Assembly (NCBI GenBank): GCA_913057985.1
Contig: CAJXPL010000016.1
Location: 1-64,000 of the forward strand
Length of the DNA stretch: 64,000 nucleotides
Reading direction: 5' to 3'
DNA from: an uncultured Synechococcus sp.
GTDB taxonomy: Bacteria > Cyanobacteriota > Cyanobacteriia > PCC-6307 > Cyanobiaceae
A program made the position numbers and the translations under genes. Below, piece by piece: positions 1-64,000 of this stretch; positions within the stretch are counted from its first letter, which is position 1, and every line of letters starts with the position of its first letter. The notes beneath the pieces were generated by a model that did not search any database, had not been told where the DNA came from, and saw nothing but the letters and a program-made list of their open reading frames with translations.

Positions 1-230
1 ACGCTGCTGTTCAGTTGGTTCACCAGCCACTGCAGCACCGTGTTCTGTTGCTGGATGCGGCTGGGCTCGAGCAACTGGTCCCGAGGGGGATACCCCCAGA
101 GGGAGAGTTCAGGGGTGAGCACCAGATCAACAGCCTGCTCTTCTGCCCTGCGCACGGCCTCCAGAATCCGCTTCGCGTTGCCTTCGAAGTCGCCGACCAC
201 GGGGTTGAGTTGCGCTAGGGCGATGCGCAT
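1..230 (-). CDS. nadE: NAD+ synthase (glutamine-hydrolysing), N-terminal part only
   Basis: The last step of NAD synthesis: ATP-dependent amidation of nicotinate adenine dinucleotide, with ammonia from glutamine. Only the first 76 codons lie in the window, and the gene runs off the left edge. They begin MRIALAQLNPVVGDFEGN, and TPELSLWGYPPRD follows, which is the start of the nitrilase-type glutaminase domain with its catalytic Glu. This domain marks the long, glutamine-dependent NadE form. The ATG at 230-228 shares one base with the TGA of nadD (TGATG), so the two consecutive NAD enzymes are very probably co-transcribed and translationally coupled. The synthetase domain cannot be seen here. 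Confidence 0.9.
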   Translation of the reverse strand, partial: MRIALAQLNPVVGDFEGNAKRILEAVRRAEEQAVDLVLTPELSLWGYPPRDQLLEPSRIQQQNTVLQWLVNQLNSS

Positions 231-811
231 CAGCAGAGGCTCCCCGAAAGGCCGTACAGATTGTGCTGGAGCAACAGCGGCCACACCGCTTCAGGGATCT
301 GAGCTTGATTCGGTTGCTGGCGCAGTTGCGAACTGGCGGTGGCGGGAACCTCCAGATCCAGCAGCTCCACCTGTCCGCCCAGATCGCGCAGGGCCTGCAG
401 CGTCGCCTCCTCGAGGGGCCAACCCTTGCGGGGGGCGATGGCCAGGCGGCACTGCGGCAGCCAGCAATCGCTCTGTTTCCAGCGGGGAATCTGGCCAGCG
501 AGATCGCTGCCCACCACAAACACAAGGTTGTGATCAGGCCAATGGTGGGCGGCCCGTTGCAAGGTGATCAAGGTGTAAGGGCTGCTCAGATGCTGGGCCA
601 GCTCGAGACGTTCATCCTGCAGTTGCTGCACCAGCTGGCCGAGCAGCATCGCTCGCAACTCCAGGGGGGCATCGTGCTGTTTCAGGGGATTGTCGCTGGC
701 CCATGTCGCCACCTGGCCGTAGCGGTTCAACAGCCCCTCCAGCAGCACCTGATGGCCGCGGGTGGGTGGATCGGCGCTGGTGCCCAGCAAAGCGATGGCA
801 GCAGCGGTCAT
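230..811 (-). CDS. nadD: nicotinate-nucleotide adenylyltransferase
   Basis: Transfers AMP from ATP to nicotinate mononucleotide, giving the substrate of the next gene, nadE. The protein is 193 residues, normal for NadD. It opens with ALLGTSADPPTRGH, the nucleotidyltransferase G-x-DPP-x-x-GH signature, here with Thr in place of the usual first His. Near the C-terminus is a TASSQLRQQ stretch, where the family has its SSTxIR ATP-binding motif. The ATG at 811-809 follows the upstream GTPase stop by one base. A longer frame open to 982 would run through the GTPase gene and is not the start. The chain CNNM transporter, GTPase, nadD, nadE runs leftward without gaps and is probably one transcript. 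Confidence 0.9.
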   Translation of the reverse strand: MTAAAIALLGTSADPPTRGHQVLLEGLLNRYGQVATWASDNPLKQHDAPLELRAMLLGQLVQQLQDERLELAQHLSSPYTLITLQRAAHHWPDHNLVFVVGSDLAGQIPRWKQSDCWLPQCRLAIAPRKGWPLEEATLQALRDLGGQVELLDLEVPATASSQLRQQPNQAQIPEAVWPLLLQHNLYGLSGSLC

Positions 812-812
812 C

Positions 813-2108
813 TCAGGGCAGCAGTGGTTGCAGATCCTGCTCCAGGGCTTTGGGCCAGCGCAACAGCCAGTGGTGCACCACGGGATCTCGTTCGGCCAGG
901 CGGCGTAACAGCGCACCGGGTTGTCCACCGCGCCGTCGCAGCAACTGTTGCGCCACCAGACGCCCCGTTCGGCGGCTGGCATGCACCGCCAGGGCGGCCT
1001 GGGCCACGGCCACCGGGGCTGCAGGGGCCATGCTGGCGCCGCCGCTCACCGGCACCAGCAGCAGCAGGGCCTGCTTGAGGGCCGCCAGCCCCAGCTGCAC
1101 CCCGCCCAACAAGGCGTTGTGGCTGGAGAGTCGGGTGAGCAGCAGCCGTGCCGCCGCTGGCGTCATCGGCAGGTTGTAGAGACGGCTGAGCTGCAGCACC
1201 AGGGCGGTGTCGCAGGCCATGCCTCCGGCCATGTCCAATGCCATTACAGGGTTGACGGCCACGCCGGTGGCCTTGGCGGCTGCATAACGACCGATCAGGC
1301 TCTGGGCCGTGCGGCGGTGCTGTTGCAGCCGCAGTGCTTGGCAGGCCCTCTGGAAGCGGTCGGCCTGGCGCAGCGACTGAATCGCCAACAGCAGGGTGCC
1401 TTCGTTCTCCAGCTGCCGGCAGAGCTGCTTCTGCAGATCCTGCACCTGCGGCGTCGTGATCGTGCTGCGCACCCGCCCATCGGCCTGGATCTGGGGGCTG
1501 CGGGGTGCTGCCGCTGCCGCGGTGATCGGCAGATCCATCGGCAGCCGGGCGCGGATGCTGCGCAGCAGTTCGGCACGTTCCTGCTCTGGCCAGCGGTCGC
1601 TCCTGTTCAGCACCAGCTGCAGGGGCTTGCCGCTCTCCAGCAGCGTGCGTAAGGCCTCGAGGTCGGCCCGGGTCAGGTCGCTGTCCACCACCAGCAGCAC
1701 CAGATCAGCCCCCATGGCCACGCGGGAGGCCAAGCGAGCCCGCCCGGCGGCATCGATTTCATCAATGCCGGGGGTGTCCACCAGTTCCACCCTGGTCAGC
1801 CCGGCAATCTCCACGGGCCAGTCCACCGCCTGCTGATGGCGGGTGCTGCCGTGGGCGACATCCGTTGCCAGCAGTGGCCGGCGGATCAAGGCATTGATCA
1901 GGCTGGATTTGCCGACCCCCACCCGACCAAACAGAGCAATGCGCAGGCGTCGTTGCTGCAGCCGTTGCAGCTGACGATCCAGCAGCCGCAATTCACCCCC
2001 CAGCAGTCCCTGGTCCAGTGGGCTCAGCTGAAGCTGACTGCGCCAGTGCTCCAGCAGCAGCTGGCAGCGCTCAACGGTATGGGGCGGGGTGGGTTGCATC
2101 CCGCTCAT
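813..2108 (-). CDS. GTP-binding protein of the Era/DUF697 type
   Basis: A 431-residue GTPase. The G1 loop GRVGVGKSS is at residues 61-69, the G3 DTPG at 111-114 and an NKxD variant NRSD at 168-171. The C-terminal half is Ala/Leu-rich with hydrophobic stretches around GVAVNPVMALDMAGGMACD and LLLLVPVSGGASM, as in DUF697-type GTPases that associate with membranes. Such proteins are common in cyanobacteria, but their role is not established. The start is the ATG at 2108, whose ATGA overlaps the stop of the upstream transporter by four bases; an in-frame start at 2126 lies inside that gene and is less likely. The substrate or partner cannot be read from the sequence. Confidence 0.85.
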   Translation of the reverse strand: MSGMQPTPPHTVERCQLLLEHWRSQLQLSPLDQGLLGGELRLLDRQLQRLQQRRLRIALFGRVGVGKSSLINALIRRPLLATDVAHGSTRHQQAVDWPVEIAGLTRVELVDTPGIDEIDAAGRARLASRVAMGADLVLLVVDSDLTRADLEALRTLLESGKPLQLVLNRSDRWPEQERAELLRSIRARLPMDLPITAAAAAPRSPQIQADGRVRSTITTPQVQDLQKQLCRQLENEGTLLLAIQSLRQADRFQRACQALRLQQHRRTAQSLIGRYAAAKATGVAVNPVMALDMAGGMACDTALVLQLSRLYNLPMTPAAARLLLTRLSSHNALLGGVQLGLAALKQALLLLVPVSGGASMAPAAPVAVAQAALAVHASRRTGRLVAQQLLRRRGGQPGALLRRLAERDPVVHHWLLRWPKALEQDLQPLLP

Positions 2109-3103
2109 GCTGCCGGCTTGCGCCACCAGCCGGCCAGCACGGCCAGCACCGATTCGGCACCGATCACGCCGACAAAGCCACCGAATTCATCCACCACCAC
2201 GCGCACGCCACCGCTGTCGCGCCGGAAGCCCGTCAGCAGCCGATCGGCCCGGATCATCTCGGGCACGTATTCCACCGGTTCGCAGAGGTCAACGGGTGTG
2301 AGCAGGCCGCGGTTCTCCAACAGGGCGGTGAGCACCCGCTCGCGGCTGGCCACGCCAAGCACCTTGTCCACTTGATCGCCCAGCACCACCCACCAGGGGT
2401 CGTTGGTGCTCATCAGCTTGGCCCGCTGGGCTTCGATGCTGAGGCTCCCATCCAGGGTGGGTGCCGCCACCCGCGGCGTCATCAGGTCGCGGGCGGTGAG
2501 GTCGTTGAGCTGAAACACCTTGCCGATCATCGCGGCTTCATCAGCTTCGATCTCACCCTTCTGGGAGCCCAGGCGAGCCAGCAGACGGATCTCCTCCTCA
2601 TTGGTGCTGAGTTCCGCTTCGGCGGTGATGGCCGGCAGCATCCGTTCCAGCAGCAGCACCAGCGGCCGCAGTGCCAGGCCGAGCCAATGCAACAGAGGTG
2701 CGCTGGCCAGGGCCACCGGCAGGGCCAGACGGCTTCCGAGGGCTTTGGGCAGGATTTCCCCCAGCAGGATCACCAGGACGGTGAGTCCCACCGAGAACAC
2801 CGGCAGGGCCACACCGCTGATGTTGCGCTGCTCGAACACCCAGGCGGCATAACCGCCCAGCATCAGGCTGCCGAAAATATTGAAGCCGTTGTTGGCGATC
2901 ACCAGAGCCGACAGGGTGCGCCCCAGCCGTTGACGCAACTGCGCCAGCCGCCGGGCCCCGGCCACAGGGCGTTCCCGGGCAGCCAGCTCGTGCACCCGGA
3001 TTGGACTCACGGTCAACAGGGCGGCTTCCACTCCGGAACAGAGGGCCGAACCCAGCAGCACCACCAAAACCAGCAGCAACAGCACCAGGAGATCGGAGCT
3101 CAT
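2105..3103 (-). CDS. CNNM/CorC-type membrane protein with CBS domains (hemolysin C family)
   Basis: A 332-residue inner-membrane protein. Residues 1 to about 150 form a DUF21/CNNM transmembrane domain: a hydrophobic LLVLLLLVLVVLLGSALCSG start, then a conserved LSALVIANNGFNI segment and LGEILPKALG, the typical family motif. The rest is a pair of CBS domains (for example DLMTPRVAAPTLD and VVVDEFGGFVGVIG). CNNM/CorC relatives move or sense Mg2+ and other divalent cations. The C-terminal CorC_HlyC domain of longer homologues seems to be missing. The start is the ATG at 3103-3101; the open frame upstream overlaps the divergent pepP gene and is not coding. It heads the leftward GTPase/nadD/nadE chain. 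Confidence 0.88.
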   Translation of the reverse strand: MSSDLLVLLLLVLVVLLGSALCSGVEAALLTVSPIRVHELAARERPVAGARRLAQLRQRLGRTLSALVIANNGFNIFGSLMLGGYAAWVFEQRNISGVALPVFSVGLTVLVILLGEILPKALGSRLALPVALASAPLLHWLGLALRPLVLLLERMLPAITAEAELSTNEEEIRLLARLGSQKGEIEADEAAMIGKVFQLNDLTARDLMTPRVAAPTLDGSLSIEAQRAKLMSTNDPWWVVLGDQVDKVLGVASRERVLTALLENRGLLTPVDLCEPVEYVPEMIRADRLLTGFRRDSGGVRVVVDEFGGFVGVIGAESVLAVLAGWWRKPAA

Positions 3104-3190
3104 TGCCGTCTGAAACTCCTTGCATCGTAGAGGCCCTGGCCAGTTCGGCCTTGCTAACTGCCATCCTGTTCCCCTGAACGCTCTGCTGCT

Positions 3191-4516
3191 GTGAACGGTT
3201 TCGACTCCGGCATCCACGCGCGTCGTCGCGCCCTGTTCATGGAGCAACTCGGCGCTGCCGCCGCGGTGATTCCGGCCGCGGCATTGGCGACCCATCACGC
3301 CGACTGTGAATGGCCCTTCCGGCAGGACAGCGATTTCTTTTACCTCACCGGTTTTGATGAACCGGATGCGGTGGCTCTGCTGCTGCCGCATCGTCCGGAA
3401 GGCGAGCGCTACGTGCTGTTTGTGCAGCCCAAGGACCCGGCGGCTGAGGTGTGGACCGGCTTCCGCTGGGGCACCGAAGGCGCGGTGGAGCGCTATGGGG
3501 CGGACCTGGCCCATCCGCTGGATCAGTTGAGCGAAAAACTGCCCGAGTACCTCGCCGGTGCCGAAGCCATCGCCTTCCGGGTGGGCCGCCACACATCGGT
3601 GGAATCGATGGTGCTTTCGGCCTGGGGGCGGCAACTGGACACCTATGCCCGCATGGGGACGGCGGCCCTGGGCCTGGTGGCACCAACGCCGATCCTGCAT
3701 CGCCTGCGGCTGCGCAAGGAGCCCCATGAGTTGGAGCGTTTGCGGGAGGCCTGCCGCATCTCCTCAGAAGCCCACGAGCTGGCCCGATCGATCACCCGTC
3801 CGGGCATGAACGAAGCCGAGGTGCAGGCGGCGATGGAGGCCCATTTCCGCAGCAACGGGGCCCGCGGTCCGGCCTACGGATCCATCGTCGCTGGCGGTGA
3901 TAACGCCTGCGTGCTGCACTACACCGCCAATACGGCCCCGCTGCAGGACGGCGACCTGCTGCTGATCGATGCCGGCTGTTCGCTGGAGGATTACTACAAC
4001 GGTGACATCACCCGTACCTTCCCGGTGAATGGCCGCTTCACGGCGGAACAGCGGGAGCTCTACAGCTTGGTGCTGGAGGCTCAGGAAGCTGCGGTTGCCG
4101 TTGTGGCTCCCGGCGGCACCGCGGAGGCGGTGCACGACACCGCCCTGCGAACTCTGGTGGAGGGTCTGGTGGACCTGGGCCTGCTGATCGGGGATGTGGA
4201 CGGCATCATCGAGCGAGGCGACTACCGCCACCTGTACATGCACCGCACCGGCCATTGGCTGGGTCTGGATGTGCATGACGTGGGGGCCTACAGGCTTGGT
4301 GAGCAACCTGCGCCGCTGGAGCCAGGCATGGTGCTCACCGTCGAGCCCGGTCTTTACGTCAGCGATCGCCTCAGCGTGCCGGAAGGACAGCCAGAGATTG
4401 ACGATCGCTGGAAAGGCATCGGTATCCGTATCGAAGACGACGTTGCCGTCACCGAGACCGGCCATGAGGTGCTGACCGCCGGCGCCCTCAAGAGCGTTGC
4501 TGCGATGGAGCGCTGA
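3191..4516 (+). CDS. pepP: Xaa-Pro aminopeptidase (aminopeptidase P)
   Basis: A cytosolic metallopeptidase that removes an N-terminal residue before proline. The 441-residue length matches bacterial PepP. The N-terminal domain (DSDFFYLTGFDEPDAV, about 47-62) is followed by the pita-bread catalytic domain. All five predicted dinuclear metal ligands are present: Asp260 (LLIDAG), Asp272 (GDITRTF), His355 (HRTGHWLGLD), Glu385 (TVEPGLY) and Glu415 (IRIEDD), almost the numbering of the E. coli enzyme. The GTG at 3191 gives the full-length N-domain; an ATG at 3239 would cut it by 16 residues. It diverges from the CNNM gene and converges on chaA with an 18-base gap. Confidence 0.93.
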   Translation: MNGFDSGIHARRRALFMEQLGAAAAVIPAAALATHHADCEWPFRQDSDFFYLTGFDEPDAVALLLPHRPEGERYVLFVQPKDPAAEVWTGFRWGTEGAVERYGADLAHPLDQLSEKLPEYLAGAEAIAFRVGRHTSVESMVLSAWGRQLDTYARMGTAALGLVAPTPILHRLRLRKEPHELERLREACRISSEAHELARSITRPGMNEAEVQAAMEAHFRSNGARGPAYGSIVAGGDNACVLHYTANTAPLQDGDLLLIDAGCSLEDYYNGDITRTFPVNGRFTAEQRELYSLVLEAQEAAVAVVAPGGTAEAVHDTALRTLVEGLVDLGLLIGDVDGIIERGDYRHLYMHRTGHWLGLDVHDVGAYRLGEQPAPLEPGMVLTVEPGLYVSDRLSVPEGQPEIDDRWKGIGIRIEDDVAVTETGHEVLTAGALKSVAAMER

Positions 4517-4534
4517 TCTGAATCAGCTGGTGGA

Positions 4535-5694
4535 TCAGCTCACCACCTGCAGGGCCACCCAGACCACGCCCACGGTGAGCAGCATCAGCCCATCCATTTC
4601 GCTGACGCGGCCGCTGATTGGCCGCACCAGGACGAGGGTCAGCACCAGCAGCACCGATTCGAGCGGATCCAGGCCGAGGATCACATCGGTGCCTGTGAAT
4701 TCGCCGATCGCCAGCACCGCCGGCACCGTCAGGCAGAGGGTCGACAGGGACGATCCATACAGGGTGTTGAGCGATCGCTGCAGCTCCCCCTTCCCTGCGG
4801 CCTGCAGTGCATTGAGGGCTTCCGGTGCCACCACCAGCACACCCACCAGCAGCCCACCGAGGGAGCTGGGCAGGCCAAGGTCGTTGATGCCGGTTTCGAT
4901 CAGGCTCCCCATCGATTCGGCGATCAGCACCAGCACCAACAGGCCGGCCGCCATCAGGACGCCGCTGTGCAGGATGGAGCCCTGGGGGCCATGTGAGGGC
5001 GTGGGGTCCTCCATCGGACCGTCCGCTAACGACAGGGTCCCGGAGGCCTGGGGCTGCGTGGTGTCGATGAACAGGTTGCGGTAGCGGCCCACCTGGCCGC
5101 GCAGAAAAATTCCGTAGAGGCTGATCGAAACAAATGTCAGCAGCCAGTTAATCGGAAGGGAGTAGTTGGCTTCGAGGCTGTCCTGGCTGAAGTTGGGCAG
5201 CACGAGCGCCAGAACACTGATGGTGGTGATCAGATTGATGTAAGCACTCGAACCGCTCTGATTCACCGCCGCCAGATCCTCCGGCTGCATCGGCTGGGTG
5301 CGCCCCTGTCGCTGCACCCTCGCCGCCACGATCAAGGTCATGCCCTTGACCCCTGTCAGGACGATCATCAGCACCGAGAACATTGAGTCGCGGGCCAGGG
5401 TCGGGTTGCTTTCACCCGTCAGCATCGTGGAGGCGATCAGGGCCAGTTCAATCACGATCACGGACCCCGTCAGCACGAGGGTTCCAAGAGGCTCCCCGAG
5501 CTGCTCCGCCAGTTGATCGGCATGGTGTGCCACCCCCCGTGCCATCAGCAGCACCAGCAGGCTGAGCAGGGCAAGTCCGGTCAGCACGGGCAGGGCGGGC
5601 TGCAGTAGCAGCCAGTCGAGCAGGTGGGTGGTTTCCAGGCCGATCAGGGTCAGAAGTCCGATCAGCAGCGGAGTTTCGCGGAGGACAGCTGCCC

Positions 5695-5698
<4 letters not shown>
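4535..5698 (-). CDS. chaA: ChaA-type calcium/sodium:proton antiporter
   Basis: A 387-residue polytopic inner-membrane cation/H+ exchanger. It resembles ChaA: the HADQLAEQLGEPLGTL, SVIVIELALIAS and LARDSMFSVLMIVLTG stretches are the first exchanger repeat, with its membrane-embedded acidic residue. PSSLGGLLVGVLVVAPEALNA and IGEFTGTDVILGLDPLE form the second repeat. About ten hydrophobic helices can be traced, split by a hydrophilic loop around residues 205-230. It starts with GTG at 5698-5696, and the GTGA overlaps the stop of the HAD gene by four bases, so the two genes are coupled. Whether it exports Ca2+, Na+ or K+ cannot be told from the sequence. Confidence 0.88.
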
Positions 5699-7035
<1,337 letters not shown>

Positions 7036-7060
7036 TTCCGCTTTTCAATTTGATGACGCA

Positions 7061-7086
7061 AACCTGCCTTCGGGCAGGTTTTTTTA
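7061..7086 (+). terminator. rho-independent terminator of ycf65
   Basis: The stem AACCTGCC and GGCAGGTT enclose a TTCG tetraloop, and the right arm runs into a tract of seven T residues. It lies 26 bases after the ycf65 stop codon. Confidence 0.9.
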
Positions 7087-7141
7087 TGCCTTCCCGTGGC
7101 TTGGTTGGTGTTGGGATGATGAACGGACAAACCACACCACG

Positions 7142-7173
7142 AAAAAGGCCAGGGGCGTTAACCCCTGGCCTTT
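7142..7173 (-). terminator. terminator of the atpD-atpC transcript
   Basis: Long inverted repeat: AGGCCAGGGG and CCCCTGGCCT around a short GTTAA-containing loop. Read on the minus strand it ends in CCTTTTTC, which suits the atpD-atpC transcript ending here. On the plus strand it is followed by only three T residues, so its main use is leftward. Confidence 0.85.
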
Positions 7174-7204
7174 GGCGACGTCATCCTTGAAACAGGGAGA
7201 TGAA

Positions 7205-7615
7205 TCAGTCGGCGGTTTTGCTGGCCTGAAGGCGAGCGCGGGCTTCATTCAGCTGTTGCTGCGCCTTGAGTTTTTCCGGCGAAGCGGGTTGGCCTTCCAT
7301 GCCAGCCACCACGGTGGAGGCCTTCTGGAAAGCGGCTTCGGCGGTGGCGGCATCGATGGAGCTGCCAAGTTCGGCCTTGTTCACCAAAACGGTGACTTCA
7401 TCAGCATCCACTTCGGCGAAACCACCCATCAGAGCGATGGAGTTCCATGCACCGTTGGCACGCACCCGCAGCACACCGATGTCGATGGCGGTGAGCAGGG
7501 AGATGTGGCCGGGCAGGATGCCGAGTTGACCGGTGGTACTGGGCAGGATCACCTCGTCGGCGCTGCCATCAAAGACGTTCTGGTCTGTTGCCAGCACGCG
7601 GAGGGTGAGGGACAT
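7205..7615 (-). CDS. atpC: ATP synthase F1 subunit epsilon
   Basis: The epsilon subunit of the central stalk of the thylakoid F1Fo ATP synthase. It couples rotation to catalysis and helps inhibit ATP hydrolysis. The 136-residue length is normal. The N-terminal beta-sandwich begins MSLTLRVLATDQNVFDGSADEVILPSTTGQ (broken by the typical LPSTTGQLGILPGH segment), and a C-terminal two-helix region around SPEKLKAQQQLNEARARL follows. It lies 74 bases after atpD, the usual cyanobacterial atpB/E order, in an operon separate from the other ATP synthase genes. A strong terminator follows. Confidence 0.95.
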   Translation of the reverse strand: MSLTLRVLATDQNVFDGSADEVILPSTTGQLGILPGHISLLTAIDIGVLRVRANGAWNSIALMGGFAEVDADEVTVLVNKAELGSSIDAATAEAAFQKASTVVAGMEGQPASPEKLKAQQQLNEARARLQASKTAD

Positions 7616-7689
7616 GAACCTTGGTTCGAAAAGAGAACGGACTGTCGAGAAACACGTGAACTGGGGTGTGATTCACACCCCCACAGGGA

Positions 7690-9323
<1,634 letters not shown>

Positions 9324-9375
9324 CTCGCGTCGATGCGTGGCGCACTGCGCCCTGTCCCTGCTCCTGCAAGTACCC

Positions 9376-9687
9376 ATGGCTGCTGTTTCTCTCAGCGTCT
9401 CGACCGTTAAACCCCTCGGCGACCGCGTGTTCGTCAAGGTCTCTGAATCCGAGGAGAAGACTGCCGGCGGCATCCTTCTGCCTGACACCGCCAAAGAAAA
9501 GCCCCAGGTGGGTGAGGTGGTTCAGGTGGGCCCCGGCAAGCGCAACGACGACGGCAGCCGTCAGGCTCCCGAAGTTGGTGTGGGCGACAAGGTCCTCTAC
9601 AGCAAGTACGCCGGCACCGATATCAAGCTCGGCAGCGATGAATACGTGCTGCTGTCCGAGAAGGACATCCTGGCTGTCGTCAACTGA
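9376..9687 (+). CDS. groES: co-chaperonin GroES
   Basis: The 10-kDa lid of the GroEL folding chamber, 103 residues. The start [18 protein letters not shown] is the conserved beta-strand. [18 protein letters not shown] holds the mobile loop, and the C-terminus [16 protein letters not shown] is typical. The ATG at 9376 was chosen because the longer frame runs through the CIRCE region. groEL follows 77 bases later. The pair is controlled by the CIRCE and K-box-like sites upstream. The order groES-groEL identifies this as the bicistronic groESL locus, not the lone groEL2 of cyanobacteria. Confidence 0.97.
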
Positions 9688-9764
9688 GATCAGCCCCGCT
9701 GCATCGCGGCTTGAGTCTCAACTCAGCCTCCCTTAACCATCCTCTTCATTAGGAACCGCCTTCC

Positions 9765-11399
9765 ATGGCAAAGCGCATCATCTACAACGAGAACGCCCGT
9801 CGCGCTCTCGAAAAAGGCATTGACATCCTCTGCGAAGCCGTTGCCGTGACCCTGGGTCCCAAGGGCCGCAACGTGGTGCTCGAGAAGAAGTTCGGTGCAC
9901 CCCAGATCATCAATGACGGTGTCACCATCGCCAAGGAGATCGAGCTCGAAGACCACATCGAGAACACCGGTGTTGCTCTGATCCGTCAGGCCGCCTCCAA
10001 AACCAACGACGCCGCAGGTGACGGAACCACCACCGCCACCGTTCTGGCCCACGCCATGGTCAAGGCGGGTCTGCGCAACGTGGCTGCCGGTGCCAACGCC
10101 ATCACCCTGAAGAAGGGCATCGACAAGGCTTCCGATTTTCTGGTCGGCAAGATCAAGGAAATGGCCAAGCCCATCGCTGACAGCAATGCCATCGCTCAGG
10201 TCGGCACCATCTCCGCTGGCAACGATGAAGAAGTCGGCAAGATGATTGCCGATGCCATGGACAAGGTTGGCAAGGAAGGTGTGATTTCCCTCGAAGAGGG
10301 CAAGTCCATGGAGACCGAACTCGAGGTCACCGAGGGCATGCGCTTCGATAAGGGCTACATCTCCCCTTATTTCGCCACCGACACCGAGCGGATGGAAGCC
10401 GTCCTCGACGAGCCTTACATCCTTCTCACCGACAAGAAGATCGGTCTGGTGCAGGATCTGGTGCCCGTGCTGGAGCAAATCGCCCGCACCGGCAAGCCTC
10501 TGCTGATCATTGCTGAGGACATCGAGAAGGAAGCCCTGGCCACTCTGGTGGTGAACCGTCTGCGCGGTGTGCTGAACGTGGCCGCTGTGAAGGCTCCTGG
10601 TTTTGGTGATCGCCGCAAGGCCATGTTGGAAGACATGGCTGTGCTGACCAACGGTCAGCTGATCACCGAAGATGCCGGTCTCAAGCTGGAGAACGCCAAG
10701 CTCGAGATGCTGGGCACCGCCCGTCGCATCACCATCAACAAGGACACCACCACCATCGTTGCCGAGGGCAACGAGGCGGCTGTCGGCGCCCGCTGCGAAC
10801 AGATCAAGAAGCAGATGGACGAGACCGACTCCACCTACGACAAGGAGAAGCTGCAGGAACGCCTGGCCAAGCTGGCCGGTGGCGTGGCTGTGGTGAAGGT
10901 GGGTGCGGCCACCGAAACCGAGATGAAGGACAAGAAACTCCGTCTCGAGGACGCCATCAACGCCACCAAGGCGGCTGTTGAGGAAGGCATCGTTCCTGGT
11001 GGTGGCACCACCCTGGCTCACCTGGCTCCGGCCCTGGAGCAGTGGGCAGCCTCCAGCCTGTCCGGTGAGGAACTGATCGGCGCCAACATCGTGGCTGCTG
11101 CTCTTACCGCTCCGCTGATGCGCATCGCTGAAAACGCAGGTGCCAACGGCGCTGTTGTGGCTGAGAACGTCAAGGCTCGTGCTGGTGCCGAAGGCTTCAA
11201 CGCTGCCTCCGGCGAGTACGTCGACATGCTGGCTGCCGGCATCGTCGATCCCGCCAAGGTGACCCGCTCCGGTCTGCAAAATGCCGCATCCATCGCTGGC
11301 ATGGTGCTCACCACCGAGTGCATCGTGGCTGATCTGCCTGAGAAGAAGGAAGCAGCTCCTGCCGGCGGCGGCATGGGCGGCGGCGACTTCGACTACTGA
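9765..11399 (+). CDS. groEL: chaperonin GroEL (groESL-linked copy, GroEL1)
   Basis: The 60-kDa chaperonin subunit that forms the double-ring folding machine in the cytosol, 544 residues. The ATP site GDGTTT is at 85-90. The apical and equatorial domains are complete, and the protein ends in a Gly/Met-rich tail followed by DFDY ([11 protein letters not shown]), a little unlike the GGM repeats of E. coli. The ATG at 9765 follows groES by 77 bases. Two hairpins follow the gene, the second a good terminator. The opposite strand stays open through most of the gene, as expected at this base composition, and is not coding. Confidence 0.98.
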
Positions 11400-11409
11400 T
11401 TGACGTTCT

Positions 11410-11427
11410 GGTGGTCGGGAGACCACC
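11410..11427 (+). other. hairpin just after groEL
   Basis: GGTGGTC-GGGA-GACCACC is a perfect 7-base-pair stem with a tetraloop, ten bases after the groEL stop. It has no T tract, so it may stabilise the 3' end of the message and not terminate it. Confidence 0.6.
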
Positions 11428-11452
11428 CGATCTGCCTAACTCAAGGCATGCC

Positions 11453-11478
11453 AAGAGGTCCTGCGGGGCCTCTTTTTT
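11453..11478 (+). terminator. rho-independent terminator of groESL
   Basis: The arms AAGAGG and CCTCTT carry a G+C-rich upper stem and loop and are followed directly by six T residues. It marks the end of the groESL transcript. Confidence 0.88.
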
Positions 11479-11490
11479 ATGTTCGGATGC

Positions 11491-11520
11491 TGTCTTGTAA
11501 GAACTGGTTTTTACAAGACA
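11491..11520. promoter_or_regulatory. perfect 10-bp inverted repeat, candidate operator
   Basis: TGTCTTGTAA and TTACAAGACA are exact reverse complements separated by exactly ten bases. The two arms lie one and a half to two helical turns apart, a spacing suited to a dimeric repressor. No T run follows, so it is not a terminator. The next gene, starting at 11621, encodes a probable ribbon-helix-helix protein. Confidence 0.65.
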
Positions 11521-11620
11521 TCTGGTGCCTGGGGACCGGCGTTGGTTGCCGGCCATGAGGGATGAGGGGTGCGGAAAGGTGCCGGCTAACGTCTTGCTGT
11601 GTATCGATGTGTCGGGACAA

Positions 11621-11983
11621 ATGCCCCAGCGCCCCGGAGCTTTCGCCGCCCAGTTCGCTCCAGAGACGCTGCAGCGTTTCAAGGACCTCTGCCGTCAGCA
11701 AGACAAGGCCTACTCCAAGGTGTTGGAAAGACTTGCTCTGTTGTATGTCGAAACCAATGGTGCAATTCTTGTCGACCGGACTGCTTCAGGAGCTCCTGCT
11801 GTTGCAGCCCCAGGCGTTCAGAAGCGTCAGGTGCAGGTGGAAACTCTTCAGAACAAACTGCTTGAAGACCTGCTGAAGCGGGTCGAGATTTTGGAAAAGA
11901 AGGATGTGAAAATGCTATACGAGCTTGATCGGGTCTATAAAGAATTGGCTTTTTTGAAATCTGGCTTGCAAAGCCCCAGCTGA
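11621..11983 (+). CDS. probable ribbon-helix-helix protein with C-terminal coiled coil
   Basis: A 120-residue protein of no named family that I can assign. Residues 5-45 read AFAAQFAPETLQRFKDLC then RQQDKAYSKVLERLALLYVE. This is the strand-helix-helix pattern of Arc/CopG/ParD-type DNA-binding proteins: a short strand, then two amphipathic helices with a Ser cap before the second. After an Ala/Pro linker, residues about 70-115 form a heptad-like helix (KLLEDLLKRVEILEKKDVK). I chose the ATG at 11621; an in-frame ATG at 11555 and a GTG at 11525 would add residues lacking this pattern. It sits between groESL and the sulfotransferase block, downstream of a perfect palindrome, suggesting autoregulation. 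The family assignment is inference. Confidence 0.7.
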   Translation: MPQRPGAFAAQFAPETLQRFKDLCRQQDKAYSKVLERLALLYVETNGAILVDRTASGAPAVAAPGVQKRQVQVETLQNKLLEDLLKRVEILEKKDVKMLYELDRVYKELAFLKSGLQSPS

Positions 11984-11990
11984 TTAAAAG

Positions 11991-13004
11991 CTATTTCTCA
12001 ATAGCAAACTCATAGAGTTTTTGGCTGAGCTGGGATAGAAGTTGGTTGGTTTCAGCAGCAGAGAATTCCGATGAAAAGGTGATTGTTTCCTCAACAAATT
12101 GTTTGCCGAGTTTTTGTTTCATTTCTCGTTTGATCTGTTTAAAGTCGTCTTTGATTCCATCAAACTCCTGTTTTGTAAGCAAAAATTTAGCCTGCTCTGA
12201 CTGGCCTGAGATCGTTGTGAGTAGGTTTTTCAGTTTTCTTTGATCGGCGTGCGTGTGTTGCTGATTGAGGAAGTTTTGGAGCCGTGTGCTGACATTGCTT
12301 TTCGATTCGTTGGCATTGATCAACTTGTATTGATCTGAATCCTGGAGGCGAAGCACCTCTTGAAGAAGGAATAGAACAGGCCCCCCAGGATAGTTCGTTG
12401 CCTTTTTAAAAGGTATGTAATTTATCTTTTTCCCGAAAACTCGGTTCAGGACCCTGATCGACTTTGTCGATTTGGGGATTTTGACAAATTCATGGGATGC
12501 ACTGCTTTGAGCAGGGATCAAACGAATCCATGGGTGGTATTTACCATTCTTGATTGTTTGTTGTAGTGCAGAGGTGATGTACGCGTAGGGTGAACGTACT
12601 AAGGCAAAGGGTTCAATCAGGAAGCCATGCTGCTCCAGTTTTGATTTCAGTCTTGACAAGGATTTTTCAGACATGGTCGAAATTCCTTCTCCACTGATTA
12701 AGATATTCTGATCTTGTTCCAACAACTGTTTTAGGCTATGGCAGTGGTTATGTAAGGAATTTGAATGTTTATCGGTAGTTGGTTTAAAGCGATTATGACT
12801 ATTCCAAAAAAGCTGGGCGTTTTCATCAAAAATATCGCGAATTTGGCCGGAATGATTGCTAGAAAATTTCTTTTTTTTGCCTTCAAATTTTGGAAGAAAA
12901 ATTCCTCCTTGCTCAAGAAGTTTACGGTTGTGTTGCAGGGTCAGTTGAAATGAAGTTGTAGCTGTTTTGTGAAAGCCAAGGTGTAAATAACAAGTTTTTA
13001 CCAT
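11991..13004 (-). CDS. sulfotransferase-like protein A
   Basis: A 337-residue P-loop protein of the PAPS-dependent sulfotransferase type. YLHLGFHKTATTSFQ at residues 6-20 resembles the 5'-phosphosulfate-binding loop (family KTGTTWL). ILISGEGIS at 101-109 is a strand motif shared with its neighbours, and ALVRSPYAYITS, with Arg137 and Ser145, matches the 3'-phosphate-binding pair. These enzymes move sulfate from PAPS to hydroxyls, usually of sugars; the acceptor is unknown. There is no signal peptide, so it is probably cytosolic. The sequence is AT-rich with Lys/Asn/Ile-rich coding, unlike the flanking genes, which suggests transfer. It is nearest to gene B, just upstream on the same strand. 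Confidence 0.78.
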   Translation of the reverse strand: MVKTCYLHLGFHKTATTSFQLTLQHNRKLLEQGGIFLPKFEGKKKKFSSNHSGQIRDIFDENAQLFWNSHNRFKPTTDKHSNSLHNHCHSLKQLLEQDQNILISGEGISTMSEKSLSRLKSKLEQHGFLIEPFALVRSPYAYITSALQQTIKNGKYHPWIRLIPAQSSASHEFVKIPKSTKSIRVLNRVFGKKINYIPFKKATNYPGGPVLFLLQEVLRLQDSDQYKLINANESKSNVSTRLQNFLNQQHTHADQRKLKNLLTTISGQSEQAKFLLTKQEFDGIKDDFKQIKREMKQKLGKQFVEETITFSSEFSAAETNQLLSQLSQKLYEFAIEK

Positions 13005-13040
13005 AAGGGTAGTCGATTAAATGCTGAGAGGATGCTGATT

Positions 13041-14114
13041 TTATATAATCCCGTCTTGCTTGGATCTTTCTTTTCTGACCTGACTTGATCTGTCATTGGG
13101 TTGTGATGCAAGAAAAACGGCAGAGCGAGCGAGAGATTCAACGACATTGCTGATGTCTGTAACAGGATCAGAGAATTTAATTGCTTCCTTTGAAAACTCA
13201 GGTCCGAGGAGATTAGTTGTATCTTTATTGATTTGTTTATAGTGTTGCTTGACGAGTCCGAACTCTTTCTCTGTTAACAAAAATCGACCACTATCGAGTG
13301 TTTCAAGACCCTGTCGTACGAGCTTTAATGACGCTTTAGTACACTTTCTTCGATTGGATTCGAGCTTCAACTGTTTGTTGAAGAGGTTCATGGCACGCGC
13401 TTGAAGGTTGTTTAAAGATAAATTGCTCCGAAAGTCAGAGTCTTGACGTAATGACGACCATGGTAAGGGAAGACCAAGTTCTTCAAAGCAGAAAGCCACA
13501 GGGCCTTGAGGATGTTCAATGGCTTTTGAAAATGGTTGGAAGTTAATAGAGGCACCAAAAACATCTTTTAATGTCTTAATTTGGTTTGTACGATCTGGAA
13601 TTCTTTGGATACCTGATCCCTTGACTCTGTAGGGCTTGGTGAGGCCGATCAGTGGATGATAGCGTCCTGATTTAAGGGTTTCCTGAATAGCGGAACAGGC
13701 AAAGGAATATGGTGTACGCACTAAAGCTAAAACTTTTACGTTGTAGCCATAAACCTTAAGATCTTTGAGGAAATTTAGATAGTACTCTTTTGGCCAACAA
13801 GATAAAGCTTCGCCACTCAGAAAAAGATCATTGTCCTGCTTTAATGATTTAAGGTATCTGTTCTGATTGAAGCTTCGAAGTTCTCTCCTCTCCTTTGCAT
13901 TGGGCTTGCTTTTGAAAGGCTTTACTTGTCCTCGTTTGTAGATTTGTGTTAAAGGACCTGAATGATTCCAGAGATTGCCTTTATCTTCTGGATATATAAA
14001 TTTGGGGTAATAGATCCCTGCTGCCTCCAGAATATCCCTGTTTTTCCCGCAGATTTGCTGCAGAGTTGTTGTTGCAGTTTTATGAAAGCCGATATGGAAA
14101 TAGCATGTTTTCAT
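13041..14114 (-). CDS. sulfotransferase-like protein B
   Basis: A 357-residue paralogue of proteins A and C. YFHIGFHKTATTTLQQ (5-20) is the P-loop, NHSGPLTQIYKR (50-61) aligns with NHSGQIRDIFD of A, and LFLSGEALS (97-105) and LALVRTPYSFACS (Arg133, Ser141) complete the PAPS-binding signature. The segment after Ser141 (AIQETLKSGRYHPLIGL) is closely like that of A. It is 36 bases upstream of A on the same strand, so the two are probably co-transcribed from the 257-base divergent gap before gene C. The final 25 residues are polar and poorly conserved. AT-rich codon use continues through this gene. The sulfate acceptor cannot be deduced. Confidence 0.78.
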   Translation of the reverse strand: MKTCYFHIGFHKTATTTLQQICGKNRDILEAAGIYYPKFIYPEDKGNLWNHSGPLTQIYKRGQVKPFKSKPNAKERRELRSFNQNRYLKSLKQDNDLFLSGEALSCWPKEYYLNFLKDLKVYGYNVKVLALVRTPYSFACSAIQETLKSGRYHPLIGLTKPYRVKGSGIQRIPDRTNQIKTLKDVFGASINFQPFSKAIEHPQGPVAFCFEELGLPLPWSSLRQDSDFRSNLSLNNLQARAMNLFNKQLKLESNRRKCTKASLKLVRQGLETLDSGRFLLTEKEFGLVKQHYKQINKDTTNLLGPEFSKEAIKFSDPVTDISNVVESLARSAVFLASQPNDRSSQVRKERSKQDGII

Positions 14115-14371
14115 GTTTTTTTAGAAGGAAGCTTCCAGGATTGATTGCTAGCGAGATGCGGCTTCTAATCTTACCAAATTCCGCTCTTGCGATCCGTATA
14201 CATTATCCGTGATTGACAATCGCCGCTCTGCTTCTCTGAGCCAGAATGGATTTATCTCTTGATTTCTTATTTGTTTTTCGGAAGTTGATGGTTGTTAGGT
14301 GGTCGATTGATATCGATGAACGGATTTAGTCTGAACCGATGTAATATGGACATGCTGACGCCTCTTCATGC

Positions 14372-15391
14372 GTGAAAAAGTGCTTTCTACATTTGGGTTT
14401 GCATAAGACAGCGTCTTCATCGTTTCAGCAGACGTGTGCCTCGAATCGAAAGTTATTGGCAAAAGAAGGGCTACACTACCCATTATTTTCTTGCGTCTAT
14501 TCTCGACCCAAGCGCTTAAAGATTAATAATCATTCTGTTCCATTACGGTCAATTTATGATCGTAATCCTAGAAATTATCACATCAACAAGCGTTGGAATA
14601 TTCAGCAGATTGATGAGGCAATTCACGATTATGAAGTTCAGTTCGCATCGGTGCTTGCTAGCGACTCTTCCATCATTCTCAGTGGCGAAGGTTTATCTTT
14701 ACTCAGTACTACAGCACTATCGCAACTGGTTGAACGCATTCAAGCTATGAATTTTGCTATTCATCCCATTGCATTGGTGCGATCGCCTCTGGATTACGCT
14801 CATTCAATTGCTCAGCAACTAATTCGCGGAGGTCAACATCTTGAGCTTGTTGGCTGTGGTTCATTGCTATCGCCGCAGTCCATGAAGCGATTGACTATTC
14901 CTGATGGCCAACGTGAAATTTTGAATCTCCTATCTGTATTTGGAGATCAACTTACTTTAGTACCATTTCGTCGTGCATGTTCCCACCCACAAGGCCCGGT
15001 TGGTTTTCTTCTTTCCGAGTTTTGTGGTTTTTCGAAACTCGATCTCATTAAGTTTCAAAGTAGTCAGGAATCAAAGAGTAATGGATGGGTTCGAGTGCAA
15101 AATCTAATCAACAAACGTTGGCCAATTTTTGATCAAAAGAAGCAGCTGAATCCTGATCATTTTCGCTTGCGTCATGAGCTTGATTACACAGGAAAATTTA
15201 GGTTGACAAGCAAAGAGATTGAATTGCTAAGTAGTCAAATAGAGAAATCAAATCACTCTATGATTAATTTGCTTTCTGATGAATTTGTAATTGCTGATAA
15301 TTTTGTCTCGGAGGAGCTTTCGGCTTCGGATCTTGCCAAAGTTGTTGCTGATTTGTGCAAAATAAGTTTACCTAGCCATGATGTCTTTTGA
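14372..15391 (+). CDS. sulfotransferase-like protein C
   Basis: A 339-residue paralogue of A and B on the opposite strand. FLHLGLHKTASSSFQQ (5-20) is the P-loop, NNHSVPLRSIYDR (52-64) corresponds to NHSG of A and B, and IILSGEGLS (101-109) and IALVRSPLDYAHS (Arg137, Ser145) are conserved. It starts with GTG at 14372; an ATG four bases earlier is in another frame, and no in-frame ATG lies upstream near the P-loop. It diverges from B across 257 AT-rich bases (14115-14371) that show no gene and presumably hold both promoters. Its last 20 bases overlap the end of gene D tail to tail. Confidence 0.76.
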   Translation: MKKCFLHLGLHKTASSSFQQTCASNRKLLAKEGLHYPLFSCVYSRPKRLKINNHSVPLRSIYDRNPRNYHINKRWNIQQIDEAIHDYEVQFASVLASDSSIILSGEGLSLLSTTALSQLVERIQAMNFAIHPIALVRSPLDYAHSIAQQLIRGGQHLELVGCGSLLSPQSMKRLTIPDGQREILNLLSVFGDQLTLVPFRRACSHPQGPVGFLLSEFCGFSKLDLIKFQSSQESKSNGWVRVQNLINKRWPIFDQKKQLNPDHFRLRHELDYTGKFRLTSKEIELLSSQIEKSNHSMINLLSDEFVIADNFVSEELSASDLAKVVADLCKISLPSHDVF

Positions 15392-16550
15392 GTTGAGCTT
15401 GTTGAAGTAGTTCCGCGAGTTGCTGGCCTTGTGGTCGATTGGCTTTTGCTATTTCTAAAAGTTCAACCTTGACATTGGGGGGGATTGCATTTGACTGACT
15501 TGTTTTAATTAATGTGTCGACAGTTTGGTTACTTAGTCTTTTGGCAGGATCGTCTCGTAGTGCTTCCAGAAGAGTTTGGCTGATCAAATTGCAGGAGAGT
15601 TTTTCTTCTTGTCTGATTTTCTGTTGTGTTTTTGGGTCTTTATTTGATGTTTTGCTGCGATCAAGCGTATTTAGGCATGTCAGAGCCTCGTTAGTGCCTA
15701 GGTATTCATTGATTGTTTGGATATAAATATCGTTTGTTTTATATAGTTTCTCGAAGGCTTTTGCAGACATTCGGCACTGTTGTGTTTCTGTATGTGGCAA
15801 CTCTTTAGCCAGTGCATCTGAAATTCGTGTGCTAATCCATGGATATTGATCGTAATAAAGAGCATTGATCATCATTAGCATCTGAAGTTCTTTGAGGCTT
15901 AAGCTGCGGTTGATAACTAGACCACTCATTTCTTTCTCTGGATAGAGCTCTCCGCAATTCATGATTTCGAAGATTTTTTTTCCAATAGTTTTTTTGTGTC
16001 GAGAGTAATTGATTAGCGAAAAAGAAATCTTTTTGTGGGAGAGTTGGGTTAAAACTTCTGCTGCCTTCTTGTGGTGAGATGAGACGAATTGTCTTCGTTT
16101 GAGAAACTGTTCAAACGGCTTGCTTTCTCCGTGTCTCTTGACGCGCTGCTGGTATTCAGAAGACAGCATTTCCTCCAGCTCACGGACAGCAAGAATCGCA
16201 TGCAGTTCTATGGACTGATCCCACTTTTCCTGCTCCTCAATCATTTCCGGCAAATGCCAGAACAGTGATTCGGAGCTCAAGACGATGTTGCAAGTTGAGG
16301 CATTGGACGATGCCAGCTTCATGCATTGTTCGGTAAGACTGGTATTAGGGTTGTGCGCCCAATTTCCTGAGGTGATTTCAAAGCGCGCTGCTTTTTGTTG
16401 TAAAGCTGAATTAATTGGATAATTTATATCGCTTTTTATGAGTTTATCTGCGGCAATTGCTAGTGCTGATTGAACTGCGGAAGTTCCTGTTTTTCCATGT
16501 CCAATATGAAGAAAAATTTTTGTTTTTGCCAACGTCTTAACTTCGTTCAA
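15372..16550 (-). CDS. sulfotransferase-like protein D (divergent member)
   Basis: A 392-residue protein with IFLHIGHGKTGTSAVQ at 12-27, a good PAPS-type P-loop and in fact nearer the KTGTT consensus than its neighbours. IVLSSESLF (89-97) and ILAVRELEEMLSSEYQQ (Arg123, Ser130/131) match the shared strand and 3'-phosphate motifs. Beyond these it has little likeness to A, B and C. The C-terminal 90 residues (LEALRDDPAKRLSNQ onward) are a helical, Gln/Leu-rich extension absent from the others. It converges on C with a 20-base overlap and diverges from E across about 120 bases. Like A-C it is AT-rich. Confidence 0.72.
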   Translation of the reverse strand: MNEVKTLAKTKIFLHIGHGKTGTSAVQSALAIAADKLIKSDINYPINSALQQKAARFEITSGNWAHNPNTSLTEQCMKLASSNASTCNIVLSSESLFWHLPEMIEEQEKWDQSIELHAILAVRELEEMLSSEYQQRVKRHGESKPFEQFLKRRQFVSSHHKKAAEVLTQLSHKKISFSLINYSRHKKTIGKKIFEIMNCGELYPEKEMSGLVINRSLSLKELQMLMMINALYYDQYPWISTRISDALAKELPHTETQQCRMSAKAFEKLYKTNDIYIQTINEYLGTNEALTCLNTLDRSKTSNKDPKTQQKIRQEEKLSCNLISQTLLEALRDDPAKRLSNQTVDTLIKTSQSNAIPPNVKVELLEIAKANRPQGQQLAELLQQAQLKRHHG

Positions 16551-16673
16551 CCTACTTTAGCACTTCTTTTTTTGGGCTCCGCTCTTCTATCTCGTCAATG
16601 GTTTTTCTCTGTGTTGCATCGTTGAGCCCGGTTGTCATAGTCTTATGCCATCTTTGAGGCGTTGAGGTTCTGG

Positions 16674-17792
16674 ATGTCACGGACTTTGGTCATCCATGTG
16701 GGCGCTCAAAAGTGCGCCTCTTCGTCTCTTCAGGCTTCTTTGAGGCTTGCGCATCAAGCTCTCAAAGGCCATTTTGGGTTTTGTTTTTTGAACCCAGCGC
16801 AATTGCGTTCTGCTGATCTTGCCCTCGCTGAGCGGCAGCCCATTGCTGATGCTTTTGCCTATATCGATCAAGTTCTCGCGCGTCAGACAGCCGACCAGGT
16901 TGTTATCAGCCACGAAATGCTTGGCAATCGCCCAGTTTTGGTCGGCGCTATTGCTGAGCGTGCAATTGCGACATTCTCATTTGACCGCGTTGTGATTTCT
17001 GGCTATACGAGATTGCAATCTAGTTATAATATATCTGCATTTTCACAGTGGTTTTTCCGTGATCGAAAGAGGCTGACTTCGGATATCAATGTTTTTCAAG
17101 AACTTGGTTTGCCATGGCGTAAATTTACGGCTCAAGAGCGGCATTTGTTTGCCCTATCCTATTCTGGGCGGGATAGGAATTGGTTTTCCAATTACAAGCG
17201 CTTTTGCTCTGAAGTGTCCCATCTTTCGGGCCGCGTCGAGGTTGTTAGCTGTCACATACCTACGCGTCATTTGCCCTATTCGCTTTTACGTCATTTTCTT
17301 GAATCCACTGGATTGAATTTTGAGCATGAAGATCTTGGGTCGATGGATGTTAGGAAAAATCAATCTTTCGACCCAATCGTTATTCAGGGTATTTCCAACT
17401 TTTCTAGTGAACTTCCTCTCCGTAGGCAGTCATTTTTCCCTGGGCCTCATGAGGGGAATCGCTGGTTGTTTCGTGTGTGCGACCGGGTTGTTGATCGTGA
17501 GGACTTAACCCGCGAATTCGAGGACTTATTCTCCCCTTCGTTTCAGCAGAATTTGGTCAACCATATTGATAGTAGAACGGCTAAAAGTAATATTGAATAT
17601 TGTCAGTTGATGTCAGTCGATCCGCGCTACTTTGAGCCAGAACCTGGTGCGCTTGAGCGTGCATCCGATGAGCTCGTGGATTTTGCTTCTCAGGTGGCTT
17701 TAAAGCGAAAAATGAAGTTAATTATGGCTTATAATCGAGCAATTGAAGATGAGTGTTTTAGGGCTGCTCGCTTGGAGATTGTCAGCACTTAG
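16674..17792 (+). CDS. sulfotransferase-like protein E (most divergent member)
   Basis: A 372-residue protein at the right edge of the island. LVIHVGAQKCASSSLQ (5-20) keeps the glycine and lysine of the P-loop but has Cys-Ala instead of Thr-Gly/Ala. VVISHEMLG (76-84) matches the strand motif of A-D, and RVVISGYTRLQSSYN (105-119) takes the place of the Arg/Ser segment. It is probably a distant sulfotransferase; activity is less certain than for A-C. The ATG at 16674 was chosen over an in-frame TTG at 16662 that adds four residues. Base composition is less AT-rich than A-D, as though it had a different history or longer residence. It ends 35 bases before the convergent secG. Confidence 0.66.
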   Translation: MSRTLVIHVGAQKCASSSLQASLRLAHQALKGHFGFCFLNPAQLRSADLALAERQPIADAFAYIDQVLARQTADQVVISHEMLGNRPVLVGAIAERAIATFSFDRVVISGYTRLQSSYNISAFSQWFFRDRKRLTSDINVFQELGLPWRKFTAQERHLFALSYSGRDRNWFSNYKRFCSEVSHLSGRVEVVSCHIPTRHLPYSLLRHFLESTGLNFEHEDLGSMDVRKNQSFDPIVIQGISNFSSELPLRRQSFFPGPHEGNRWLFRVCDRVVDREDLTREFEDLFSPSFQQNLVNHIDSRTAKSNIEYCQLMSVDPRYFEPEPGALERASDELVDFASQVALKRKMKLIMAYNRAIEDECFRAARLEIVST

Positions 17793-17827
17793 TTCTTTTG
17801 GGGCATGGTGTTAATAAGCTTTAACGG

Positions 17828-18061
17828 TTAAGGATTTAACCAGCCAGCGCTCAGGATCACAGCCAGAGATAAAAACAATGCAAGGCATGTCCATGTCAGC
17901 CGGTTCAACGTTGCTTCTGCACTGCTGGCGCTGCTGAACATGGAGCTGCCGCTTGCCGCCAGGCCACCCATCCCATCACCTTTGGGGCTATGCAGCAGAA
18001 CCAAGACGATCAACAGAAGGCCGGTGCCGATCCAGCTCCAGGACAAAATTGAGGTGAGCAT
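17828..18061 (-). CDS. secG: preprotein translocase subunit SecG
   Basis: A small subunit of the SecYEG channel, 77 residues with two membrane helices (about 7-24 and 52-73). The family-typical loop LLHSPKGDGMGGLAASG lies between them. The ATG at 18061-18059 shares a base with the TGA of gpmI (TGATG), so secG is probably translated from the gpmI message; a TTG one codon earlier is possible. It is the first ordinary high-GC gene after the sulfotransferase block. Confidence 0.93.
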   Translation of the reverse strand: MLTSILSWSWIGTGLLLIVLVLLHSPKGDGMGGLAASGSSMFSSASSAEATLNRLTWTCLALFLSLAVILSAGWLNP

Positions 18062-19698
18062 CAAACGGAAAGAGGAAGGCGGGCGGTCTTGGGGGTGGGG
18101 TCCATATTGGACATGGGTGCAATCAGGCTTTGGCCAGTCATGGCCGCCGGTTGTGGAAGCTCAAGAATTTGCAGCAACGTCGGAGCGATATCGGCCAGAC
18201 CCCCGTTATCGCGCAATGTGATGGCGTTGCCATGGCCAGGCAGTTTGCGCCGTTCTCCTTCGACCAGGATCGCAGGAACAGGATTGGTGGTGTGGGCTGT
18301 CCAGGCTTGGCCATCTGGGCTTTGCATCAATTCGGCATTGCCGTGATCAGCCGTGATCAGCATGGTTCCGCCCTGGCGTCCCACCGCATCCAACAACCGG
18401 CCAATGCAGGCATCCACGGTTTGGATGGCTTCCTTGGCGGCCTCCATCACACCGGTGTGCCCCACCATGTCGGGGTTGGCGTAGTTGATCACAATCAGCG
18501 AATAGTCCGCCTTTTCAATGGCTGAAATGCAGCTGTCGGTGAGTTGCTCGGCCGACATCGCCGGTGAGAGGTCGTAGGTGGCGACCCTCGGCGAGGGAAC
18601 TAGGTGACGGTCTTCTCCCGCCAGTGGCTGTTCGATGCCACCGTTCATGAAGTACGTGACGTGGGGGTACTTCTCTGTTTCGGCGGTGCGGTACTGCTTC
18701 AGCCCGGCGTCTGCCACCACCTGCCCCAACAGTTGGTCGAGCGGCTCGGGGGGGAAAGCCACTTGAACGGGGAGGTCTTGTTCCACCTGGGTGAACGTGA
18801 CCACATCCAATTCCGGCGTGTGGCTGCGCTCGAACCCCTCGAAATCGGGGAGGCAAAGCGCTTGCACGATCTGGCGGGCGCGATCCGGTCGGAAGTTGAA
18901 CACCAGAACGCTGTCGCCGTCCTTGATGACGCTGTTCTGAAGCCGCACCGGTTCGAGGAATTCATCGGTGATGTTCTCGGCATAACTGTCCGCTAACACC
19001 TGCTCTGCCGTCCGGCTGTCGACGGCGATGTTGGGATCGGTGTAGAGGTTGTAAGCCTTTTCGATTCGCTCCCAGCGCTGGTCACGGTCCATGGCCCAGT
19101 AGCGGCCACAGAGGCTGGCAATGTGACCGACGCCGCCTCGGCTCAGGGCCGCTTCCACCTGGCTGATGTATCCCCGTGCGCTCTGGGTCGGTGTGTCGCG
19201 ACCATCGGTGATGGCATGCACGGCGACATCAGAGATGCCGCTGTCGGCTGCCCACTGGATCAGTCCACAGAGATGGTCCACGTGGCTGTGGACGCCCCCA
19301 TCGGAGCAGAGGCCGAGCAGGTGCAAGGTGCCGCCTCGCCCTTGGGTGCGCTCTGCCAATTCCTTGAGTGCCTGCGTGTCGCCCAGTTGGTTGCTGCGCA
19401 CCGTGTCGCTGATTCGCACCAACTCCTGGCGAATGATGCGGCCGGCTCCGATGGTGAGGTGGCCCACCTCAGAGTTACCCATCTGTTGATCGGGGAGGCC
19501 CACATGGGAGCCACTGGCCTCAATCAAGGTGTGTGGATAGGCATGCCACAGGGCATCCATCACAGGAGTGCCGCCTTGCTGAATCGCGTTGTGCTCGCTT
19601 GCGTTCCTGTAACCCCAGCCATCAAGAATGGCGAGAACGACCGGTGCCACTGTCCCGGAGCGTCCTGAACCGTTGGTAGTGCTTTTCCCCACGTTCAC
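18061..19698 (-). CDS. gpmI: 2,3-bisphosphoglycerate-independent phosphoglycerate mutase
   Basis: Interconverts 3- and 2-phosphoglycerate in glycolysis and in carbon flow out of the Calvin cycle. It needs Mn2+ and belongs to the alkaline-phosphatase fold. [15 protein letters not shown] holds the first metal Asp, [11 protein letters not shown] the phospho-serine nucleophile, and ITADHGNAE the C-terminal metal site. At 545 residues it is full length. The start is uncertain: GTG at 19698 is taken, but GTG at 19692 and later GTG codons up to the conserved APVV would also serve, as the first 15 residues are not conserved. It is coupled to secG downstream. Confidence 0.94.
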
Positions 19699-19805
19699 CC
19701 GCGACCGACGGTTCTTAAGGACTCTTGCAGAATCAACTTAACGCCACGCCAGCCCTCAAGCTTCAGTTTCAGCCAATTCCCACACCCTGCAGCGCTCAAT
19801 CCTCT

Positions 19806-20351
19806 ATGGCCGACCCTGAACGGATCGAAATTCTCTCGGAGCGTGAGCTTGGTCTAACGCTGTCGCGTTTGGCATCGCAGGTGTTGGAGAGCGCCGAAGA
19901 CAGCCGTCGGTTGATGCTGTTGGGGATCCCCACCCGCGGCGTTCAGTTGTCCAGAGTTTTGGCGCGGGAATTGGAGCGCTTGACAGGTCATGCCATCTCC
20001 CAGGGGGCCATTGATCCCACGTTCCATCGCGATGATCTGGAGCGCATCGGCACCCGTCTGCCCCAGCTCACGACTCTCCCCACCAGTATTGAGGACCGCC
20101 AGGTGGTTCTGGTGGACGATGTGATCTTCACGGGGCGGACGGTGCGTGCCGCCCTGGAGGCCATGCAGAGCTGGGGGCGGCCGCAGCGGGTGATGTTGCT
20201 GGCCATGGTGGATCGAGGCCATCGGGAGCTTCCGATTCAGCCTGATTTTTGTGGTCGCGTTGTGCCGACCCGACGCAGCGAAACCATCGAGCTCCGCCTC
20301 AGGGATGTTGATGGTGAGGAGGGGGTGTTCCTCAGCCGACTCAGCCGGTAG
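19806..20351 (+). CDS. pyrR: PyrR pyrimidine regulatory protein / uracil phosphoribosyltransferase
   Basis: A 181-residue phosphoribosyltransferase-fold protein. VVLVDDVIFTGRTV is the PRPP-binding motif, and LLGIPTRGVQLSR and the basic PTRRSETIELRLRD tail are typical of PyrR. In Bacillus, PyrR binds pyr mRNA to control attenuation and also makes UMP from uracil. No pyrimidine gene is next to it here, so it may act mainly as the enzyme or regulate elsewhere. The ATG at 19806 gives MADPERIEIL. Its last 11 bases overlap the end of the convergent ftrV. Confidence 0.9.
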   Translation: MADPERIEILSERELGLTLSRLASQVLESAEDSRRLMLLGIPTRGVQLSRVLARELERLTGHAISQGAIDPTFHRDDLERIGTRLPQLTTLPTSIEDRQVVLVDDVIFTGRTVRAALEAMQSWGRPQRVMLLAMVDRGHRELPIQPDFCGRVVPTRRSETIELRLRDVDGEEGVFLSRLSR

Positions 20352-20562
20352 GTTTGAGTTCGTCGGCGCGGAAATGGGCTTTGTAGCGGCCGAAGGCAAC
20401 GATTACAGGAAGCGTTGGGCTGATCACCCGACCCTTCCAATCATTGAGAACGTTCGCCACCTCTCCGGTCTGCCCTTTCATGTCAAAGGCTTTGCCCCGG
20501 TGTTCGGGATGGTTGAACACAACGACGGATGCCTCCACCGTCACCCTGTCGCCCGCCTGCAT
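20341..20562 (-). CDS. ftrV: ferredoxin-thioredoxin reductase variable chain
   Basis: The variable (alpha) subunit of ferredoxin-thioredoxin reductase, which passes electrons from photosystem I through ferredoxin to thioredoxins. At 73 residues it has normal cyanobacterial length. MQAGDRVTVEASVVVFNHPEH is the SH3-like beta-barrel start (broken at the typical VVVFNHPEH), and FDMKGQTGEVANVL and FGRYKAHFRADELK are family-typical. The catalytic chain, with its Fe-S cluster, is encoded elsewhere. It converges on pyrR with an 11-base overlap. Confidence 0.9.
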   Translation of the reverse strand: MQAGDRVTVEASVVVFNHPEHRGKAFDMKGQTGEVANVLNDWKGRVISPTLPVIVAFGRYKAHFRADELKPTG

Positions 20563-20592
20563 TGCACCTTAGTCGTCCACGGGCTCATCTTG

Positions 20593-21573
20593 TCACGGGC
20601 TTGGGGACGAGCGTCGACAGAAACTTTCCGGTCCGTCCTCTTCGACGCGACCGCCAAGGTCGCTGCAGCCCATTGAAAAGGCCGTCCAGGGGTCCAGACC
20701 TTGGAGCAACTGATCCTCGACGGCGGCATCCAGCCGGTCACCGCTGATGACGTCGGCACGCACCGCTGGGTGCTGTTGGTGTTGCTGGGCCTCATCGAGG
20801 GTCTGAATGGCACTCTCCACCTCTTGACGGGTGGCACTTGCCTGCTGCTGCCACCAGGGATGATCGAGTTTGTTGAGGCTGTCCAAGGCCTCCCACCAGC
20901 GTTCTTGCTCCACAAGTTGAACCAGCCGACGCTGTTCCAATTGGTTGCGGTTCCAGATCTCCATCAGCGTTGCACTGAGTTGGCTCATGGAGCTGCGCGC
21001 GCTGCCTTTGAGGGGATCCAGCAACTCGAGTGCCTGCTGCAGGTCTCCCTCACGAAACAGAGCAATCGCCTGATCCATCAGAGCCTGGCGCCAGCGTTCG
21101 AGGGTCTTGCGATGCAGGGCAAGGTCGCCATGGCCCGAGGCGACCAGTTGCTGCTGCAGCGTGAGGGCAGCGATCGAATCGCCTTGGTCCCAGAGATGTT
21201 CGGCGTGCTTCTGGCGGCAGAGGGCCTGCTCCTGCGGTGCGCCCTCCCCCAACCACCGTAGGGAGGCGAGTTGCTCACTGGTGCGGATGCAGGCCTCGTA
21301 GTCGTTGGCAGCGAGGGCGCTCTGCAGCCGCTTCGGCAGTTGTTGTTCCCACCAATAGGCACTTGTCGCAATCGCCAGCACCAATCCCAGGGTTCCAACA
21401 CCCCAGAGCCGAAGCAGCAGTTGACGCGGTGCCGCCACGAAGGGTGGAGCTGAACGTTGGCTCTGTTTTATGGAGTGACGGCTCCTGTTCCAAGGGCCTG
21501 TGGACGGACGTCTTATCGGACGGTCTTTATGGGTCAGTCTTATCGGACAGCCCCCAGCGTTGGCTGGGACCAC
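20593..21573 (-). CDS. membrane-anchored helical-repeat protein, function unknown
   Basis: About 326 residues, of no family I can name. One membrane helix (LLRLWGVGTLGLVLAIATSA, around 54-73) follows a basic N-terminus. The rest is Ala/Leu/Gln-rich and strongly helical, with repeat-like segments such as DYEACIRTSEQLASLRWL, DSIAALTLQQQLVASG and GDLQQALELLDPLKG that resemble TPR or Sel1 repeats. The orientation predicts a cytoplasmic start and a repeat domain outside the membrane, or the reverse if the helix is uncleaved; I cannot decide. The GTG at 21573 overlaps the upstream Hsp70-like gene by 34 bases. No ATG precedes the helix, so the start is unsure. The overlap implies a joint transcript with the Hsp70 relative. 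Confidence 0.7.
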   Translation of the reverse strand: MVPANAGGCPIRLTHKDRPIRRPSTGPWNRSRHSIKQSQRSAPPFVAAPRQLLLRLWGVGTLGLVLAIATSAYWWEQQLPKRLQSALAANDYEACIRTSEQLASLRWLGEGAPQEQALCRQKHAEHLWDQGDSIAALTLQQQLVASGHGDLALHRKTLERWRQALMDQAIALFREGDLQQALELLDPLKGSARSSMSQLSATLMEIWNRNQLEQRRLVQLVEQERWWEALDSLNKLDHPWWQQQASATRQEVESAIQTLDEAQQHQQHPAVRADVISGDRLDAAVEDQLLQGLDPWTAFSMGCSDLGGRVEEDGPESFCRRSSPSP

Positions 21574-23114
21574 GTCCGACCTGAACGCAGATCGTTGATC
21601 TCCAGCTGAAGCTGGGCTTCTTGATCAATGCTCCAGCGCAGCCTCAGGCAGTCTTCGCCCTGCTCTCCGGCGGGTTCCAGAGGCAGCACCAGCTCGATGC
21701 CGGGCCAAGGCTGATGGGAGACCTCCCCGGCGGTCTGCTCCTGCAGGGTCGGCAAACCATTGATGAAGACCACACTGTGGCTCCCTTGGGGGATGGGCTC
21801 CCCCAGCACCAGCTCCAAGCTGCGTTGGCCGCTGCGGCTGGCGGCCAGCACCAGCTCCAGGGGGGCTGGGCTCGGCCAGGGTTGACCGGCCACGAACAGG
21901 GGATGCCAGCGGTGGCTGTTGCTGCGCTGATCCCAGAAGCGCAGGGAGACCCCGTGTTGAAGCACATCCCGGATGGCCACCCCTGGCGTGAGTTTCAGGG
22001 CGCCGAGGGCGACGGCTTCCACCGGTGGTGGGGTGAGCAAGGGGGCTGGCGTCGTGTTTTCGGAGAGCCACTGGCGCAGGAGGGGCAGCTGGGCACCGCC
22101 GCCGACGGCCACTACGCCCTTCAGATCTTCAAGGCTGCAGTTGTTGCGGCGACCGCCGGCGAGACAGCTCTCCAGCAGTTGTTCGAGGGCGTCTCCGAAG
22201 CCGCGCTCCAGCAGAAGCGCGTTGAGTTCGCTGCGCGACAGGCGGAGCTCATGCTCCTGCTCATCCACCGCCAACTCCATCAGGGGCTCGCGTTCGCCTA
22301 AGGCGGTGTTGCTCAGCCGGCATTTCAGCCGTTCGGCGGCATTGAGCAGGGGGGTGCTGGCGGGTTGACCCGGGCAACAGCGGTCCACAATCCAGCGATC
22401 GATGTCACGGCCCCCGAGGTGCAGCCCGGCTTTGCCCAGAACCTTTGCTGTGCGCAGCATCTGGCGGCTGTTGTCCCCGAGGCTGCGCCCCCCCAGCCGC
22501 AGCAATTGGGCGATCGGTGCGGCACGACCTTCCCCTCCTTCCAGAGCCACCAGGGCCAGATCCAGCGTGCTTCCGCCCAGGTCCACCACCAGCAGAGTGG
22601 AACCAGCGGGAAGCCCTGCACCCATGGCGGCTGCTGTGGGTTCATCCACCAGGGCGATCTCGGCCACCGGCAGCGTGGTGCAGGCCTGCAGCAACCAGCT
22701 GCGATACGCCCGGTAGCACTCCACAGGCGCAGTGAGCACCAGCCGCTCCACCGGGAGATTGCTGGGGAGCCGGCTCCAGATCTGTTGAAGCAGCTGTTCT
22801 CCAGCCCAGCGGGCTGCGTCCTGCTCTGGGGCATCCGCTTGACCGATGCGGCCTTTGAAGTCGCGATGCAGACGGCTGTCAACGGAGTCATTGAGGCCTG
22901 ACTCGAGCACCTGCCGACCAATCAGGGGGCATTGGGATGCCTCCCACACCAGGCTGGGAATTTCACCGGCCCGGCTGCAGATGGCCGGCAGGTTCAGCAG
23001 ATCGGCCCTTGTGGAGGTCGGTCCCTGATAGGCCACCACCGTGGTGGTGCTGCCCAAATCGATGGCGAGTGTTCCGCCCCGTTGGTCTGAATGCTGAAGC
23101 TTTTCTTCGCCCAC
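21540..23114 (-). CDS. Hsp70-family protein (short DnaK relative)
   Basis: At 524 residues it is well short of DnaK (about 640). The actin-like ATPase domain is complete: phosphate-1 AIDLGSTTTVVAYQ, EIALVDEPTAAAMG, phosphate-2 LLVVDLGGSTLDLA and the adenosine motif VVAVGGGAQLPLLR. After residue 390 only a beta-type substrate domain remains (DVLQHGVSLRFWDQ replaces the usual DVxPLSLGIET). The helical lid and the EEVD-like tail are absent. It starts with GTG at 23114. The inference is a specialised Hsp70, probably without the usual lid-closing cycle. Coupling to the helical-repeat membrane protein suggests a joint function. Confidence 0.82.
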   Translation of the reverse strand: MGEEKLQHSDQRGGTLAIDLGSTTTVVAYQGPTSTRADLLNLPAICSRAGEIPSLVWEASQCPLIGRQVLESGLNDSVDSRLHRDFKGRIGQADAPEQDAARWAGEQLLQQIWSRLPSNLPVERLVLTAPVECYRAYRSWLLQACTTLPVAEIALVDEPTAAAMGAGLPAGSTLLVVDLGGSTLDLALVALEGGEGRAAPIAQLLRLGGRSLGDNSRQMLRTAKVLGKAGLHLGGRDIDRWIVDRCCPGQPASTPLLNAAERLKCRLSNTALGEREPLMELAVDEQEHELRLSRSELNALLLERGFGDALEQLLESCLAGGRRNNCSLEDLKGVVAVGGGAQLPLLRQWLSENTTPAPLLTPPPVEAVALGALKLTPGVAIRDVLQHGVSLRFWDQRSNSHRWHPLFVAGQPWPSPAPLELVLAASRSGQRSLELVLGEPIPQGSHSVVFINGLPTLQEQTAGEVSHQPWPGIELVLPLEPAGEQGEDCLRLRWSIDQEAQLQLEINDLRSGRTWSQPTLGAVR

Positions 23115-23176
23115 GCGATCTCTGACCGTGCTCAGGGCACGGTGAAGTCAGGATGAGACTAGGGGGACCGGCGGCA

Positions 23177-23461
23177 ATGGATCGATTGCAACAGCTGATC
23201 TTCTCCTTCTACCGGGAAGACCCTGAACTGCAGGACAGGCTGGAGCCGCTGCGGAGCTGTCGCATGCGTCGCAGCTGGGGCAGCATCCGCATCGAGTGCA
23301 TCGATGATGCGCATCTCGAGGAATTGAGTGGTTTGGTCGCTGATCTGCGCTTGCCCCTGGCGGCTTTGGGGATGGGGCGCCAGATCGTGTTGCGGGTTCC
23401 AGGCTCCCGTCAGCGGGCTTACCCCATGCACGTGCCCTTTCACACCGATCAGCTGGCCTGA
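23177..23461 (+). CDS. conserved small hypothetical protein
   Basis: 94 residues, not recognised as a named family. It begins MDRLQQLIFSFYREDPELQ and has a compact mix of charged helix and strand (SWGSIRIECIDDAHLEELS) with no membrane segment or Cys cluster. The ATG at 23177 follows GGGGACCGGCGG; the frame upstream is short and overlaps the divergent Hsp70 promoter. It lies directly before rpoZ (42 bases), an arrangement suggesting one transcript with rpoZ and the DUF1818 gene. Confidence 0.72.
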   Translation: MDRLQQLIFSFYREDPELQDRLEPLRSCRMRRSWGSIRIECIDDAHLEELSGLVADLRLPLAALGMGRQIVLRVPGSRQRAYPMHVPFHTDQLA

Positions 23462-23503
23462 GACGGTCACCAATTAATCTGAGTTTGTTTGATCAAGAAG
23501 CCT

Positions 23504-23731
23504 GTGCTTTCGGCCGGAGTGGATTCCAAGGATCTCGCCAAGCGTGGCGAAAGCTTGATTCGTCAATCAAGCAACCGCTATCTGACGACGGTGCGGATCG
23601 CCTTCCGGGCCAAGCAGCGCCGCTTTGACGACTTCGACGGTCTGCTGGAGGAGTCCAGCGTCAAGCCGGTGCAACGGGCCATCGTGGAATTGAGCGACGA
23701 GCAAGACCAGCCCGATCTGCTGCCTGGTTGA
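23504..23731 (+). CDS. rpoZ: RNA polymerase omega subunit
   Basis: The omega subunit assists assembly of RNA polymerase by wrapping the beta' C-terminus. [16 protein letters not shown] and [18 protein letters not shown] are the conserved cyanobacterial omega core. The start is uncertain: I take the GTG at 23504 ([10 protein letters not shown] follows), giving 75 residues; a TTG at 23489 would give 80. The downstream DUF1818 gene begins 11 bases after the stop. Confidence 0.88.
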
Positions 23732-23741
23732 TCCATCGGCT

Positions 23742-24113
23742 GTGATTCAGCAGGAGGGGGACGGATGGCGGGTGTCGCATGACCCCTCCCGCGGCAAGTA
23801 CTGCGTTCTTGTGGGGGGAGCGCGCTGGGCGTTTGAGTTGACCGAGTCGGAGTGGCGGGATCTGGTGGATCTTGTGGCAACCCTGGAGCAGCAGCACAGG
23901 GGTCTGGTTGACCAACTGATGCCCGAGGAATCGATCGAGCTGGAGCTGGATCGTGGCGTGTGGTGGGGATGCTTGAGCGGTGATCGCAGCCAATGGGAGT
24001 TGCGCATCCTGCTCACCCCGTTGGAGGGACGTGCGGCGCAGGGGGAGTGGCCGGCCCCAGCGGCGGCGGCGGCCGTAGCGGCCTTGAGAACGTTGTGGGA
24101 CTCGCAGCATTGA
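23742..24113 (+). CDS. DUF1818-family protein
   Basis: 123 residues of the cyanobacterial DUF1818 family. WRVSHDPSRGKYCVLVGG and WAFELTESEWRDLVDLVATL are the recognisable parts. Acidic and Trp-rich, it has no membrane segment and its role is unknown. It starts with GTG at 23742, eleven bases after rpoZ, so is probably co-transcribed with it. An alanine-rich stretch near the end (PAPAAAAAVAALR) is low complexity. Confidence 0.8.
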   Translation: MIQQEGDGWRVSHDPSRGKYCVLVGGARWAFELTESEWRDLVDLVATLEQQHRGLVDQLMPEESIELELDRGVWWGCLSGDRSQWELRILLTPLEGRAAQGEWPAPAAAAAVAALRTLWDSQH

Positions 24114-24426
24114 TTAATCCAGCTAATCGTTTTTGAGTCATTGATTTCCCCCGCCCTTTCCCTGTCGCTCTGCACAGTTTTTCCACAGGCCATGGGGCGT
24201 TAGCGCCGCCCTGGCGGGTTTCTGTGGAAATCCCCCGTTTGTCGTTGTTTTTGCTTGACGATGGCGGCGGGCTACGCAGTTCCGTCTAGGCCGGTGCTTC
24301 GACCAGTGCAGGAGTGGCTTTCTGGCAGGGATCTCGCTTGGAGATTCATGAGAATGGCCCCGTGTTGGGGGTTCTTGACGGCGGCGCCGTGGTGTGGAGA
24401 ACTAGTGTTCGTTTCGAAGAGAAAAG
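24114..24426. other. 313-base intergenic stretch with a structured inverted repeat
   Basis: No convincing gene lies between DUF1818 and DUF2811. The left part, 24180-24230, holds a long imperfect hairpin described separately. The right part (24231-24426) is moderately G+C-rich and should contain the DUF2811 promoter, but I cannot assign -10/-35 boxes. A frame from 24255 to 24443 is open but runs into DUF2811 with unlikely composition. Confidence 0.6.
24180..24230. repeat. long hairpin with DnaA-box-like arms
   Basis: The outer arms TTTCCACAG (24180-24188) and CTGTGGAAA (24222-24230) are exact reverse complements. Inside are GGC/GCC pairs and an inner stem GGGGCG-TTAG-CGCC(G)CCC. Each outer arm contains a sequence close to the cyanobacterial DnaA box TTTTCCACA, in opposite orientations. 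It may be a structured RNA, a terminator-like end of the rpoZ transcript or a protein site; no T run follows immediately. Confidence 0.6.
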
Positions 24427-24672
24427 ATGCCGGAAGGCCTTGAGCAAGCCGCGGCTGAGACGAGTGTTGTGAGTTTCCAATCGGAAGTGCCGCAGCCCCT
24501 CCAGCAGGCCATGACCCAGTTCATCGAAGGACATCCGAACTGGGATCAATACCGTTTGGTTCAGGCGGCGCTTGCCGGCTTCCTGGTGCAGAACGGCCAG
24601 GCATCGCGGGAGATCACCCGGGTTTACGTTGGAAACATGTTCCGCCGGGAATCGCTGATCAATGGGGTCTGA
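24427..24672 (+). CDS. DUF2811-family small protein
   Basis: 81 residues of a cyanobacterial family. VSFQSEVPQPLQQAMTQFIEG, HPNWDQYRLVQAALAGFL and ITRVYVGNMFRRESL are the conserved blocks. Soluble and helical, its function is unknown. The ATG at 24427 follows a purine-rich GAAGAGAAAAG stretch that can serve as ribosome-binding site. The last 49 bases overlap the end of the convergent membrane-protein gene. Confidence 0.85.
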   Translation: MPEGLEQAAAETSVVSFQSEVPQPLQQAMTQFIEGHPNWDQYRLVQAALAGFLVQNGQASREITRVYVGNMFRRESLINGV

Positions 24673-25352
24673 GGCCGGCAGCAGGCCATCAGCACCAGGG
24701 CGCTGAAGGGGAGGCTGAGCAGCAGCCCCAGTGTGGCCCCGATTAGCCCCAGAAGATTGAGGCCGAGCAGCATCCCCAGCAGCGCCAGCACCTTGAGCCC
24801 ATTGCGGTGCACCAGCTGTCGGCTGTGGTCCATCGCCTGAAGCGCTCGGCAGCGCTCGTGCACGAGTAGGGGCAGGGCCAGGGTTTGGCTGAACAGCCAG
24901 CTCAGCAGCACCACTCCCCCCAGCAGCACGCTCAGGCCTGCCAAGGCCGTGCTCCAGCGTCCGAGCGCCCAGCTCAACGACTGAATCAATCCGACGCCTC
25001 CCAGCACCAGCACCAGCTCAAGCAGCACCAGGGTGAAGGCCTGGCGCAGCAGCTGTCTCCAGCTCTGTTGGGGGCGGTCGTCGCGTCGGTCAGGGAGCAG
25101 GCCATCCGTCAGTTGCAGCAAGCCCAGGAGGGGCAGCAGCGGAAGCACCAGGCTGATCAACACTGAGAGGTCCCCCAGTCGATTCAGCCATGGGGATCCC
25201 GCCAGGCGCAGGTCGTGGCCGATCACCGCAGGTCCGCTGGCACTGATCAACACCAACGCCGCCAAGCCAACACAGCGCCAGGGCCCCCGGCTGAAGCCGA
25301 TCCAGGCCCGTGGCAGCAGCGTGACCAGTGGGATTTCAGTGGAGCTGGCCAA
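24624..25352 (-). CDS. polytopic membrane protein, function unknown
   Basis: 242 residues with about five to six hydrophobic helices (WRCVGLAALVLISASGPAV, LSVLISLVLPLLPLLGLL, LVLLELVLVLGGVGLI, LSVLLGGVVLLSWLFS, VLALLGMLLGLNLLGLIGA). RALQAMDHSRQLVHRNGL, a basic amphipathic loop, resembles inner loops of DUF975- or glycerophosphoryl-like membrane families, but I cannot name it. The start at 25352 overlaps the EVE-domain gene by 17 bases; the tail overlaps DUF2811 by 49 bases on the other strand, which is unusual for this compact genome and may mean the annotated C-terminus is not essential. Confidence 0.72.
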   Translation of the reverse strand: MASSTEIPLVTLLPRAWIGFSRGPWRCVGLAALVLISASGPAVIGHDLRLAGSPWLNRLGDLSVLISLVLPLLPLLGLLQLTDGLLPDRRDDRPQQSWRQLLRQAFTLVLLELVLVLGGVGLIQSLSWALGRWSTALAGLSVLLGGVVLLSWLFSQTLALPLLVHERCRALQAMDHSRQLVHRNGLKVLALLGMLLGLNLLGLIGATLGLLLSLPFSALVLMACCRPQTPLISDSRRNMFPT

Positions 25353-25797
25353 GCCGTGAAAGGAGGTCGTTGGCGGTATCGGTGGGGACCGGAAGGATTG
25401 AGAGCCTGTTGCCGCGTTTGATCACGGGCAGCTGCTCTTCGTTGTAGAGCTCCCGCAGCTGGTCGAGGCTGAGCAGAACGTCGAATTCGCCGAGGAATCG
25501 CAGCCGTGCGCAGTCCCAGCGTGGTTTCTCAGGGCTGGATTTGGGGTCGTAGTACTTGGCCGTGGGATCAAATTGCGTCGGGTCCACCAGACCGGTTTCC
25601 ATCACTTCCATCAGCCCGATGATCCCGGGTGGTTTGCAATTGGAGTGGTAGAAAAAAGCCCGGTCGCCCAGCTCCATGCTGCGCATGAAATTTCGGGCTT
25701 GGTAATTGCGAATGCCATCCCACAACGTCGTGCCCTCGCGCCGCAGATCATCGATCCCGTAGGCGTCGGGTTCGCTTTTCATCAACCAGAAGGCCAC
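25336..25797 (-). CDS. EVE-domain protein
   Basis: 153 residues forming one EVE domain, a PUA-like fold that binds modified bases in DNA or RNA. MAFWLMKSEPDAYGIDDL, LWDGIRNYQARNFMRSM, DRAFFYHSNCKPPGIIGL and the VDPTQFDP segment are characteristic (thymocyte nuclear protein 1 type). The WLMKSEP and NYQARN motifs that form the binding pocket are intact. It starts at the ATG at 25797; the MKSEP Met is a shorter choice. It is upstream of and overlapping the membrane-protein gene. A role in RNA or DNA modification reading is known for relatives, not shown here. Confidence 0.9.
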   Translation of the reverse strand: MAFWLMKSEPDAYGIDDLRREGTTLWDGIRNYQARNFMRSMELGDRAFFYHSNCKPPGIIGLMEVMETGLVDPTQFDPTAKYYDPKSSPEKPRWDCARLRFLGEFDVLLSLDQLRELYNEEQLPVIKRGNRLSILPVPTDTANDLLSRLGQLH

Positions 25798-25867
25798 GTC
25801 TCAAGGCTTGTTTCACACCATCATCGGACCGTTAGGCCCAGATGCATCCCATGGCGTTCGTTTGGTC

Positions 25868-27253
25868 TCAGTCGACGTCCAGCAGGGGGGTGATCAGGGT
25901 GCGGAAGTGGTCTCCTCTGGCCTCGAAATCCCTGTATTGATCAAAGCTGGCGCAGGCCGGTGACAGCAGCAGCGATGAGGCTTGATGGCGCTGTACGGCC
26001 GTTTCAGCCAGGTTCACAGCGCTCTCGAGCTCCGGGCACTGCAGCAGTTCGCCGGGGTATCCAGCCGTTTTGGCCAGGCTGGCCAGCTCATCGGCCCCCG
26101 CACCGAACAGGATCAGGCTGCAGGCCTTGGTTTGCAGCTGCTCAAGCCAGCCACTGGCGTCGCCCTGTTTGGTCTGCCCCCCGGCCAGCACCACGACGGG
26201 CCCCTGCACGGCCCGCAAGCCAACCTCGGCTGCGTCGTAATTGGTGGCTTTGCTGTCGTTGAACACGCTGGCTCCCGCCAACGTGCCCAGCTGCTCAAGC
26301 CGGTGCGGTACGCCCGGAAAGGTGCGCAAGGCGTCGGCGATTTGCTGGGGGGAGAGGCCGACCTCGAGGGCAGCAGCGGTCACCAGCAACAGGTTTTGGC
26401 GGTTGTGGCGGCCCGGCATCACCAGGGCATCAGCCGCAAACAAGCGGGTGGTGGTGTTGCGCACCATGCCCTCGTCATCAATCCAGAGGTCGGCGGGCTG
26501 GTTGTCCGGACGCGGGCCCTCACTGCTCACCCAGGTGCCGCGGTTCCAGCTGCTGCGCTGCTGGCGCAGGTCTGGATCATCGGCATTGAACAGGGCGCAC
26601 GCCGAGCGTTCAAGCAGCCCGCGTTTGATGGCCCGGTAGGCCTCCAGGCTGCCGTGGCGCTCGAGATGGTCTGGGGTCAGCGTGGTCCAGATGCCGATCT
26701 TTGGGGCCACGGCGGGTGCTGCCTCAATTTGGTAGCTGCTCAGTTCCATCACGAGCCAATCCGGCCGCGGTGTGGCCCCTGAGCCGATCTGGCAGGCCAG
26801 CTCTGCCGCGGAGAGGCCCATGTTTCCCCCCATCGGTGCCGTAAGGCCTGAGGCCTCCAGCACGTGGCTGAGCAGATGGGTGACCGTGGTTTTGCCGTTG
26901 GTTCCTGTGATGCCGATCCAGGGGATCTGCTGAAGGGCATGCCAGGCCAGATCCATCTCGCTCCGCACCTGGATGCCCTCGGATCGCAGCTGGACCAGGG
27001 TTGGGTGATCCCAGGGAATGCCAGGACCGATCACCACTGCGTCCAGGTTGTCGCGCCAGGCGTCAAAGCTCTGCAGGGTCAGGGGCTGCCCCAGAACCAC
27101 CTGAATGCCCTCTTCGGCGAGGCTTTTCGAGGTGTGTTGGAGGGCTTCGTTATCGCCCCGTTCGAACACAACTAGATCGCGATTCTGCTGCTTGAGCAGA
27201 CGCGCAGCTCCCAAACCTGAGCGACCCAAGCCAACGACAATCGTGCGTGTCAT
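25868..27253 (-). CDS. murD: UDP-N-acetylmuramoylalanine--D-glutamate ligase
   Basis: Adds D-glutamate to UDP-MurNAc-L-Ala in peptidoglycan synthesis, in the cytosol. The 461-residue length is normal. TIVVGLGRSGLGAARLL is the N-terminal Rossmann-type domain, GITGTNGKTTVTHLL the ATP-binding P-loop, and FNDSKATNYDAAEVGLRA the C-terminal ligase domain with the conserved DSKATN motif. The ATG at 27253 is the only good start. tRNA-Val lies just upstream on the same strand; the other mur genes are not in the window. Confidence 0.96.
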   Translation of the reverse strand: MTRTIVVGLGRSGLGAARLLKQQNRDLVVFERGDNEALQHTSKSLAEEGIQVVLGQPLTLQSFDAWRDNLDAVVIGPGIPWDHPTLVQLRSEGIQVRSEMDLAWHALQQIPWIGITGTNGKTTVTHLLSHVLEASGLTAPMGGNMGLSAAELACQIGSGATPRPDWLVMELSSYQIEAAPAVAPKIGIWTTLTPDHLERHGSLEAYRAIKRGLLERSACALFNADDPDLRQQRSSWNRGTWVSSEGPRPDNQPADLWIDDEGMVRNTTTRLFAADALVMPGRHNRQNLLLVTAAALEVGLSPQQIADALRTFPGVPHRLEQLGTLAGASVFNDSKATNYDAAEVGLRAVQGPVVVLAGGQTKQGDASGWLEQLQTKACSLILFGAGADELASLAKTAGYPGELLQCPELESAVNLAETAVQRHQASSLLLSPACASFDQYRDFEARGDHFRTLITPLLDVD

Positions 27254-27295
27254 CGCGAGGTCTGAAGTTCGAAAACGCAGTCCCTACAGGGAAAG

Positions 27296-27367
27296 TGGGC
27301 GATACTGGATTTGAACCAGTGACTCCTACAATGTCAATGTAGTGCTCTACCCCTGAGCTAATCGCCC
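27296..27367 (-). tRNA. tRNA-Val(GAC)
   Basis: 72 bases fold into a full cloverleaf. The acceptor GGGCGAT pairs with ATCGCCC plus an A discriminator. The anticodon stem CTACA/TGTAG frames the seven-base loop TTGACAT with anticodon GAC (valine). The T-arm carries GGTTCAAATCC. The CCA is not encoded. Confidence 0.96.
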
Positions 27368-27440
27368 GACATCGATCAATTTGAAATCTCGTGATTTCAT
27401 CGACCAAGGCTGAACAGTAGCAGCTGGTGGGCGGCTTAAC

Positions 27441-28217
27441 TCAACTGCGGCGCAGTTCAACGCGCCAGCGTTCCCGTTTGGTGCGCGTGAGTGAGAGCAC
27501 CTCCACCGAGCCGCGATCCTGCAGCTGCAGCCGGTCGCCCACCACCAGTTCACGGCTGGCTTGACGCACGTTGCCCCAGTTGAGCCGTAGGCGCCCGGCT
27601 TTGACGTGGGTCACGATCTTGGCTCGTGACAGCCCGAATCCTGCTGATGCAATCGCATCCAGGCGACAGGAGGCCTCCACCGTTTGCAGGGTGCGGACGC
27701 TTCTTTGTACAGGCTGCTGCAACTGCTCCAGAGGACGGGACTCGCAGCGAATCTCGACCTCGCGCACGGCACCCAGGCGGCCATGCAGGGCTTCGGCAGC
27801 ACTGGGGGTGCAGATCCCTTGCCCGCCGCGATCGCCGCGCACCCAGAGATCGCCGATGTTGTCTGCATCGACCCCCATGGTCTGCAACGCTTCGCGCAGG
27901 TCCTCGGGGGAAAGGGGGTCGAAGAGGAAATTGCCTTCAATCAGCAGGCCTTGAACCGGGGCTGCTGGATCAGGGCTGTCGTCGCGACGGTGGCAGAGCA
28001 GCCGTTGGCGTTCGGCGCCTGGATAGCCGCCATCACTGATCCAGGTCAATTCACTGAGGCTGCCCAGGCGTGCCAAGGCTTCCTCCCGCAGCGGTGCGCT
28101 GAGAAAGGGACTCCAGGCCGGTTGCCAGGTGCGCAACACCTGCTCCGCGAGATCGACCAGCACCGTCAGCCCTTCCTGGTTCTGGGCCCCCGCCAGCAGC
28201 TCCTCCCGGGGCAGCAT
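27441..28217 (-). CDS. photosystem II S4-domain protein (YlmH-like)
   Basis: A 258-residue RNA-binding protein. The C-terminal S4 domain is RLDAIASAGFGLSRAKIVTHV followed by AGRLRLNWGNVRQASREL (conserved hinge between), and the N-terminal part, with GYPGAERQRLLCHRRD and DLWVRGDRGGQG, is the YlmH/photosystem II S4 type. The cyanobacterial members have been linked to photosystem II and cell division; the exact role is unclear. The ATG at 28217 shares a base with the TGA of the upstream membrane protein gene (TGATG). Confidence 0.88.
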   Translation of the reverse strand: MLPREELLAGAQNQEGLTVLVDLAEQVLRTWQPAWSPFLSAPLREEALARLGSLSELTWISDGGYPGAERQRLLCHRRDDSPDPAAPVQGLLIEGNFLFDPLSPEDLREALQTMGVDADNIGDLWVRGDRGGQGICTPSAAEALHGRLGAVREVEIRCESRPLEQLQQPVQRSVRTLQTVEASCRLDAIASAGFGLSRAKIVTHVKAGRLRLNWGNVRQASRELVVGDRLQLQDRGSVEVLSLTRTKRERWRVELRRS

Positions 28218-28717
28218 CACAGGTCGTCGAGGCGAACCACCTGCTGCGGCCGCGACTTTTGAATCACCTGCCAGGGGGCCTCGATGCCATTGGGTGTTTC
28301 CAGCAGCACCAGCCAGCGTCCTTCGTCGCGGCGGTTGCGCAGGATTCGCACGCCTGCATCGTTGTCTGAATCCACGCTGGCGGCTGCGGCATAGCTCCCC
28401 ATCAGGCCGGAGCCCATGCCCAGCAGGCCGCCGATCAGGGTTTCACCCCAGGGGCCAAAGCTGGCGAAGGTGGTGAGGGTGGTGATCTTGGTGAAGGTGA
28501 CCCCTGCCAGGAAACCGAAGGGCATCAGCCAGCGGGCCATGCCCCGCTGGCGCTGTTGGCGCGTGAGGTTGGGGTTCAGCAGGGCAACCTTATCGATGGC
28601 ATCCCCCTCTGGGGGGATTGTCAGACACTTCAGCAGCGGCAGATCGGTGTCCCGGAGCCGCTGGGTCAGGCCTTCCGCCGCAGGGGCATCGGCCATCACC
28701 ATCACACAGACGGGCAT
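28217..28717 (-). CDS. conserved membrane protein, function unknown
   Basis: 166 residues. The N-terminal half is soluble (LTQRLRDTDLPLLKCLTIPPEGDAID in two parts around the LPLL strand). A hydrophobic hairpin at about 59-112 (WLMPFGFLAGVTFTKITTLT and ETLIGGLLGMGSGLMGSYAA) with Gly-rich turns suggests two membrane helices, and a charged C-terminal tail follows. The ATG at 28717 gives MPVCVMVMADAP; the longer open frame reaches into the serA promoter. Coupled to the S4-domain gene downstream. Confidence 0.75.
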   Translation of the reverse strand: MPVCVMVMADAPAAEGLTQRLRDTDLPLLKCLTIPPEGDAIDKVALLNPNLTRQQRQRGMARWLMPFGFLAGVTFTKITTLTTFASFGPWGETLIGGLLGMGSGLMGSYAAAASVDSDNDAGVRILRNRRDEGRWLVLLETPNGIEAPWQVIQKSRPQQVVRLDDL

Positions 28718-28823
28718 GGGGCATTCAGATCCAATGCGCTGAATTCTGAACCCTGTGCATCGAACTGGAGGGGGTGGTGGATGTCGATCTCTACAGTTCA
28801 CCGCGGCAGTTCTGCGCCTTTCG

Positions 28824-30410
28824 ATGACGAAAGTTCTTGTCTCCGATCCGATCGACCAGGCCGGGATCGACATCCTTGGCCAAGTGGCGCAGGTGGATCA
28901 GCGCACCGGCCTTTCAGAGGAGGAGCTGATCGGGATCATCGGTGAGTACGACGGATTGATGATCCGGTCTGGCACCCAGGTGACCGCAGCGGTGATCGCG
29001 GCGGCGAGCCGGCTCAAGATCATCGGCCGTGCCGGCGTCGGCGTCGACAACGTTGATGTGCCTGCCGCCACCCAGCGGGGTGTGTTGGTGGTGAACTCGC
29101 CTGAGGGCAACACCATCGCTGCAGCGGAGCACGCTCTGGCGATGATGCTGACCCTCTCGCGGCACATTCCTCAGGCCCATGGCGGCATGCGGGCCGGCAA
29201 GTGGGACCGCAAGAAATACGTCGGCAACGAGCTCTACAAGAAGACTCTGGGGGTGGTCGGTCTCGGCAAGATCGGATCCCACGTTGCCCGGGTTGCCCAG
29301 GCCATGGGCATGGGGGTGATCGCCTACGACCCCTTCATTGCTGCTGACCGGGCTCAACGGATGCAGGTGAAGCTGCTGGAGCTGGATGAGCTGTTCCGCT
29401 CCGCCGATTACGTCACCCTGCACATCCCGCGCACCAAGGACACCGAGAACTTGGTGAATGCGGAGCTGCTGCGCACGATGAAGCCCACGGCGCGGATCGT
29501 GAACTGCGCCCGCGGCGGCGTGGTGGATGAGGCGGCGATCGCTGAAGCCATCGACAACGGTGTGATCGCCGGTGCGGGCCTGGATGTGTACGCCAGTGAG
29601 CCCCTGGCGGAAGACTCCCCCCTGCGGGCGGTGGAGCGTGGTCTGGTGCTGACGCCCCACCTCGGTGCATCGACGGAAGAGGCCCAGGAGAATGTGGCGA
29701 TCGATGTGGCGGAGCAGATCCGTGATGTGCTGCTGGGTCTGCCGGCCCGTAGTGCGGTCAACATTCCCGGCCTCAGTGCCGAGATCATGGAGCGGCTCAA
29801 GCCCCATCTCCAGCTCGCCGAGACGGTCGGTCTGCTCGTCAGTCAGCTGGCTGGCGGTCATGTGAAGGAGATGGAACTGCGCCTGCAAGGTGAATTCGCC
29901 AGCCATCCCTCCCAGCCTCTGGTGATTGCTGCCCTGAAGGGTTTGCTCAGCGCTGGCCTGGGTGACAGCATCAACTTCGTGAATGCCTCGCTCGAAGCCA
30001 AGGCCCGCGGCATTCAGGTGCTGGAGGTGAAGGATGAGAGCAGCCGCGACTTCGCCGGAGGCTCATTGCAAATCACCACCCGTGGTGATCAGGGCAGCCG
30101 CAGCGTCACCGGTGCCGTCTTTGCCGATGGCGATCTGCGCATCACCAGCATCGATGCCTTCCCTGTGAATGTGACCCCCAGCAGCCACATGCTGTTCACC
30201 CGGCACCGGGACATGCCCGGAATCATTGGTCACCTGGGCTCTCTGCTGGGCGAACACAACGTCAACATCGCCTCCATGCAGGTGGGCCGCAAGATCGTGC
30301 GTGGCGATGCGGTGATGGTGCTCAGCATCGATGATCCGATCCCAGCAGATCTGCTGCAGACGATCACGGCCATCGATGGCATCCAGGAAGCTCACCCGGT
30401 CACGCTCTGA
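28824..30410 (+). CDS. serA: D-3-phosphoglycerate dehydrogenase
   Basis: Oxidises 3-phosphoglycerate to 3-phosphohydroxypyruvate, the first step of serine synthesis from Calvin-cycle carbon. 528 residues, the long form. [37 protein letters not shown] (NAD-binding GxGxxG), and [13 protein letters not shown] are the catalytic and cofactor motifs. An intervening domain follows, and a C-terminal ACT domain ([19 protein letters not shown]) is expected to bind serine for feedback inhibition. The ATG at 28824 was chosen; the longer frame diverges into the neighbouring promoter. prmA starts inside its stop codon. Confidence 0.96.
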
Positions 30411-31297
30411 TGTGGTGGCGTCTCACACTCCCGTGTCCTCCGGAGCTGGAGGAGTCGCTGGTGTGGAAACTGACGGATCTGGGGCTGCATCGCCATGCGG
30501 TGCAGCATGCGCCGGAAACGCCTGATCGCAAGACGCTGTTGGTCTGGCTCCCGAAACCGGAGTGGCCGGAGCCTCAGCGGCGGGAGCTGGTCGCCAGCCT
30601 GCAGCCGCTGGCGGAGCCCTTTGGACTCAGCCTGCCCGCTGGGCACTGGGACGATGTGGCCGACGAGGATTGGAGCCTCAGCTGGAAACAGCATTGGCAG
30701 GCCGATCCCGTCGGTACGGGGCTGTTGATCCTGCCTGGCTGGCTGGAGGTTCCGCCGGAGCATGCCGACCGGCTGGTGATCAAGATGGACCCGGGCAGTG
30801 CCTTCGGCACTGGAAGCCACCCCACCACCCGGCTCTGCCTGGAAGCTTTGGAGCAGTCGCCTCCCGTGGGGTCGCTTGTGGCCGATCTGGGCTGCGGCAG
30901 CGGGGTGCTGGGCCTTGCTGCGCTCGGCTTGGGTGCGGAGTCGGTGGTGGCCGCTGACACCGATTCCCTGGCGGTGCGTGCCACGACGGACAACCGCGGC
31001 CTCAATGATCGATCGGAGGCTGAGCTTCAGGTGGCCCTCGGTTCAGTGGAGACCCTGAGCGAGCTGCTCTCCCCCCGCCGCGCCGATCTGCTGCTCTGCA
31101 ACATCCTGGCTCCTGTGATTGAAGCCCTCTCCCCGGGGTTTGAGGGGTTGCTTCAGCCCGATGGGCGCGCTCTGCTCAGTGGTCTCCTCGTGGATCAGGC
31201 ACCGCGCCTGAAGGAGGTGCTGGGGGGCTTGGGCTGGTTGGTCACCGCCGAGGCGGCACAGGGCCGCTGGGGGCTGCTTGAGATCCGCCGCCGCTAG
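30410..31297 (+). CDS. prmA: ribosomal protein L11 methyltransferase
   Basis: A SAM-dependent enzyme that trimethylates ribosomal protein L11. The 295-residue length is normal. DPGSAFGTGSHPTTRLCLEAL is interrupted only by the typical FGTG loop, VADLGCGSGVLGLAAL is the SAM-binding motif I, and LLCNILAPVIEAL the motif IV Asn. Its ATG overlaps the serA TGA (TGATG), so it is coupled to serA. A 155-base gap to petF follows. Confidence 0.94.
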   Translation: MWWRLTLPCPPELEESLVWKLTDLGLHRHAVQHAPETPDRKTLLVWLPKPEWPEPQRRELVASLQPLAEPFGLSLPAGHWDDVADEDWSLSWKQHWQADPVGTGLLILPGWLEVPPEHADRLVIKMDPGSAFGTGSHPTTRLCLEALEQSPPVGSLVADLGCGSGVLGLAALGLGAESVVAADTDSLAVRATTDNRGLNDRSEAELQVALGSVETLSELLSPRRADLLLCNILAPVIEALSPGFEGLLQPDGRALLSGLLVDQAPRLKEVLGGLGWLVTAEAAQGRWGLLEIRRR

Positions 31298-31452
31298 ACC
31301 TAGCCCTATAAGCCAGGCTTATCAGAGTGGGGTCTCCGATTGGTCCTCCTCCCCAGTGGCCCCGGAATCGTCAGGTTGAGCACCTATTTGAAGTAAAAAT
31401 GTGGCGTTCTGCAGGACCGGGTTTTCCGGAACCCTGTACGCATTCATCAATC

Positions 31453-31752
31453 ATGGCTTCTTACAAGGTCACCCTGGTCTCCGAGAGCGAAGGTCTGAAC
31501 AAGACCATCGAAGTGCCCGACGACCAGTACATCCTCGACGCTGCTGAAGAGCAGGGCATCGACCTCCCCTACTCCTGCCGCGCTGGCGCTTGCTCCACCT
31601 GCGCCGGCAAGATCACCGCTGGCACCGTCGACCAGTCCGACCAGAGCTTCCTGGACGACGACCAGATCGAAGCTGGTTTCGTGCTGACCTGCGTCGCCTA
31701 CCCCACCAGCGACTGCACCATCAAGACCCACGCCGAAGAAGAGCTCTATTGA
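31453..31752 (+). CDS. petF: plant-type [2Fe-2S] ferredoxin
   Basis: The soluble electron carrier from photosystem I to FNR, ferredoxin-thioredoxin reductase and other enzymes. 99 residues. The cluster ligands are Cys42, Cys47, Cys50 ([12 protein letters not shown]) and Cys80 (VLTCVAYP). The ATG at 31453 gives [15 protein letters not shown]. The upstream stretch is relatively AT-rich (TTTGAAGTAAAAATG), suiting a strong promoter, and a strong terminator follows. ftrV, which accepts its electrons, is also in the window. Confidence 0.97.
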
Positions 31753-31781
31753 GCCTCTGTCCTTCAACTGGACGTGTCCTC

Positions 31782-31809
31782 AACCACCCCTTCGGGGGTG
31801 GTTTTTTTT
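31782..31809 (+). terminator. rho-independent terminator of petF
   Basis: AACCACCCC and GGGGTGGTT with a TTCG-type loop, followed directly by a run of T residues, 29 bases after the petF stop. Confidence 0.93.
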
Positions 31810-31851
31810 GGTCTGGTCGTCTTCCATGCGTGTCCCTTGTCTTCTCCTGCC

Positions 31852-32238
31852 GTGAGCCGCCCCGAAGTCGACGATCTTCTGGTGCGCGGCAGCGTTCACA
31901 CCAGCCCCGGCGGTCAGTACAGCTTCCGCGTCATCGGGCCCTGTTGCCGGTTGTTTGATCGTGAAGAACTGCCCTGGCCCTGCTGTCGTCTGGCCTGGCG
32001 CAGCAAGGAGCCGAGCTGGCGACGGATCGGACGGCGGTTTGTTCCCGACCTGGCGGCCAGGCGTTGCCCCTCCTACGCCGTGGAACTGCTGCAGCCAGGG
32101 GGCCGGCCCACACCCACCGTGCTGACCCTGTTCTCTGTTCGTTTCAGCCGGGATCTGCAGGAGTGGTGGTACAGCCGCCATCCCAACTCCATGGCCCCTG
32201 AGCAGGTGAGTCCCCAGCAAAAAGCCCCGACGACCTGA
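31852..32238 (+). CDS. conserved hypothetical protein with Cys/Trp-rich core
   Basis: 128 residues, not recognised. It starts SRPEVDDLLVRGSVHTSPGG after a GTG at 31852; the frame upstream runs through the petF terminator, so an earlier start is unlikely. The core FRVIGPCCRLFDREELPWPCCR repeats a short Cys-Cys pair twice, then Arg/Trp-rich sequence with SFAV-like strands (VLTLFSVRFSRDLQEWW). Two CC pairs could bind a metal or form disulfides, but this is a guess. It is 43 bases past the terminator, so has its own promoter or relies on read-through. Confidence 0.68.
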   Translation: MSRPEVDDLLVRGSVHTSPGGQYSFRVIGPCCRLFDREELPWPCCRLAWRSKEPSWRRIGRRFVPDLAARRCPSYAVELLQPGGRPTPTVLTLFSVRFSRDLQEWWYSRHPNSMAPEQVSPQQKAPTT

Positions 32239-32252
32239 GGCCGCCGGGGACA
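32218..32252 (-). terminator. terminator of psbV
   Basis: On the minus strand, the arms CCCCG and CGGGG are separated by a G+C-rich loop and followed by CTTTTTG. It begins 36 bases after the psbV stop and overlaps the end of the convergent gene at 31852-32238. Confidence 0.75.
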
Positions 32253-32288
32253 GACAATTTTTGATCGGAGTTGATCGGCGGAAGCTGC

Positions 32289-32801
32289 TCAGAAGTAGAT
32301 CTTGCCGCCACCCCAGGCGCTGCCCTGGACTTTGGGGGACACCAGGATGTAACCGGCCATCAGGCGCAGATCCTCGTCATCGAGGTCGCGCATGGCGGGA
32401 TAGAGCTCAGCGTCGCGCATGCTGGGGTGAAGGTCAGCAATGCTGTACTCACCGTCATAGGAGGTGGGGTCCTTCATGTAATCGACCAGGGCCTCAACGT
32501 TGTCGCGGGCCGGGGTGGCCAGGGCCAGGGTCTCAGGATCCAAGCCCACGTTGTGGTTGGTCTTGGTGATGCCACCGGCGTGGCAGGTGCCGCAGCTGGT
32601 GTTGAACACCTTGCGGCCAGCATCGATTTCGCGATCGCTGAAGGTCACCTCTGTGCCGGAGGGATCTGCCGGAACCGTCAGGGTCTCAGCGTCCCACTGG
32701 GCCGCCTGAGCCGGAGAGATAACGGCTAAACCAATCAGCACCGGGATGAGGACCAGCAGTCCCTTCAGGGACCGTCGCAAGGAAGAGAACACAGAGGCCA
32801 T
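32289..32801 (-). CDS. psbV: cytochrome c-550 of photosystem II
   Basis: An extrinsic lumenal subunit that stabilises the manganese cluster of photosystem II. 170 residues. The signal peptide is 1-34 (GLLVLIPVLIGLAVISP then AQA, cleavage before AQWDAETL). The haem c site is CGTCH at 70-74, and the mature sequence ends with GSAWGGGKIYF. DYMKDPTSYDGEYSI and the DLHPSM region give the expected second haem ligand. The ATG at 32801 was chosen; upstream frame overlaps rnz control sequence. Transcribed alone with its own terminator. Confidence 0.95.
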   Translation of the reverse strand: MASVFSSLRRSLKGLLVLIPVLIGLAVISPAQAAQWDAETLTVPADPSGTEVTFSDREIDAGRKVFNTSCGTCHAGGITKTNHNVGLDPETLALATPARDNVEALVDYMKDPTSYDGEYSIADLHPSMRDAELYPAMRDLDDEDLRLMAGYILVSPKVQGSAWGGGKIYF

Positions 32802-32874
32802 GAAGGTAAGGGGGTGTGACGCATTCACCGCACCAAGCTCTTGTATCACGGGGAAGTGACCCTCTGTGGCCGGA

Positions 32875-33834
32875 TCACGAACTGTTGCAGCGTGGTTTGA
32901 CGTCAATGCTGAGGAAGTCCTTGGCCAGCAGCGTGTTGGGGAAGATCGCCTTGGCCTCGTCCAACAGGTCTTGGGGCGTGACCGGGTTGCCAGGCACGTA
33001 GCGCGGGCTGAGGTGGGTGAGCACCAGCTGCCCCACACCCGCTTCGGCGGCCGTCTGGGCAGCCATGGTGCTGGTGGAGTGCTGTTTCTGGAACGCCATC
33101 TCCGCCTCGCCATGGGCAAAGGTGGATTCATGGATCAGCAGATCCGCGCCGCGCGCAAGCTCGACGGCCGCCTCGCAGAACACGGTGTCGGTGCAATAGA
33201 CGACGCTCACGCCGGGCCGTTCCTCACCGCAGAGGCTGGTGCCGTCGATGCTGCGACCGTCCTCCAGGGTCACCGTTTCACCCCGCTTCAACTGGGCGTA
33301 CACGGGGCCGGGCGGGATGTTGAGTTCCCGTGCTTTCTCAATGTCGAAGCGACCGGCCAGGGGCTTCTGTTCGATGCGGTAGGCGTAGGCCGGCACACGG
33401 TGGGTGAGCGGGGTGCAGCGCACCGTGAAGTCGTCGTCCTCGAACAGCAGCGTGCCCTGCTCGGCTGCATCCCGGACCCTGTGGACAGCGAGGGGATAGC
33501 CGATCCGCGTGGAGCTGGTGCGCAACACACCATTGAGGTAACTCTCCAGCGGGTCCGGTCCGTAGAGATCCACCCCTGCGGCGCTGCTGCCGGCGAGCCC
33601 GAGGCTGGCGAGCAGACCAGGCAGGCCGAACAGGTGATCGCCATGCATGTGGGTAATGAACACCCGACGCAGCTGCGACAGTCGCAGGTCACTGCGTAAA
33701 AACTGATGTTGGGTTCCCTCGCCGCAGTCGAACAGCCACATCTCCGAGCGCTGCGGCAAGCGCAGAGCCACGGCTGAAACGTTGCGGGCCCGGGTGGGTA
33801 CCCCAGAACTCGTACCGAGAAATGTGACCTGCAA
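32875..33834 (-). CDS. rnz: ribonuclease Z
   Basis: The endonuclease that trims the 3' end of tRNA precursors lacking encoded CCA, as for the tRNA-Val in this window. 319 residues, the short bacterial form. [17 protein letters not shown] is the N-terminal strand motif, [15 protein letters not shown] the HxHxDH zinc site, and [15 protein letters not shown] and [11 protein letters not shown] later metal ligands. The ATG at 33834 gives [11 protein letters not shown] and is six bases from the divergent SpoIID-like start. Confidence 0.95.
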
Positions 33835-33839
33835 GGCCG

Positions 33840-35327
33840 GTGCTCCTCAAGGCTCATGCTGCCATCTGGCTGAACCCCGGCACAGGCGGCACACTGGGGC
33901 GCCTGTTGATCTCCAGCGTGCGCCGCGCCTCCATTGCCGTCGGTCTGGTGCTCGTCGCTGTGATCGGTCCATCACCGGTGGCGCTGGCCCGCGGCCGCGA
34001 GCCGCAGATGCGCGTGCTGCTGCAGGAGAGCAACCGGGTCAGCCTGCGCTCCGATGGTGCACTGCCGCTGCGGGTGCAGGGACTCCCCGGCGGCGAGCGA
34101 CGGCCACAGCGGCTGCAGCTCAGCCTTCAAGGGGCCCGCCTGAGCGCCACTGTGGATGGCCGATCGATGCGGCTGGCCCCCAGCACCCTGGTGACGGTGC
34201 AGAACGACGATCCACGGGGCATCTGGTTGGGAGGGCGTCGCTACCGGGGTGTGCTCCGCGTCAGCGGCCGCGGCGGCACCTTGCGGGTGGTCAACAGCCT
34301 GGGCGTTGAGACCTATCTCGCCAGTGTTGTCGGCAGCGAAATGCCCCACCGCTGGCCCCTGGCTGCCCTGCAGGCCCAGGCCGTGGCCGCGCGCACCTAT
34401 GCGTTGAAACAGCGCAGTCGCGGTGGTGCCTGGGATGTGAAGGCCACGGTGGCGAGTCAGGTGTACCGCGGCGTGGAGTCGGAAACGCCGAGCACACGCA
34501 CGGCGGTGGCGAGCACCCGTTCGCTGGTGCTCGTGCATGGGGGTCGCCTCATCGATGCCGTCTTCCACAGCAGTTCTGGCGGCGTGACCGAGGCGAGTGG
34601 GATGGTCTGGCGCCGCCAGCATCCCTATCTGGTCAGCGTCCCCGATCACGATCAGCACAGCCCGGTGCACCGCTGGGAACAATGGTTTGATTCGTCTGGG
34701 CTGCGTCAGCGGCTGCCCGAAACCGGTGGGCTCCAGGACGTTGAGGTGCTGAGTCGTTCCGCCAGCGGACGGGTGCGTGAGGCCCGCTTGCGCGGGCCCC
34801 GCGGATCGCTGGTGCTCAGCGGCGGCGAGCTGCGCAAGCGGTTGGGACTCAAAAGCACACTGGTGAACTTTGAGATGGTGGCGGGGGGGCAGCGTTCTCC
34901 CGTGGAGCTTCCGGTGCGGCGGGTGACTGCAACCGCCCGCCCGGGCTCCCGCATTGATCGGATCACCGCATCGGCGGCCCGCCAGCGGGGAGCACGGCCG
35001 CCCCTGTTGGTGGCCCCTCCGCCGGTGCTGGTCAGCAAGACGTCGGTGCGTCGTTGGTCCGCTGGCGGACTCCAGCTGCTGGTGAAGGGCCAGGGCTATG
35101 GCCATGGCGTTGGCATGAGTCAGTGGGGAGCCCATGGTCTGGCGGAGCTGGGGGCTCACTTCCGCTCGATTCTTCGGCACTACTACCGCGGGGCTGAGGT
35201 TGTTCCCTACCAGCCGCACCACGACCCATCGCTGGCGCTGAAGCCCCCAACGAAGCCACTCTGGAGAGACATGCCGGTCTCGCCCATTGGCACGGTTTCC
35301 CTGTCGTCTGCAACGCCATTCCAGTGA
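33840..35327 (+). CDS. SpoIID/LytB-domain protein, secreted
   Basis: A 495-residue protein. A hydrophobic segment ([20 protein letters not shown], about 31-50) is the probable signal or anchor, and a SpoIID domain follows ([60 protein letters not shown]). The C-terminal [18 protein letters not shown] is a conserved SpoIID motif. SpoIID is a peptidoglycan lytic transglycosylase in Bacillus; cyanobacterial homologues are common and probably remodel cell wall. The GTG at 33840 is taken, but the GTG at 33918, right before the hydrophobic segment, is equally plausible. It overlaps nagB by 41 bases. Confidence 0.83.
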
Positions 35328-36054
35328 CACGGATCTCTGCGCTGTGCTGGCGGCCCATCTGGAGCGTCATCTGCGCAGTTGGCAGGGGCCTGATCCCCTG
35401 AAGCCCTTGGGCCTGGCCACGGGACGCACGATGGAGCCGCTTTACCGCACCCTGGTGGAACGGCTGCTGTCGTGGTCTGCCGATGAGCTGGAGGCCCTGC
35501 GGGCCCGATGGTGCAGCTTCAATCTGGACGAATACCTCGGACTTTCGGCGGACGATCCCCGGGGCTACAGGGCCTACATGACCCATCACCTTGCTGCACC
35601 CCTGGGCTTGCCCGTCTCAGCGGTGCATCTTCCCGACAGCACCGCCACTGACGGATCGGCCGCTGCGAGGCGCTATGGCGAGCAGCTCACGCGCTGCGGG
35701 GGCATCGGATTACAGCTCCTGGGGCTTGGCAGCAATGGTCATGTCGGCTTCAACGAGCCGCCCTGTCCCCCTAATCAGCACTGCCATGAGGTGGTGCTGA
35801 CGCCCGCAACCCGGCATCAGAACGCGGCGCTCTTCGATGGTTGCGTTGAGGCTGTGCCCCAGCGGGCCATCACCTTGGGCCTGCGGGAAATTCTCGAGGC
35901 TGCCGAGATTCATCTGGTGGTGACCGGCACCGCCAAGGCCGGAATCCTCAAGCGGTTGTTGGCCTTGAAAGAGCCGGATCCTGCGCTGCCCGCCAGTTGG
36001 CTGCTGACTCATCCCAATGTCTGGCTCTGGTGCGATGCAGCGGCTCTAGCCTGA
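35287..36054 (+). CDS. nagB: glucosamine-6-phosphate deaminase / isomerase
   Basis: A 255-residue sugar-phosphate isomerase-fold enzyme. FNLDEYLGLSADDPRGY, LGLGSNGHVGFNEP and ITLGLREILEAAEIHLVVTG (in two parts) are NagB motifs, including the catalytic Asp and the His of NGHVGFNEP. It converts glucosamine 6-phosphate to fructose 6-phosphate and ammonia, feeding amino-sugar carbon back from wall turnover; this fits its position beside a SpoIID-like wall protein. It starts with TTG at 35287, overlapping the upstream gene by 41 bases; no ATG lies before the first conserved strand. Confidence 0.87.
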   Translation: MARFPCRLQRHSSDTDLCAVLAAHLERHLRSWQGPDPLKPLGLATGRTMEPLYRTLVERLLSWSADELEALRARWCSFNLDEYLGLSADDPRGYRAYMTHHLAAPLGLPVSAVHLPDSTATDGSAAARRYGEQLTRCGGIGLQLLGLGSNGHVGFNEPPCPPNQHCHEVVLTPATRHQNAALFDGCVEAVPQRAITLGLREILEAAEIHLVVTGTAKAGILKRLLALKEPDPALPASWLLTHPNVWLWCDAAALA

Positions 36055-36073
36055 ACAGCCCAAATCAGAGGCG

Positions 36074-36337
36074 ATGAGCATCGACCCGGTGGAACGGCGT
36101 CTTGAGCAGAGCTTTGAGGCGGAACGCTGGACGCGCTTCATCCAGGAGTGTGAGGACCTCGAGCAGCTGCGCGAGACGGCTCTGGCGCTTGTGCAGCAGC
36201 TGGCTCAGCAGAAGGCGGCCAGTGCCTGGATGGCCACACGGGCCTCGGAATCAGAAAATGCCAAGTTGCAGATGCTGGCGCGGATGATTCGTCAGCAACC
36301 CGATGGCACAGAGGAGCAGGCGAGCGGGACCCCCTGA
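36074..36337 (+). CDS. small helical hypothetical protein
   Basis: 87 residues, nearly all helix: SFEAERWTRFIQECEDLEQL, then LALVQQLAQQKAASAWMATRA and KLQMLARMIRQ. It resembles small conserved cyanobacterial helical proteins of unknown function. No membrane segment. The ATG at 36074 follows nagB by 19 bases with GAGGCG before it, so it may be on the nagB transcript. The TGA stop sits in the loop of a CCCCC-TGA-GGGGG hairpin. Confidence 0.75.
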   Translation: MSIDPVERRLEQSFEAERWTRFIQECEDLEQLRETALALVQQLAQQKAASAWMATRASESENAKLQMLARMIRQQPDGTEEQASGTP

Positions 36338-36357
36338 GGGGGGCCCGGCCGCCGGGC
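36330..36357. other. tandem G+C-rich hairpins between convergent genes
   Basis: CCCCC-TGA-GGGGG (36330-36342) has the stop codon of the upstream gene as its loop. Immediately after, GCCCGGC-C-GCCGGGC (36343-36357) is another perfect stem. No T tract follows on either strand. The pair separates convergent genes and may end both transcripts through factor-dependent termination or block exonucleases. Confidence 0.6.
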
Positions 36358-36367
36358 TGGTTGGATT

Positions 36368-36538
36368 TCAGTGTTCCTTTTGCCAGCGGCTCAGGTGGGA
36401 CGGGGAGAACTTGTGACCATGTTTGGCACCGACCTTGACCACGCAGGAGTTGTCCTTGCCGCAGCGCTGCACCTCATCGCGTAGGGAGTCGTTGCTCTGC
36501 ACCCGCGACATGAACGTCTCCAGCTGTTTCATGGACAT
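36368..36538 (-). CDS. Nif11-like small protein
   Basis: A 56-residue protein easily missed by length cut-offs. It starts MSMKQLETFMSRVQSNDSLR, continues DEVQRCGKDNSCVVKVGAKH and ends GHKFSPSHLSRWQKEH. The helix-turn pattern LETFMSRVQSNDSLRDEV ... VVKVGAKHGHKFSPSHLS is that of Nif11 domains (F-x-x-F-S-x-x-x-L near the end). The ribosome-binding site GGAGGATCACC precedes the ATG at 36538. Nif11 domains serve as leader peptides of ribosomal natural products in some cyanobacteria, but here no Gly-Gly site or core peptide follows, so a stand-alone role is more likely. Two Cys (Cys27, Cys32) are present. Confidence 0.82.
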   Translation of the reverse strand: MSMKQLETFMSRVQSNDSLRDEVQRCGKDNSCVVKVGAKHGHKFSPSHLSRWQKEH

Positions 36539-36664
36539 GGTGATCCTCCAGAAGGGATGTCCACGGCCTAGCGATGGGGTTGCCCAAGGCTCAGTGGCGC
36601 AAGCTTTGGTTCGGATTTGCTGACAGCAGACTTCAAGGAGGCGTTTGGCGCTGATGAGATGCCG

Positions 36665-37774
36665 TTAGCCCATGGCTAAGACATGGCGGTAGAGCTGTTC
36701 GGGCGACTGTGTGGGCCTCAGATCACCTCGTTCATCCAGGTTTTGGAGGCTGGGATAGGTGCCCAACAACCGACTTGGGATTCGGTCACCCATCAAAAAG
36801 GCCACCGACGCACTGCCGTGATCCGTTCCGCCGGAACCGTTTTCCCGCAGCCTGCGCCCGAATTCACTCACCGCTAAGAGGGTCATCTGAGGCCGTTGTT
36901 TCATGGCTCGCAGACCGGCATCCAAGGCCGTTAGAGCGTGGGCCAAATTTTTTAGCACTCGCTGATGCCGGCGCTTCTGATTGCCGTGGGTGTCATAGCC
37001 GCCCTGGGCTAATGCCAACACTGGTGGGCATTGACCGCTACCAAGCAGGCGTAGTGCCAGCTTCACTTGCCGGCTCAGATCACCCGGCGGTAAGTTCAGA
37101 CCCACAGGCGGCGGTGCCAGGGCACCGCGCAATCTCTCAATCTCCCTGGCACCGGCTGATTCCAGGGCAATCATCTGGCGAAGCACTGGACTGGCATCCA
37201 TCGCCAGACGGTTCGGCATGAGCGAGAGACGGCCCTGCAATTGAGCAGTCCCAAGCTGCAAAGCCAGAGGAGAACCTCCTTCCATCGCCGCACACCCGGT
37301 GGCATGCAGAGCGACGAGCGGCCCTGCCTGTTTGCGAACGTTGTAGGCCCTTGCCAGCCAGCCAGCTCCTTCGCCGGATGGATCGCCGACGGCCCATTGA
37401 TCGGCCGCCTTGAAATGACTGCGATTTGGATGCGACCAACCCACGCCGAGCGCAAAACCCAGGCGGCCACGACGCCAGAGAGGTTCCAACGAAGCCAGGG
37501 CTGGGTTTAAGGCGAGGCCATCGGTAAGAGCAATGGCGTCATCACCCAACGCCAGGGTTGGTCTGGCCTGGCGATAAGCGGGATCATGGATCGGCGCGAG
37601 GGTGTTTAGGCCGTCGTTGCCGCCGCGCAATTCCAACAGCACCAGCACATGGTTTGAAGCCGATGTCCCTCGACCGGATGCGAATGTTTGCGCCAATGCA
37701 CCCAAACCACCGGTCGCTGCAGCGGCAGCAACACCAGACAGCAGGCTTCGGCGGGACAGATGCAACTCAGACAT
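36665..37774 (-). CDS. DUF1501-family protein with Tat-type signal
   Basis: 369 residues. The N-terminus MSELHLSRRSLLSGVAAAAA has a twin-arginine motif (SRRSLLSG) followed by a short hydrophobic stretch. VLVLLELRGGNDGLNTL, GVGWSHPNRSHFKAADQW and LAVSEFGRRLRENGSGGTDHG are DUF1501 motifs, a family related to alkaline phosphatase/sulfatase folds with metal-binding Asp/His. It is probably exported folded to the periplasm. The substrate is unknown. It follows the DUF1800 gene with a one-base overlap (TGATG), the usual genetic pairing of these two families. Confidence 0.88.
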   Translation of the reverse strand: MSELHLSRRSLLSGVAAAAATGGLGALAQTFASGRGTSASNHVLVLLELRGGNDGLNTLAPIHDPAYRQARPTLALGDDAIALTDGLALNPALASLEPLWRRGRLGFALGVGWSHPNRSHFKAADQWAVGDPSGEGAGWLARAYNVRKQAGPLVALHATGCAAMEGGSPLALQLGTAQLQGRLSLMPNRLAMDASPVLRQMIALESAGAREIERLRGALAPPPVGLNLPPGDLSRQVKLALRLLGSGQCPPVLALAQGGYDTHGNQKRRHQRVLKNLAHALTALDAGLRAMKQRPQMTLLAVSEFGRRLRENGSGGTDHGSASVAFLMGDRIPSRLLGTYPSLQNLDERGDLRPTQSPEQLYRHVLAMG

Positions 37775-38889
37775 CAGGGCAAGGCAGGGGAGAGACCCAG
37801 CTGCCAGATCGGATCAGCGAACAGGGCAGCGACGCTGTCGCGATCGGCCGCCGTCGGTAATGCCAGAGCCAGAGGAGGCAGATCGGTGAGGCTGGTGGCC
37901 AGGGTTTTCGGTAACTGGCGTGTGTCCCAAACCTCTTCATCTGCCAGTAGCTGTTGAAGGGTGCGTCGACGGGCCTGTAACCAACGCAGGTTCAGCCACT
38001 CTTCATTGACGGGCCAACCCTTGACCGAGGGTGGTTCAAAGGGGGCCTGCCCCATGGCCCGCAACCCCCGCAAGCTGATGGCAAGTGCATCGGGGTGTGG
38101 GCTGTCCAGCAATTGCAGGCTGCGTATGACCAGCTCAAGGGGGTCCACAAGACGCAGACCCTGGCGTTTGCTCTGCTCAGCCTCAGGGGATTCGGCCAAG
38201 GCTTGCATCAGCCAGGGCAGGGAGAGATCGACATCCCGCCAGGCGGAGGCGATTGCCTCAAGGTGTGTTGGTGAAGGGTCAGTCCCAATGCAACGTCGCC
38301 ACACCCGGCGTGTCACGTGACGAGCGGTGGCCGGCTGCTTGGTCAACCAGTCAGCAAGTTTGGTCGCATCGAAGGAGTCCGTGCGTCCAAGGATTGTGTG
38401 AGGGCCTGGATCATGGCGACGGTGCTTGAGCGCCATCTGACCGTTAGGACCCAGGCGATAGCCAGTGAGAGCTCGTGAAGCCTCCTTTACATCGGCTTCG
38501 CTGTAGTTGCCTTCTCCCAGAGAGAAGAGCTCCAGCAGCTCTCTCGCCAGGTTTTCGTTGGGTTTCTTTCGGTGATTGGAAGGTCCATTCAGAGAAATCT
38601 GAAGGGCGGGATCGAGCAGCATTGACTGGAGCATTTGGCCGTAAGTGCTGCCCAGATGCGACCGAATGGTGCCAACGGTGTTGTGCAACAAGGCCGGATT
38701 GCCAAGCTGCCTTCGGTGGATTGGAAAAATCCCAAGCCATAGCTGCACCTGCCAGGCCTCTTTGCCTTTCTGTCCGGAGGCACCCAATTCATCTAACCAG
38801 CCCAACTGCAGATCCTTGGACTGCTGGCGCCTGCAGCTGCGTCGCTTGTCCTGGGGTAAAGCTTTGCAATTGGAGAGAGGGGCCGCCAA
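37774..38889 (-). CDS. DUF1800-family protein, short N-terminus
   Basis: 371 residues. WLGIFPIHRRQLGNPALLHNT, NENLARELLELFSLGEGNYSEADV, VKEASRALTGYRL and FEPPSVKGWPVNEEWLNLRW (in parts) are DUF1800 blocks. Family members are usually 450-600 residues and begin with an HLLRRAGFG-like helix; that segment is missing here. The start is a TTG at 38889 with no better in-frame start. The frame may be N-terminally truncated, or this may be a short cyanobacterial form. It has no export signal in the part seen, while its partner DUF1501 has one, suggesting loss of the true start. Confidence 0.78.
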   Translation of the reverse strand: MAAPLSNCKALPQDKRRSCRRQQSKDLQLGWLDELGASGQKGKEAWQVQLWLGIFPIHRRQLGNPALLHNTVGTIRSHLGSTYGQMLQSMLLDPALQISLNGPSNHRKKPNENLARELLELFSLGEGNYSEADVKEASRALTGYRLGPNGQMALKHRRHDPGPHTILGRTDSFDATKLADWLTKQPATARHVTRRVWRRCIGTDPSPTHLEAIASAWRDVDLSLPWLMQALAESPEAEQSKRQGLRLVDPLELVIRSLQLLDSPHPDALAISLRGLRAMGQAPFEPPSVKGWPVNEEWLNLRWLQARRRTLQQLLADEEVWDTRQLPKTLATSLTDLPPLALALPTAADRDSVAALFADPIWQLGLSPALP

Positions 38890-39025
38890 AGCTGAGAAAC
38901 CTTGTCATCCGGAACGTAAAACAGTTGGCCACTTCATTCAATGGACGTGCCAGCTTCAAGCAGAGCCATTGGGTCCCCTGTCTCAGCTTGGCTTTGTTTC
39001 CGACGTGGTTCTGAAAGCCGGTGCG

Positions 39026-39769
39026 TCAGTCGATCTCCAGCCCCTCGGCCAGATCAAGGTTGGCGCTGACGCTGCGCACATCGTCGAGCCCCTCGAGGGC
39101 ATCCAGCAGCTTGAGGCAGCTGCGGGCGGTCTCGGGATCGCTCACTGAGACGCTGGTCTGGGCGGACCAGTGATGGCCCCACTCCCGAACATCCCAGTCA
39201 GCCCGTCGCAAGCCGTCCTGAAGGCTCTCCAATGCCTCAAAGGGGCCATGCACCATCACGGCCTCGTCCAAGAGCTCATAGCCATCGGCGTCCAGCTCCA
39301 GGAGGCTTTCCAGCAGCCGTTCCTCGTCGTCGGAACCGGCGTTGAGGATCACTTCGCTGCGGTGTTCAAACAGGTAGGCCACGCAGCCGTTTTCCCCCAG
39401 GTTTCCGCCGTTCTTGCTGAAGGCCAGCCGCAGATCTGCCGCGGTGCGGTTGCGGTTGTCCGTGAGCGCTTCCACCAGCACCGCCATGCCGCCGGGGCCA
39501 TAGCCCTCGTAGCGCACCTCCTCCAGTTGGGCCCCATCACCGGCCTGACCTGACCCCTTGGCGATGGCCCGCTCGATGTTGGAGGCGGGCACCCCAGCGG
39601 CACGGGCTTTGCTGATGGCAGTCCGCAACTGAAAATTCCCGGCGGGATCGGCTCCGGCACGGGCCGCCACCATGATTTCCCGCCCCAGCCGGGTGAACAC
39701 CGCACCACGTTTGGCGTCGACGACGGCCTTGGTGCGTTTGATCTGGGACCATTTGCTGTGGCCAGCCAT
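39026..39769 (-). CDS. yebC: YebC/PmpR-family regulatory protein
   Basis: 247 residues, normal for Yeb[22 protein letters not shown] is the signature N-terminus ([12 protein letters not shown]), followed by [15 protein letters not shown] and [19 protein letters not shown]. Known members bind DNA or relieve ribosome stalling at proline-rich stretches. The ATG at 39769 is certain from the conserved start. It lies 53 bases downstream of truB on the same strand. Confidence 0.95.
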
Positions 39770-39822
39770 CGCGTCAGGGCAGGGCGGGATGCGCTCGGAG
39801 AGTACTGAGCGACCTGTTGGTT

Positions 39823-40731
39823 TCAGCCTGCTGCATCGAAGACCACCTTGGGTCGCAGCAGATCTTCGCTCTCGCGGTGGCCGATGCCGGCCATGCTTCC
39901 ATCCGCATTGCACACCACCACCGCCTCTCCAGGCCCTGGATCCATCGCGATGCGTCGGCCGCAGCGCCAGTCGATCTGCTCGGCTTCGCTGAGATCACGT
40001 CGGGGCAGGGCCCCCAGGGCCAGCAGCGGCGAGAGGGGATCGGGCGGCACAGCATCTCGCTCCGGCAGGGGATGGGCCTGATGCGCATGGAACCCCAGGG
40101 CTTGGGTGCGGCGCAGGGAGGCCAGACAACCTCCGCAGCCGATGCGGTCCCCCAGATCCCTGGCGATCGAGCGGATGTAGGTGCCGGCGGAACAGTGCAC
40201 CTCGATGCTTAGCTGCCCCAGGGCCGCATTCCAATCCAACAGCTCCAGCCGGTGCACGGTGACGGCCCGTGGCGGCAGATCCATGGCTTCACCGCGCCGT
40301 GCCCTGGCGTGGGCCCGTTCGCCATCCACATGGACGGCGGAGACCTGCGGAGGACGTTGTTCAATCGCGCCCCGGAACGCCTCCAGGCTGCTGTTGAGCT
40401 CGGCTTCACGAAGGGATGGCCAGGCCTGCTGTTCCAGGAGCTCTCCGTCCAGATCGTCGCTGCTGGTGCGCCGGCCCAGCTGAATCACCCCGGTGTAGGT
40501 CTTCTCCCCGGGGAGGTAGGGCAGCAATCGGGTCGCCGGCCCTAGGGCAATGGGGAGAACCCCGGTGACGGCAGGATCAAGGGTGCCGCCATGGCCCACG
40601 CGCTTGAGGCCATAGCTGCGGCGCAGGCGGCTGACGCAGGCGTGGGAGGTGAGGCCTGCGGGCTTGTCGATCACCACGAAGCCGAAGGGGCCGTTCACCG
40701 GGGCTGGAGCAGGGTGCCCTGACTGTTGCAT
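39823..40731 (-). CDS. truB: tRNA pseudouridine(55) synthase
   Basis: Makes pseudouridine 55 in the T-loop of tRNAs. 302 residues. [37 protein letters not shown] with the catalytic Asp, and [17 protein letters not shown] are TruB motifs. [10 protein letters not shown] is the later conserved motif. A C-terminal PUA-like part follows. The ATG at 40731 gives [15 protein letters not shown]; the first 15 residues are unconserved. It precedes yebC on the same strand and diverges from the methyltransferase gene. Confidence 0.95.
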
Positions 40732-40772
40732 TCCGCCGGCTGCGTAGGTTGGCCGCTCCCTGATGCCCATCC

Positions 40773-41525
40773 ATGCCCCAGCTCCGCAGCAGCACGGACG
40801 TGGACGTCTCCGCATTCCTGGCGGACGGTTTGGGCATCAAGCAACACCTCAGCCGCTACCTCGACCTGACGCTGGACCAGCTTGAGCAGCGTCTGCCCAG
40901 CAGCACCGACGACCTTGCGGATCTGCATCCCGGTGCGTTCCGGCCGGAGGACGCCACTGCCTTCTATGAGGACGCGGTGGGCACGGGACACCTGCTGGAG
41001 CTGGCGGCCTGGCACCTCTCCAGTGCGGACTACATCGCCGACACGCTGCGGCTGCAGGGCATGGCGGTGCAGGGCCAGGTGCTGGATTTCGGTGGTGGCA
41101 TCGGCACCCACGCCCTATCAGCGGCGGCGCTGCCGGAGGTCGATCACGTCTGGTTTGTCGACCTCAATCCCCACAACCAGGCTTTTGTTCAGCAACGGGC
41201 GCAAAGCCTGGGGCTGGCGGACAAGCTCTCGGTGCATCGCGACCTCAGCAGCACAGGCGATGTTCGTTTCGATGCGGTGGTCTGCCTCGATGTGCTGGAA
41301 CACCTGCCGGATCCCTCGGCGCAGTTGCTGGAGTTTCACCAGCGGATGGCCCCCGGGGCCATCGCGCTTCTGAACTGGTACTTCTTCAAAGGCCACCAGG
41401 GCGAGTACCCCTTCCATTTCGATGATCCTGCCCTGGTGGATGGGTTTTTCCGCACCCTGCAGGCTCAGTTCCTGGAGGTGTTTCACCCCCTGTTGATCAC
41501 GGCCCGCCTCTACCGGCGTTCCTGA
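40773..41525 (+). CDS. class I SAM-dependent methyltransferase
   Basis: 250 residues. VLDFGGGIGTHALSAAAL is the SAM-binding motif I, VWFVDLNPHNQAF motif II, and FDAVVCLDVLEHLPDPSAQL motif III with the post-II acidic loop. The N-terminal 95 residues are helical and could bind the substrate. It resembles small-molecule or lipid methyltransferases of the UbiE/Coq5 fold; the substrate is unknown. The ATG at 40773 lies 41 bases from the truB start. A strong bidirectional terminator follows. Confidence 0.86.
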   Translation: MPQLRSSTDVDVSAFLADGLGIKQHLSRYLDLTLDQLEQRLPSSTDDLADLHPGAFRPEDATAFYEDAVGTGHLLELAAWHLSSADYIADTLRLQGMAVQGQVLDFGGGIGTHALSAAALPEVDHVWFVDLNPHNQAFVQQRAQSLGLADKLSVHRDLSSTGDVRFDAVVCLDVLEHLPDPSAQLLEFHQRMAPGAIALLNWYFFKGHQGEYPFHFDDPALVDGFFRTLQAQFLEVFHPLLITARLYRRS

Positions 41526-41550
41526 GGCTGCGGCAACACAAGCTGCTAAC

Positions 41551-41586
41551 AAAAAAGCCCCGATGCCAGCTGGCATCGGGGCTTTG
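41551..41586. terminator. bidirectional terminator between methyltransferase and rpmA
   Basis: AAAGCCCCGATGCCA and TGGCATCGGGGCTTT are perfect complements around a two-base turn. It has an A run before and Ts after, so it can terminate both the rightward methyltransferase gene and the leftward rplU-rpmA operon. Confidence 0.92.
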
Positions 41587-41607
41587 AATTGACGTTCGCC
41601 TTGAAAT

Positions 41608-41874
41608 TCAGACCGCTGCAGTGATGTTGATGCGCTTGCGGTTGCGCAGGCCGCGGCGGATGGATTCGAACTTCACGATGCCGTCGGTGAGGGCGAACAG
41701 GGTGTCGTCCTTGCCTTTGCCCACATTGACGCCGGGCAGAACGGAGGTGCCGCGCTGGCGGATCAGGATGGAACCGGCGGTGACGGTTTCGCCGCCGTAG
41801 GCCTTCACGCCAAGACGTTTGGCGTTTGAGTCGCGGCCGTTACGGGTTGAGCCTGTGCCTTTTTTATGTGCCAT
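41608..41874 (-). CDS. rpmA: 50S ribosomal protein L27
   Basis: An 88-residue protein of the 50S peptidyl-transferase region. [20 protein letters not shown] is the conserved start, with no Firmicute-type cleaved extension. [21 protein letters not shown] and [19 protein letters not shown] (in parts) follow. It lies 45 bases after rplU, the normal order, ending at the bidirectional terminator. Confidence 0.97.
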
Positions 41875-41919
41875 GGGAAGAGATGCTGGTGGGGCGGTTG
41901 ATGGGGCGAGGGGGAGAGG

Positions 41920-42285
41920 TCAGCTGATGGCCTTGCCGCCCACGGAGATGGACTCAACCATCACCCGAGTGAGTTCCTGCCGGTGACCATTCTTGCGGCG
42001 GGTTTTCTTTTTGGGGCGCATCTTGTAAACGATCACCTTGGGTCCGCGGCGATGGGCCATCACCTTCAGGGACACGGTGGCGTCCTTGACGTAGGGCTGG
42101 CCGAGGGTGGTGCCCTTGCCGTCCTTCACCAGCAGAACGTTCTCAAGCTTGATGGTGTCATCCACCTCAGCTTGGAGCCGATCGATGTCGTAGTAGCGGT
42201 TGGGCTGCAGCCAGATCTGGGTGCCCGACGCCTCAACGATGGCGTAGGTCCGGCTCTGTTCCGCGGATGGTTTGGTGTCGGCCAT
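41920..42285 (-). CDS. rplU: 50S ribosomal protein L21
   Basis: A 121-residue protein that binds 23S rRNA with L20. TYAIVEASGTQIWLQPNRYYD is the family start, and VKDATVSLKVMAHRRGPKVI and KMRPKKKTRRKNGHRQELTRV (in parts) the RNA-binding end. The N-terminal 13 residues are an unconserved extension. The ATG at 42285 diverges from kaiA across 132 bases that must hold both promoters. Confidence 0.96.
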   Translation of the reverse strand: MADTKPSAEQSRTYAIVEASGTQIWLQPNRYYDIDRLQAEVDDTIKLENVLLVKDGKGTTLGQPYVKDATVSLKVMAHRRGPKVIVYKMRPKKKTRRKNGHRQELTRVMVESISVGGKAIS

Positions 42286-42417
42286 AAGGTGAAAAGACGC
42301 GTTCAGGCTCGGAGAACCGATTCAGGCCTGAGCCGCAATCGAAAGACAAACAAAGATCTTCGTCTCTGACGCGCCCCATCGTCAAGATTCAGATACCTCG
42401 ACGCTGCGGATGCTCGG

Positions 42418-43302
42418 ATGGCCAGGCCGGCCCTCACTGTTGCTCTCTTGCTGGCCAGCCCAGCCCTGGTGGAAGCCTGCCGCCCCTGGCTGCCGGCCAA
42501 CCGTTACGAGTCTGTTGTTCTGACGGTTGATCCTGGGGAGACCCTGGCAGCTGTCCTCGGACCCCGCCAGGACGATGTTGACGCTGTGGTGCTCGAGCAG
42601 AGCTTGCTCGACGCTGAGGTCAAGGAGCAACTGCTGGCGGCGGGTCTGCTCTTCCCTGCCGTGATCGTTGGGGAGGTGAAGGGTCAGGTGGACTACCACC
42701 CCGAGGAGCTGCATCTGCCCGACGACCAGCTGGCGCAGCTGGGATACAACGTTGATGCGGCCATTTCGCGTTTTCTGCGCCAGGGGCGCGCCGATGGACG
42801 CCAGGACGACAGCAGCTCCTCCTCCCGCGCCGTCAGCAACCTCTCCGATCGCCTGCAGGAGCGACTCGGCTACCTCGGGGTCTTCTACAAGCGAGATCCA
42901 TCGCGCTTCCTGGGCAGCCTGCCCCCCGAGGAGCGCCGGGATCTGCTGCTGTCGCTCCAACGCACCTACAGAGATCTTCTGGCGAGCTACTTCAGCGATC
43001 CGGCCGCGGCCAATCAGGCCTTGGAAAGTTTTGTCAACACCGCTTTTTTCAGTGATCTGCCGATCACCCGCACCGTTGAGATCCACGTGGATCTCATCGA
43101 TGAATTCTGGAAACAACTGAGTCTGGAGGGCCACAAACATGACTTTCTTCAGGATTACCGACTTGCGCTTCTTGATGTGATGGCGCATCTGTGTGAGATG
43201 TACCGGCGCTCCATTCCGCCGGATCTTCCTCTGTCGGGCACGGCTTCCAGCCGTGTACGTCGCCCGACGGATCAGCTCGATGCCTCGGAGGAGTCGTCAT
43301 GA
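42418..43302 (+). CDS. kaiA: circadian clock protein KaiA
   Basis: 294 residues, full length. The N-terminal pseudo-receiver is about 1-135 ([20 protein letters not shown] and following). After a linker with a Ser run ([10 protein letters not shown]), the C-terminal four-helix domain ([52 protein letters not shown]) binds KaiC A-loops and promotes KaiC autophosphorylation. Prochlorococcus lacks an intact kaiA, so this points to Synechococcus. It overlaps kaiB by four bases (ATGA). The pseudo-receiver lacks a proper phosphoacceptor Asp pattern, as normal for KaiA. Confidence 0.96.
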
Positions 43303-43664
43303 GTCCCCGCAAGACCTACATCCTCAAGCTCTACGTGGCGGGCAACACGCCCAATTCGATGCGGGCGTTGAAAACGCTGCGCAACATCCTCGAGACCGAA
43401 TTCCGGGGGGTGTATGCCCTCAAGGTGATTGATGTGCTCAAAAATCCGCAACTGGCGGAGGAAGACAAGATCCTGGCAACGCCAACGTTGTCCAAGATTC
43501 TTCCCCCGCCGGTGCGCCGCATCATCGGTGACCTCTCCGATCGCGAGCGGGTGCTGATCGGTCTGGATCTGCTTTACGACGAGCTGTCTGATACGTCGCT
43601 CAGTTCGAGCTTGATCGATGCGGTCGATGAGGAGACCGACACGTCGATCACGTCGGATCCTTAA
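43299..43664 (+). CDS. kaiB: circadian clock protein KaiB
   Basis: A 121-residue fold-switching clock protein. [40 protein letters not shown] and [18 protein letters not shown] are near-identical to known KaiB. It antagonises KaiA and, when fold-switched, binds the CI ring of KaiC. The C-terminal 18 residues ([15 protein letters not shown] and before) form a variable acidic tail. Coupled to kaiA by an ATGA overlap; kaiC follows after 56 bases. Confidence 0.97.
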
Positions 43665-43720
43665 GCGACATGGTGCGCTCCAGCACGGTTCATCTCCTGC
43701 TCACTACGGTCAAGTCATAG

Positions 43721-45268
43721 ATGGTTGCCATGCAGTTCCCTCCGACCAGCGGTCAGCCTCAGATGCAGGTTCAAAAACTCCCGACAGGGATCGAGGGCTT
43801 CGATGATGTGTGCCAGGGCGGTCTGCCGATCGGCCGCAGCACGCTGATCAGCGGCACGTCCGGCACCGGCAAGACGGTGTTTTCGCTGCACTTCCTCCAC
43901 AACGGCATCAAGCAGTTCGACGAACCCGGCATCTTCGTCACCTTCGAGGAATCACCCCTCGACATCCTGCGCAACGCCGCCAGTTTCGGCTGGAACCTCC
44001 AGGAGATGGTTGAGCAGGACAAGCTGTTCATCCTCGATGCCTCACCGGATCCGGACGGCCAGGACGTGGCCGGCAGTTTTGATCTTTCCGGTTTGATCGA
44101 GCGGATCAACTACGCCATTCGCAAATACAAGGCGAAGCGCGTCGCGATTGATTCGATCACGGCGGTGTTCCAGCAGTACGACGCTGTGTTCGTGGTGCGC
44201 CGTGAGATCTTTCGGCTGATTGCAAGGCTCAAGGAAATCGGCGTCACCACGGTGATGACCACCGAACGAATTGACGAGTACGGCCCGATTGCCCGCTATG
44301 GCGTTGAGGAATTCGTCTCCGACAATGTGGTGATTCTTCGCAACGTGCTCGAGGGGGAGCGGCGTCGGCGCACCCTGGAGATTCTCAAGCTGCGGGGCAC
44401 CACCCATATGAAGGGCGAGTTCCCCTTCACCATGGGAACCCATGGCATCAGCATCTTCCCGCTCGGGGCGATGCGCCTCACCCAGCGCTCGTCCAACGTT
44501 CGGGTCAGCTCCGGTGTGCCCCGCCTGGACGAGATGTGCGGCGGTGGTTTCTTCAAAGATTCGATCATCCTCGCCACCGGCGCCACGGGAACGGGCAAGA
44601 CGATGCTCGTCTCCAAATTCATCGAAGACGCCTGCCGCAACAAGGAACGCGCCATCCTGTTTGCCTACGAGGAGTCGCGCGCCCAACTGCTGCGCAACGG
44701 CACCAGCTGGGGCATCGACTTCGAGCAGATGGAGCAGGACGGGCTGCTCAAGATCATTTGCGCCTACCCCGAATCCACGGGTCTGGAAGATCACCTGCAG
44801 ATCATCAAGACGGAGATCAGCCAGTTCAAGCCGTCGCGGATGGCGATCGACTCCCTCTCTGCTCTTGCGCGCGGTGTTAGCCACAACGCCTTCCGTCAGT
44901 TCGTGATTGGGGTGACCGGCTACGCCAAGCAGGAGGAGATTGCGGGCTTCTTCACGAACACCTCCGAGGAGTTCATGGGCAGCCATTCGATCACCGACTC
45001 CCACATCTCCACGATCACCGACACGATCCTGTTGCTGCAGTACGTGGAGATCCGCGGGGAGATGGCCCGCGCCCTGAACGTGTTCAAGATGCGCGGTTCA
45101 TGGCACGACAAGGGCATCCGCGAATTTGTGATCACGGGCAATGGCCCTCAGATCAAGGATTCCTTCTCCAACTTCGAGCGGATCATTTCCGGTGTGCCCC
45201 ATCGGGTCACCACCGATGAGCGCAGCGAGTTGTCGCGCATCGCCCGCGGCGTCTCCAGCGAGGACTGA
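43721..45268 (+). CDS. kaiC: circadian clock protein kinase KaiC
   Basis: 515 residues with two RecA-like domains. In CI, Walker A is GTSGTGKT (45-52) and the catalytic Glu pair TFEES (74-78). In CII, Walker A is GATGTGKT (287-294) with YEES (316-319). The phosphorylation cluster SITDSHISTITDT holds Thr425, Ser430 and Thr431, equal to Thr426/Ser431/Thr432 of S. elongatus. The A-loop/C-terminal tail is a little shorter, ending ELSRIARGVSSED. The ATG at 43721 gives MVAMQF; the second ATG at 43730 is also usable. All residues needed for the oscillator are present. It ends one base before the convergent nblS. Confidence 0.98.
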   Translation: MVAMQFPPTSGQPQMQVQKLPTGIEGFDDVCQGGLPIGRSTLISGTSGTGKTVFSLHFLHNGIKQFDEPGIFVTFEESPLDILRNAASFGWNLQEMVEQDKLFILDASPDPDGQDVAGSFDLSGLIERINYAIRKYKAKRVAIDSITAVFQQYDAVFVVRREIFRLIARLKEIGVTTVMTTERIDEYGPIARYGVEEFVSDNVVILRNVLEGERRRRTLEILKLRGTTHMKGEFPFTMGTHGISIFPLGAMRLTQRSSNVRVSSGVPRLDEMCGGGFFKDSIILATGATGTGKTMLVSKFIEDACRNKERAILFAYEESRAQLLRNGTSWGIDFEQMEQDGLLKIICAYPESTGLEDHLQIIKTEISQFKPSRMAIDSLSALARGVSHNAFRQFVIGVTGYAKQEEIAGFFTNTSEEFMGSHSITDSHISTITDTILLLQYVEIRGEMARALNVFKMRGSWHDKGIREFVITGNGPQIKDSFSNFERIISGVPHRVTTDERSELSRIARGVSSED

Positions 45269-45269
45269 T

Positions 45270-47336
45270 CTAAAGCTCCACGGCCTCGGCGATGGCGTTG
45301 CGGCTGCGCCGTTCCGCCTGCAGTTGCAGCTCATCCTTGTCGGCTTCCGCCAAGGGCAGGTCAAACCAGAAGGTGGTGCCCACCTCGGGCTCACTCGCCA
45401 TCTGAACCTGGGCGCCGTGTTTCTCGAGAATCCCGCGCACGATCGAAAGACCCAGTCCGGTGCCCACTTCCGTGTGAACGGCGTTCTCGACCCGGAAGAA
45501 ACGATCGAAGATGCGCTCCTGATCAGCGCTGCTGATGCCGCAGCCCGTGTCGGCAATCTCCACCCTCAGCTTGGGCAGCGGTGAGGTGAGGGCGCAGGTG
45601 GGTCCATCACTGTTGGTGATCGCCGTTCCCTCCACCGAACAGGCGTCGGGCCAGGGATAGGCCCGCAGCGCCAGGGGGCCGCCAGGCCGGCTGAACTTGA
45701 GGGCATTGCCCACCAGGTTGTCGAGCACCTGGAGCAGCAGGTCCCAGTTGCCCAGCACCTCGGGCAGTTCTTCGGGAACATCCAGCACCAGTTCCACCTG
45801 GCGATCCTCGGCATTCAGCCGGTAGGTGCGCAGGGTCTGCTCCATGGCCGGGCGCATGCTGATCGGTTCGAACTGCAGCGTCCTCCCCGACTCCAGCCGG
45901 GAGAGGTCCAGCACATCGTTCACCAGCCGGGTGAGTCGATCGGTTTCGTCGTTGGCGACCCCGAGAAACTCCTTCTGTTCATCGGGGCTGAGCTGATCGC
46001 CGAGGTCGTGCAGGGTTTCGACGTAGCTCTTGATGTTGAACAGCGGCGTGCGCAGTTCATGGGAGACGTTGCTGATGAAGCGGCTCTGGGCCGCATTAAG
46101 TTCCACCTCGCGGGTGAGGTCTTGGATGGTGACGGCGATGCCCTTGAGGGTTTCACCGCTGGCATCACGCACCGCTTGCAGAACGATGCGCAGGGTGCGG
46201 GCCGGTTCCCCCACGCTGCAGCGCAGGTCTTCACTGTCTGCCGCGCCACCGAGCAGGGAATCGAGGGGACTGTGCAGTTCGATGGCCAGCAGTTCCGGCA
46301 GTTCCCCCACCAGCTCCTGGCCTTCCAGGCTGCGCCCTTCCCAGCGGAACAGACGCCGCGCTGTGGGATTGGCCAGCACGATGCGGCCGTCGGCATCCAG
46401 CAGCATGGCGCCGTCGGCCATGGTGGCGATCAACGACTGCTGCTTCACCTGGGCGGCGGTGAGCTCCTCGATGTTGGCCTCGTCATAGGCCTCGAGCTGG
46501 GAGGCCATGGCGTTGAAGCCGGTGAGCAGTTCCCCCAGTTCCCCACCAACTGGCAGGTCAACCCGCGCACCGAAGTTGCCGGAGGCGACGGAGCGGACCC
46601 CGCGTAGCAGCTCCTTCACCGGGCGGGTGATGGTGAGGGCGTTGAACACCGCGCCCAGGATCACCAGCACCCAGATCGAGATGAACACGGCCACGGTCAC
46701 CTCCCGGGTGAGGGCTGCGCTGGCAAGGGCGGTCTCATTCGGGTTCACCCCAAGGCCGAGAACGCCGTAGTACTGACCCCCGCGGATCAGGGGGACGAAC
46801 ACATCGGTGACGGCACCCTGGGGCGTGAGGTGTTGCCGCACCAGGGGGTTCTGGGGGCGTCGACGCAGCTCCTCGGGCAGCTCCAGTCGTCGGTTGAGAC
46901 GAAGCTCTCCATCGCCACTGCTGGGGGTTCCGCTGATCGGGATTCCCAGGTAGACGACGCCTTCGGGGTCGGCGAAGAAGATGTAGCGGACGCTGCGGCT
47001 GGAACGCCAGAACTTTTCGGCCACGTTGGCCAGCTCACGGTCCTGGCCCTGCGCCACCAGCTCAGTGACATTGCCGGCCAGCAGCAGGCCCAGATCCCGG
47101 GCGTAGCGCGTGTCGTTCATCACGGCATCGCGCTGAATTCCGTTCAGCGCGAAGAAGGTGATGCCCGTCATCATCAGGCTCACCACCAGGGTGGCAATCG
47201 CCAGCAGCTTGGTCTGGAGGGTGAATTCCGCCCACCAGGCGGTGATGCGGTCCAAGAGGTTCTGGTCGTCCCCCGGCGGCTTGCCATTGGGGGGAAGCGC
47301 CCAATCAGCGATTGCTGCTCCGCTGCCGCTGCTCAT
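45270..47336 (-). CDS. nblS: stress-sensing histidine kinase NblS (Hik33/DspA)
   Basis: A 688-residue membrane histidine kinase, one of the few conserved in all cyanobacteria, linked to high-light and nutrient stress. Order: helix 1 (LLAIATLVVSLMMTGITFFAL, about 44-64), a periplasmic sensor region, helix 2 (VAVFISIWVLVILGAVFNAL, in parts), HAMP (ITRPVKELLRGVRSVASGNF), PAS (IATMADGAMLLDADGRIVL), H-box NVSHELRTPLFNIKS, N-box NLVGNALKFS, G-boxes VEIADTGCGISSADQ and GTGLGLSIVRGI. Its ATG overlaps the purD stop (ATGA). It partners response regulators encoded elsewhere. Confidence 0.95.
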   Translation of the reverse strand: MSSGSGAAIADWALPPNGKPPGDDQNLLDRITAWWAEFTLQTKLLAIATLVVSLMMTGITFFALNGIQRDAVMNDTRYARDLGLLLAGNVTELVAQGQDRELANVAEKFWRSSRSVRYIFFADPEGVVYLGIPISGTPSSGDGELRLNRRLELPEELRRRPQNPLVRQHLTPQGAVTDVFVPLIRGGQYYGVLGLGVNPNETALASAALTREVTVAVFISIWVLVILGAVFNALTITRPVKELLRGVRSVASGNFGARVDLPVGGELGELLTGFNAMASQLEAYDEANIEELTAAQVKQQSLIATMADGAMLLDADGRIVLANPTARRLFRWEGRSLEGQELVGELPELLAIELHSPLDSLLGGAADSEDLRCSVGEPARTLRIVLQAVRDASGETLKGIAVTIQDLTREVELNAAQSRFISNVSHELRTPLFNIKSYVETLHDLGDQLSPDEQKEFLGVANDETDRLTRLVNDVLDLSRLESGRTLQFEPISMRPAMEQTLRTYRLNAEDRQVELVLDVPEELPEVLGNWDLLLQVLDNLVGNALKFSRPGGPLALRAYPWPDACSVEGTAITNSDGPTCALTSPLPKLRVEIADTGCGISSADQERIFDRFFRVENAVHTEVGTGLGLSIVRGILEKHGAQVQMASEPEVGTTFWFDLPLAEADKDELQLQAERRSRNAIAEAVEL

Positions 47337-48640
47337 CCGCCCGAGCGCACCTGATGGCCGATGTCTCGACGGTAGGTGATTCCGGCGTAATCCAGCTGAT
47401 TGAGGCCGTTGTAGGCCCCGGCAAAGGCGGCATCGAAGTCATCGCCCTGGGCGACGACGGCCAGCACCCGGCCCCCTGCGGTGAGCAGTTCGCCTGAGCT
47501 GTCGCGGCGGGTGCCGGCATGGAACAGCTGATGGTTGGGGCTGGGGGCGAGGTCGATGCGAATCGCATCGCCTTTGCGGGGAGCCTCCGGGTAGCCCTCG
47601 GCGGCCGCCACAACGCAGGCACTGCAGCGTTCGGCGATGCTCAGCTGCGGGGCCAGATCGAGGCGTCCCAGGGCACAGGCCTGCAGCACGGCGCCGAGCT
47701 CAGGGCCGAGCAGGGGCATCAAGGTCTGGCATTCGGGATCGCCGAAGCGACAGTTGAACTCAATCACCTGGGGGCCATCGGCCGTGATCATCAGGCCGGC
47801 GTAGATCACACCGCGGTAATCGATGCCCCGTTGGCGCAGGGCCTTCAAGGTGGGCTCGAGCACGATGCGGCGCACCTCCTCGAGGCCCTCGGCATTTAGA
47901 AGCGGGGCGGGGGCATAGGCGCCCATGCCGCCGGTGTTGGGTCCGCGATCACCGTCCTTGAGCCGTTTGTGGTCCTGCGCCGGGGGCAACAGCACCATCC
48001 GCTCCCCATCGCAGAGGGCGAACACCGACACTTCAGGGCCCTCCATCCGCTCCTCCAGCACCAGCTGGGAGCCGGCGGCACCGAAACGCCCTTCAAAGGC
48101 TTCGCGGATGGCGGTTTCCGATTCCTCCACGCTGTCCGCCACCGTGACGCCCTTGCCGGCGGCCAAGCCATCGGCTTTGACCACCAGAGGCCGTTGCACC
48201 TCCTGCAACACCGCCAGGGCCTCGGCTTCACTGGTCACCGCCCAGTGGCCAGCGGTGGGGACCCCCGCCTCCTGCATCAGCTGCTTGGCCCAGGCTTTGC
48301 TCGCCTCCAGTTGGGCCCCCTCCGCTCCCGGGCCGAACACGGCAAAGCCCGCATCGCGCAGGGCATCGGCAACACCAGCGGCCAGCGGCGCTTCCGGACC
48401 CACCACCACCAGGTCGACGCCGTTCTGCTGGCACAGCGCGATCAACCCAGCGCTGTCGGTTTCGCCCACCGCCATGGCGCTGCCTTCCGTGCCGCCGTTG
48501 CCAGGGGTGATCCAGACCGTGTCCAGGCCCGGACAACGGCCCAGGGCCCAGGCCAGGGCCTGTTCCCTGCCGCCGCCACCGACGACGAGGGTTCGTTGGA
48601 GGGCGGGCAGCGTAGTGGGACGGGTGGACGACATGGCCAT
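47333..48640 (-). CDS. purD: phosphoribosylamine--glycine ligase
   Basis: GAR synthetase, the second step of purine synthesis. About 435 residues. TLVVGGGGREQALAWALG is the N-domain start, KADGLAAGKGVTVADS and PNTGGMGAYAPAPL the ATP-grasp region, and VIEFNCRFGDPECQTLMPLL (in parts) the metal-binding motif. The ATG at 48640 is taken (MAMSST); the next at 48634 is equally possible. It overlaps nblS by four bases (ATGA) and so drives or couples translation of this kinase. purC lies in the divergent transcript to the right. Confidence 0.95.
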   Translation of the reverse strand: MAMSSTRPTTLPALQRTLVVGGGGREQALAWALGRCPGLDTVWITPGNGGTEGSAMAVGETDSAGLIALCQQNGVDLVVVGPEAPLAAGVADALRDAGFAVFGPGAEGAQLEASKAWAKQLMQEAGVPTAGHWAVTSEAEALAVLQEVQRPLVVKADGLAAGKGVTVADSVEESETAIREAFEGRFGAAGSQLVLEERMEGPEVSVFALCDGERMVLLPPAQDHKRLKDGDRGPNTGGMGAYAPAPLLNAEGLEEVRRIVLEPTLKALRQRGIDYRGVIYAGLMITADGPQVIEFNCRFGDPECQTLMPLLGPELGAVLQACALGRLDLAPQLSIAERCSACVVAAAEGYPEAPRKGDAIRIDLAPSPNHQLFHAGTRRDSSGELLTAGGRVLAVVAQGDDFDAAFAGAYNGLNQLDYAGITYRRDIGHQVRSGG

Positions 48641-48698
48641 GGTTGCGGGAGGAACGGTTTGGGCCTCGTAGGTTTTCCTTTGTAGACCGCAGCCCGCC

Positions 48699-49607
48699 AT
48701 GGGGACTCCCCTTTTCCCCTTCACCCTCACCCTTCTGGCTGCTGTCACGGCAGCCCCGGATCCGCAGGTGATGCGCGAGGAACGCTTTCAGAGCGTTCTC
48801 GCTGAGATGGATCTGGCCGCGGCGGAGCAGGCTTGTCTCAACCCCCGCATCGCCAACTCCGACGGCCGTCGCCAGGCCTTGCGTGATCGGCTGCTTGAGC
48901 TGCATCCGGTGATCGATTCGTTGGAGCTGGTGCTGGCGAACGCCGAAGCCCTGATGAGCTGCGGTGCCCCCGAAGCTGCAGCCGTGGTGCTCAACCGCTA
49001 CACCCCCCGCGTTGGCGATGAACGGCGTCAGTGGTTGTTGTTGCGCTGGCGTGCTGCTGCAGCGGCCCTGGATCACCGCCAGGCGGCTTTGGCGCTGCGC
49101 CGTTTGGTGGATGGCAATCTGAAGGCCCTGGATGCGCCTCTGTTCCCTGGAAAGCCGTTGTCGGATCAGGGCAATGGGCTCGATCAGTTGGCTTTGCATG
49201 AAGCGGCTCTGGGCCACAACGCTGTGGCTGTAGAGCTGCAGCTGTTGGGCGATCTGACGGGCGTTCAGGGGGCGAAACGACTGGCGCGGGCGGCGCAATG
49301 GTTCGATGCCGATCAGTTCGAGCAGGCCGATCAGCTGCTGGAAACCGCCTTGGACCAAGCCGCGGCAGCGGAGGCCTGGGGACTGGCCATGGACCTGCTG
49401 CACCAACAGCTGCACCTGCAGTTGGCGGCTGGGGGCGATGGCGCGCGGCCGCGGCAGCGGATCCAACGGCTGGCCACTGTTCTCAATGACCGTTATGCGC
49501 TCCAGAAACTGCAGCCGGAGGCCGAACCCGATCCCCTGCTGCGTTCACCGCGGGATCCAGGAGGCCATGCTGATGTAAGACCATCAGCCGTTGCACCGTC
49601 GCCATGA
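48699..49607 (+). CDS. helical-repeat protein with N-terminal signal, function unknown
   Basis: 302 residues. A short hydrophobic start ([19 protein letters not shown]) may be a signal peptide. The rest is all-helical and Ala/Leu-rich with TPR-like units ([60 protein letters not shown], each part of a repeat). I cannot name the family. The last four bases (ATGA) overlap purC, so it may be co-transcribed with purC, and it diverges from purD. The C-terminal 25 residues are Pro-rich and poorly ordered. Confidence 0.74.
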
Positions 49608-50356
49608 CGCCCGATCACGGAGAGCTGCTTTACGAAGGCAAGGCCAAGCGGGTGTTCGCCAGCACGGATCCCGACCGGGTGCTGGTGGAGTTCAAGAACG
49701 ACGCCACCGCCTTCAATGCCCAGAAGAAAGCCCAGCTGGACGACAAAGGTCGGCTGAACTGCCAGATCTCAGCACGCCTGTTCGAGCTGCTGGAGCGTGA
49801 GGGGGTGCCGACCCATTACTGCGGTCTGGCCGGGGAGACCTGGATGCTGGTGCGTCGGGTGGTGATCATTCCCCTTGAGGTGGTGCTGCGCAACATCGCC
49901 ACCGGGTCGCTGTGCCGTCAGACGCCGATTGCGGAGGGCACAGCCATCGAACCCGCCCTGCTGGATCTCTATTACAAGGACGATTCCCTGGGCGATCCGC
50001 TGCTCACTGAGGCGCGCGTGCAGCTGCTTGGTGTGGCAGACCCAGCACGACTGTCAGCGATTGAACAATTGGCCCGCCGGGTGAATGCCGTGCTCCTGCC
50101 GTTCTTTGAGGGGCTTGATCTGCAACTGGTGGATTTCAAGCTGGAGTTGGGGCTGGCTGCGGACGGAACACTCCTGCTCGCCGATGAGATCAGCCCTGAT
50201 ACCTGCAGGCTCTGGGATCGCCGCAGCAGCAATGCCGAGGACCGGATTTTGGACAAGGACCGTTTCCGCAAGGATCTCGGTGGGGTGATGGAGGCCTACG
50301 GGGAGGTCCTTAAACGGGTCCAAGGCAGCTGCCCCAACCCCCGCAACTGCCTGTAA
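49604..50356 (+). CDS. purC: SAICAR synthetase
   Basis: Ligates aspartate to CAIR in purine synthesis. 250 residues. [20 protein letters not shown] is the signature start, [19 protein letters not shown] and [14 protein letters not shown] the ATP and Mg sites, and [14 protein letters not shown] the PurC signature 2. The ATG at 49604 overlaps the upstream gene by four bases. bamA follows after 43 bases without a terminator, so the purC transcript may continue into it. Confidence 0.97.
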
Positions 50357-50399
50357 GGTCGGCGCACCTGTTTGTGGCCTCGGCCCAGCCTGCGTCTCG

Positions 50400-52598
50400 A
50401 TGACCCGCCGTTCGTCCCGCCGCTCCTCGGTTGCTGTTCGTGGCACGGTTCTGGGTCTGATGCTGGGGATCCCCCTGGTGGCTCCACCGGTGATGGCTCA
50501 GGAGGCCATGCCAGTGAATCCAGCTGCTGAGGCTGAAGAGGTTGTTGGTGGAAACACCGCTATCGAAAACACCCTGGTGGAACAGCCCCGGGTGCTGATC
50601 TCCGAGGTGCTGATTGAGGGCATCGAGGGCCACCCGGAAGAGGAACGTCTTCAGATCTCCACCTACGACGCCATGCAGGTGCGTCCGGGGATGCGTGTGA
50701 CCCGCGAGGAGCTGCAGAACGACCTGAATGGCATTCAGGCCACAGGCTGGTTCTCGGATGTGCGGATCGTTCCTCAGAACGGACCGCTCGGGGTTCAAGT
50801 GGTTGTTCAGGTGCAGCCCTTCCCTCCGCTGAGTTCCGTGGAGATCAACGGTGATGAGGAAAATCTCCTCTCGGATGAGCTGATTGAGGAGACGTTTGCC
50901 TCCGATTACGGCCGCACGCTGAACCTCAACGATCTGCAGCAGCGGATGAAGGCCCTGCAGACCTCCGTGGCCGGTCAGGGCTATTCCCTGGCGCGGGTGT
51001 CCGGTCCGGAACGGGTCAGCCCTGAGGGTGTGGTCACGCTGAAACTGCTGCAGGGCAGTGTGTCTGGCGTTGAAGTCAAATTCCTCACCAAAGAGGGGGA
51101 TGACACCGATGAGAACGGCAATCCCATCCGCGGCAAGACCAAGGAATGGGTGATCACCCGGGAGGTCTCGATTCAGCCCGGCGATCCGTTCAACCGCAAC
51201 CAGCTCGAGCGGGACATCAAACGGCTCTACGCCACCCAGCTGTTCAGTGATGTCAAGGTGACCCTGCGGCCTGTACCCCAGGAGCCTGGCGATGTTGTGA
51301 TCGTGCTTGGCATCGTCGAGCAGTCCACCGGCCAGCTCTCCGGCGGTCTCGGCTACAGCCAAAGCCAGGGTGTGTTTGGCCAGTTGCAGTTGCAGGAAAG
51401 CAATTTGTTCGGCCGCGCCTGGAATCTGGGCACCAACATCACCTACGGCCAATATGGCGGACTGGCCAACCTCAACTTCACGGATCCCTGGATTTACGGC
51501 GACCAGCACCGCACGCGCTTCAGCACATCGGTGTTCTTGAGCCAGCAGGTGCCCCAGGTCTTCCAAAGCGAAGACAACGGCAACATCCGCACGGCGAAGG
51601 ACTACGCCGACAACGGCTCCAACAAGGCCTATGAGACAGGTCGTAAATACGGGTTCACCGATGGAGACAAGGCTCCAGGAGAGGTCAACAAGGCCGACAG
51701 TGAGTACCCCAACCGCAGCTGGTTCGACTACGAGGGCGACACCGTGGTGCTGCGCAAGGTTGGCGGCAACTTCTCCTTCTCCCGCCCCCTGAACGGTGGT
51801 GATCCGTACAAGGACAGCAAGTGGAATGTTCTGGCTGGGATGTCCTTCGCGGAAGTGCGGCCGATCAACTTTGCTGGTGATACGAGGCCCTATGGCATCT
51901 CCAATAAAAACTTGCGCAAGGGCAAGGTCAACAACGACGACGTCATCTGTGTGTCGTACAACTGCGCCGACACCAACAGCTTGATGGGGGTTCGTTTCGC
52001 CACCACCTACAACAATTTCAACAACCCACGCAATCCCACCAGCGGCAACTTCTTCACCGCTGGCACCGAGCAGTTCATCGGCGTCAACAACGACTCCCCC
52101 ACCTTCAACCGGCTGAGGGCGAGTTACACCCAGTTCTTCCCCGTGGACTGGCTGAAGATCCACAAGGGTTGCCGTCCTAAAGCCGGTGAGCAGGCTGATT
52201 GCCCCCAGGCCATCGGTGTGCAGATCAAAGGTGGCGCGATCATGGGCGAAGCGCCTCCCTACGAAGCGTTCTGCATGGGTGGATCCAACTCGATTCGCGG
52301 CTGGTACGACTGCGATATGGCGGTGTCCAAGGCCTTCAGCGAACTCACAATCGAGTACCGCTTCCCGTTGATCAGCATCCTCTCCGGCGAGGTGTTCATG
52401 GATGCCGGCACCGATTTCGGTACCCAAAAGGATGTGCCCGGCAAGCCAGGTTTGCTGCTGGGTAAGGACGGTTCCGGTGTCTCCCTGGGAACCGGTGTGA
52501 TCGTGACCACGCCGGTCGGCCCGATCCGCGTTGAGGTGGCCACCAAAGACTTCACCTCCGATTACCGCTTCAACCTGGGCGTGGGCTGGAAGTTCTAG
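50400..52598 (+). CDS. bamA: outer-membrane assembly protein BamA / Omp85 (Toc75 relative)
   Basis: A 732-residue outer-membrane beta-barrel that inserts other barrel proteins. The signal peptide is about 1-33 (LGLMLGIPLVAPPVMAQEA). Three POTRA domains, typical of cyanobacteria, are visible: RVLISEVLIEGIEGH, PLSSVEINGDEENLLSDEL and EWVITREVSIQPGDPFNRN. The barrel starts around VEQSTGQLSGGLGYSQSQG. GGSNSIRGWYDCDMA contains the L6 RGW/Y motif region. The last residue is Phe (GVGWKF), the usual export signal of barrels. lpxC starts inside its stop codon (TAGTG), so lipid A synthesis and barrel insertion are made from one message. Confidence 0.95.
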   Translation: MTRRSSRRSSVAVRGTVLGLMLGIPLVAPPVMAQEAMPVNPAAEAEEVVGGNTAIENTLVEQPRVLISEVLIEGIEGHPEEERLQISTYDAMQVRPGMRVTREELQNDLNGIQATGWFSDVRIVPQNGPLGVQVVVQVQPFPPLSSVEINGDEENLLSDELIEETFASDYGRTLNLNDLQQRMKALQTSVAGQGYSLARVSGPERVSPEGVVTLKLLQGSVSGVEVKFLTKEGDDTDENGNPIRGKTKEWVITREVSIQPGDPFNRNQLERDIKRLYATQLFSDVKVTLRPVPQEPGDVVIVLGIVEQSTGQLSGGLGYSQSQGVFGQLQLQESNLFGRAWNLGTNITYGQYGGLANLNFTDPWIYGDQHRTRFSTSVFLSQQVPQVFQSEDNGNIRTAKDYADNGSNKAYETGRKYGFTDGDKAPGEVNKADSEYPNRSWFDYEGDTVVLRKVGGNFSFSRPLNGGDPYKDSKWNVLAGMSFAEVRPINFAGDTRPYGISNKNLRKGKVNNDDVICVSYNCADTNSLMGVRFATTYNNFNNPRNPTSGNFFTAGTEQFIGVNNDSPTFNRLRASYTQFFPVDWLKIHKGCRPKAGEQADCPQAIGVQIKGGAIMGEAPPYEAFCMGGSNSIRGWYDCDMAVSKAFSELTIEYRFPLISILSGEVFMDAGTDFGTQKDVPGKPGLLLGKDGSGVSLGTGVIVTTPVGPIRVEVATKDFTSDYRFNLGVGWKF

Positions 52599-53425
52599 TG
52601 ACCAGCTGGCCTCAGGACTACTCCGCTGCCTGGACACTGGCGGCGGAGACATCACGATCTGGCGTTGGCCTCCACAGTGGAGCTGAAGCCACGGTGGAGC
52701 TTCGGCCGACGGATCAGCCGGGGTTCCACATGCGTTTGCCGGGGATGGAGCGGCCGATCCAGCTGCGGCCGGATCAGGTGCGCGACAGCCAGCTATGCAC
52801 CACCTTGGATCTGGGTTCCAGCAAGGTGGCCACCGTCGAACATCTTCTGGCGGCCCTGGCCGGTTGTGGACTGAGTCACGTGGAGATCGTGCTCGATGGC
52901 CACGAAGTCCCTCTGCTGGATGGCTCGGCCCTGGGCTGGGTGGAAGCGATCGCTGCGGCTGGTTTGGTCCCGGCGGCTACCCCGCGGCCGGCTGCACCGC
53001 GGCTGGAGCAACCGCTGCTGCGCACCCGCGGCAACAGTGTGATCACCGCCACTCCGTCCGATCGTTTTGGCGTTGTGGGGATCATCGATTTCCCGCAGGC
53101 GGCCATCGGGCGACAGCAATTTGCCCTGAAGCTCACCCCCCAACGCTTTGTTGATGAGATTGCTCCGGCACGCACCTTCGGTTTCCGGGAGCAGGTGGAG
53201 CAGCTGCGCGCTGCAGGATTGATCCAGGGCGGAGCCCTGGACAATGCCCTGGTCTGTGACGGTGATCAGTGGATGAATCCACCGCTGCGGTTCGAGGATG
53301 AACCAGTGCGCCATAAGCTCTTGGACCTAATCGGCGACCTGGCCCTCGTCGGTTTTCCCCAGGCACAGGTTCTTGTGTACAAGGGGTCCCATGGTCTTCA
53401 CACCGATCTCGCAGCCGCTTTGTGA
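52598..53425 (+). CDS. lpxC: UDP-3-O-acyl-N-acetylglucosamine deacetylase
   Basis: A zinc enzyme for the first committed step of lipid A synthesis. 275 residues. [18 protein letters not shown] and [17 protein letters not shown] hold the first zinc His (EHLLAAL). [17 protein letters not shown], then NALVCD and [14 protein letters not shown] hold the HKxxD motif with further zinc ligands and the catalytic base. It starts with GTG at 52598, overlapping the bamA TAG by one base. fabZ overlaps at its end by GTGA. Confidence 0.96.
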
Positions 53426-53877
53426 CTGAATCCACCACCCCAGATGTCGTGCTGACCAGCGAGCAGATCGCCGGTCTGCTTCCGCACCGTTACCCCTTCG
53501 CGCTGGTGGATCGGGTCATCGCCCATGTGCCCGGGGTTTCGGCCACGGCGATCAAGAACGTGACCATGAACGAGCCCCAGTTCCAGGGGCATTTCCCCGA
53601 GCGTCCGCTGATGCCGGGGGTGCTGATTGTCGAGGCGATGGCGCAGGTGGGTGGTCTGATCGTCACCCAGATGCCCGATCTGCCCAAGGGTCTGTTCGTT
53701 TTTGCCGGCATCGACGGGGTACGCTTCCGGCGCCCTGTGGTTCCCGGAGATCAGCTGGTGATCCGTTGTGAACTGCTCAGTCTCAAGCGCAAACGCTTCG
53801 GCAAGGTCAAGGCTGAGGCCACGGTGGATGGCGATCTGGCCTGCTCCGGCGAATTGATGTTCTCCCTGGTGGACTGA
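53422..53877 (+). CDS. fabZ: 3-hydroxyacyl-ACP dehydratase
   Basis: Dehydrates 3-hydroxyacyl-ACP in fatty acid elongation; its position in lpx operons balances 3-hydroxy chains between lipid A and membranes. 151 residues, a hot-dog fold. [14 protein letters not shown] is the family start, and [19 protein letters not shown] contains the catalytic His and Glu. It starts with GTG at 53422 (GTGA overlap with lpxC). lpxA begins five bases after its stop. Confidence 0.96.
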
Positions 53878-53882
53878 GCGGG

Positions 53883-54707
53883 ATGTCGCAGCAAACGACG
53901 TCACAGCAGATCCACCCCACGGCGGTGGTGGACCCGAAGGCCGAGCTGGCCGCCGGCGTGGTGATCGGCCCCGGTGCGGTGGTCGGCCCCGAGGTGGTGA
54001 TCGGGGAGAACACCTGGATCGGTCCCCATGCCGTCCTGGACGGTCGGCTGACCCTGGGCCGTGACAACAAGGTGTACCCCGGCGCCTGCCTTGGTCTTCC
54101 GCCACAGGATCTCAAGTACCGCGGTGCCAACACCGAGGTGTTGATCGGTGATGGAAACACGCTGCGGGAATGCGTGACGATCAATCGCGCCACCGAAGAA
54201 GGCGAGGTGACCCGCATCGGCAATGGCAACCTGCTGATGGCCTACTGCCATCTGGGCCACAACTGCGATCTGGGCAACAACATCGTGATGTCCAACGCCA
54301 TTCAGGTGGCGGGTCACGTGGTGATCGAAGACCGTGCGGTGGTGGGTGGCTGTCTGGGCATTCACCAGTTCGTTCACATCGGCGGGATGGCGATGGTGGG
54401 CGGCATGACCCGTGTCGACCGGGATGTGCCCCCCTATTGCTTGGTGGAAGGGCATCCGGGCCGGGTGCGGGGGTTGAACCGCGTCGGCCTGCGGCGCAGT
54501 GGCCTGGCTGCCAATCATGACGGCGCTGAACTCAAGCAGCTGCAGGACATCTGGACCCTGATGTATCGCTCTGACCTGGTGATTGCTGACGCGCTTCAGC
54601 AGGCCCGCAGCCAGCCCTTGCTGCCGGCGGCTGAGCACTTCTGCCGGTTCCTGGAAGCCTCCACCGGCCAGGGCCGACGGGGGCCGATGCCGGTGCAGGG
54701 CCGCTGA
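53883..54707 (+). CDS. lpxA: UDP-N-acetylglucosamine acyltransferase
   Basis: Adds 3-hydroxyacyl to UDP-GlcNAc, the first step of lipid A. 274 residues. A left-handed beta-helix of hexapeptide repeats ([20 protein letters not shown] onward) includes [16 protein letters not shown] with the catalytic His. [20 protein letters not shown] and a helical C-terminus follow ([12 protein letters not shown]). The ATG at 53883 comes five bases after fabZ; lpxB overlaps at the end by TGATG. Confidence 0.96.
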
Positions 54708-55888
54708 TGGTTCGGCTGCTGATCAGCACCGGGGAGGTTTCCGGTGATCTGCAGGGCAGCCTGTTGATTCGCGCCTTGCGGTTGGAGGCGGAACGACGGG
54801 GGCTTGAGCTGGAGCTGCTGGCCCTGGGTGGCCCGCGTATGGAAGCGGCGGGTGCGGTGTTGATCGCCGACACCGCGCCGATGGGAGCCATCGGCCTGTG
54901 GGAGGCCGTTCCGTTGATTCTTCCCACGCTGCGGCTGCAGGCCCGGGTGGATGCGCTTTTGGAGGAACAGCCCCTTGATGGGGTGGTGCTGATCGACTAC
55001 GTCGGGGCCAATGTGCGCTTGGGCACACGCCTGCGGCGCCAGCAGCCTGAGCTGCCGATCACGTATTACATCGCCCCCCAGGAGTGGGCCTGGCGCTTTG
55101 GCGATGGCAGCACCACCCGTCTGCTGGACTTCACCGACAGGATCCTGGCGATTTTCCCGGCGGAGGCCGAGTTTTATGCCTCCCGCGGTGCGGATGTGAG
55201 CTGGGTGGGTCATCCGTTGCTGGACAGCTTCCAGAACCTGCCCGATCGCGCCAGCTCCCGTCGCCAACTGGGTCTGGATCCTGAGGCCCCGGTGCTGTTG
55301 CTGCTGCCGGCCTCGCGGTCCCAGGAGCTGCGCTATCTGATGCCACCTTTGGCCCAGGCGGCTGCTTTTTTGCAGCAACGCCACCCCGATCTTCAGGTGC
55401 TTCTGCCCGCTGGGCTTGCGGCGTTCGAAGCGCCCCTGGCTGCGGCGCTGCAGGAGGCCGGGGTCCGTAACGGACGGGTGATTCCCGCCGCTGAAGCGGA
55501 TGGGCTGAAGACCACCTTCTGTGCGGCGGCGGATCTTGCCTTGGGCAAATCCGGCACGGTGAATCTGGAACTGGCCCTGCAAGGGGTTCCCCAGGTGGTG
55601 GGTTACCGCGTCAGCCGACTCACGGCCTGGGTTGCCCGGCATGTGCTGCGGTTCCAAGTAGACCACATTTCGCCGGTGAATCTGTTGCTCAAGCAGCGCT
55701 TGGTGCCGGAACTGCTGCAGGACGAACTCACGGCTGAAGCCCTGGTGGAGAGGTCGCTCCCCCTGCTGACGGCGACACCGGAGCGGCAGGCCATGCTGGA
55801 TGGCTACGAGCAACTGCGGGCCACCCTGGGAGCTCCTGGTGTGACCGAGCGGGCGGCCAAGGCCATCTTTGATCAGGTGATCGGATGA
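54707..55888 (+). CDS. lpxB: lipid-A-disaccharide synthase
   Basis: A glycosyltransferase that joins two acylated glucosamines. 393 residues. [18 protein letters not shown] is the conserved start (STGEVSGD), [13 protein letters not shown] a family-typical motif (SPxxWAW), and [15 protein letters not shown] and [16 protein letters not shown] the nucleotide-binding half. The ATG at 54707 overlaps lpxA (TGATG), and msrA overlaps its end by ATGA. lpxD is not in the window; later lpx genes are usually missing in picocyanobacteria. Confidence 0.96.
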
Positions 55889-56508
55889 AACGAACGCTGC
55901 TGCTGCTGGTCACCTGCTTGATGCTGCTCAGCTGGCCCCAGCGCGCCATGGCAGAGCTGCAGACGGCCGTCTTTGCCGGTGGCTGTTTCTGGTGCCTGGA
56001 GCACGACCTTGAGGATCTGCCGGGGGTGCGTGATGCCGTGAGCGGTTACAGCGGCGGGCAGCTGGAGCGCCCCACCTACCGGCAGGTGAGCAGTGAGACC
56101 ACTGGGCATCAGGAAGCTGTGCAGGTGCGTTTTGATCCGGATCAGATCAGTTATGCGGAGCTGCTGCGCAGCTACTGGCGCAATGTGGATCCCCTCGATG
56201 GCGGCGGACAGTTCTGCGACCGCGGCGATTCCTACCGGCCGGTGATCTTCACGGCCAATGCCGATCAGGCTGAGGCTGCTGAGGCCAGTGCGCAGGCGGC
56301 GGCCAGCGAGCTCGGACAACCGCTCTCTGCCTTGAAGGTGGAGCTCAGGCAGGCGGCTCGCTTCTGGCCGGCCGAGGGCTACCACCAGAACTATGCGGAG
56401 AACAACGCCGTCAAATACAACTTCTATCGGTTCAGCTGCGGTCGTGACCGCAGGCTCGACAGCGTCTGGGGCGACAACGCTCGCTCCGGTAACGCCTGGG
56501 GGAAGTGA
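55885..56508 (+). CDS. msrA: peptide methionine-S-sulfoxide reductase, secreted form
   Basis: Repairs oxidised methionine. 207 residues. [20 protein letters not shown] has the catalytic GCFW (Cys34), and [34 protein letters not shown] and GDSYRPVIF are MsrA blocks. Residues 1-23 ([19 protein letters not shown] then MAE) form a clear signal peptide with AMA cleavage, so the protein acts in the periplasm or lumen, unlike cytosolic MsrA. It overlaps lpxB by four bases (ATGA), which ties it to envelope synthesis. Its TGA lies in the left arm of a hairpin. Confidence 0.93.
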
Positions 56509-56524
56509 AGCTGCCGCAGCTTCA
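56506..56524. terminator. hairpin shared by two convergent stop codons
   Basis: TGAAGCTG-CCG-CAGCTTCA is a perfect 8-base-pair stem with a 3-base loop. The left arm starts with the msrA TGA; the right arm ends with TCA, the stop of the small minus-strand frame at 56522-56635. No strong T run follows, so termination is possible but not certain. Confidence 0.6.
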
Positions 56525-56635
56525 TTCCTCTGCTGAGCGCCCCCGGATGCGCGCACGGTCGCTCAGCCAGATGATCACCCGCGTGATCGCCCACGCGATG
56601 GCGACGCCCAACAGGATCGAGAGCAGCGACTCCAC
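56522..56635 (-). CDS. possible 37-residue membrane peptide
   Basis: A frame of 37 codons starting GTG at 56635. One membrane helix (LLSILLGVAIAWAITRVIIWL, in parts) is followed by a basic tail SDRARIRGRSAEE. Composition is convincing for a small inner-membrane protein, but the frame is short, starts with GTG and has no strong ribosome-binding site. It lies 84 bases downstream of the 50-residue gene on the same strand and could be read from the same transcript. Confidence 0.4.
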   Translation of the reverse strand: MESLLSILLGVAIAWAITRVIIWLSDRARIRGRSAEE

Positions 56636-56719
56636 AGCACAGCACTTGAGGACATCGGCAGTTGCCGGATGCTCCTCAATATGCCGATCTGAGCAAGGAA
56701 TGCGTGGGGACTGTTGCGA

Positions 56720-56872
56720 TCAGTCGCTTGCTTTGGCGTCCTTGTCCTTCTCTTTTGCTGGCTGTGTTGTGGCCTGAGGCTTGGATGCTGCCTTGCAGGC
56801 CAGGGAGGCTTCCAGGCGCTGCAGCTGCGCTTCGCGCAGGGCATCGGAAATGCTGAGAGTGCGGTCAGTCAT
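56720..56872 (-). CDS. small hypothetical protein (50 residues)
   Basis: Starts MTDRTLSISDALREAQLQRL at an ATG (56872-56870). A helix (residues 7-27) is followed by an Ala/Lys/Asp-rich disordered tail (KPQATTQPAKEKDKDAK). It has no known domain. The well-formed helix and clear ATG favour a real gene, but no ribosome-binding site stands out. Confidence 0.5.
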   Translation of the reverse strand: MTDRTLSISDALREAQLQRLEASLACKAASKPQATTQPAKEKDKDAKASD

Positions 56873-57092
56873 CGATTGGCGTTCTCGACGGCGGCAGGCT
56901 CAGGGCCTTGTGCGATCGAAAGGGGGCCTACGGGTCTGAACCCAGACGCCCATGGGTCAACGTCCAGGGAGCAAAACTGCTTACGTCAGTGTCTGGCAAC
57001 ACGTCTGTGCTTCAACGCCAGCGCGATTGATGGCTTGCCAAACCCGCATCGCCATAGCTATGAGTACAGGCGTACTGATTTGCGGGTGGCTC

Positions 57093-57383
57093 ATGTCGGT
57101 TGATCACGGTGATCTCGCGGTGAAGGCTGAGGCTCCCTTTCTCCACGTCCGCCCAGGGCACTTTGTGATCGTTGCTGGAGACCAGCTCGATCAAGGGGAT
57201 TGGTGGATGGGGCAGGTGATCTTCTGTGAGGGAAGCGCTCGTCATCCCAGGCTTCCGTCTTTGTTCCAGGTGGCTGATGTGGATACGGGCGTCATCAAAT
57301 GGATCAATGCCGACGCGGTTTCGGATGTGATCTGGTCGATGGATGGGTGGCCCGCCAGTGCGCCTGCTTCTTCGGGGTGTTGA
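57093..57383 (+). CDS. DUF3104-family protein
   Basis: A 96-residue protein of a family almost confined to marine picocyanobacteria. HFVIVAGDQLDQGDWWMGQV, then IFCEGSARHPRLPSLFQVAD and VDTGVIKWINADAVSDVI are the typical blocks. It looks like a small SH3-like beta-barrel. The ATG at 57093 gives MSVDHGDLAVK; an ATG at 57060 adds 11 residues. The function of the family is unknown. Confidence 0.82.
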   Translation: MSVDHGDLAVKAEAPFLHVRPGHFVIVAGDQLDQGDWWMGQVIFCEGSARHPRLPSLFQVADVDTGVIKWINADAVSDVIWSMDGWPASAPASSGC

Positions 57384-57477
57384 TCGAGCAGGGTTGTTGA
57401 TCGAGTAGGGGTCTTGATCAAGGGGCGGCGTGTGTTCGCGCGAACGGCGCCGGCTTGACGGCTGTCCTAAAAGTAGT

Positions 57478-57495
57478 TTGTAGCAATCGCTACAA
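57478..57495. promoter_or_regulatory. short palindrome upstream of DUF4278 gene
   Basis: TTGTAGC-AATC-GCTACAA is a perfect 7-base-pair inverted repeat 80 bases before the DUF4278 start. It could be an operator or part of a leader structure. The ...AAAAGTAGTTTG before and AAAACG after extend the symmetry imperfectly. Confidence 0.5.
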
Positions 57496-57504
57496 AACGT
57501 TCAC

Positions 57505-57520
57505 CCCCCTCTTGAGGGGG
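57505..57520. other. G+C hairpin in the leader of the DUF4278 gene
   Basis: CCCCCTC-TT-GAGGGGG is a perfect inverted repeat (7 pairs, or 6 with a tetraloop), 55 bases before the DUF4278 ATG, with no T run. It may be an RNA leader structure. Confidence 0.5.
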
Positions 57521-57574
57521 CGCAGATGCTCCAAGCCATGGAACGGGGACTTGGATTTCTTCGAGGAACATCCA

Positions 57575-57742
57575 ATGACTGCACTTCTCTATCGAGGCCA
57601 CACCTACGCAGCAGCTCCAGCCACTCCCAAGGCCTGCGTTGAACTGACCTACCGCCGCGAGCACTACAACACCTGCCGCCAGGAACTTATGGGCGAGAGC
57701 CGCCGCACCCTCACCTACCGGGGCGTCACTTACACCAAGTAG
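57575..57742 (+). CDS. DUF4278-type small protein
   Basis: 55 residues that are mostly three copies of a YRGxxY-like unit: LLYRGHTYAA, LTYRREHYNT and LTYRGVTYTK. This is the DUF4278 pattern (LTYRGVxY) found in cyanobacteria; function unknown. The ATG at 57575 has GAGGAAC upstream as ribosome-binding site. A strong terminator follows, so it has its own transcript, with a palindrome and a hairpin in the leader. Confidence 0.82.
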   Translation: MTALLYRGHTYAAAPATPKACVELTYRREHYNTCRQELMGESRRTLTYRGVTYTK

Positions 57743-57763
57743 CCCGAAGCACGCGTTGGTTCC

Positions 57764-57797
57764 TGCCCCTGCCCTCTTTCAAGGGCAGGGGTTTTTT
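57764..57797 (+). terminator. rho-independent terminator of the DUF4278 gene
   Basis: GCCCCTGCCCT and AGGGCAGGGG with a short CTTTCA-type loop, followed by six T residues. Confidence 0.93.
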
Positions 57798-57876
57798 GTT
57801 GGGCAGTCGGATCGAGGCAAGCCACGGTCAAAGGGAGATCCCGGCATCCTGTGGGCGAGCCAGTCAGCATTCGCCG

Positions 57877-58029
57877 ATGGGATCGGATCTCACCGCCATC
57901 GTGATCTCCTCGGTGTTTCTTGGGGTGGGTTTTGTGATTGCCAAGTTTTTCCCCGAAGCCGCGTTGCTGGCGGCGGTGTTCCTGGTTGGGTTGGCGATTC
58001 TCAACGTCGCCCTTGTTCTTGTGGCCTGA
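57877..58029 (+). CDS. small two-helix membrane protein (50 residues)
   Basis: MGSDLTAIVISSVFLGVGFV starts a first helix, and AALLAAVFLVGLAILNVALV is the second, joined by IAKFFPE. Almost the whole protein is membrane-embedded. The ATG at 57877 follows GGCGAGCCAGTC, with no strong ribosome-binding site. Such peptides are often subunits or regulators of photosynthetic complexes, but nothing here shows it. Confidence 0.6.
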   Translation: MGSDLTAIVISSVFLGVGFVIAKFFPEAALLAAVFLVGLAILNVALVLVA

Positions 58030-58224
58030 TGCCCAAAAAAAGGGGGGGTGTTCCCTAAGTACCCCGCTCGACGCATTGCCCCTTCACCGAAAGAAGCCCC
58101 CGCAGGATGGCCTGGGCTCCCGTGGCTGGTCCTCGCCACTACAACAAAAAGGCCGGGCTCTGCGGGCGCCCTTGCTGCGATGACAGGGGCCGCACCATGA
58201 ACATGTTCACTATGAACTTTTTTC

Positions 58225-58392
58225 ATGGCAAACGTTCGCGAGATGGTCAACACCCATCTGCCCGTCGCGCTCAAGCTGATCAACAGCGCCGCCCTGGTTG
58301 CGATCGCGCTTTCAACCCTCTGTGCTGCTGGCTCTCTGCGTGAGATGTCTGGCAGGTCTGCTGCTCCAGCGGCTGTCACTGAAGCCAACTGA
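58225..58392 (+). CDS. small membrane-anchored protein (55 residues)
   Basis: MANVREMVNTHLPVALKLIN starts an amphipathic helix, then SAALVAIALSTLCAAGSL is a membrane helix, then a short polar tail (REMSGRSAAPAAVTEAN). The ATG at 58225 follows ACTTTTTTC with no clear ribosome-binding site. It ends 11 bases before a perfect hairpin. Family unknown. Confidence 0.55.
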   Translation: MANVREMVNTHLPVALKLINSAALVAIALSTLCAAGSLREMSGRSAAPAAVTEAN

Positions 58393-58403
58393 GCCCGATG
58401 AAA

Positions 58404-58428
58404 TGGAGCGATACCCCGTATCGCTCCA
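58404..58428. other. perfect 11-bp hairpin after the small membrane protein
   Basis: TGGAGCGATAC-CCC-GTATCGCTCCA forms an exact stem with a 3-base loop. It is followed by GGGGATTTC, not a T run, so it is not a classic terminator. It could protect an RNA end or bind a protein. Confidence 0.7.
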
Positions 58429-58615
58429 GGGGATTTCGCCGGCCGTTACTTGATCAAATCTGGTCGAATTCCTTAAGAAACCAACATCCAACCTGTTGAA
58501 AAGATTAAGCGCGGCAACCTGATTGATTCAGCAAGTTCTCAGTGAACAGACGGGTTTCCGGCCATCGACGATGCTTCACCCCATGTTTACGATCAGGCGA
58601 TGAGAGGAGGGTTGT

Positions 58616-58798
58616 ATGTATCTGCTGACCATTAAGGATGGTCTTGGCACCCGTCATATCGGTCCCTACGCGTCGCCGAAGCACGCATCGGATGATCTCG
58701 ATCGGGTGTTGGAAACCTGCTCCGAGCGAGCACGGTGGCAGATTCATGCACTTGAAACCCCAGACCGCTCACTCGAATTTCAGGCGGTTGCCTCCTGA
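58616..58798 (+). CDS. small hypothetical protein (60 residues)
   Basis: Starts MYLLTIKDGLGTRHIGPYAS and continues with a helix (DDLDRVLETCSERARWQIHA) and a strand (LEFQAVAS). A strong AGGAGGG ribosome-binding site lies seven bases before the ATG at 58616. A compact soluble fold with a strand-loop-helix-strand arrangement, of unknown function. Confidence 0.78.
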   Translation: MYLLTIKDGLGTRHIGPYASPKHASDDLDRVLETCSERARWQIHALETPDRSLEFQAVAS

Positions 58799-58847
58799 AG
58801 GGCTGTTTCGTACTGATTGGCTGTTTTGATCTGACCCCGCGCCCTGA

Positions 58848-59084
58848 TCAGCTCTGACGTCGCCCTGGAAAGCCTCGGGTCAGCCCGCTGTCGATCATCA
58901 GACCGATGCCGGCGTTGATGCAGATCAGGCTGAGGGTTCCGTACCAGAACCAGGGGCCTGCGTCCTTGCCCAGCATCTGAACCACCTTGCGGCTCACCGC
59001 CTCGCCGAACAGGCAGAGGCCCACCGGGAGCAGCAGCACTCCCAGCTGGGCCTTGATGTACCAGCGCACCGGGGAGCGGCTCAT
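58848..59084 (-). CDS. small conserved membrane protein
   Basis: 78 residues with two helices (AQLGVLLLPVGLCLFGEAV and FWYGTLSLICINAGIGLMI) and a basic end (RGFPGRRQS). A conserved cyanobacterial hypothetical found after pepA. The ATG at 59084 overlaps the pepA stop (ATGA), so it is translated from the pepA message. Function unknown. Confidence 0.78.
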   Translation of the reverse strand: MSRSPVRWYIKAQLGVLLLPVGLCLFGEAVSRKVVQMLGKDAGPWFWYGTLSLICINAGIGLMIDSGLTRGFPGRRQS

Positions 59085-60550
59085 GACTGGGCCAGCACCC
59101 AGTTCACCAGGGTGCGCACGCCGTAGCCGGTGGCACCAGCGGGATTGACCCCTTTGCCCTTGTCACTCCACACCGGGCCGGCGATGTCGATGTGGGCCCA
59201 GGCGGTGTCTTTGGCCACGAACTCCTTGAGGAACAGGGCCGCTGTGATCGAACCGCCGGGCCGCGGGCCGGTGTTCTTCATGTCGGCCAGCAATGACTTC
59301 AATCCATCCCTGTAGGACTGCCACAGTGGCATGCGCCAGAGCCCTTCACCGCCCGTCTGAGCGGCGGCATCGAGGGCCTCCGCCAGATCGTCATTGTTGG
59401 ACCACAGCCCGGCCATCTCATCCCCCAGAGCAATCACGCAGGCTCCGGTGAGGGTGGCCAGATCCACCACGGCATCGGGCTTCTGCTCACAGGCGTAGAG
59501 CAGGGCATCGGCCAGGGTGAGGCGGCCTTCGGCGTCGGTGTTGTTGATCTCAATCGTCATGCCGTTGGCGGCCGTGACGATGTCGCCGGGGTGGACGGCG
59601 GAGCCATTCACCATGTTTTCGCAGGAGGCCACCACCATGTGCACCTCAACGCCGGCCGGCTTGAGTTCGGCGATGCTGCGCATGGCACCGATCACAGCGG
59701 CACTGCCGCCCATGTCGAACTTCATCATGTCGATCTGGGCGGCCCCCACCTTGAGGTTGTAACCGCCGGAATCGAAGGTGAGGCCTTTGCCCACCAAGGC
59801 AACGCGGCGTTTCACCTCGCCCTCGGGGCGATAGATCAGGTGGATGAACTTGGGGGGTAGATCGGAGCCCTGGCTCACCGCCAGGAAGGCCCCCATGCCC
59901 TTGGCTTCGCAGTCGCTGCGCTCGAGCACCTTGAGCTCAAGGCCATGGTCCTTGGCGATGACAGCGGCCGTGTCGGCCAGGGCCGCCGGGGTGACCACGT
60001 TCGGAGGGGCCGCCACCAGCTCCCGGGCCAGTTCCACACCGGCGCAGGTGGCATTGACGGCCGCAAAGCCGCTTTCGGCGGCGGGGTCGAGGTCGATCAG
60101 CTCCAGGGCCTCGGGGATCCGGCGCGGGTCCGGCTCCTTGCGGAAGCGCTGGTCTTTGTAGAGGCAGAGCCGCACCGCTTCAGCACAGATGCGGGCGGCT
60201 TCTGTGGCCTCGGTTCCCGCCCAGGGCAGGTGTAGGCCGAGGCTTCCCTCACAACCGATGGCGGCCTTGGCGGCTCGGGCGGCGGCGCCGCGCAGGCCCT
60301 CGGCATCGATCCCATCGCTCTCGCCCAGGCCCAGCACCACCAGGCGCTGCGGGCCTCCGCCCAAGGGCGTTATCACCAGTTGATCACCGGGCTTGCCTTT
60401 GAACTCCTGCTGCTTGAGGGCCTCGGTGATGCCGGCAAAGCGTTGTTCCAGGGCCGTTGCCGTGGCATCGACATCGCCCTGGGGCAGTCCCACCGCCAGC
60501 ACATCGCCGTTCCACTCCTGCAAACCGGCGGAGGACAGGGAGAAGCGCAT
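59081..60550 (-). CDS. pepA: leucyl aminopeptidase (cytosol aminopeptidase, M17)
   Basis: A hexameric two-metal exopeptidase, 489 residues. VALVGKGLTFDSGGYNLK and the signature NTDAEGRLTLADAL hold the metal ligands. VVDLATLTGACVIALG and HIDIAGPVWSDKGKGVNPAG (in parts) belong to the catalytic domain. The N-terminal domain (residues 1-150) is the usual variable part. The ATG at 60550 gives MRFSLSSAGLQEWNG. Coupled by ATGA to the small membrane protein downstream. Confidence 0.95.
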   Translation of the reverse strand: MRFSLSSAGLQEWNGDVLAVGLPQGDVDATATALEQRFAGITEALKQQEFKGKPGDQLVITPLGGGPQRLVVLGLGESDGIDAEGLRGAAARAAKAAIGCEGSLGLHLPWAGTEATEAARICAEAVRLCLYKDQRFRKEPDPRRIPEALELIDLDPAAESGFAAVNATCAGVELARELVAAPPNVVTPAALADTAAVIAKDHGLELKVLERSDCEAKGMGAFLAVSQGSDLPPKFIHLIYRPEGEVKRRVALVGKGLTFDSGGYNLKVGAAQIDMMKFDMGGSAAVIGAMRSIAELKPAGVEVHMVVASCENMVNGSAVHPGDIVTAANGMTIEINNTDAEGRLTLADALLYACEQKPDAVVDLATLTGACVIALGDEMAGLWSNNDDLAEALDAAAQTGGEGLWRMPLWQSYRDGLKSLLADMKNTGPRPGGSITAALFLKEFVAKDTAWAHIDIAGPVWSDKGKGVNPAGATGYGVRTLVNWVLAQS

Positions 60551-60606
60551 GGGTGGACGCGTCAACAAAGGATGAGCGTAGCGATCCTGTGCGACGCCCT
60601 CGGCCC

Positions 60607-61179
60607 CTAAAGCTCTGCGGTGAAGGGGGTGGCCCAGCGCTGGCGGGTTTCCTTGTTGAACGGCGGCCACCAGCGTTGGATTAGCTGTTGTTCCAGGGCC
60701 CGCCGGGCGCGGGTGGCCCGGGGTACATCGCAGCTGAAGCGGATGCTCAGCTGCGCGCTCAGCTCACAGCGCTGCAGGGCTTCGCCGTAGGCGGCGAGGT
60801 AGGCCTTGCAGTCGTGATCACCTTTCCAGCGGCGCTCGGCGGCCAGTGTTTCGCCCACATACAGCAGAAGCGGCTGCTCCAGCTGGGCTGGCCTGTCCAT
60901 CACCAGATAAATCGCTGCTCCGCGGTGGGACGGTTCCGGCCAGCGCCAGAAACTCATCGCCAGGGGGGTCAGGGCCAGTGGATCGAGGGCCGCTGCAGCG
61001 TCGTCGGGGCTGGCACCGAACAGATCCCCCTGGGCCGTGCTGGCACGTTCGCCGCGGAACAGTGGCGCTTGATGGGCATGCAGCCGTTGTTGCCAGGCGA
61101 GCAGCTGCTCCCGTTGCAGGGGCAGGTCGGGCCCGTTGTTGAAGGCCAGCGCACCGGTGGAGAACAGATCCCCCTGCAT
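60607..61179 (-). CDS. GIY-YIG-type nuclease-like protein
   Basis: 190 residues. After an N-terminal part with two GDLF repeats (MQGDLFSTGA, AQGDLFGASP), residues 90-180 read GAAIYLVMDRPAQ, LLLYVGETLAAERRW and LEQQLIQRWWPPFNKE. This is the GIY-YIG arrangement: IYLV for GIY, LYVGET for YIG, then an acidic residue and N for the metal site. It may cut or bind branched DNA. The downstream neighbour pepA is unrelated; the upstream HhH gene overlaps by TGATG, suggesting joint action on DNA. Confidence 0.72.
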   Translation of the reverse strand: MQGDLFSTGALAFNNGPDLPLQREQLLAWQQRLHAHQAPLFRGERASTAQGDLFGASPDDAAAALDPLALTPLAMSFWRWPEPSHRGAAIYLVMDRPAQLEQPLLLYVGETLAAERRWKGDHDCKAYLAAYGEALQRCELSAQLSIRFSCDVPRATRARRALEQQLIQRWWPPFNKETRQRWATPFTAEL

Positions 61180-61748
61180 CAGGGCAGCGGCAGGCTGGGC
61201 CCGGCGCGGCGGCTGCCGAAACTCACCCGGCCGATCAGGGCTTCAATGCTGCTGGCCGGCAGGCAGAGCCGCTCCTGCAGATCGGCCAGATCCTTGAAAC
61301 CGGTGCGGCGGCGTTCGCGCATCAGGTTGGCCAGCCTTTGTTCCGGCCAGCCCAGCAGCGCCAGCTGATCGGCACTGGCGTTGTTGAGGTCGAGGGGAGC
61401 GGCCTGCGGCTGCGGTGGGGCATCGCCGTGCCACTGGAAGAGCAGATGGGGGGTCCAGAGCCTGGCCAGATCATTCGGCAGCTCCAGCAGCCGGAACAGA
61501 TCATCGGCACTGGCGAATTGCACCCCACCCCGCTGCAGCCGCACCAGCAGATCGGCTGTGTCCTGGCTGCAGCCGGGCAGTTGCAGCCACTGATCGCGGC
61601 TGGCCCGGTTCACATCCATCACCCAAGCCGGCGGCTCGGGCACGGTTGGTAAAGGTTGCGCTGGAGCCTGCCGGGGTGATGCTGGCAGCAGTCCGGTGGC
61701 CTGCAGCACCCGCCTGGCCAGGGGATCCAACCAGTGGCTGCGGGGCAT
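61179..61748 (-). CDS. ComEA-like protein with two helix-hairpin-helix units
   Basis: 189 residues. Two HhH units are clear: DVNRASRDQWLQLPGCSQDT with ADLLVRLQRGG, and DLNNASADQLALLGWPEQR with LANLMRERRRTGF. ComEA binds incoming DNA in competent bacteria, but this protein has no clear signal peptide, and a Pro-rich linker (LPASPRQAPAQPLPTVPEP) precedes the HhH units. A cytosolic DNA-binding role is as likely. The ATG at 61748 gives MPRSHWLDPLARR. It is coupled to the GIY-YIG gene. Confidence 0.78.
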   Translation of the reverse strand: MPRSHWLDPLARRVLQATGLLPASPRQAPAQPLPTVPEPPAWVMDVNRASRDQWLQLPGCSQDTADLLVRLQRGGVQFASADDLFRLLELPNDLARLWTPHLLFQWHGDAPPQPQAAPLDLNNASADQLALLGWPEQRLANLMRERRRTGFKDLADLQERLCLPASSIEALIGRVSFGSRRAGPSLPLP

Positions 61749-61843
61749 GCTGCTCAGCAGAGATGGGCTGACCTTAACGAGGGTGCAGGGGCTGCGTCAG
61801 CGCAACTGGCGCATCTGGTTGTTCTGGCATCGAACGGGTTCCT

Positions 61844-62578
61844 TCAGGTCGAGGGGGTCCAGCGGGGAATCGGCAGCGGTGGATCCACCAGGTTGCGCTG
61901 AAACGCGATCAGCACCGCCTGGGTGCGGCTTTTGGCATCGAGTTTGCGCAGCAGTCCGGTGACGCAGTGCTTGGTGGTTTCAATCGAGAGGTGCAGCTGA
62001 TCGGCAATCTCCTGATTGCTGAGGCCCTTGCAGAGCCCGCGCAGCACGTCTTCCTCCCGCAAGCTCAGCACGTCGCTGAGGGGATGGGCGGCGCCTCTGG
62101 GGCCGCGGTCGTGGTTGGCGACGCCGGCAATCACTGGATCCATGTGGCTTCCATCGCTTTCCATGGCGCGCAGAACGCTGAGCAGGCCGCCGTTGCCGAT
62201 GCGCTCATGGCTGCAAAGCCCTTCGCATTGCGCCTTGGCCGCGGCGTGAATCGTGCTGAGCAACGGGCGCTGAATCAACATCAGGCAGCGCAGGGAGGGC
62301 TGCTGGGCCTTGGCGGCCGCCACCAGGGAGGGGCCGGTGCCGCGCTCGAGCTGGTCGCTGCAGATCAGTAGATCAGCTGCTGTGTTGCAAAGGCAGGCGA
62401 GGGCTTCTGTTTCGGTGCTGGCGGCCCCCACCAAGGAGCCAATGCCATCAAGGCTGTGCACCAGGCCGCTGATCAAGACGCGATCGGCGGAGGCCACCAC
62501 GATGCGGCGCCCCTCCAACAGGTGCCGGTGGCGCTGGGGAAGCTCACGCATCGCGCCGAGCTGAGCGGTGAAGTCCAC
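61844..62578 (-). CDS. LuxR-type regulator with degenerate receiver domain
   Basis: 244 residues. The C-terminal HTH (LSLREEDVLRGLCKGLSNQE, IADQLHLSIETTKHCVTGLL) is a good LuxR/NarL domain. The N-terminal half has a receiver-like fold (RRIVVASADRVLISGLVHSL, DLLICSDQLERG) but lacks the usual Asp pair and the phosphoacceptor position has CSD shifted by one, and there is no conserved Lys. It may not be phosphorylated. The ATG at 62578 is taken; a second ATG at 62551 gives MRELPQRHRH. No histidine kinase is adjacent. Confidence 0.85.
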   Translation of the reverse strand: MDFTAQLGAMRELPQRHRHLLEGRRIVVASADRVLISGLVHSLDGIGSLVGAASTETEALACLCNTAADLLICSDQLERGTGPSLVAAAKAQQPSLRCLMLIQRPLLSTIHAAAKAQCEGLCSHERIGNGGLLSVLRAMESDGSHMDPVIAGVANHDRGPRGAAHPLSDVLSLREEDVLRGLCKGLSNQEIADQLHLSIETTKHCVTGLLRKLDAKSRTQAVLIAFQRNLVDPPLPIPRWTPST

Positions 62579-62752
62579 ATCCTGAAGGCGGCCCGAAACT
62601 CACCATTAATTTGGATGCCGCTGGAGGGTGGTGCGGGTCAGCAAGACCGTACAAAACCTTTCCGTGAACGACCATCAAAGGTGCGGCGATCACCCCCGTT
62701 GTCCCTGGCGAATCCTTGGCAGACTTTGCCGAAGCAGTGCGCAACGCCGACG

Positions 62753-63082
62753 ATGGCCTTCTTCGATTCCGACATCGTTCAGGACGAAGCCAAGCGCCTG
62801 TTCAGTGATTACCAGCAGCTGATGCAGCTGGGCAGTGAGTACGGCAAGTTCGACCGGGAGGGCAAGAAGAAGTTCATCGAGACGATGGAAGAGCTGATGG
62901 GCCGCTACCGGGTGTTCATGAAGCGCTTTGAACTCTCGGAGGATTTCCAGGCCAAGCTCACGGTGGAGCAGCTGCGCACCCAGCTCAGCCAGTTCGGCAT
63001 CACCCCCGAGCAGATGTTTGAGCAGATGAACTCCACCCTGGAGCGGATGAAGGCGCAGATCGAGCAGCCGCCTTCCAGCTGA
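62753..63082 (+). CDS. DUF1825-family protein
   Basis: 109 residues of a family conserved in cyanobacteria. MAFFDSDIVQDEAKRLFSDY is the typical start, followed by QQLMQLGSEYGKFDREGKKK and LMGRYRVFMKRFELSEDFQ. Almost all helix and soluble. Function unknown. The ATG at 62753 is the conserved start; the 174 bases before it diverge from the LuxR-type gene. It is followed by tyrS after 60 bases. Confidence 0.88.
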   Translation: MAFFDSDIVQDEAKRLFSDYQQLMQLGSEYGKFDREGKKKFIETMEELMGRYRVFMKRFELSEDFQAKLTVEQLRTQLSQFGITPEQMFEQMNSTLERMKAQIEQPPSS

Positions 63083-63142
63083 AACAGCCCCGGCTGAGCC
63101 AAGACTCGTACGATCGCCAGCGCTTGCTCGTTGCGCCTCCCC

Positions 63143-64000
63143 ATGCCGGACTCCATCCCGTCGTTGCCGGATTGGCTGTCGCGGGGCATGGCCGACCTGT
63201 TCCCGGCCGGGGATCCCAGTGATGCGGATCAGGCCCTGGCGGCCCGGTTGGCCCAGGCCGAAAAAGAAGGCCGGCCGCTGCGGGTGAAGCTGGGCATCGA
63301 CCCCACCGGCAGCAACATTCATCTGGGCCACAGCATCCTGTTCCGCAAGTTGCGGGCCTTCCAGGACGCGGGCCACACGGCGGTGCTGATCATCGGCGAT
63401 TTCACGGCGCGGATCGGCGACCCCACCGGCAAGAGCGCCACGCGGGTGCAGCTGAGCAAGGAGCAGGTGGCCGCCAACGCCTCCACTTATTTGCGCCAGT
63501 TGGGGCAAGACCAGCCCAAGGAAACGGCGCTGCTCGATTTCGAAACCCCCGGCCGCCTTGAGGTGCGATACAACTCCGAGTGGCTGGAGGGCATGGACCT
63601 GCCGGCGGTGATTGGCCTGCTCGGCACCGGCACCGTGGGCCAGATGCTGGCCAAGGACGATTTCTCCAAGCGCTACGGCAGCGGCACCCCGATTGCGCTG
63701 CATGAATTCCTCTACCCGCTGCTGCAGGGCTACGACTCGGTGGCGGTGAATGCGGATGTGGAGCTGGGCGGCACCGACCAGAAGTTCAACGTGGCCATGG
63801 GCCGCGACCTGCAGCGCCACTTCAACAAGGGCACCCAGTTCGGGCTGCTGCTGCCGATCCTGGTGGGTCTGGACGGGGTGCAGAAGATGAGCAAGAGCCT
63901 CGGCAACGTGGTGGGGCTGGAGGAGGATCCCCTGTCGATGTACTCCAAGCTGGAGAAGGTCGGCGATGCGGCAATCGACGACTACGTCACGTTGCTGACC
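63143..64000 (+). CDS. tyrS: tyrosyl-tRNA synthetase, truncated by window edge
   Basis: Charges tRNA-Tyr. The first 286 codons are in the window and the gene runs off the right edge. The ATG at 63143 gives [20 protein letters not shown]. The class I HIGH motif is HLGHS and the KMSKS loop is intact as [25 protein letters not shown] and [20 protein letters not shown] (in parts) are TyrS blocks. The N-terminal 20 residues look like a family-variable extension. The C-terminal S4-like tRNA-binding part is outside the window. Confidence 0.96.

Follow-up and report, generated by a model that had tools for sequence, protein, structure and literature searches.

We found that the window, a stretch of 64,000 nucleotides, carries a block of five genes (A to E) between groEL and secG that is probably a replacement-type island. 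Its genes appear to encode sulfotransferases with a plausible surface role, and its content seems to be swapped by recombination and is probably seeded at times by integrative elements. The five genes that the earlier note had placed at 11991-17792, in mixed orientation, were all found as open frames. The features of the locus are as follows.

9765..11399, plus strand: groEL, an open reading frame and the left conserved flank; protein identity is 94-99.8% in the fetched relatives that hold groEL
11385..11399, plus strand: the last 15 bases of groEL (codons D-F-D-Y-stop), a probable integrative-element attachment site
11525..11983, plus strand, probable start 11621: 'sm', a small ribbon-helix-helix-like gene between groEL and A
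11700..11780, no strand: left crossover zone within 'sm', inferred from sliding identity
11991..13004, minus strand: gene A, A/B/C-family sulfotransferase-like protein of 337 aa (open reading frame, alignment, profile)
13041..14114, minus strand: gene B, A/B/C-family sulfotransferase-like protein of 357 aa (open reading frame, alignment)
14372..15391, plus strand: gene C, A/B/C-family sulfotransferase-like protein of 339 aa (open reading frame, structure model)
15372..16550, minus strand: gene D, sulfotransferase-like protein of 392 aa (open reading frame, alignment, profile); its 3' end overlaps C
16662..17792, plus strand: gene E, divergent sulfotransferase-like protein of 376 aa (open reading frame, alignment, profile, poor model)
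17828..18064, minus strand: secG, the right conserved flank, named by sequence and place
18061..19698, minus strand: gpmI, a core gene used as species marker

The block is AT-richer than its flanks, as had been noticed before, and GC content and GC3 agree on this along the window. Between 12 and 18 kb, the six 1-kb bins have a GC of 0.38-0.46, and the remaining 58 bins lie at 0.57-0.70; GC3 is 0.34-0.44 in A-E, 0.76 in groEL and 0.73 in gpmI. By sliding identity, the island stops at the secG 3' end (about 17850). Pfam RHH_9 matches 'sm' only below its cut-off. We rejected an operon reading: the strands are mixed, and promoter-like sites (7 vs 9.3) and terminator-like sites (8 vs 8.0) are at chance level. 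Among these sites, only a stem 3' of groEL, at 11453-11474, has a convincing look.

The features that the earlier note had described as common to A-E, namely an HxGxxK P-loop, a strand with S-x-E at its end and an Arg/Ser pair, are present in all five and conserved in the family alignments. All 35 rows of the A/B/C family have H7, G9, K12, Q19, S104, E106 and R137, and nearly all have S145. The 14 rows of D all keep K20, S92, E94 and S131, with R123 kept in nearly all, and the 12 rows of E all keep K17, S83, E85, R117 and S125. The Arg/Ser pair (R133/S141 in B, R137/S145 in C, R123/S131 in D, R117/S125 in E) has a spacing of 8 in the alignments of all five proteins. In known PAPS sulfotransferases, the Arg and Ser that bind the 3'-phosphate are spaced by 8. 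A, B and C do form one family, but they are not the close paralogues they had been taken for, as their pairwise identity is only 29-32% in alignments and 31-36% by similarity search. These paralogues are old, because G151 and G160 both have orthologues of each. Profile-profile comparison links D to this family at 99.2% and E, more weakly, at 95.8%.

None of A-E attains a Pfam or NCBIfam cut-off, and the Pfam models Sulfotransfer_1, _2, _3 and _4 give no match to them at E<=1; Sulfotransfer_1 matches 3 of the 35 A/B/C-family rows at E<=0.01. A profile built from these rows matches the PDB sulfotransferase 3rnl (E 3e-5). The model of gene C (pLDDT 92.6) has its best structural match in 3rnl (Z 11.8 over 220 residues), followed by heparan N- and 3-O-sulfotransferases; Z against NDST1 is 11.7. 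Thus, the structure-prediction search that had been proposed as a check returned PAPS sulfotransferases as the best matches of C. The profile match and the C model together make it well supported that A, B and C are of the predicted PAPS-sulfotransferase type, as had been claimed for all five. The profile evidence supports the same prediction for D. The assignment of E is weaker: its model is poor (pLDDT 68), and 3rnl (Z 10.1) is nearly equalled by a fungal RNA kinase (Z 9.8). The genome encodes an APS kinase.

It is improbable, in our view, that A-E are P-loop kinases or nucleotide-binding proteins other than sulfotransferases. Apart from the RNA kinase score of E, this reading could draw on the adenylate kinases farther down the C match list (Z 7.9 and below) and on an NCBIfam adenylate kinase model that touches D at E 0.012, far under its cut-off. 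However, matches 1-26 of the C model are exclusively sulfotransferases, aligned over 189-228 residues, and sulfotransferase alignments reach model residues 297-312, whereas those of adenylate kinases stop at 219-229. The recovery of PDB sulfotransferases by the profile search and the preserved Arg/Ser spacing also argue against kinases, as does the same slot in relatives, which is occupied by Sulfotransfer_1, _2 and _4 genes scoring over the cut-offs.

The comparison took in 25 relatives whose groEL-gpmI interval is complete, which makes 26 complete intervals with the window. L059 and L076 were excluded before counting because a contig end cuts the interval. Among the 31 genomes with gpmI, G167 and G177 are not in the comparison and G158 (L226) is omitted from the 25; G165, G166 and G171 gave no gpmI match. 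Sulfotransferase-like genes, of about seven families, are present in 21 of the 25 relative intervals. The other four are short and hold no sulfotransferase-like gene, and they include the window's two nearest relatives. In some relatives the slot also holds GT92, GT61, GT2, GSCFA and methyltransferase genes, and gene-by-gene mosaics were seen. Every full-length copy of D (15 of 15) and of E (13 of 13) in 34 genus genomes lies beside gpmI in the slot; both counts take in the window's genome and G158, that of E also takes in G172, and groEL is absent from the G158 and G172 stretches. Weaker E-family relatives lie outside the slot in G155 (1.9e-56), G154 (1.5e-52), the window's own genome G000 (4.2e-41) and G158 (6.4e-22). 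The A/B/C search covered 151 genomes of the family and 386 of the phylum, with the best 80 of 129 loci taken from the profile search of genome contigs; B alone as query gave no match in genome contigs.

The slot is also enriched in named sulfotransferases across the 34 genomes: it holds 5 Sulfotransfer_1/_2 matches vs 0.33 expected by length (Poisson 2.6e-5), although the five are not independent, as three belong to one family. The total was 203 matches (99+104, with some genes in both), and the computation used 204. The content of the groEL-secG interval, whose comparison had been suggested earlier, differs between relatives. Judged by ligand-free structure models and by the relatives' intervals, neither of the outcomes that the earlier note had named as refuting it was seen. 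Low GC, however, is common to 25 of the 26 complete intervals (each lower than its own gpmI by 0.07 or more; the exception is L067), so it is not special to the window's strain, and we rejected it as proof of recent arrival. The GC3 of D does not track that of its host (14 genomes, Spearman 0.29, p 0.31).

The idea of a swappable module is borne out by this presence and absence, by conflict between gene trees and by a breakpoint. Under AU tests, neither D (p 8.5e-5, 3.2e-7) nor E (3.7e-8) is compatible with the core grouping, nor is gpmI with the island grouping (2.4e-4). Among ten relatives compared by sliding identity, the nearest relative shifts inside 'sm' from G131/G153 to G169/G061 and reverts to G131/G153 at secG. 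A point against this reading is that B groups with G169 instead of G061 (85/81); G061 is without B. The tree conflict and the crossover in 'sm' support exchange at the borders, apparently by homologous recombination. The island copies of the window and G061 are 66-74% identical and gpmI is 89% identical; as the island copies are less alike than gpmI, the donor would lie outside the sampled genomes. Among the compared relatives, no two distant strains were seen to share a near-identical island. The island genes are under purifying selection, with dN/dS of 0.08-0.11 for A, D and E; B and C are saturated.

Such conflict could also arise in an old cluster that is vertically inherited and often lost, through ancient duplicates and fast evolution. 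The order and strands of A-E are identical in the distant G151, and even the window and G061 have strongly divergent island copies, so old paralogy with differential loss is possible. Nevertheless, we consider this history unlikely, given that the AU tests reject the core grouping and that the nearest relative switches within 'sm' and returns at secG.

An integrative element probably uses the groEL 3' end as its attachment site. Allowing 2 mismatches, the 15 bases of this end occur once in the window, but L071 carries an integrase gene and extra copies of them in its groEL-secG interval. In L058 (G162) the extra copies adjoin an integrase match, which may be broken, as it has one internal stop. 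L225 (G082), from another genus, has an integrase and the 15-base repeats beside gpmI; its contig does not reach groEL, and two further genes separate the place of secG from the integrase. It is these copies beside integrase genes in relatives that suggest the attachment site. In both L071 and L225 a relative of 'sm' overlaps the integrase gene 3' end. No integrase match was found in the window's genome or in 24 of the 26 complete intervals. A tie of the integrase to groEL was rejected: counting the query, there are five strong homologues at E below 1e-50, of which two lie in groEL-secG intervals, one beside gpmI in another genus and two elsewhere.

We rejected recent phage cargo. The A/B/C profile found four distant relatives in viral contigs, the E profile found none, an integrase scan of these contigs was empty, and neither C nor the L071 integrase had a tblastn match in phage records. 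A known anti-phage defence system was also rejected, as PADLOC models gave no convincing match: A-D and 'sm' had none at E<=0.01, and E matched only Csf4 (E 0.008).

It is plausible that A-E modify a sulfated cell surface. The surface decoration suggested by the earlier note gains from the glycosyltransferases, methyltransferases and GSCFA protein in relatives' slots; the sulfated substrate itself we infer. The enzymes might instead sulfate small metabolites, lipids or a protein, for instance a subunit of an S-layer or pilus, a possibility that we hold to be real but the lesser one. The window's island has no glycosyltransferase or export gene, and the matches of C include the small-molecule sulfotransferases CurM and StaL as well as protein tyrosine sulfotransferases. 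On the other hand, the matches next after 3rnl are glycan sulfotransferases, glycan-related genes occupy the slot in some relatives, and A/B/C relatives in the viral contigs L111-L113 adjoin glycosyltransferase-like frames (named by eye).

We propose a model in which we infer catalysis, substrate, benefit, integrase activity and the role of an integrase in the window's own island. A-E would be five divergent PAPS-dependent sulfotransferases. The P-loop lysine would contact the 5'-sulfate/phosphate of PAPS and the Arg/Ser pair its 3'-phosphate, and the conserved S-x-E glutamate is a candidate catalytic base. Sulfate would probably be placed on surface or secreted glycans, whose glycosyltransferases would be encoded elsewhere. 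Strains would swap island content through homologous recombination within the conserved flanks, in the window by one crossover inside 'sm' after groEL, and integrative elements inserting at the groEL 3' end would probably seed new content now and then. The benefit may be a changed sensitivity to phages or grazers.

The original paper on tycheposons reportedly concerned Prochlorococcus. Tycheposons and other tyrosine-recombinase islands likewise carry integrases and variable cargo in marine bacteria; the islands described in PMC10872708 border tRNA genes, whereas here the repeat is the groEL end, and in 24 of the 26 complete intervals the integrase found here has no match. The replacement-type island is a known kind, and its filling with sulfotransferases is the variant reported here. 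Replacement flexible genomic islands (Lopez-Perez et al. 2014, PMC4033161) likewise occupy a fixed slot between conserved genes, hold differing sets of like function with surface-related content and recombine homologously in their flanks. As described there, they exchange complete clusters (O-chain, flagellum glycosylation, S-layer), whereas the slot contains nothing but modifying enzymes in the window, is mosaic in relatives and has a probable integrase site at its border; the words sulfotransferase and Synechococcus are absent from the main text of that paper. Among bacteria, sulfated exopolysaccharide is said to be a speciality of cyanobacteria, and the plasmid-borne Synechan (xss) cluster of Synechocystis 6803, which serves the making of a sulfated extracellular polysaccharide, combines two sulfotransferases with eight glycosyltransferases and Wzx/Wzy (PMC8205485). 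Unlike the xss cluster as presented there, the window's island has five strain-variable sulfotransferase-like genes that match no Pfam model, and it lacks the glycosyltransferases and export genes. The heparan sulfate N- and 3-O-sulfotransferases and 3rnl resemble C in predicted fold and P-loop/Arg-Ser arrangement at an identity of 9-14%.

A-E add divergent sulfotransferase-like families that are unnamed in Pfam and NCBIfam, and the groEL 3' end points to an integration site in a protein gene. We tentatively suggest, with more doubt than confidence, that an integrase lineage attaching at this end seeds a slot for surface sulfation throughout the genus, perhaps also in a second genus, where unrelated sulfotransferase families take each other's place gene by gene; this would be an exchangeable sulfation code, similar to an O-antigen locus but consisting solely of modifying enzymes. 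It is widely held that surface glycans decide which phages and grazers attack marine Synechococcus. A fixed slot with swapped sulfation enzymes would allow strain-level sensitivity to phages and grazers to be linked to sulfation pattern through deletions and swaps.

The A-E block is best read as a swappable island of predicted sulfotransferase genes. It consists of five AT-rich genes between groEL and secG, as the earlier note had described, and is arranged as follows:

9765-11399, groEL, left flank of the island
11525-11983, 'sm', a small ribbon-helix-helix-like gene between groEL and the five long genes
11991-17792, genes A (-), B (-), C (+), D (-) and E (+), five long genes on mixed strands
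17828-18064, secG, right flank of the island

In 1-kb bins, GC content was 0.38-0.46 over the A-E block compared with 0.57-0.70 in the remaining window bins. GC3 was 0.34-0.44 for A-E compared with 0.73-0.76 for groEL and gpmI, the core gene beside secG that served as species marker. The genome holding the window (G000) comprises 2.43 Mb in 61 contigs. In a second collection, near copies of the A-E genes occurred in Synechococcus records L144, L145, L146 and L149, which we take to be marine.

gpmI was recovered in 31 of the 34 genus genomes, and the groEL-to-gpmI interval (the slot) was fetched from 27 relatives, 25 times complete. Relatives of A/B/C, D or E were present in 15 of these 25 intervals. 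Another six carried other sulfotransferase-like genes (Sulfotransfer_1 in L067-L069, Sulfotransfer_2 in L065, Sulfotransfer_4 in L071, and Sulfotransfer_3 in L075 at 24.1 bits, below the cut-off of 27). Four were short (1.08-1.22 kb) and lacked any sulfotransferase-like gene; these included G131 and G153, the window's nearest relatives by gpmI (97 and 96%). The complete A-E set was also found in G151 and in G160, where the order of A and B is swapped and a Sulfotransfer_2 gene is inserted. Among genus genomes, every full-length copy of D (15/15) and E (13/13, matches below 1e-100) adjoins gpmI in the slot, with groEL also seen except in G158 (D, E) and G172 (E). Outside the slot there are weaker E-family relatives (G155, G154, G000, G158) and one A/B/C relative (G155). 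Some slots contain glycosyltransferases (L064, L065, L068, L071), methyltransferases (L064, L073) or a GSCFA protein (L071).

A family of 462-484 aa proteins adjoins D in seven strains, none with A or C, and the single member scanned had no Pfam match. The D alleles of A/B/C-type strains form one supported group (96/100), separate from the strains with this family, whose members are:

L053, 4554-6005
L054, 11149-12546
L057, 4535-5950
L058, 11493-12944
L060, 4940-6346
L061, 12275-13660
L066, 4303-5739

The trees also point to exchange. The window groups with G061 for A (100/98), C (100/100), D (97/98) and E (85/100), and with G169 for B (85/81), a gene that G061 lacks. In the gpmI tree it groups with G131 and G153, within a set of ten that excludes G061 (96/98). 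The core grouping was rejected by AU tests for E and, in two separate tests, for D. For gpmI the AU test rejected the island grouping, an alternative chosen after the island trees had been seen. In sliding identity against ten relatives, the window was closest to G131/G153 over most of groEL and 'sm' until about 11700; one late groEL bin was instead nearest G170, and in the final bin of this stretch G169 was almost as close. To the right it was nearest G169 or G061, returning to G131/G153 from about 17850. We therefore place one crossover inside 'sm'. Together, variable slot content, the conflict of the D and E trees with gpmI, and this crossover support the suggestion of a swappable module.

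The groEL 3' end is probably an attachment site, as seen in relatives. Its last 15 bases are single-copy in the window; 2 of 26 complete intervals (window included) have extra copies, L058 (from G162) and L071, the same two with Phage_integrase matches (L071 at 26.7 bits, just below the cut-off of 27.1). The Pfam scan covered part of the intervals; when the L071 integrase was used as query across the genus, the 32 matches listed included none in the slot beyond L058 and L071. The additional copies lie directly beyond the integrase gene, and L058 has another right after groEL. The L058 integrase gene may be broken, because its match contains one internal stop. Among 201 family genomes there was one integrase homologue, from another genus (33%; L225, from G082); its contig carries gpmI, a relative of 'sm' and the groEL-end sequence twice in tandem. 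This contig does not reach groEL, and on the gpmI side it has two further genes. In L071 and L225 the 'sm' and integrase genes overlap by their 3' ends, which suggests that 'sm' may be left over from an integrase-bearing element.

The integrase-bearing stretches with extra groEL-end copies span L058 3233-10880, L071 2334-11980 and L225 8640-10524. That of L058 also encodes a resolvase, a NikA-like protein under the cut-off and a weak DruA-like match, and that of L071 a ParB/N6-N4 methylase-like protein. Two more integrase homologues in the genus occupy another site (L233 7390-8781 in G156; L234 7046-8419 in G004), adjoining a conserved 141-aa gene downstream of what we take to be a ubiE-like methyltransferase gene. 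Judged from gene neighbourhood, this is perhaps a second protein-gene integration site.

Pfam and NCBIfam gave no name for any of A-E. The motifs attributed to all five hold in alignments: the P-loop lysine, S-x-E (its glutamate a candidate catalytic base) and the Arg/Ser pair are conserved throughout. A, B and C form a single family (29-36% mutual identity), whose 35-row profile matched the sulfotransferase structure 3rnl (E 3e-5), CurM (0.045) and heparan 3-O-sulfotransferase 5 (0.053); B as lone query matched no solved sulfotransferase. The predicted model of C (pLDDT 92.6) matched 3rnl (Z 11.8, rmsd 4.4, 220 residues aligned), heparan N-sulfotransferase 1 (Z 11.7) and 3-O-sulfotransferases (Z about 11), and rows 1-26 of its matches were exclusively sulfotransferases. 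Neither the D nor the E profile matched a sulfotransferase among solved structures. Profile-profile comparison linked D to the A/B/C family at 99.2% and E less strongly at 95.8%; the poor E model (pLDDT 68) matched 3rnl (Z 10.1) and a fungal RNA kinase (Z 9.8). The proposed sulfotransferase type is well supported for A/B/C, supported by profile comparison for D, and more weakly supported for E. dN/dS against G061 was 0.11 for A, 0.08 for D and 0.11 for E; synonymous sites were saturated for C, and for B against G169. The window's genome has an APS kinase gene, and therefore PAPS, the sulfate donor, can be made.

The 34 genus genomes hold 99 Sulfotransfer_1 and 104 Sulfotransfer_2 matches, five of them in the slot (three from one family) compared with 0.33 expected by length. 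Thus, sulfotransferases are common accessory genes in the genus, yet the slot is enriched for them. Genome-wide, at any place, 24/34 have a Sulfotransfer_2 match below 1e-30. Sulfotransferase-like genes seem to be scattered singly across these genomes; lone examples with lower GC than neighbouring frames are L120:9245-10339 (G000:C10; 0.41), L122:8839-9972 (G000:C8; 0.55) and L115:9385-10425 (G121; 0.50). Sulfotransfer_1 and Sulfotransfer_2 matches lie side by side at a second place, G000:C15:4194-5598. Viral contigs L110-L113 carry distant A/B/C relatives, which in L111-L113 adjoin frames resembling glycosyltransferases by eye.

According to the synechan paper (PMC8205485), cyanobacterial sulfotransferases occur mostly in polysaccharide clusters. 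Against that statement the A-E set, without glycosyltransferases, is atypical, in line with its having been called unusual. Among the matches listed from open-licence picocyanobacterial and genomic-island literature, no title or abstract treats the groEL-secG locus. The closest known kind is the replacement flexible island (PMC4033161). In sum, the observation in the earlier note is confirmed and its first interpretation supported. Replacement islands are already known; what is new here is one filled with predicted sulfotransferases, with a probable groEL attachment site in relatives.
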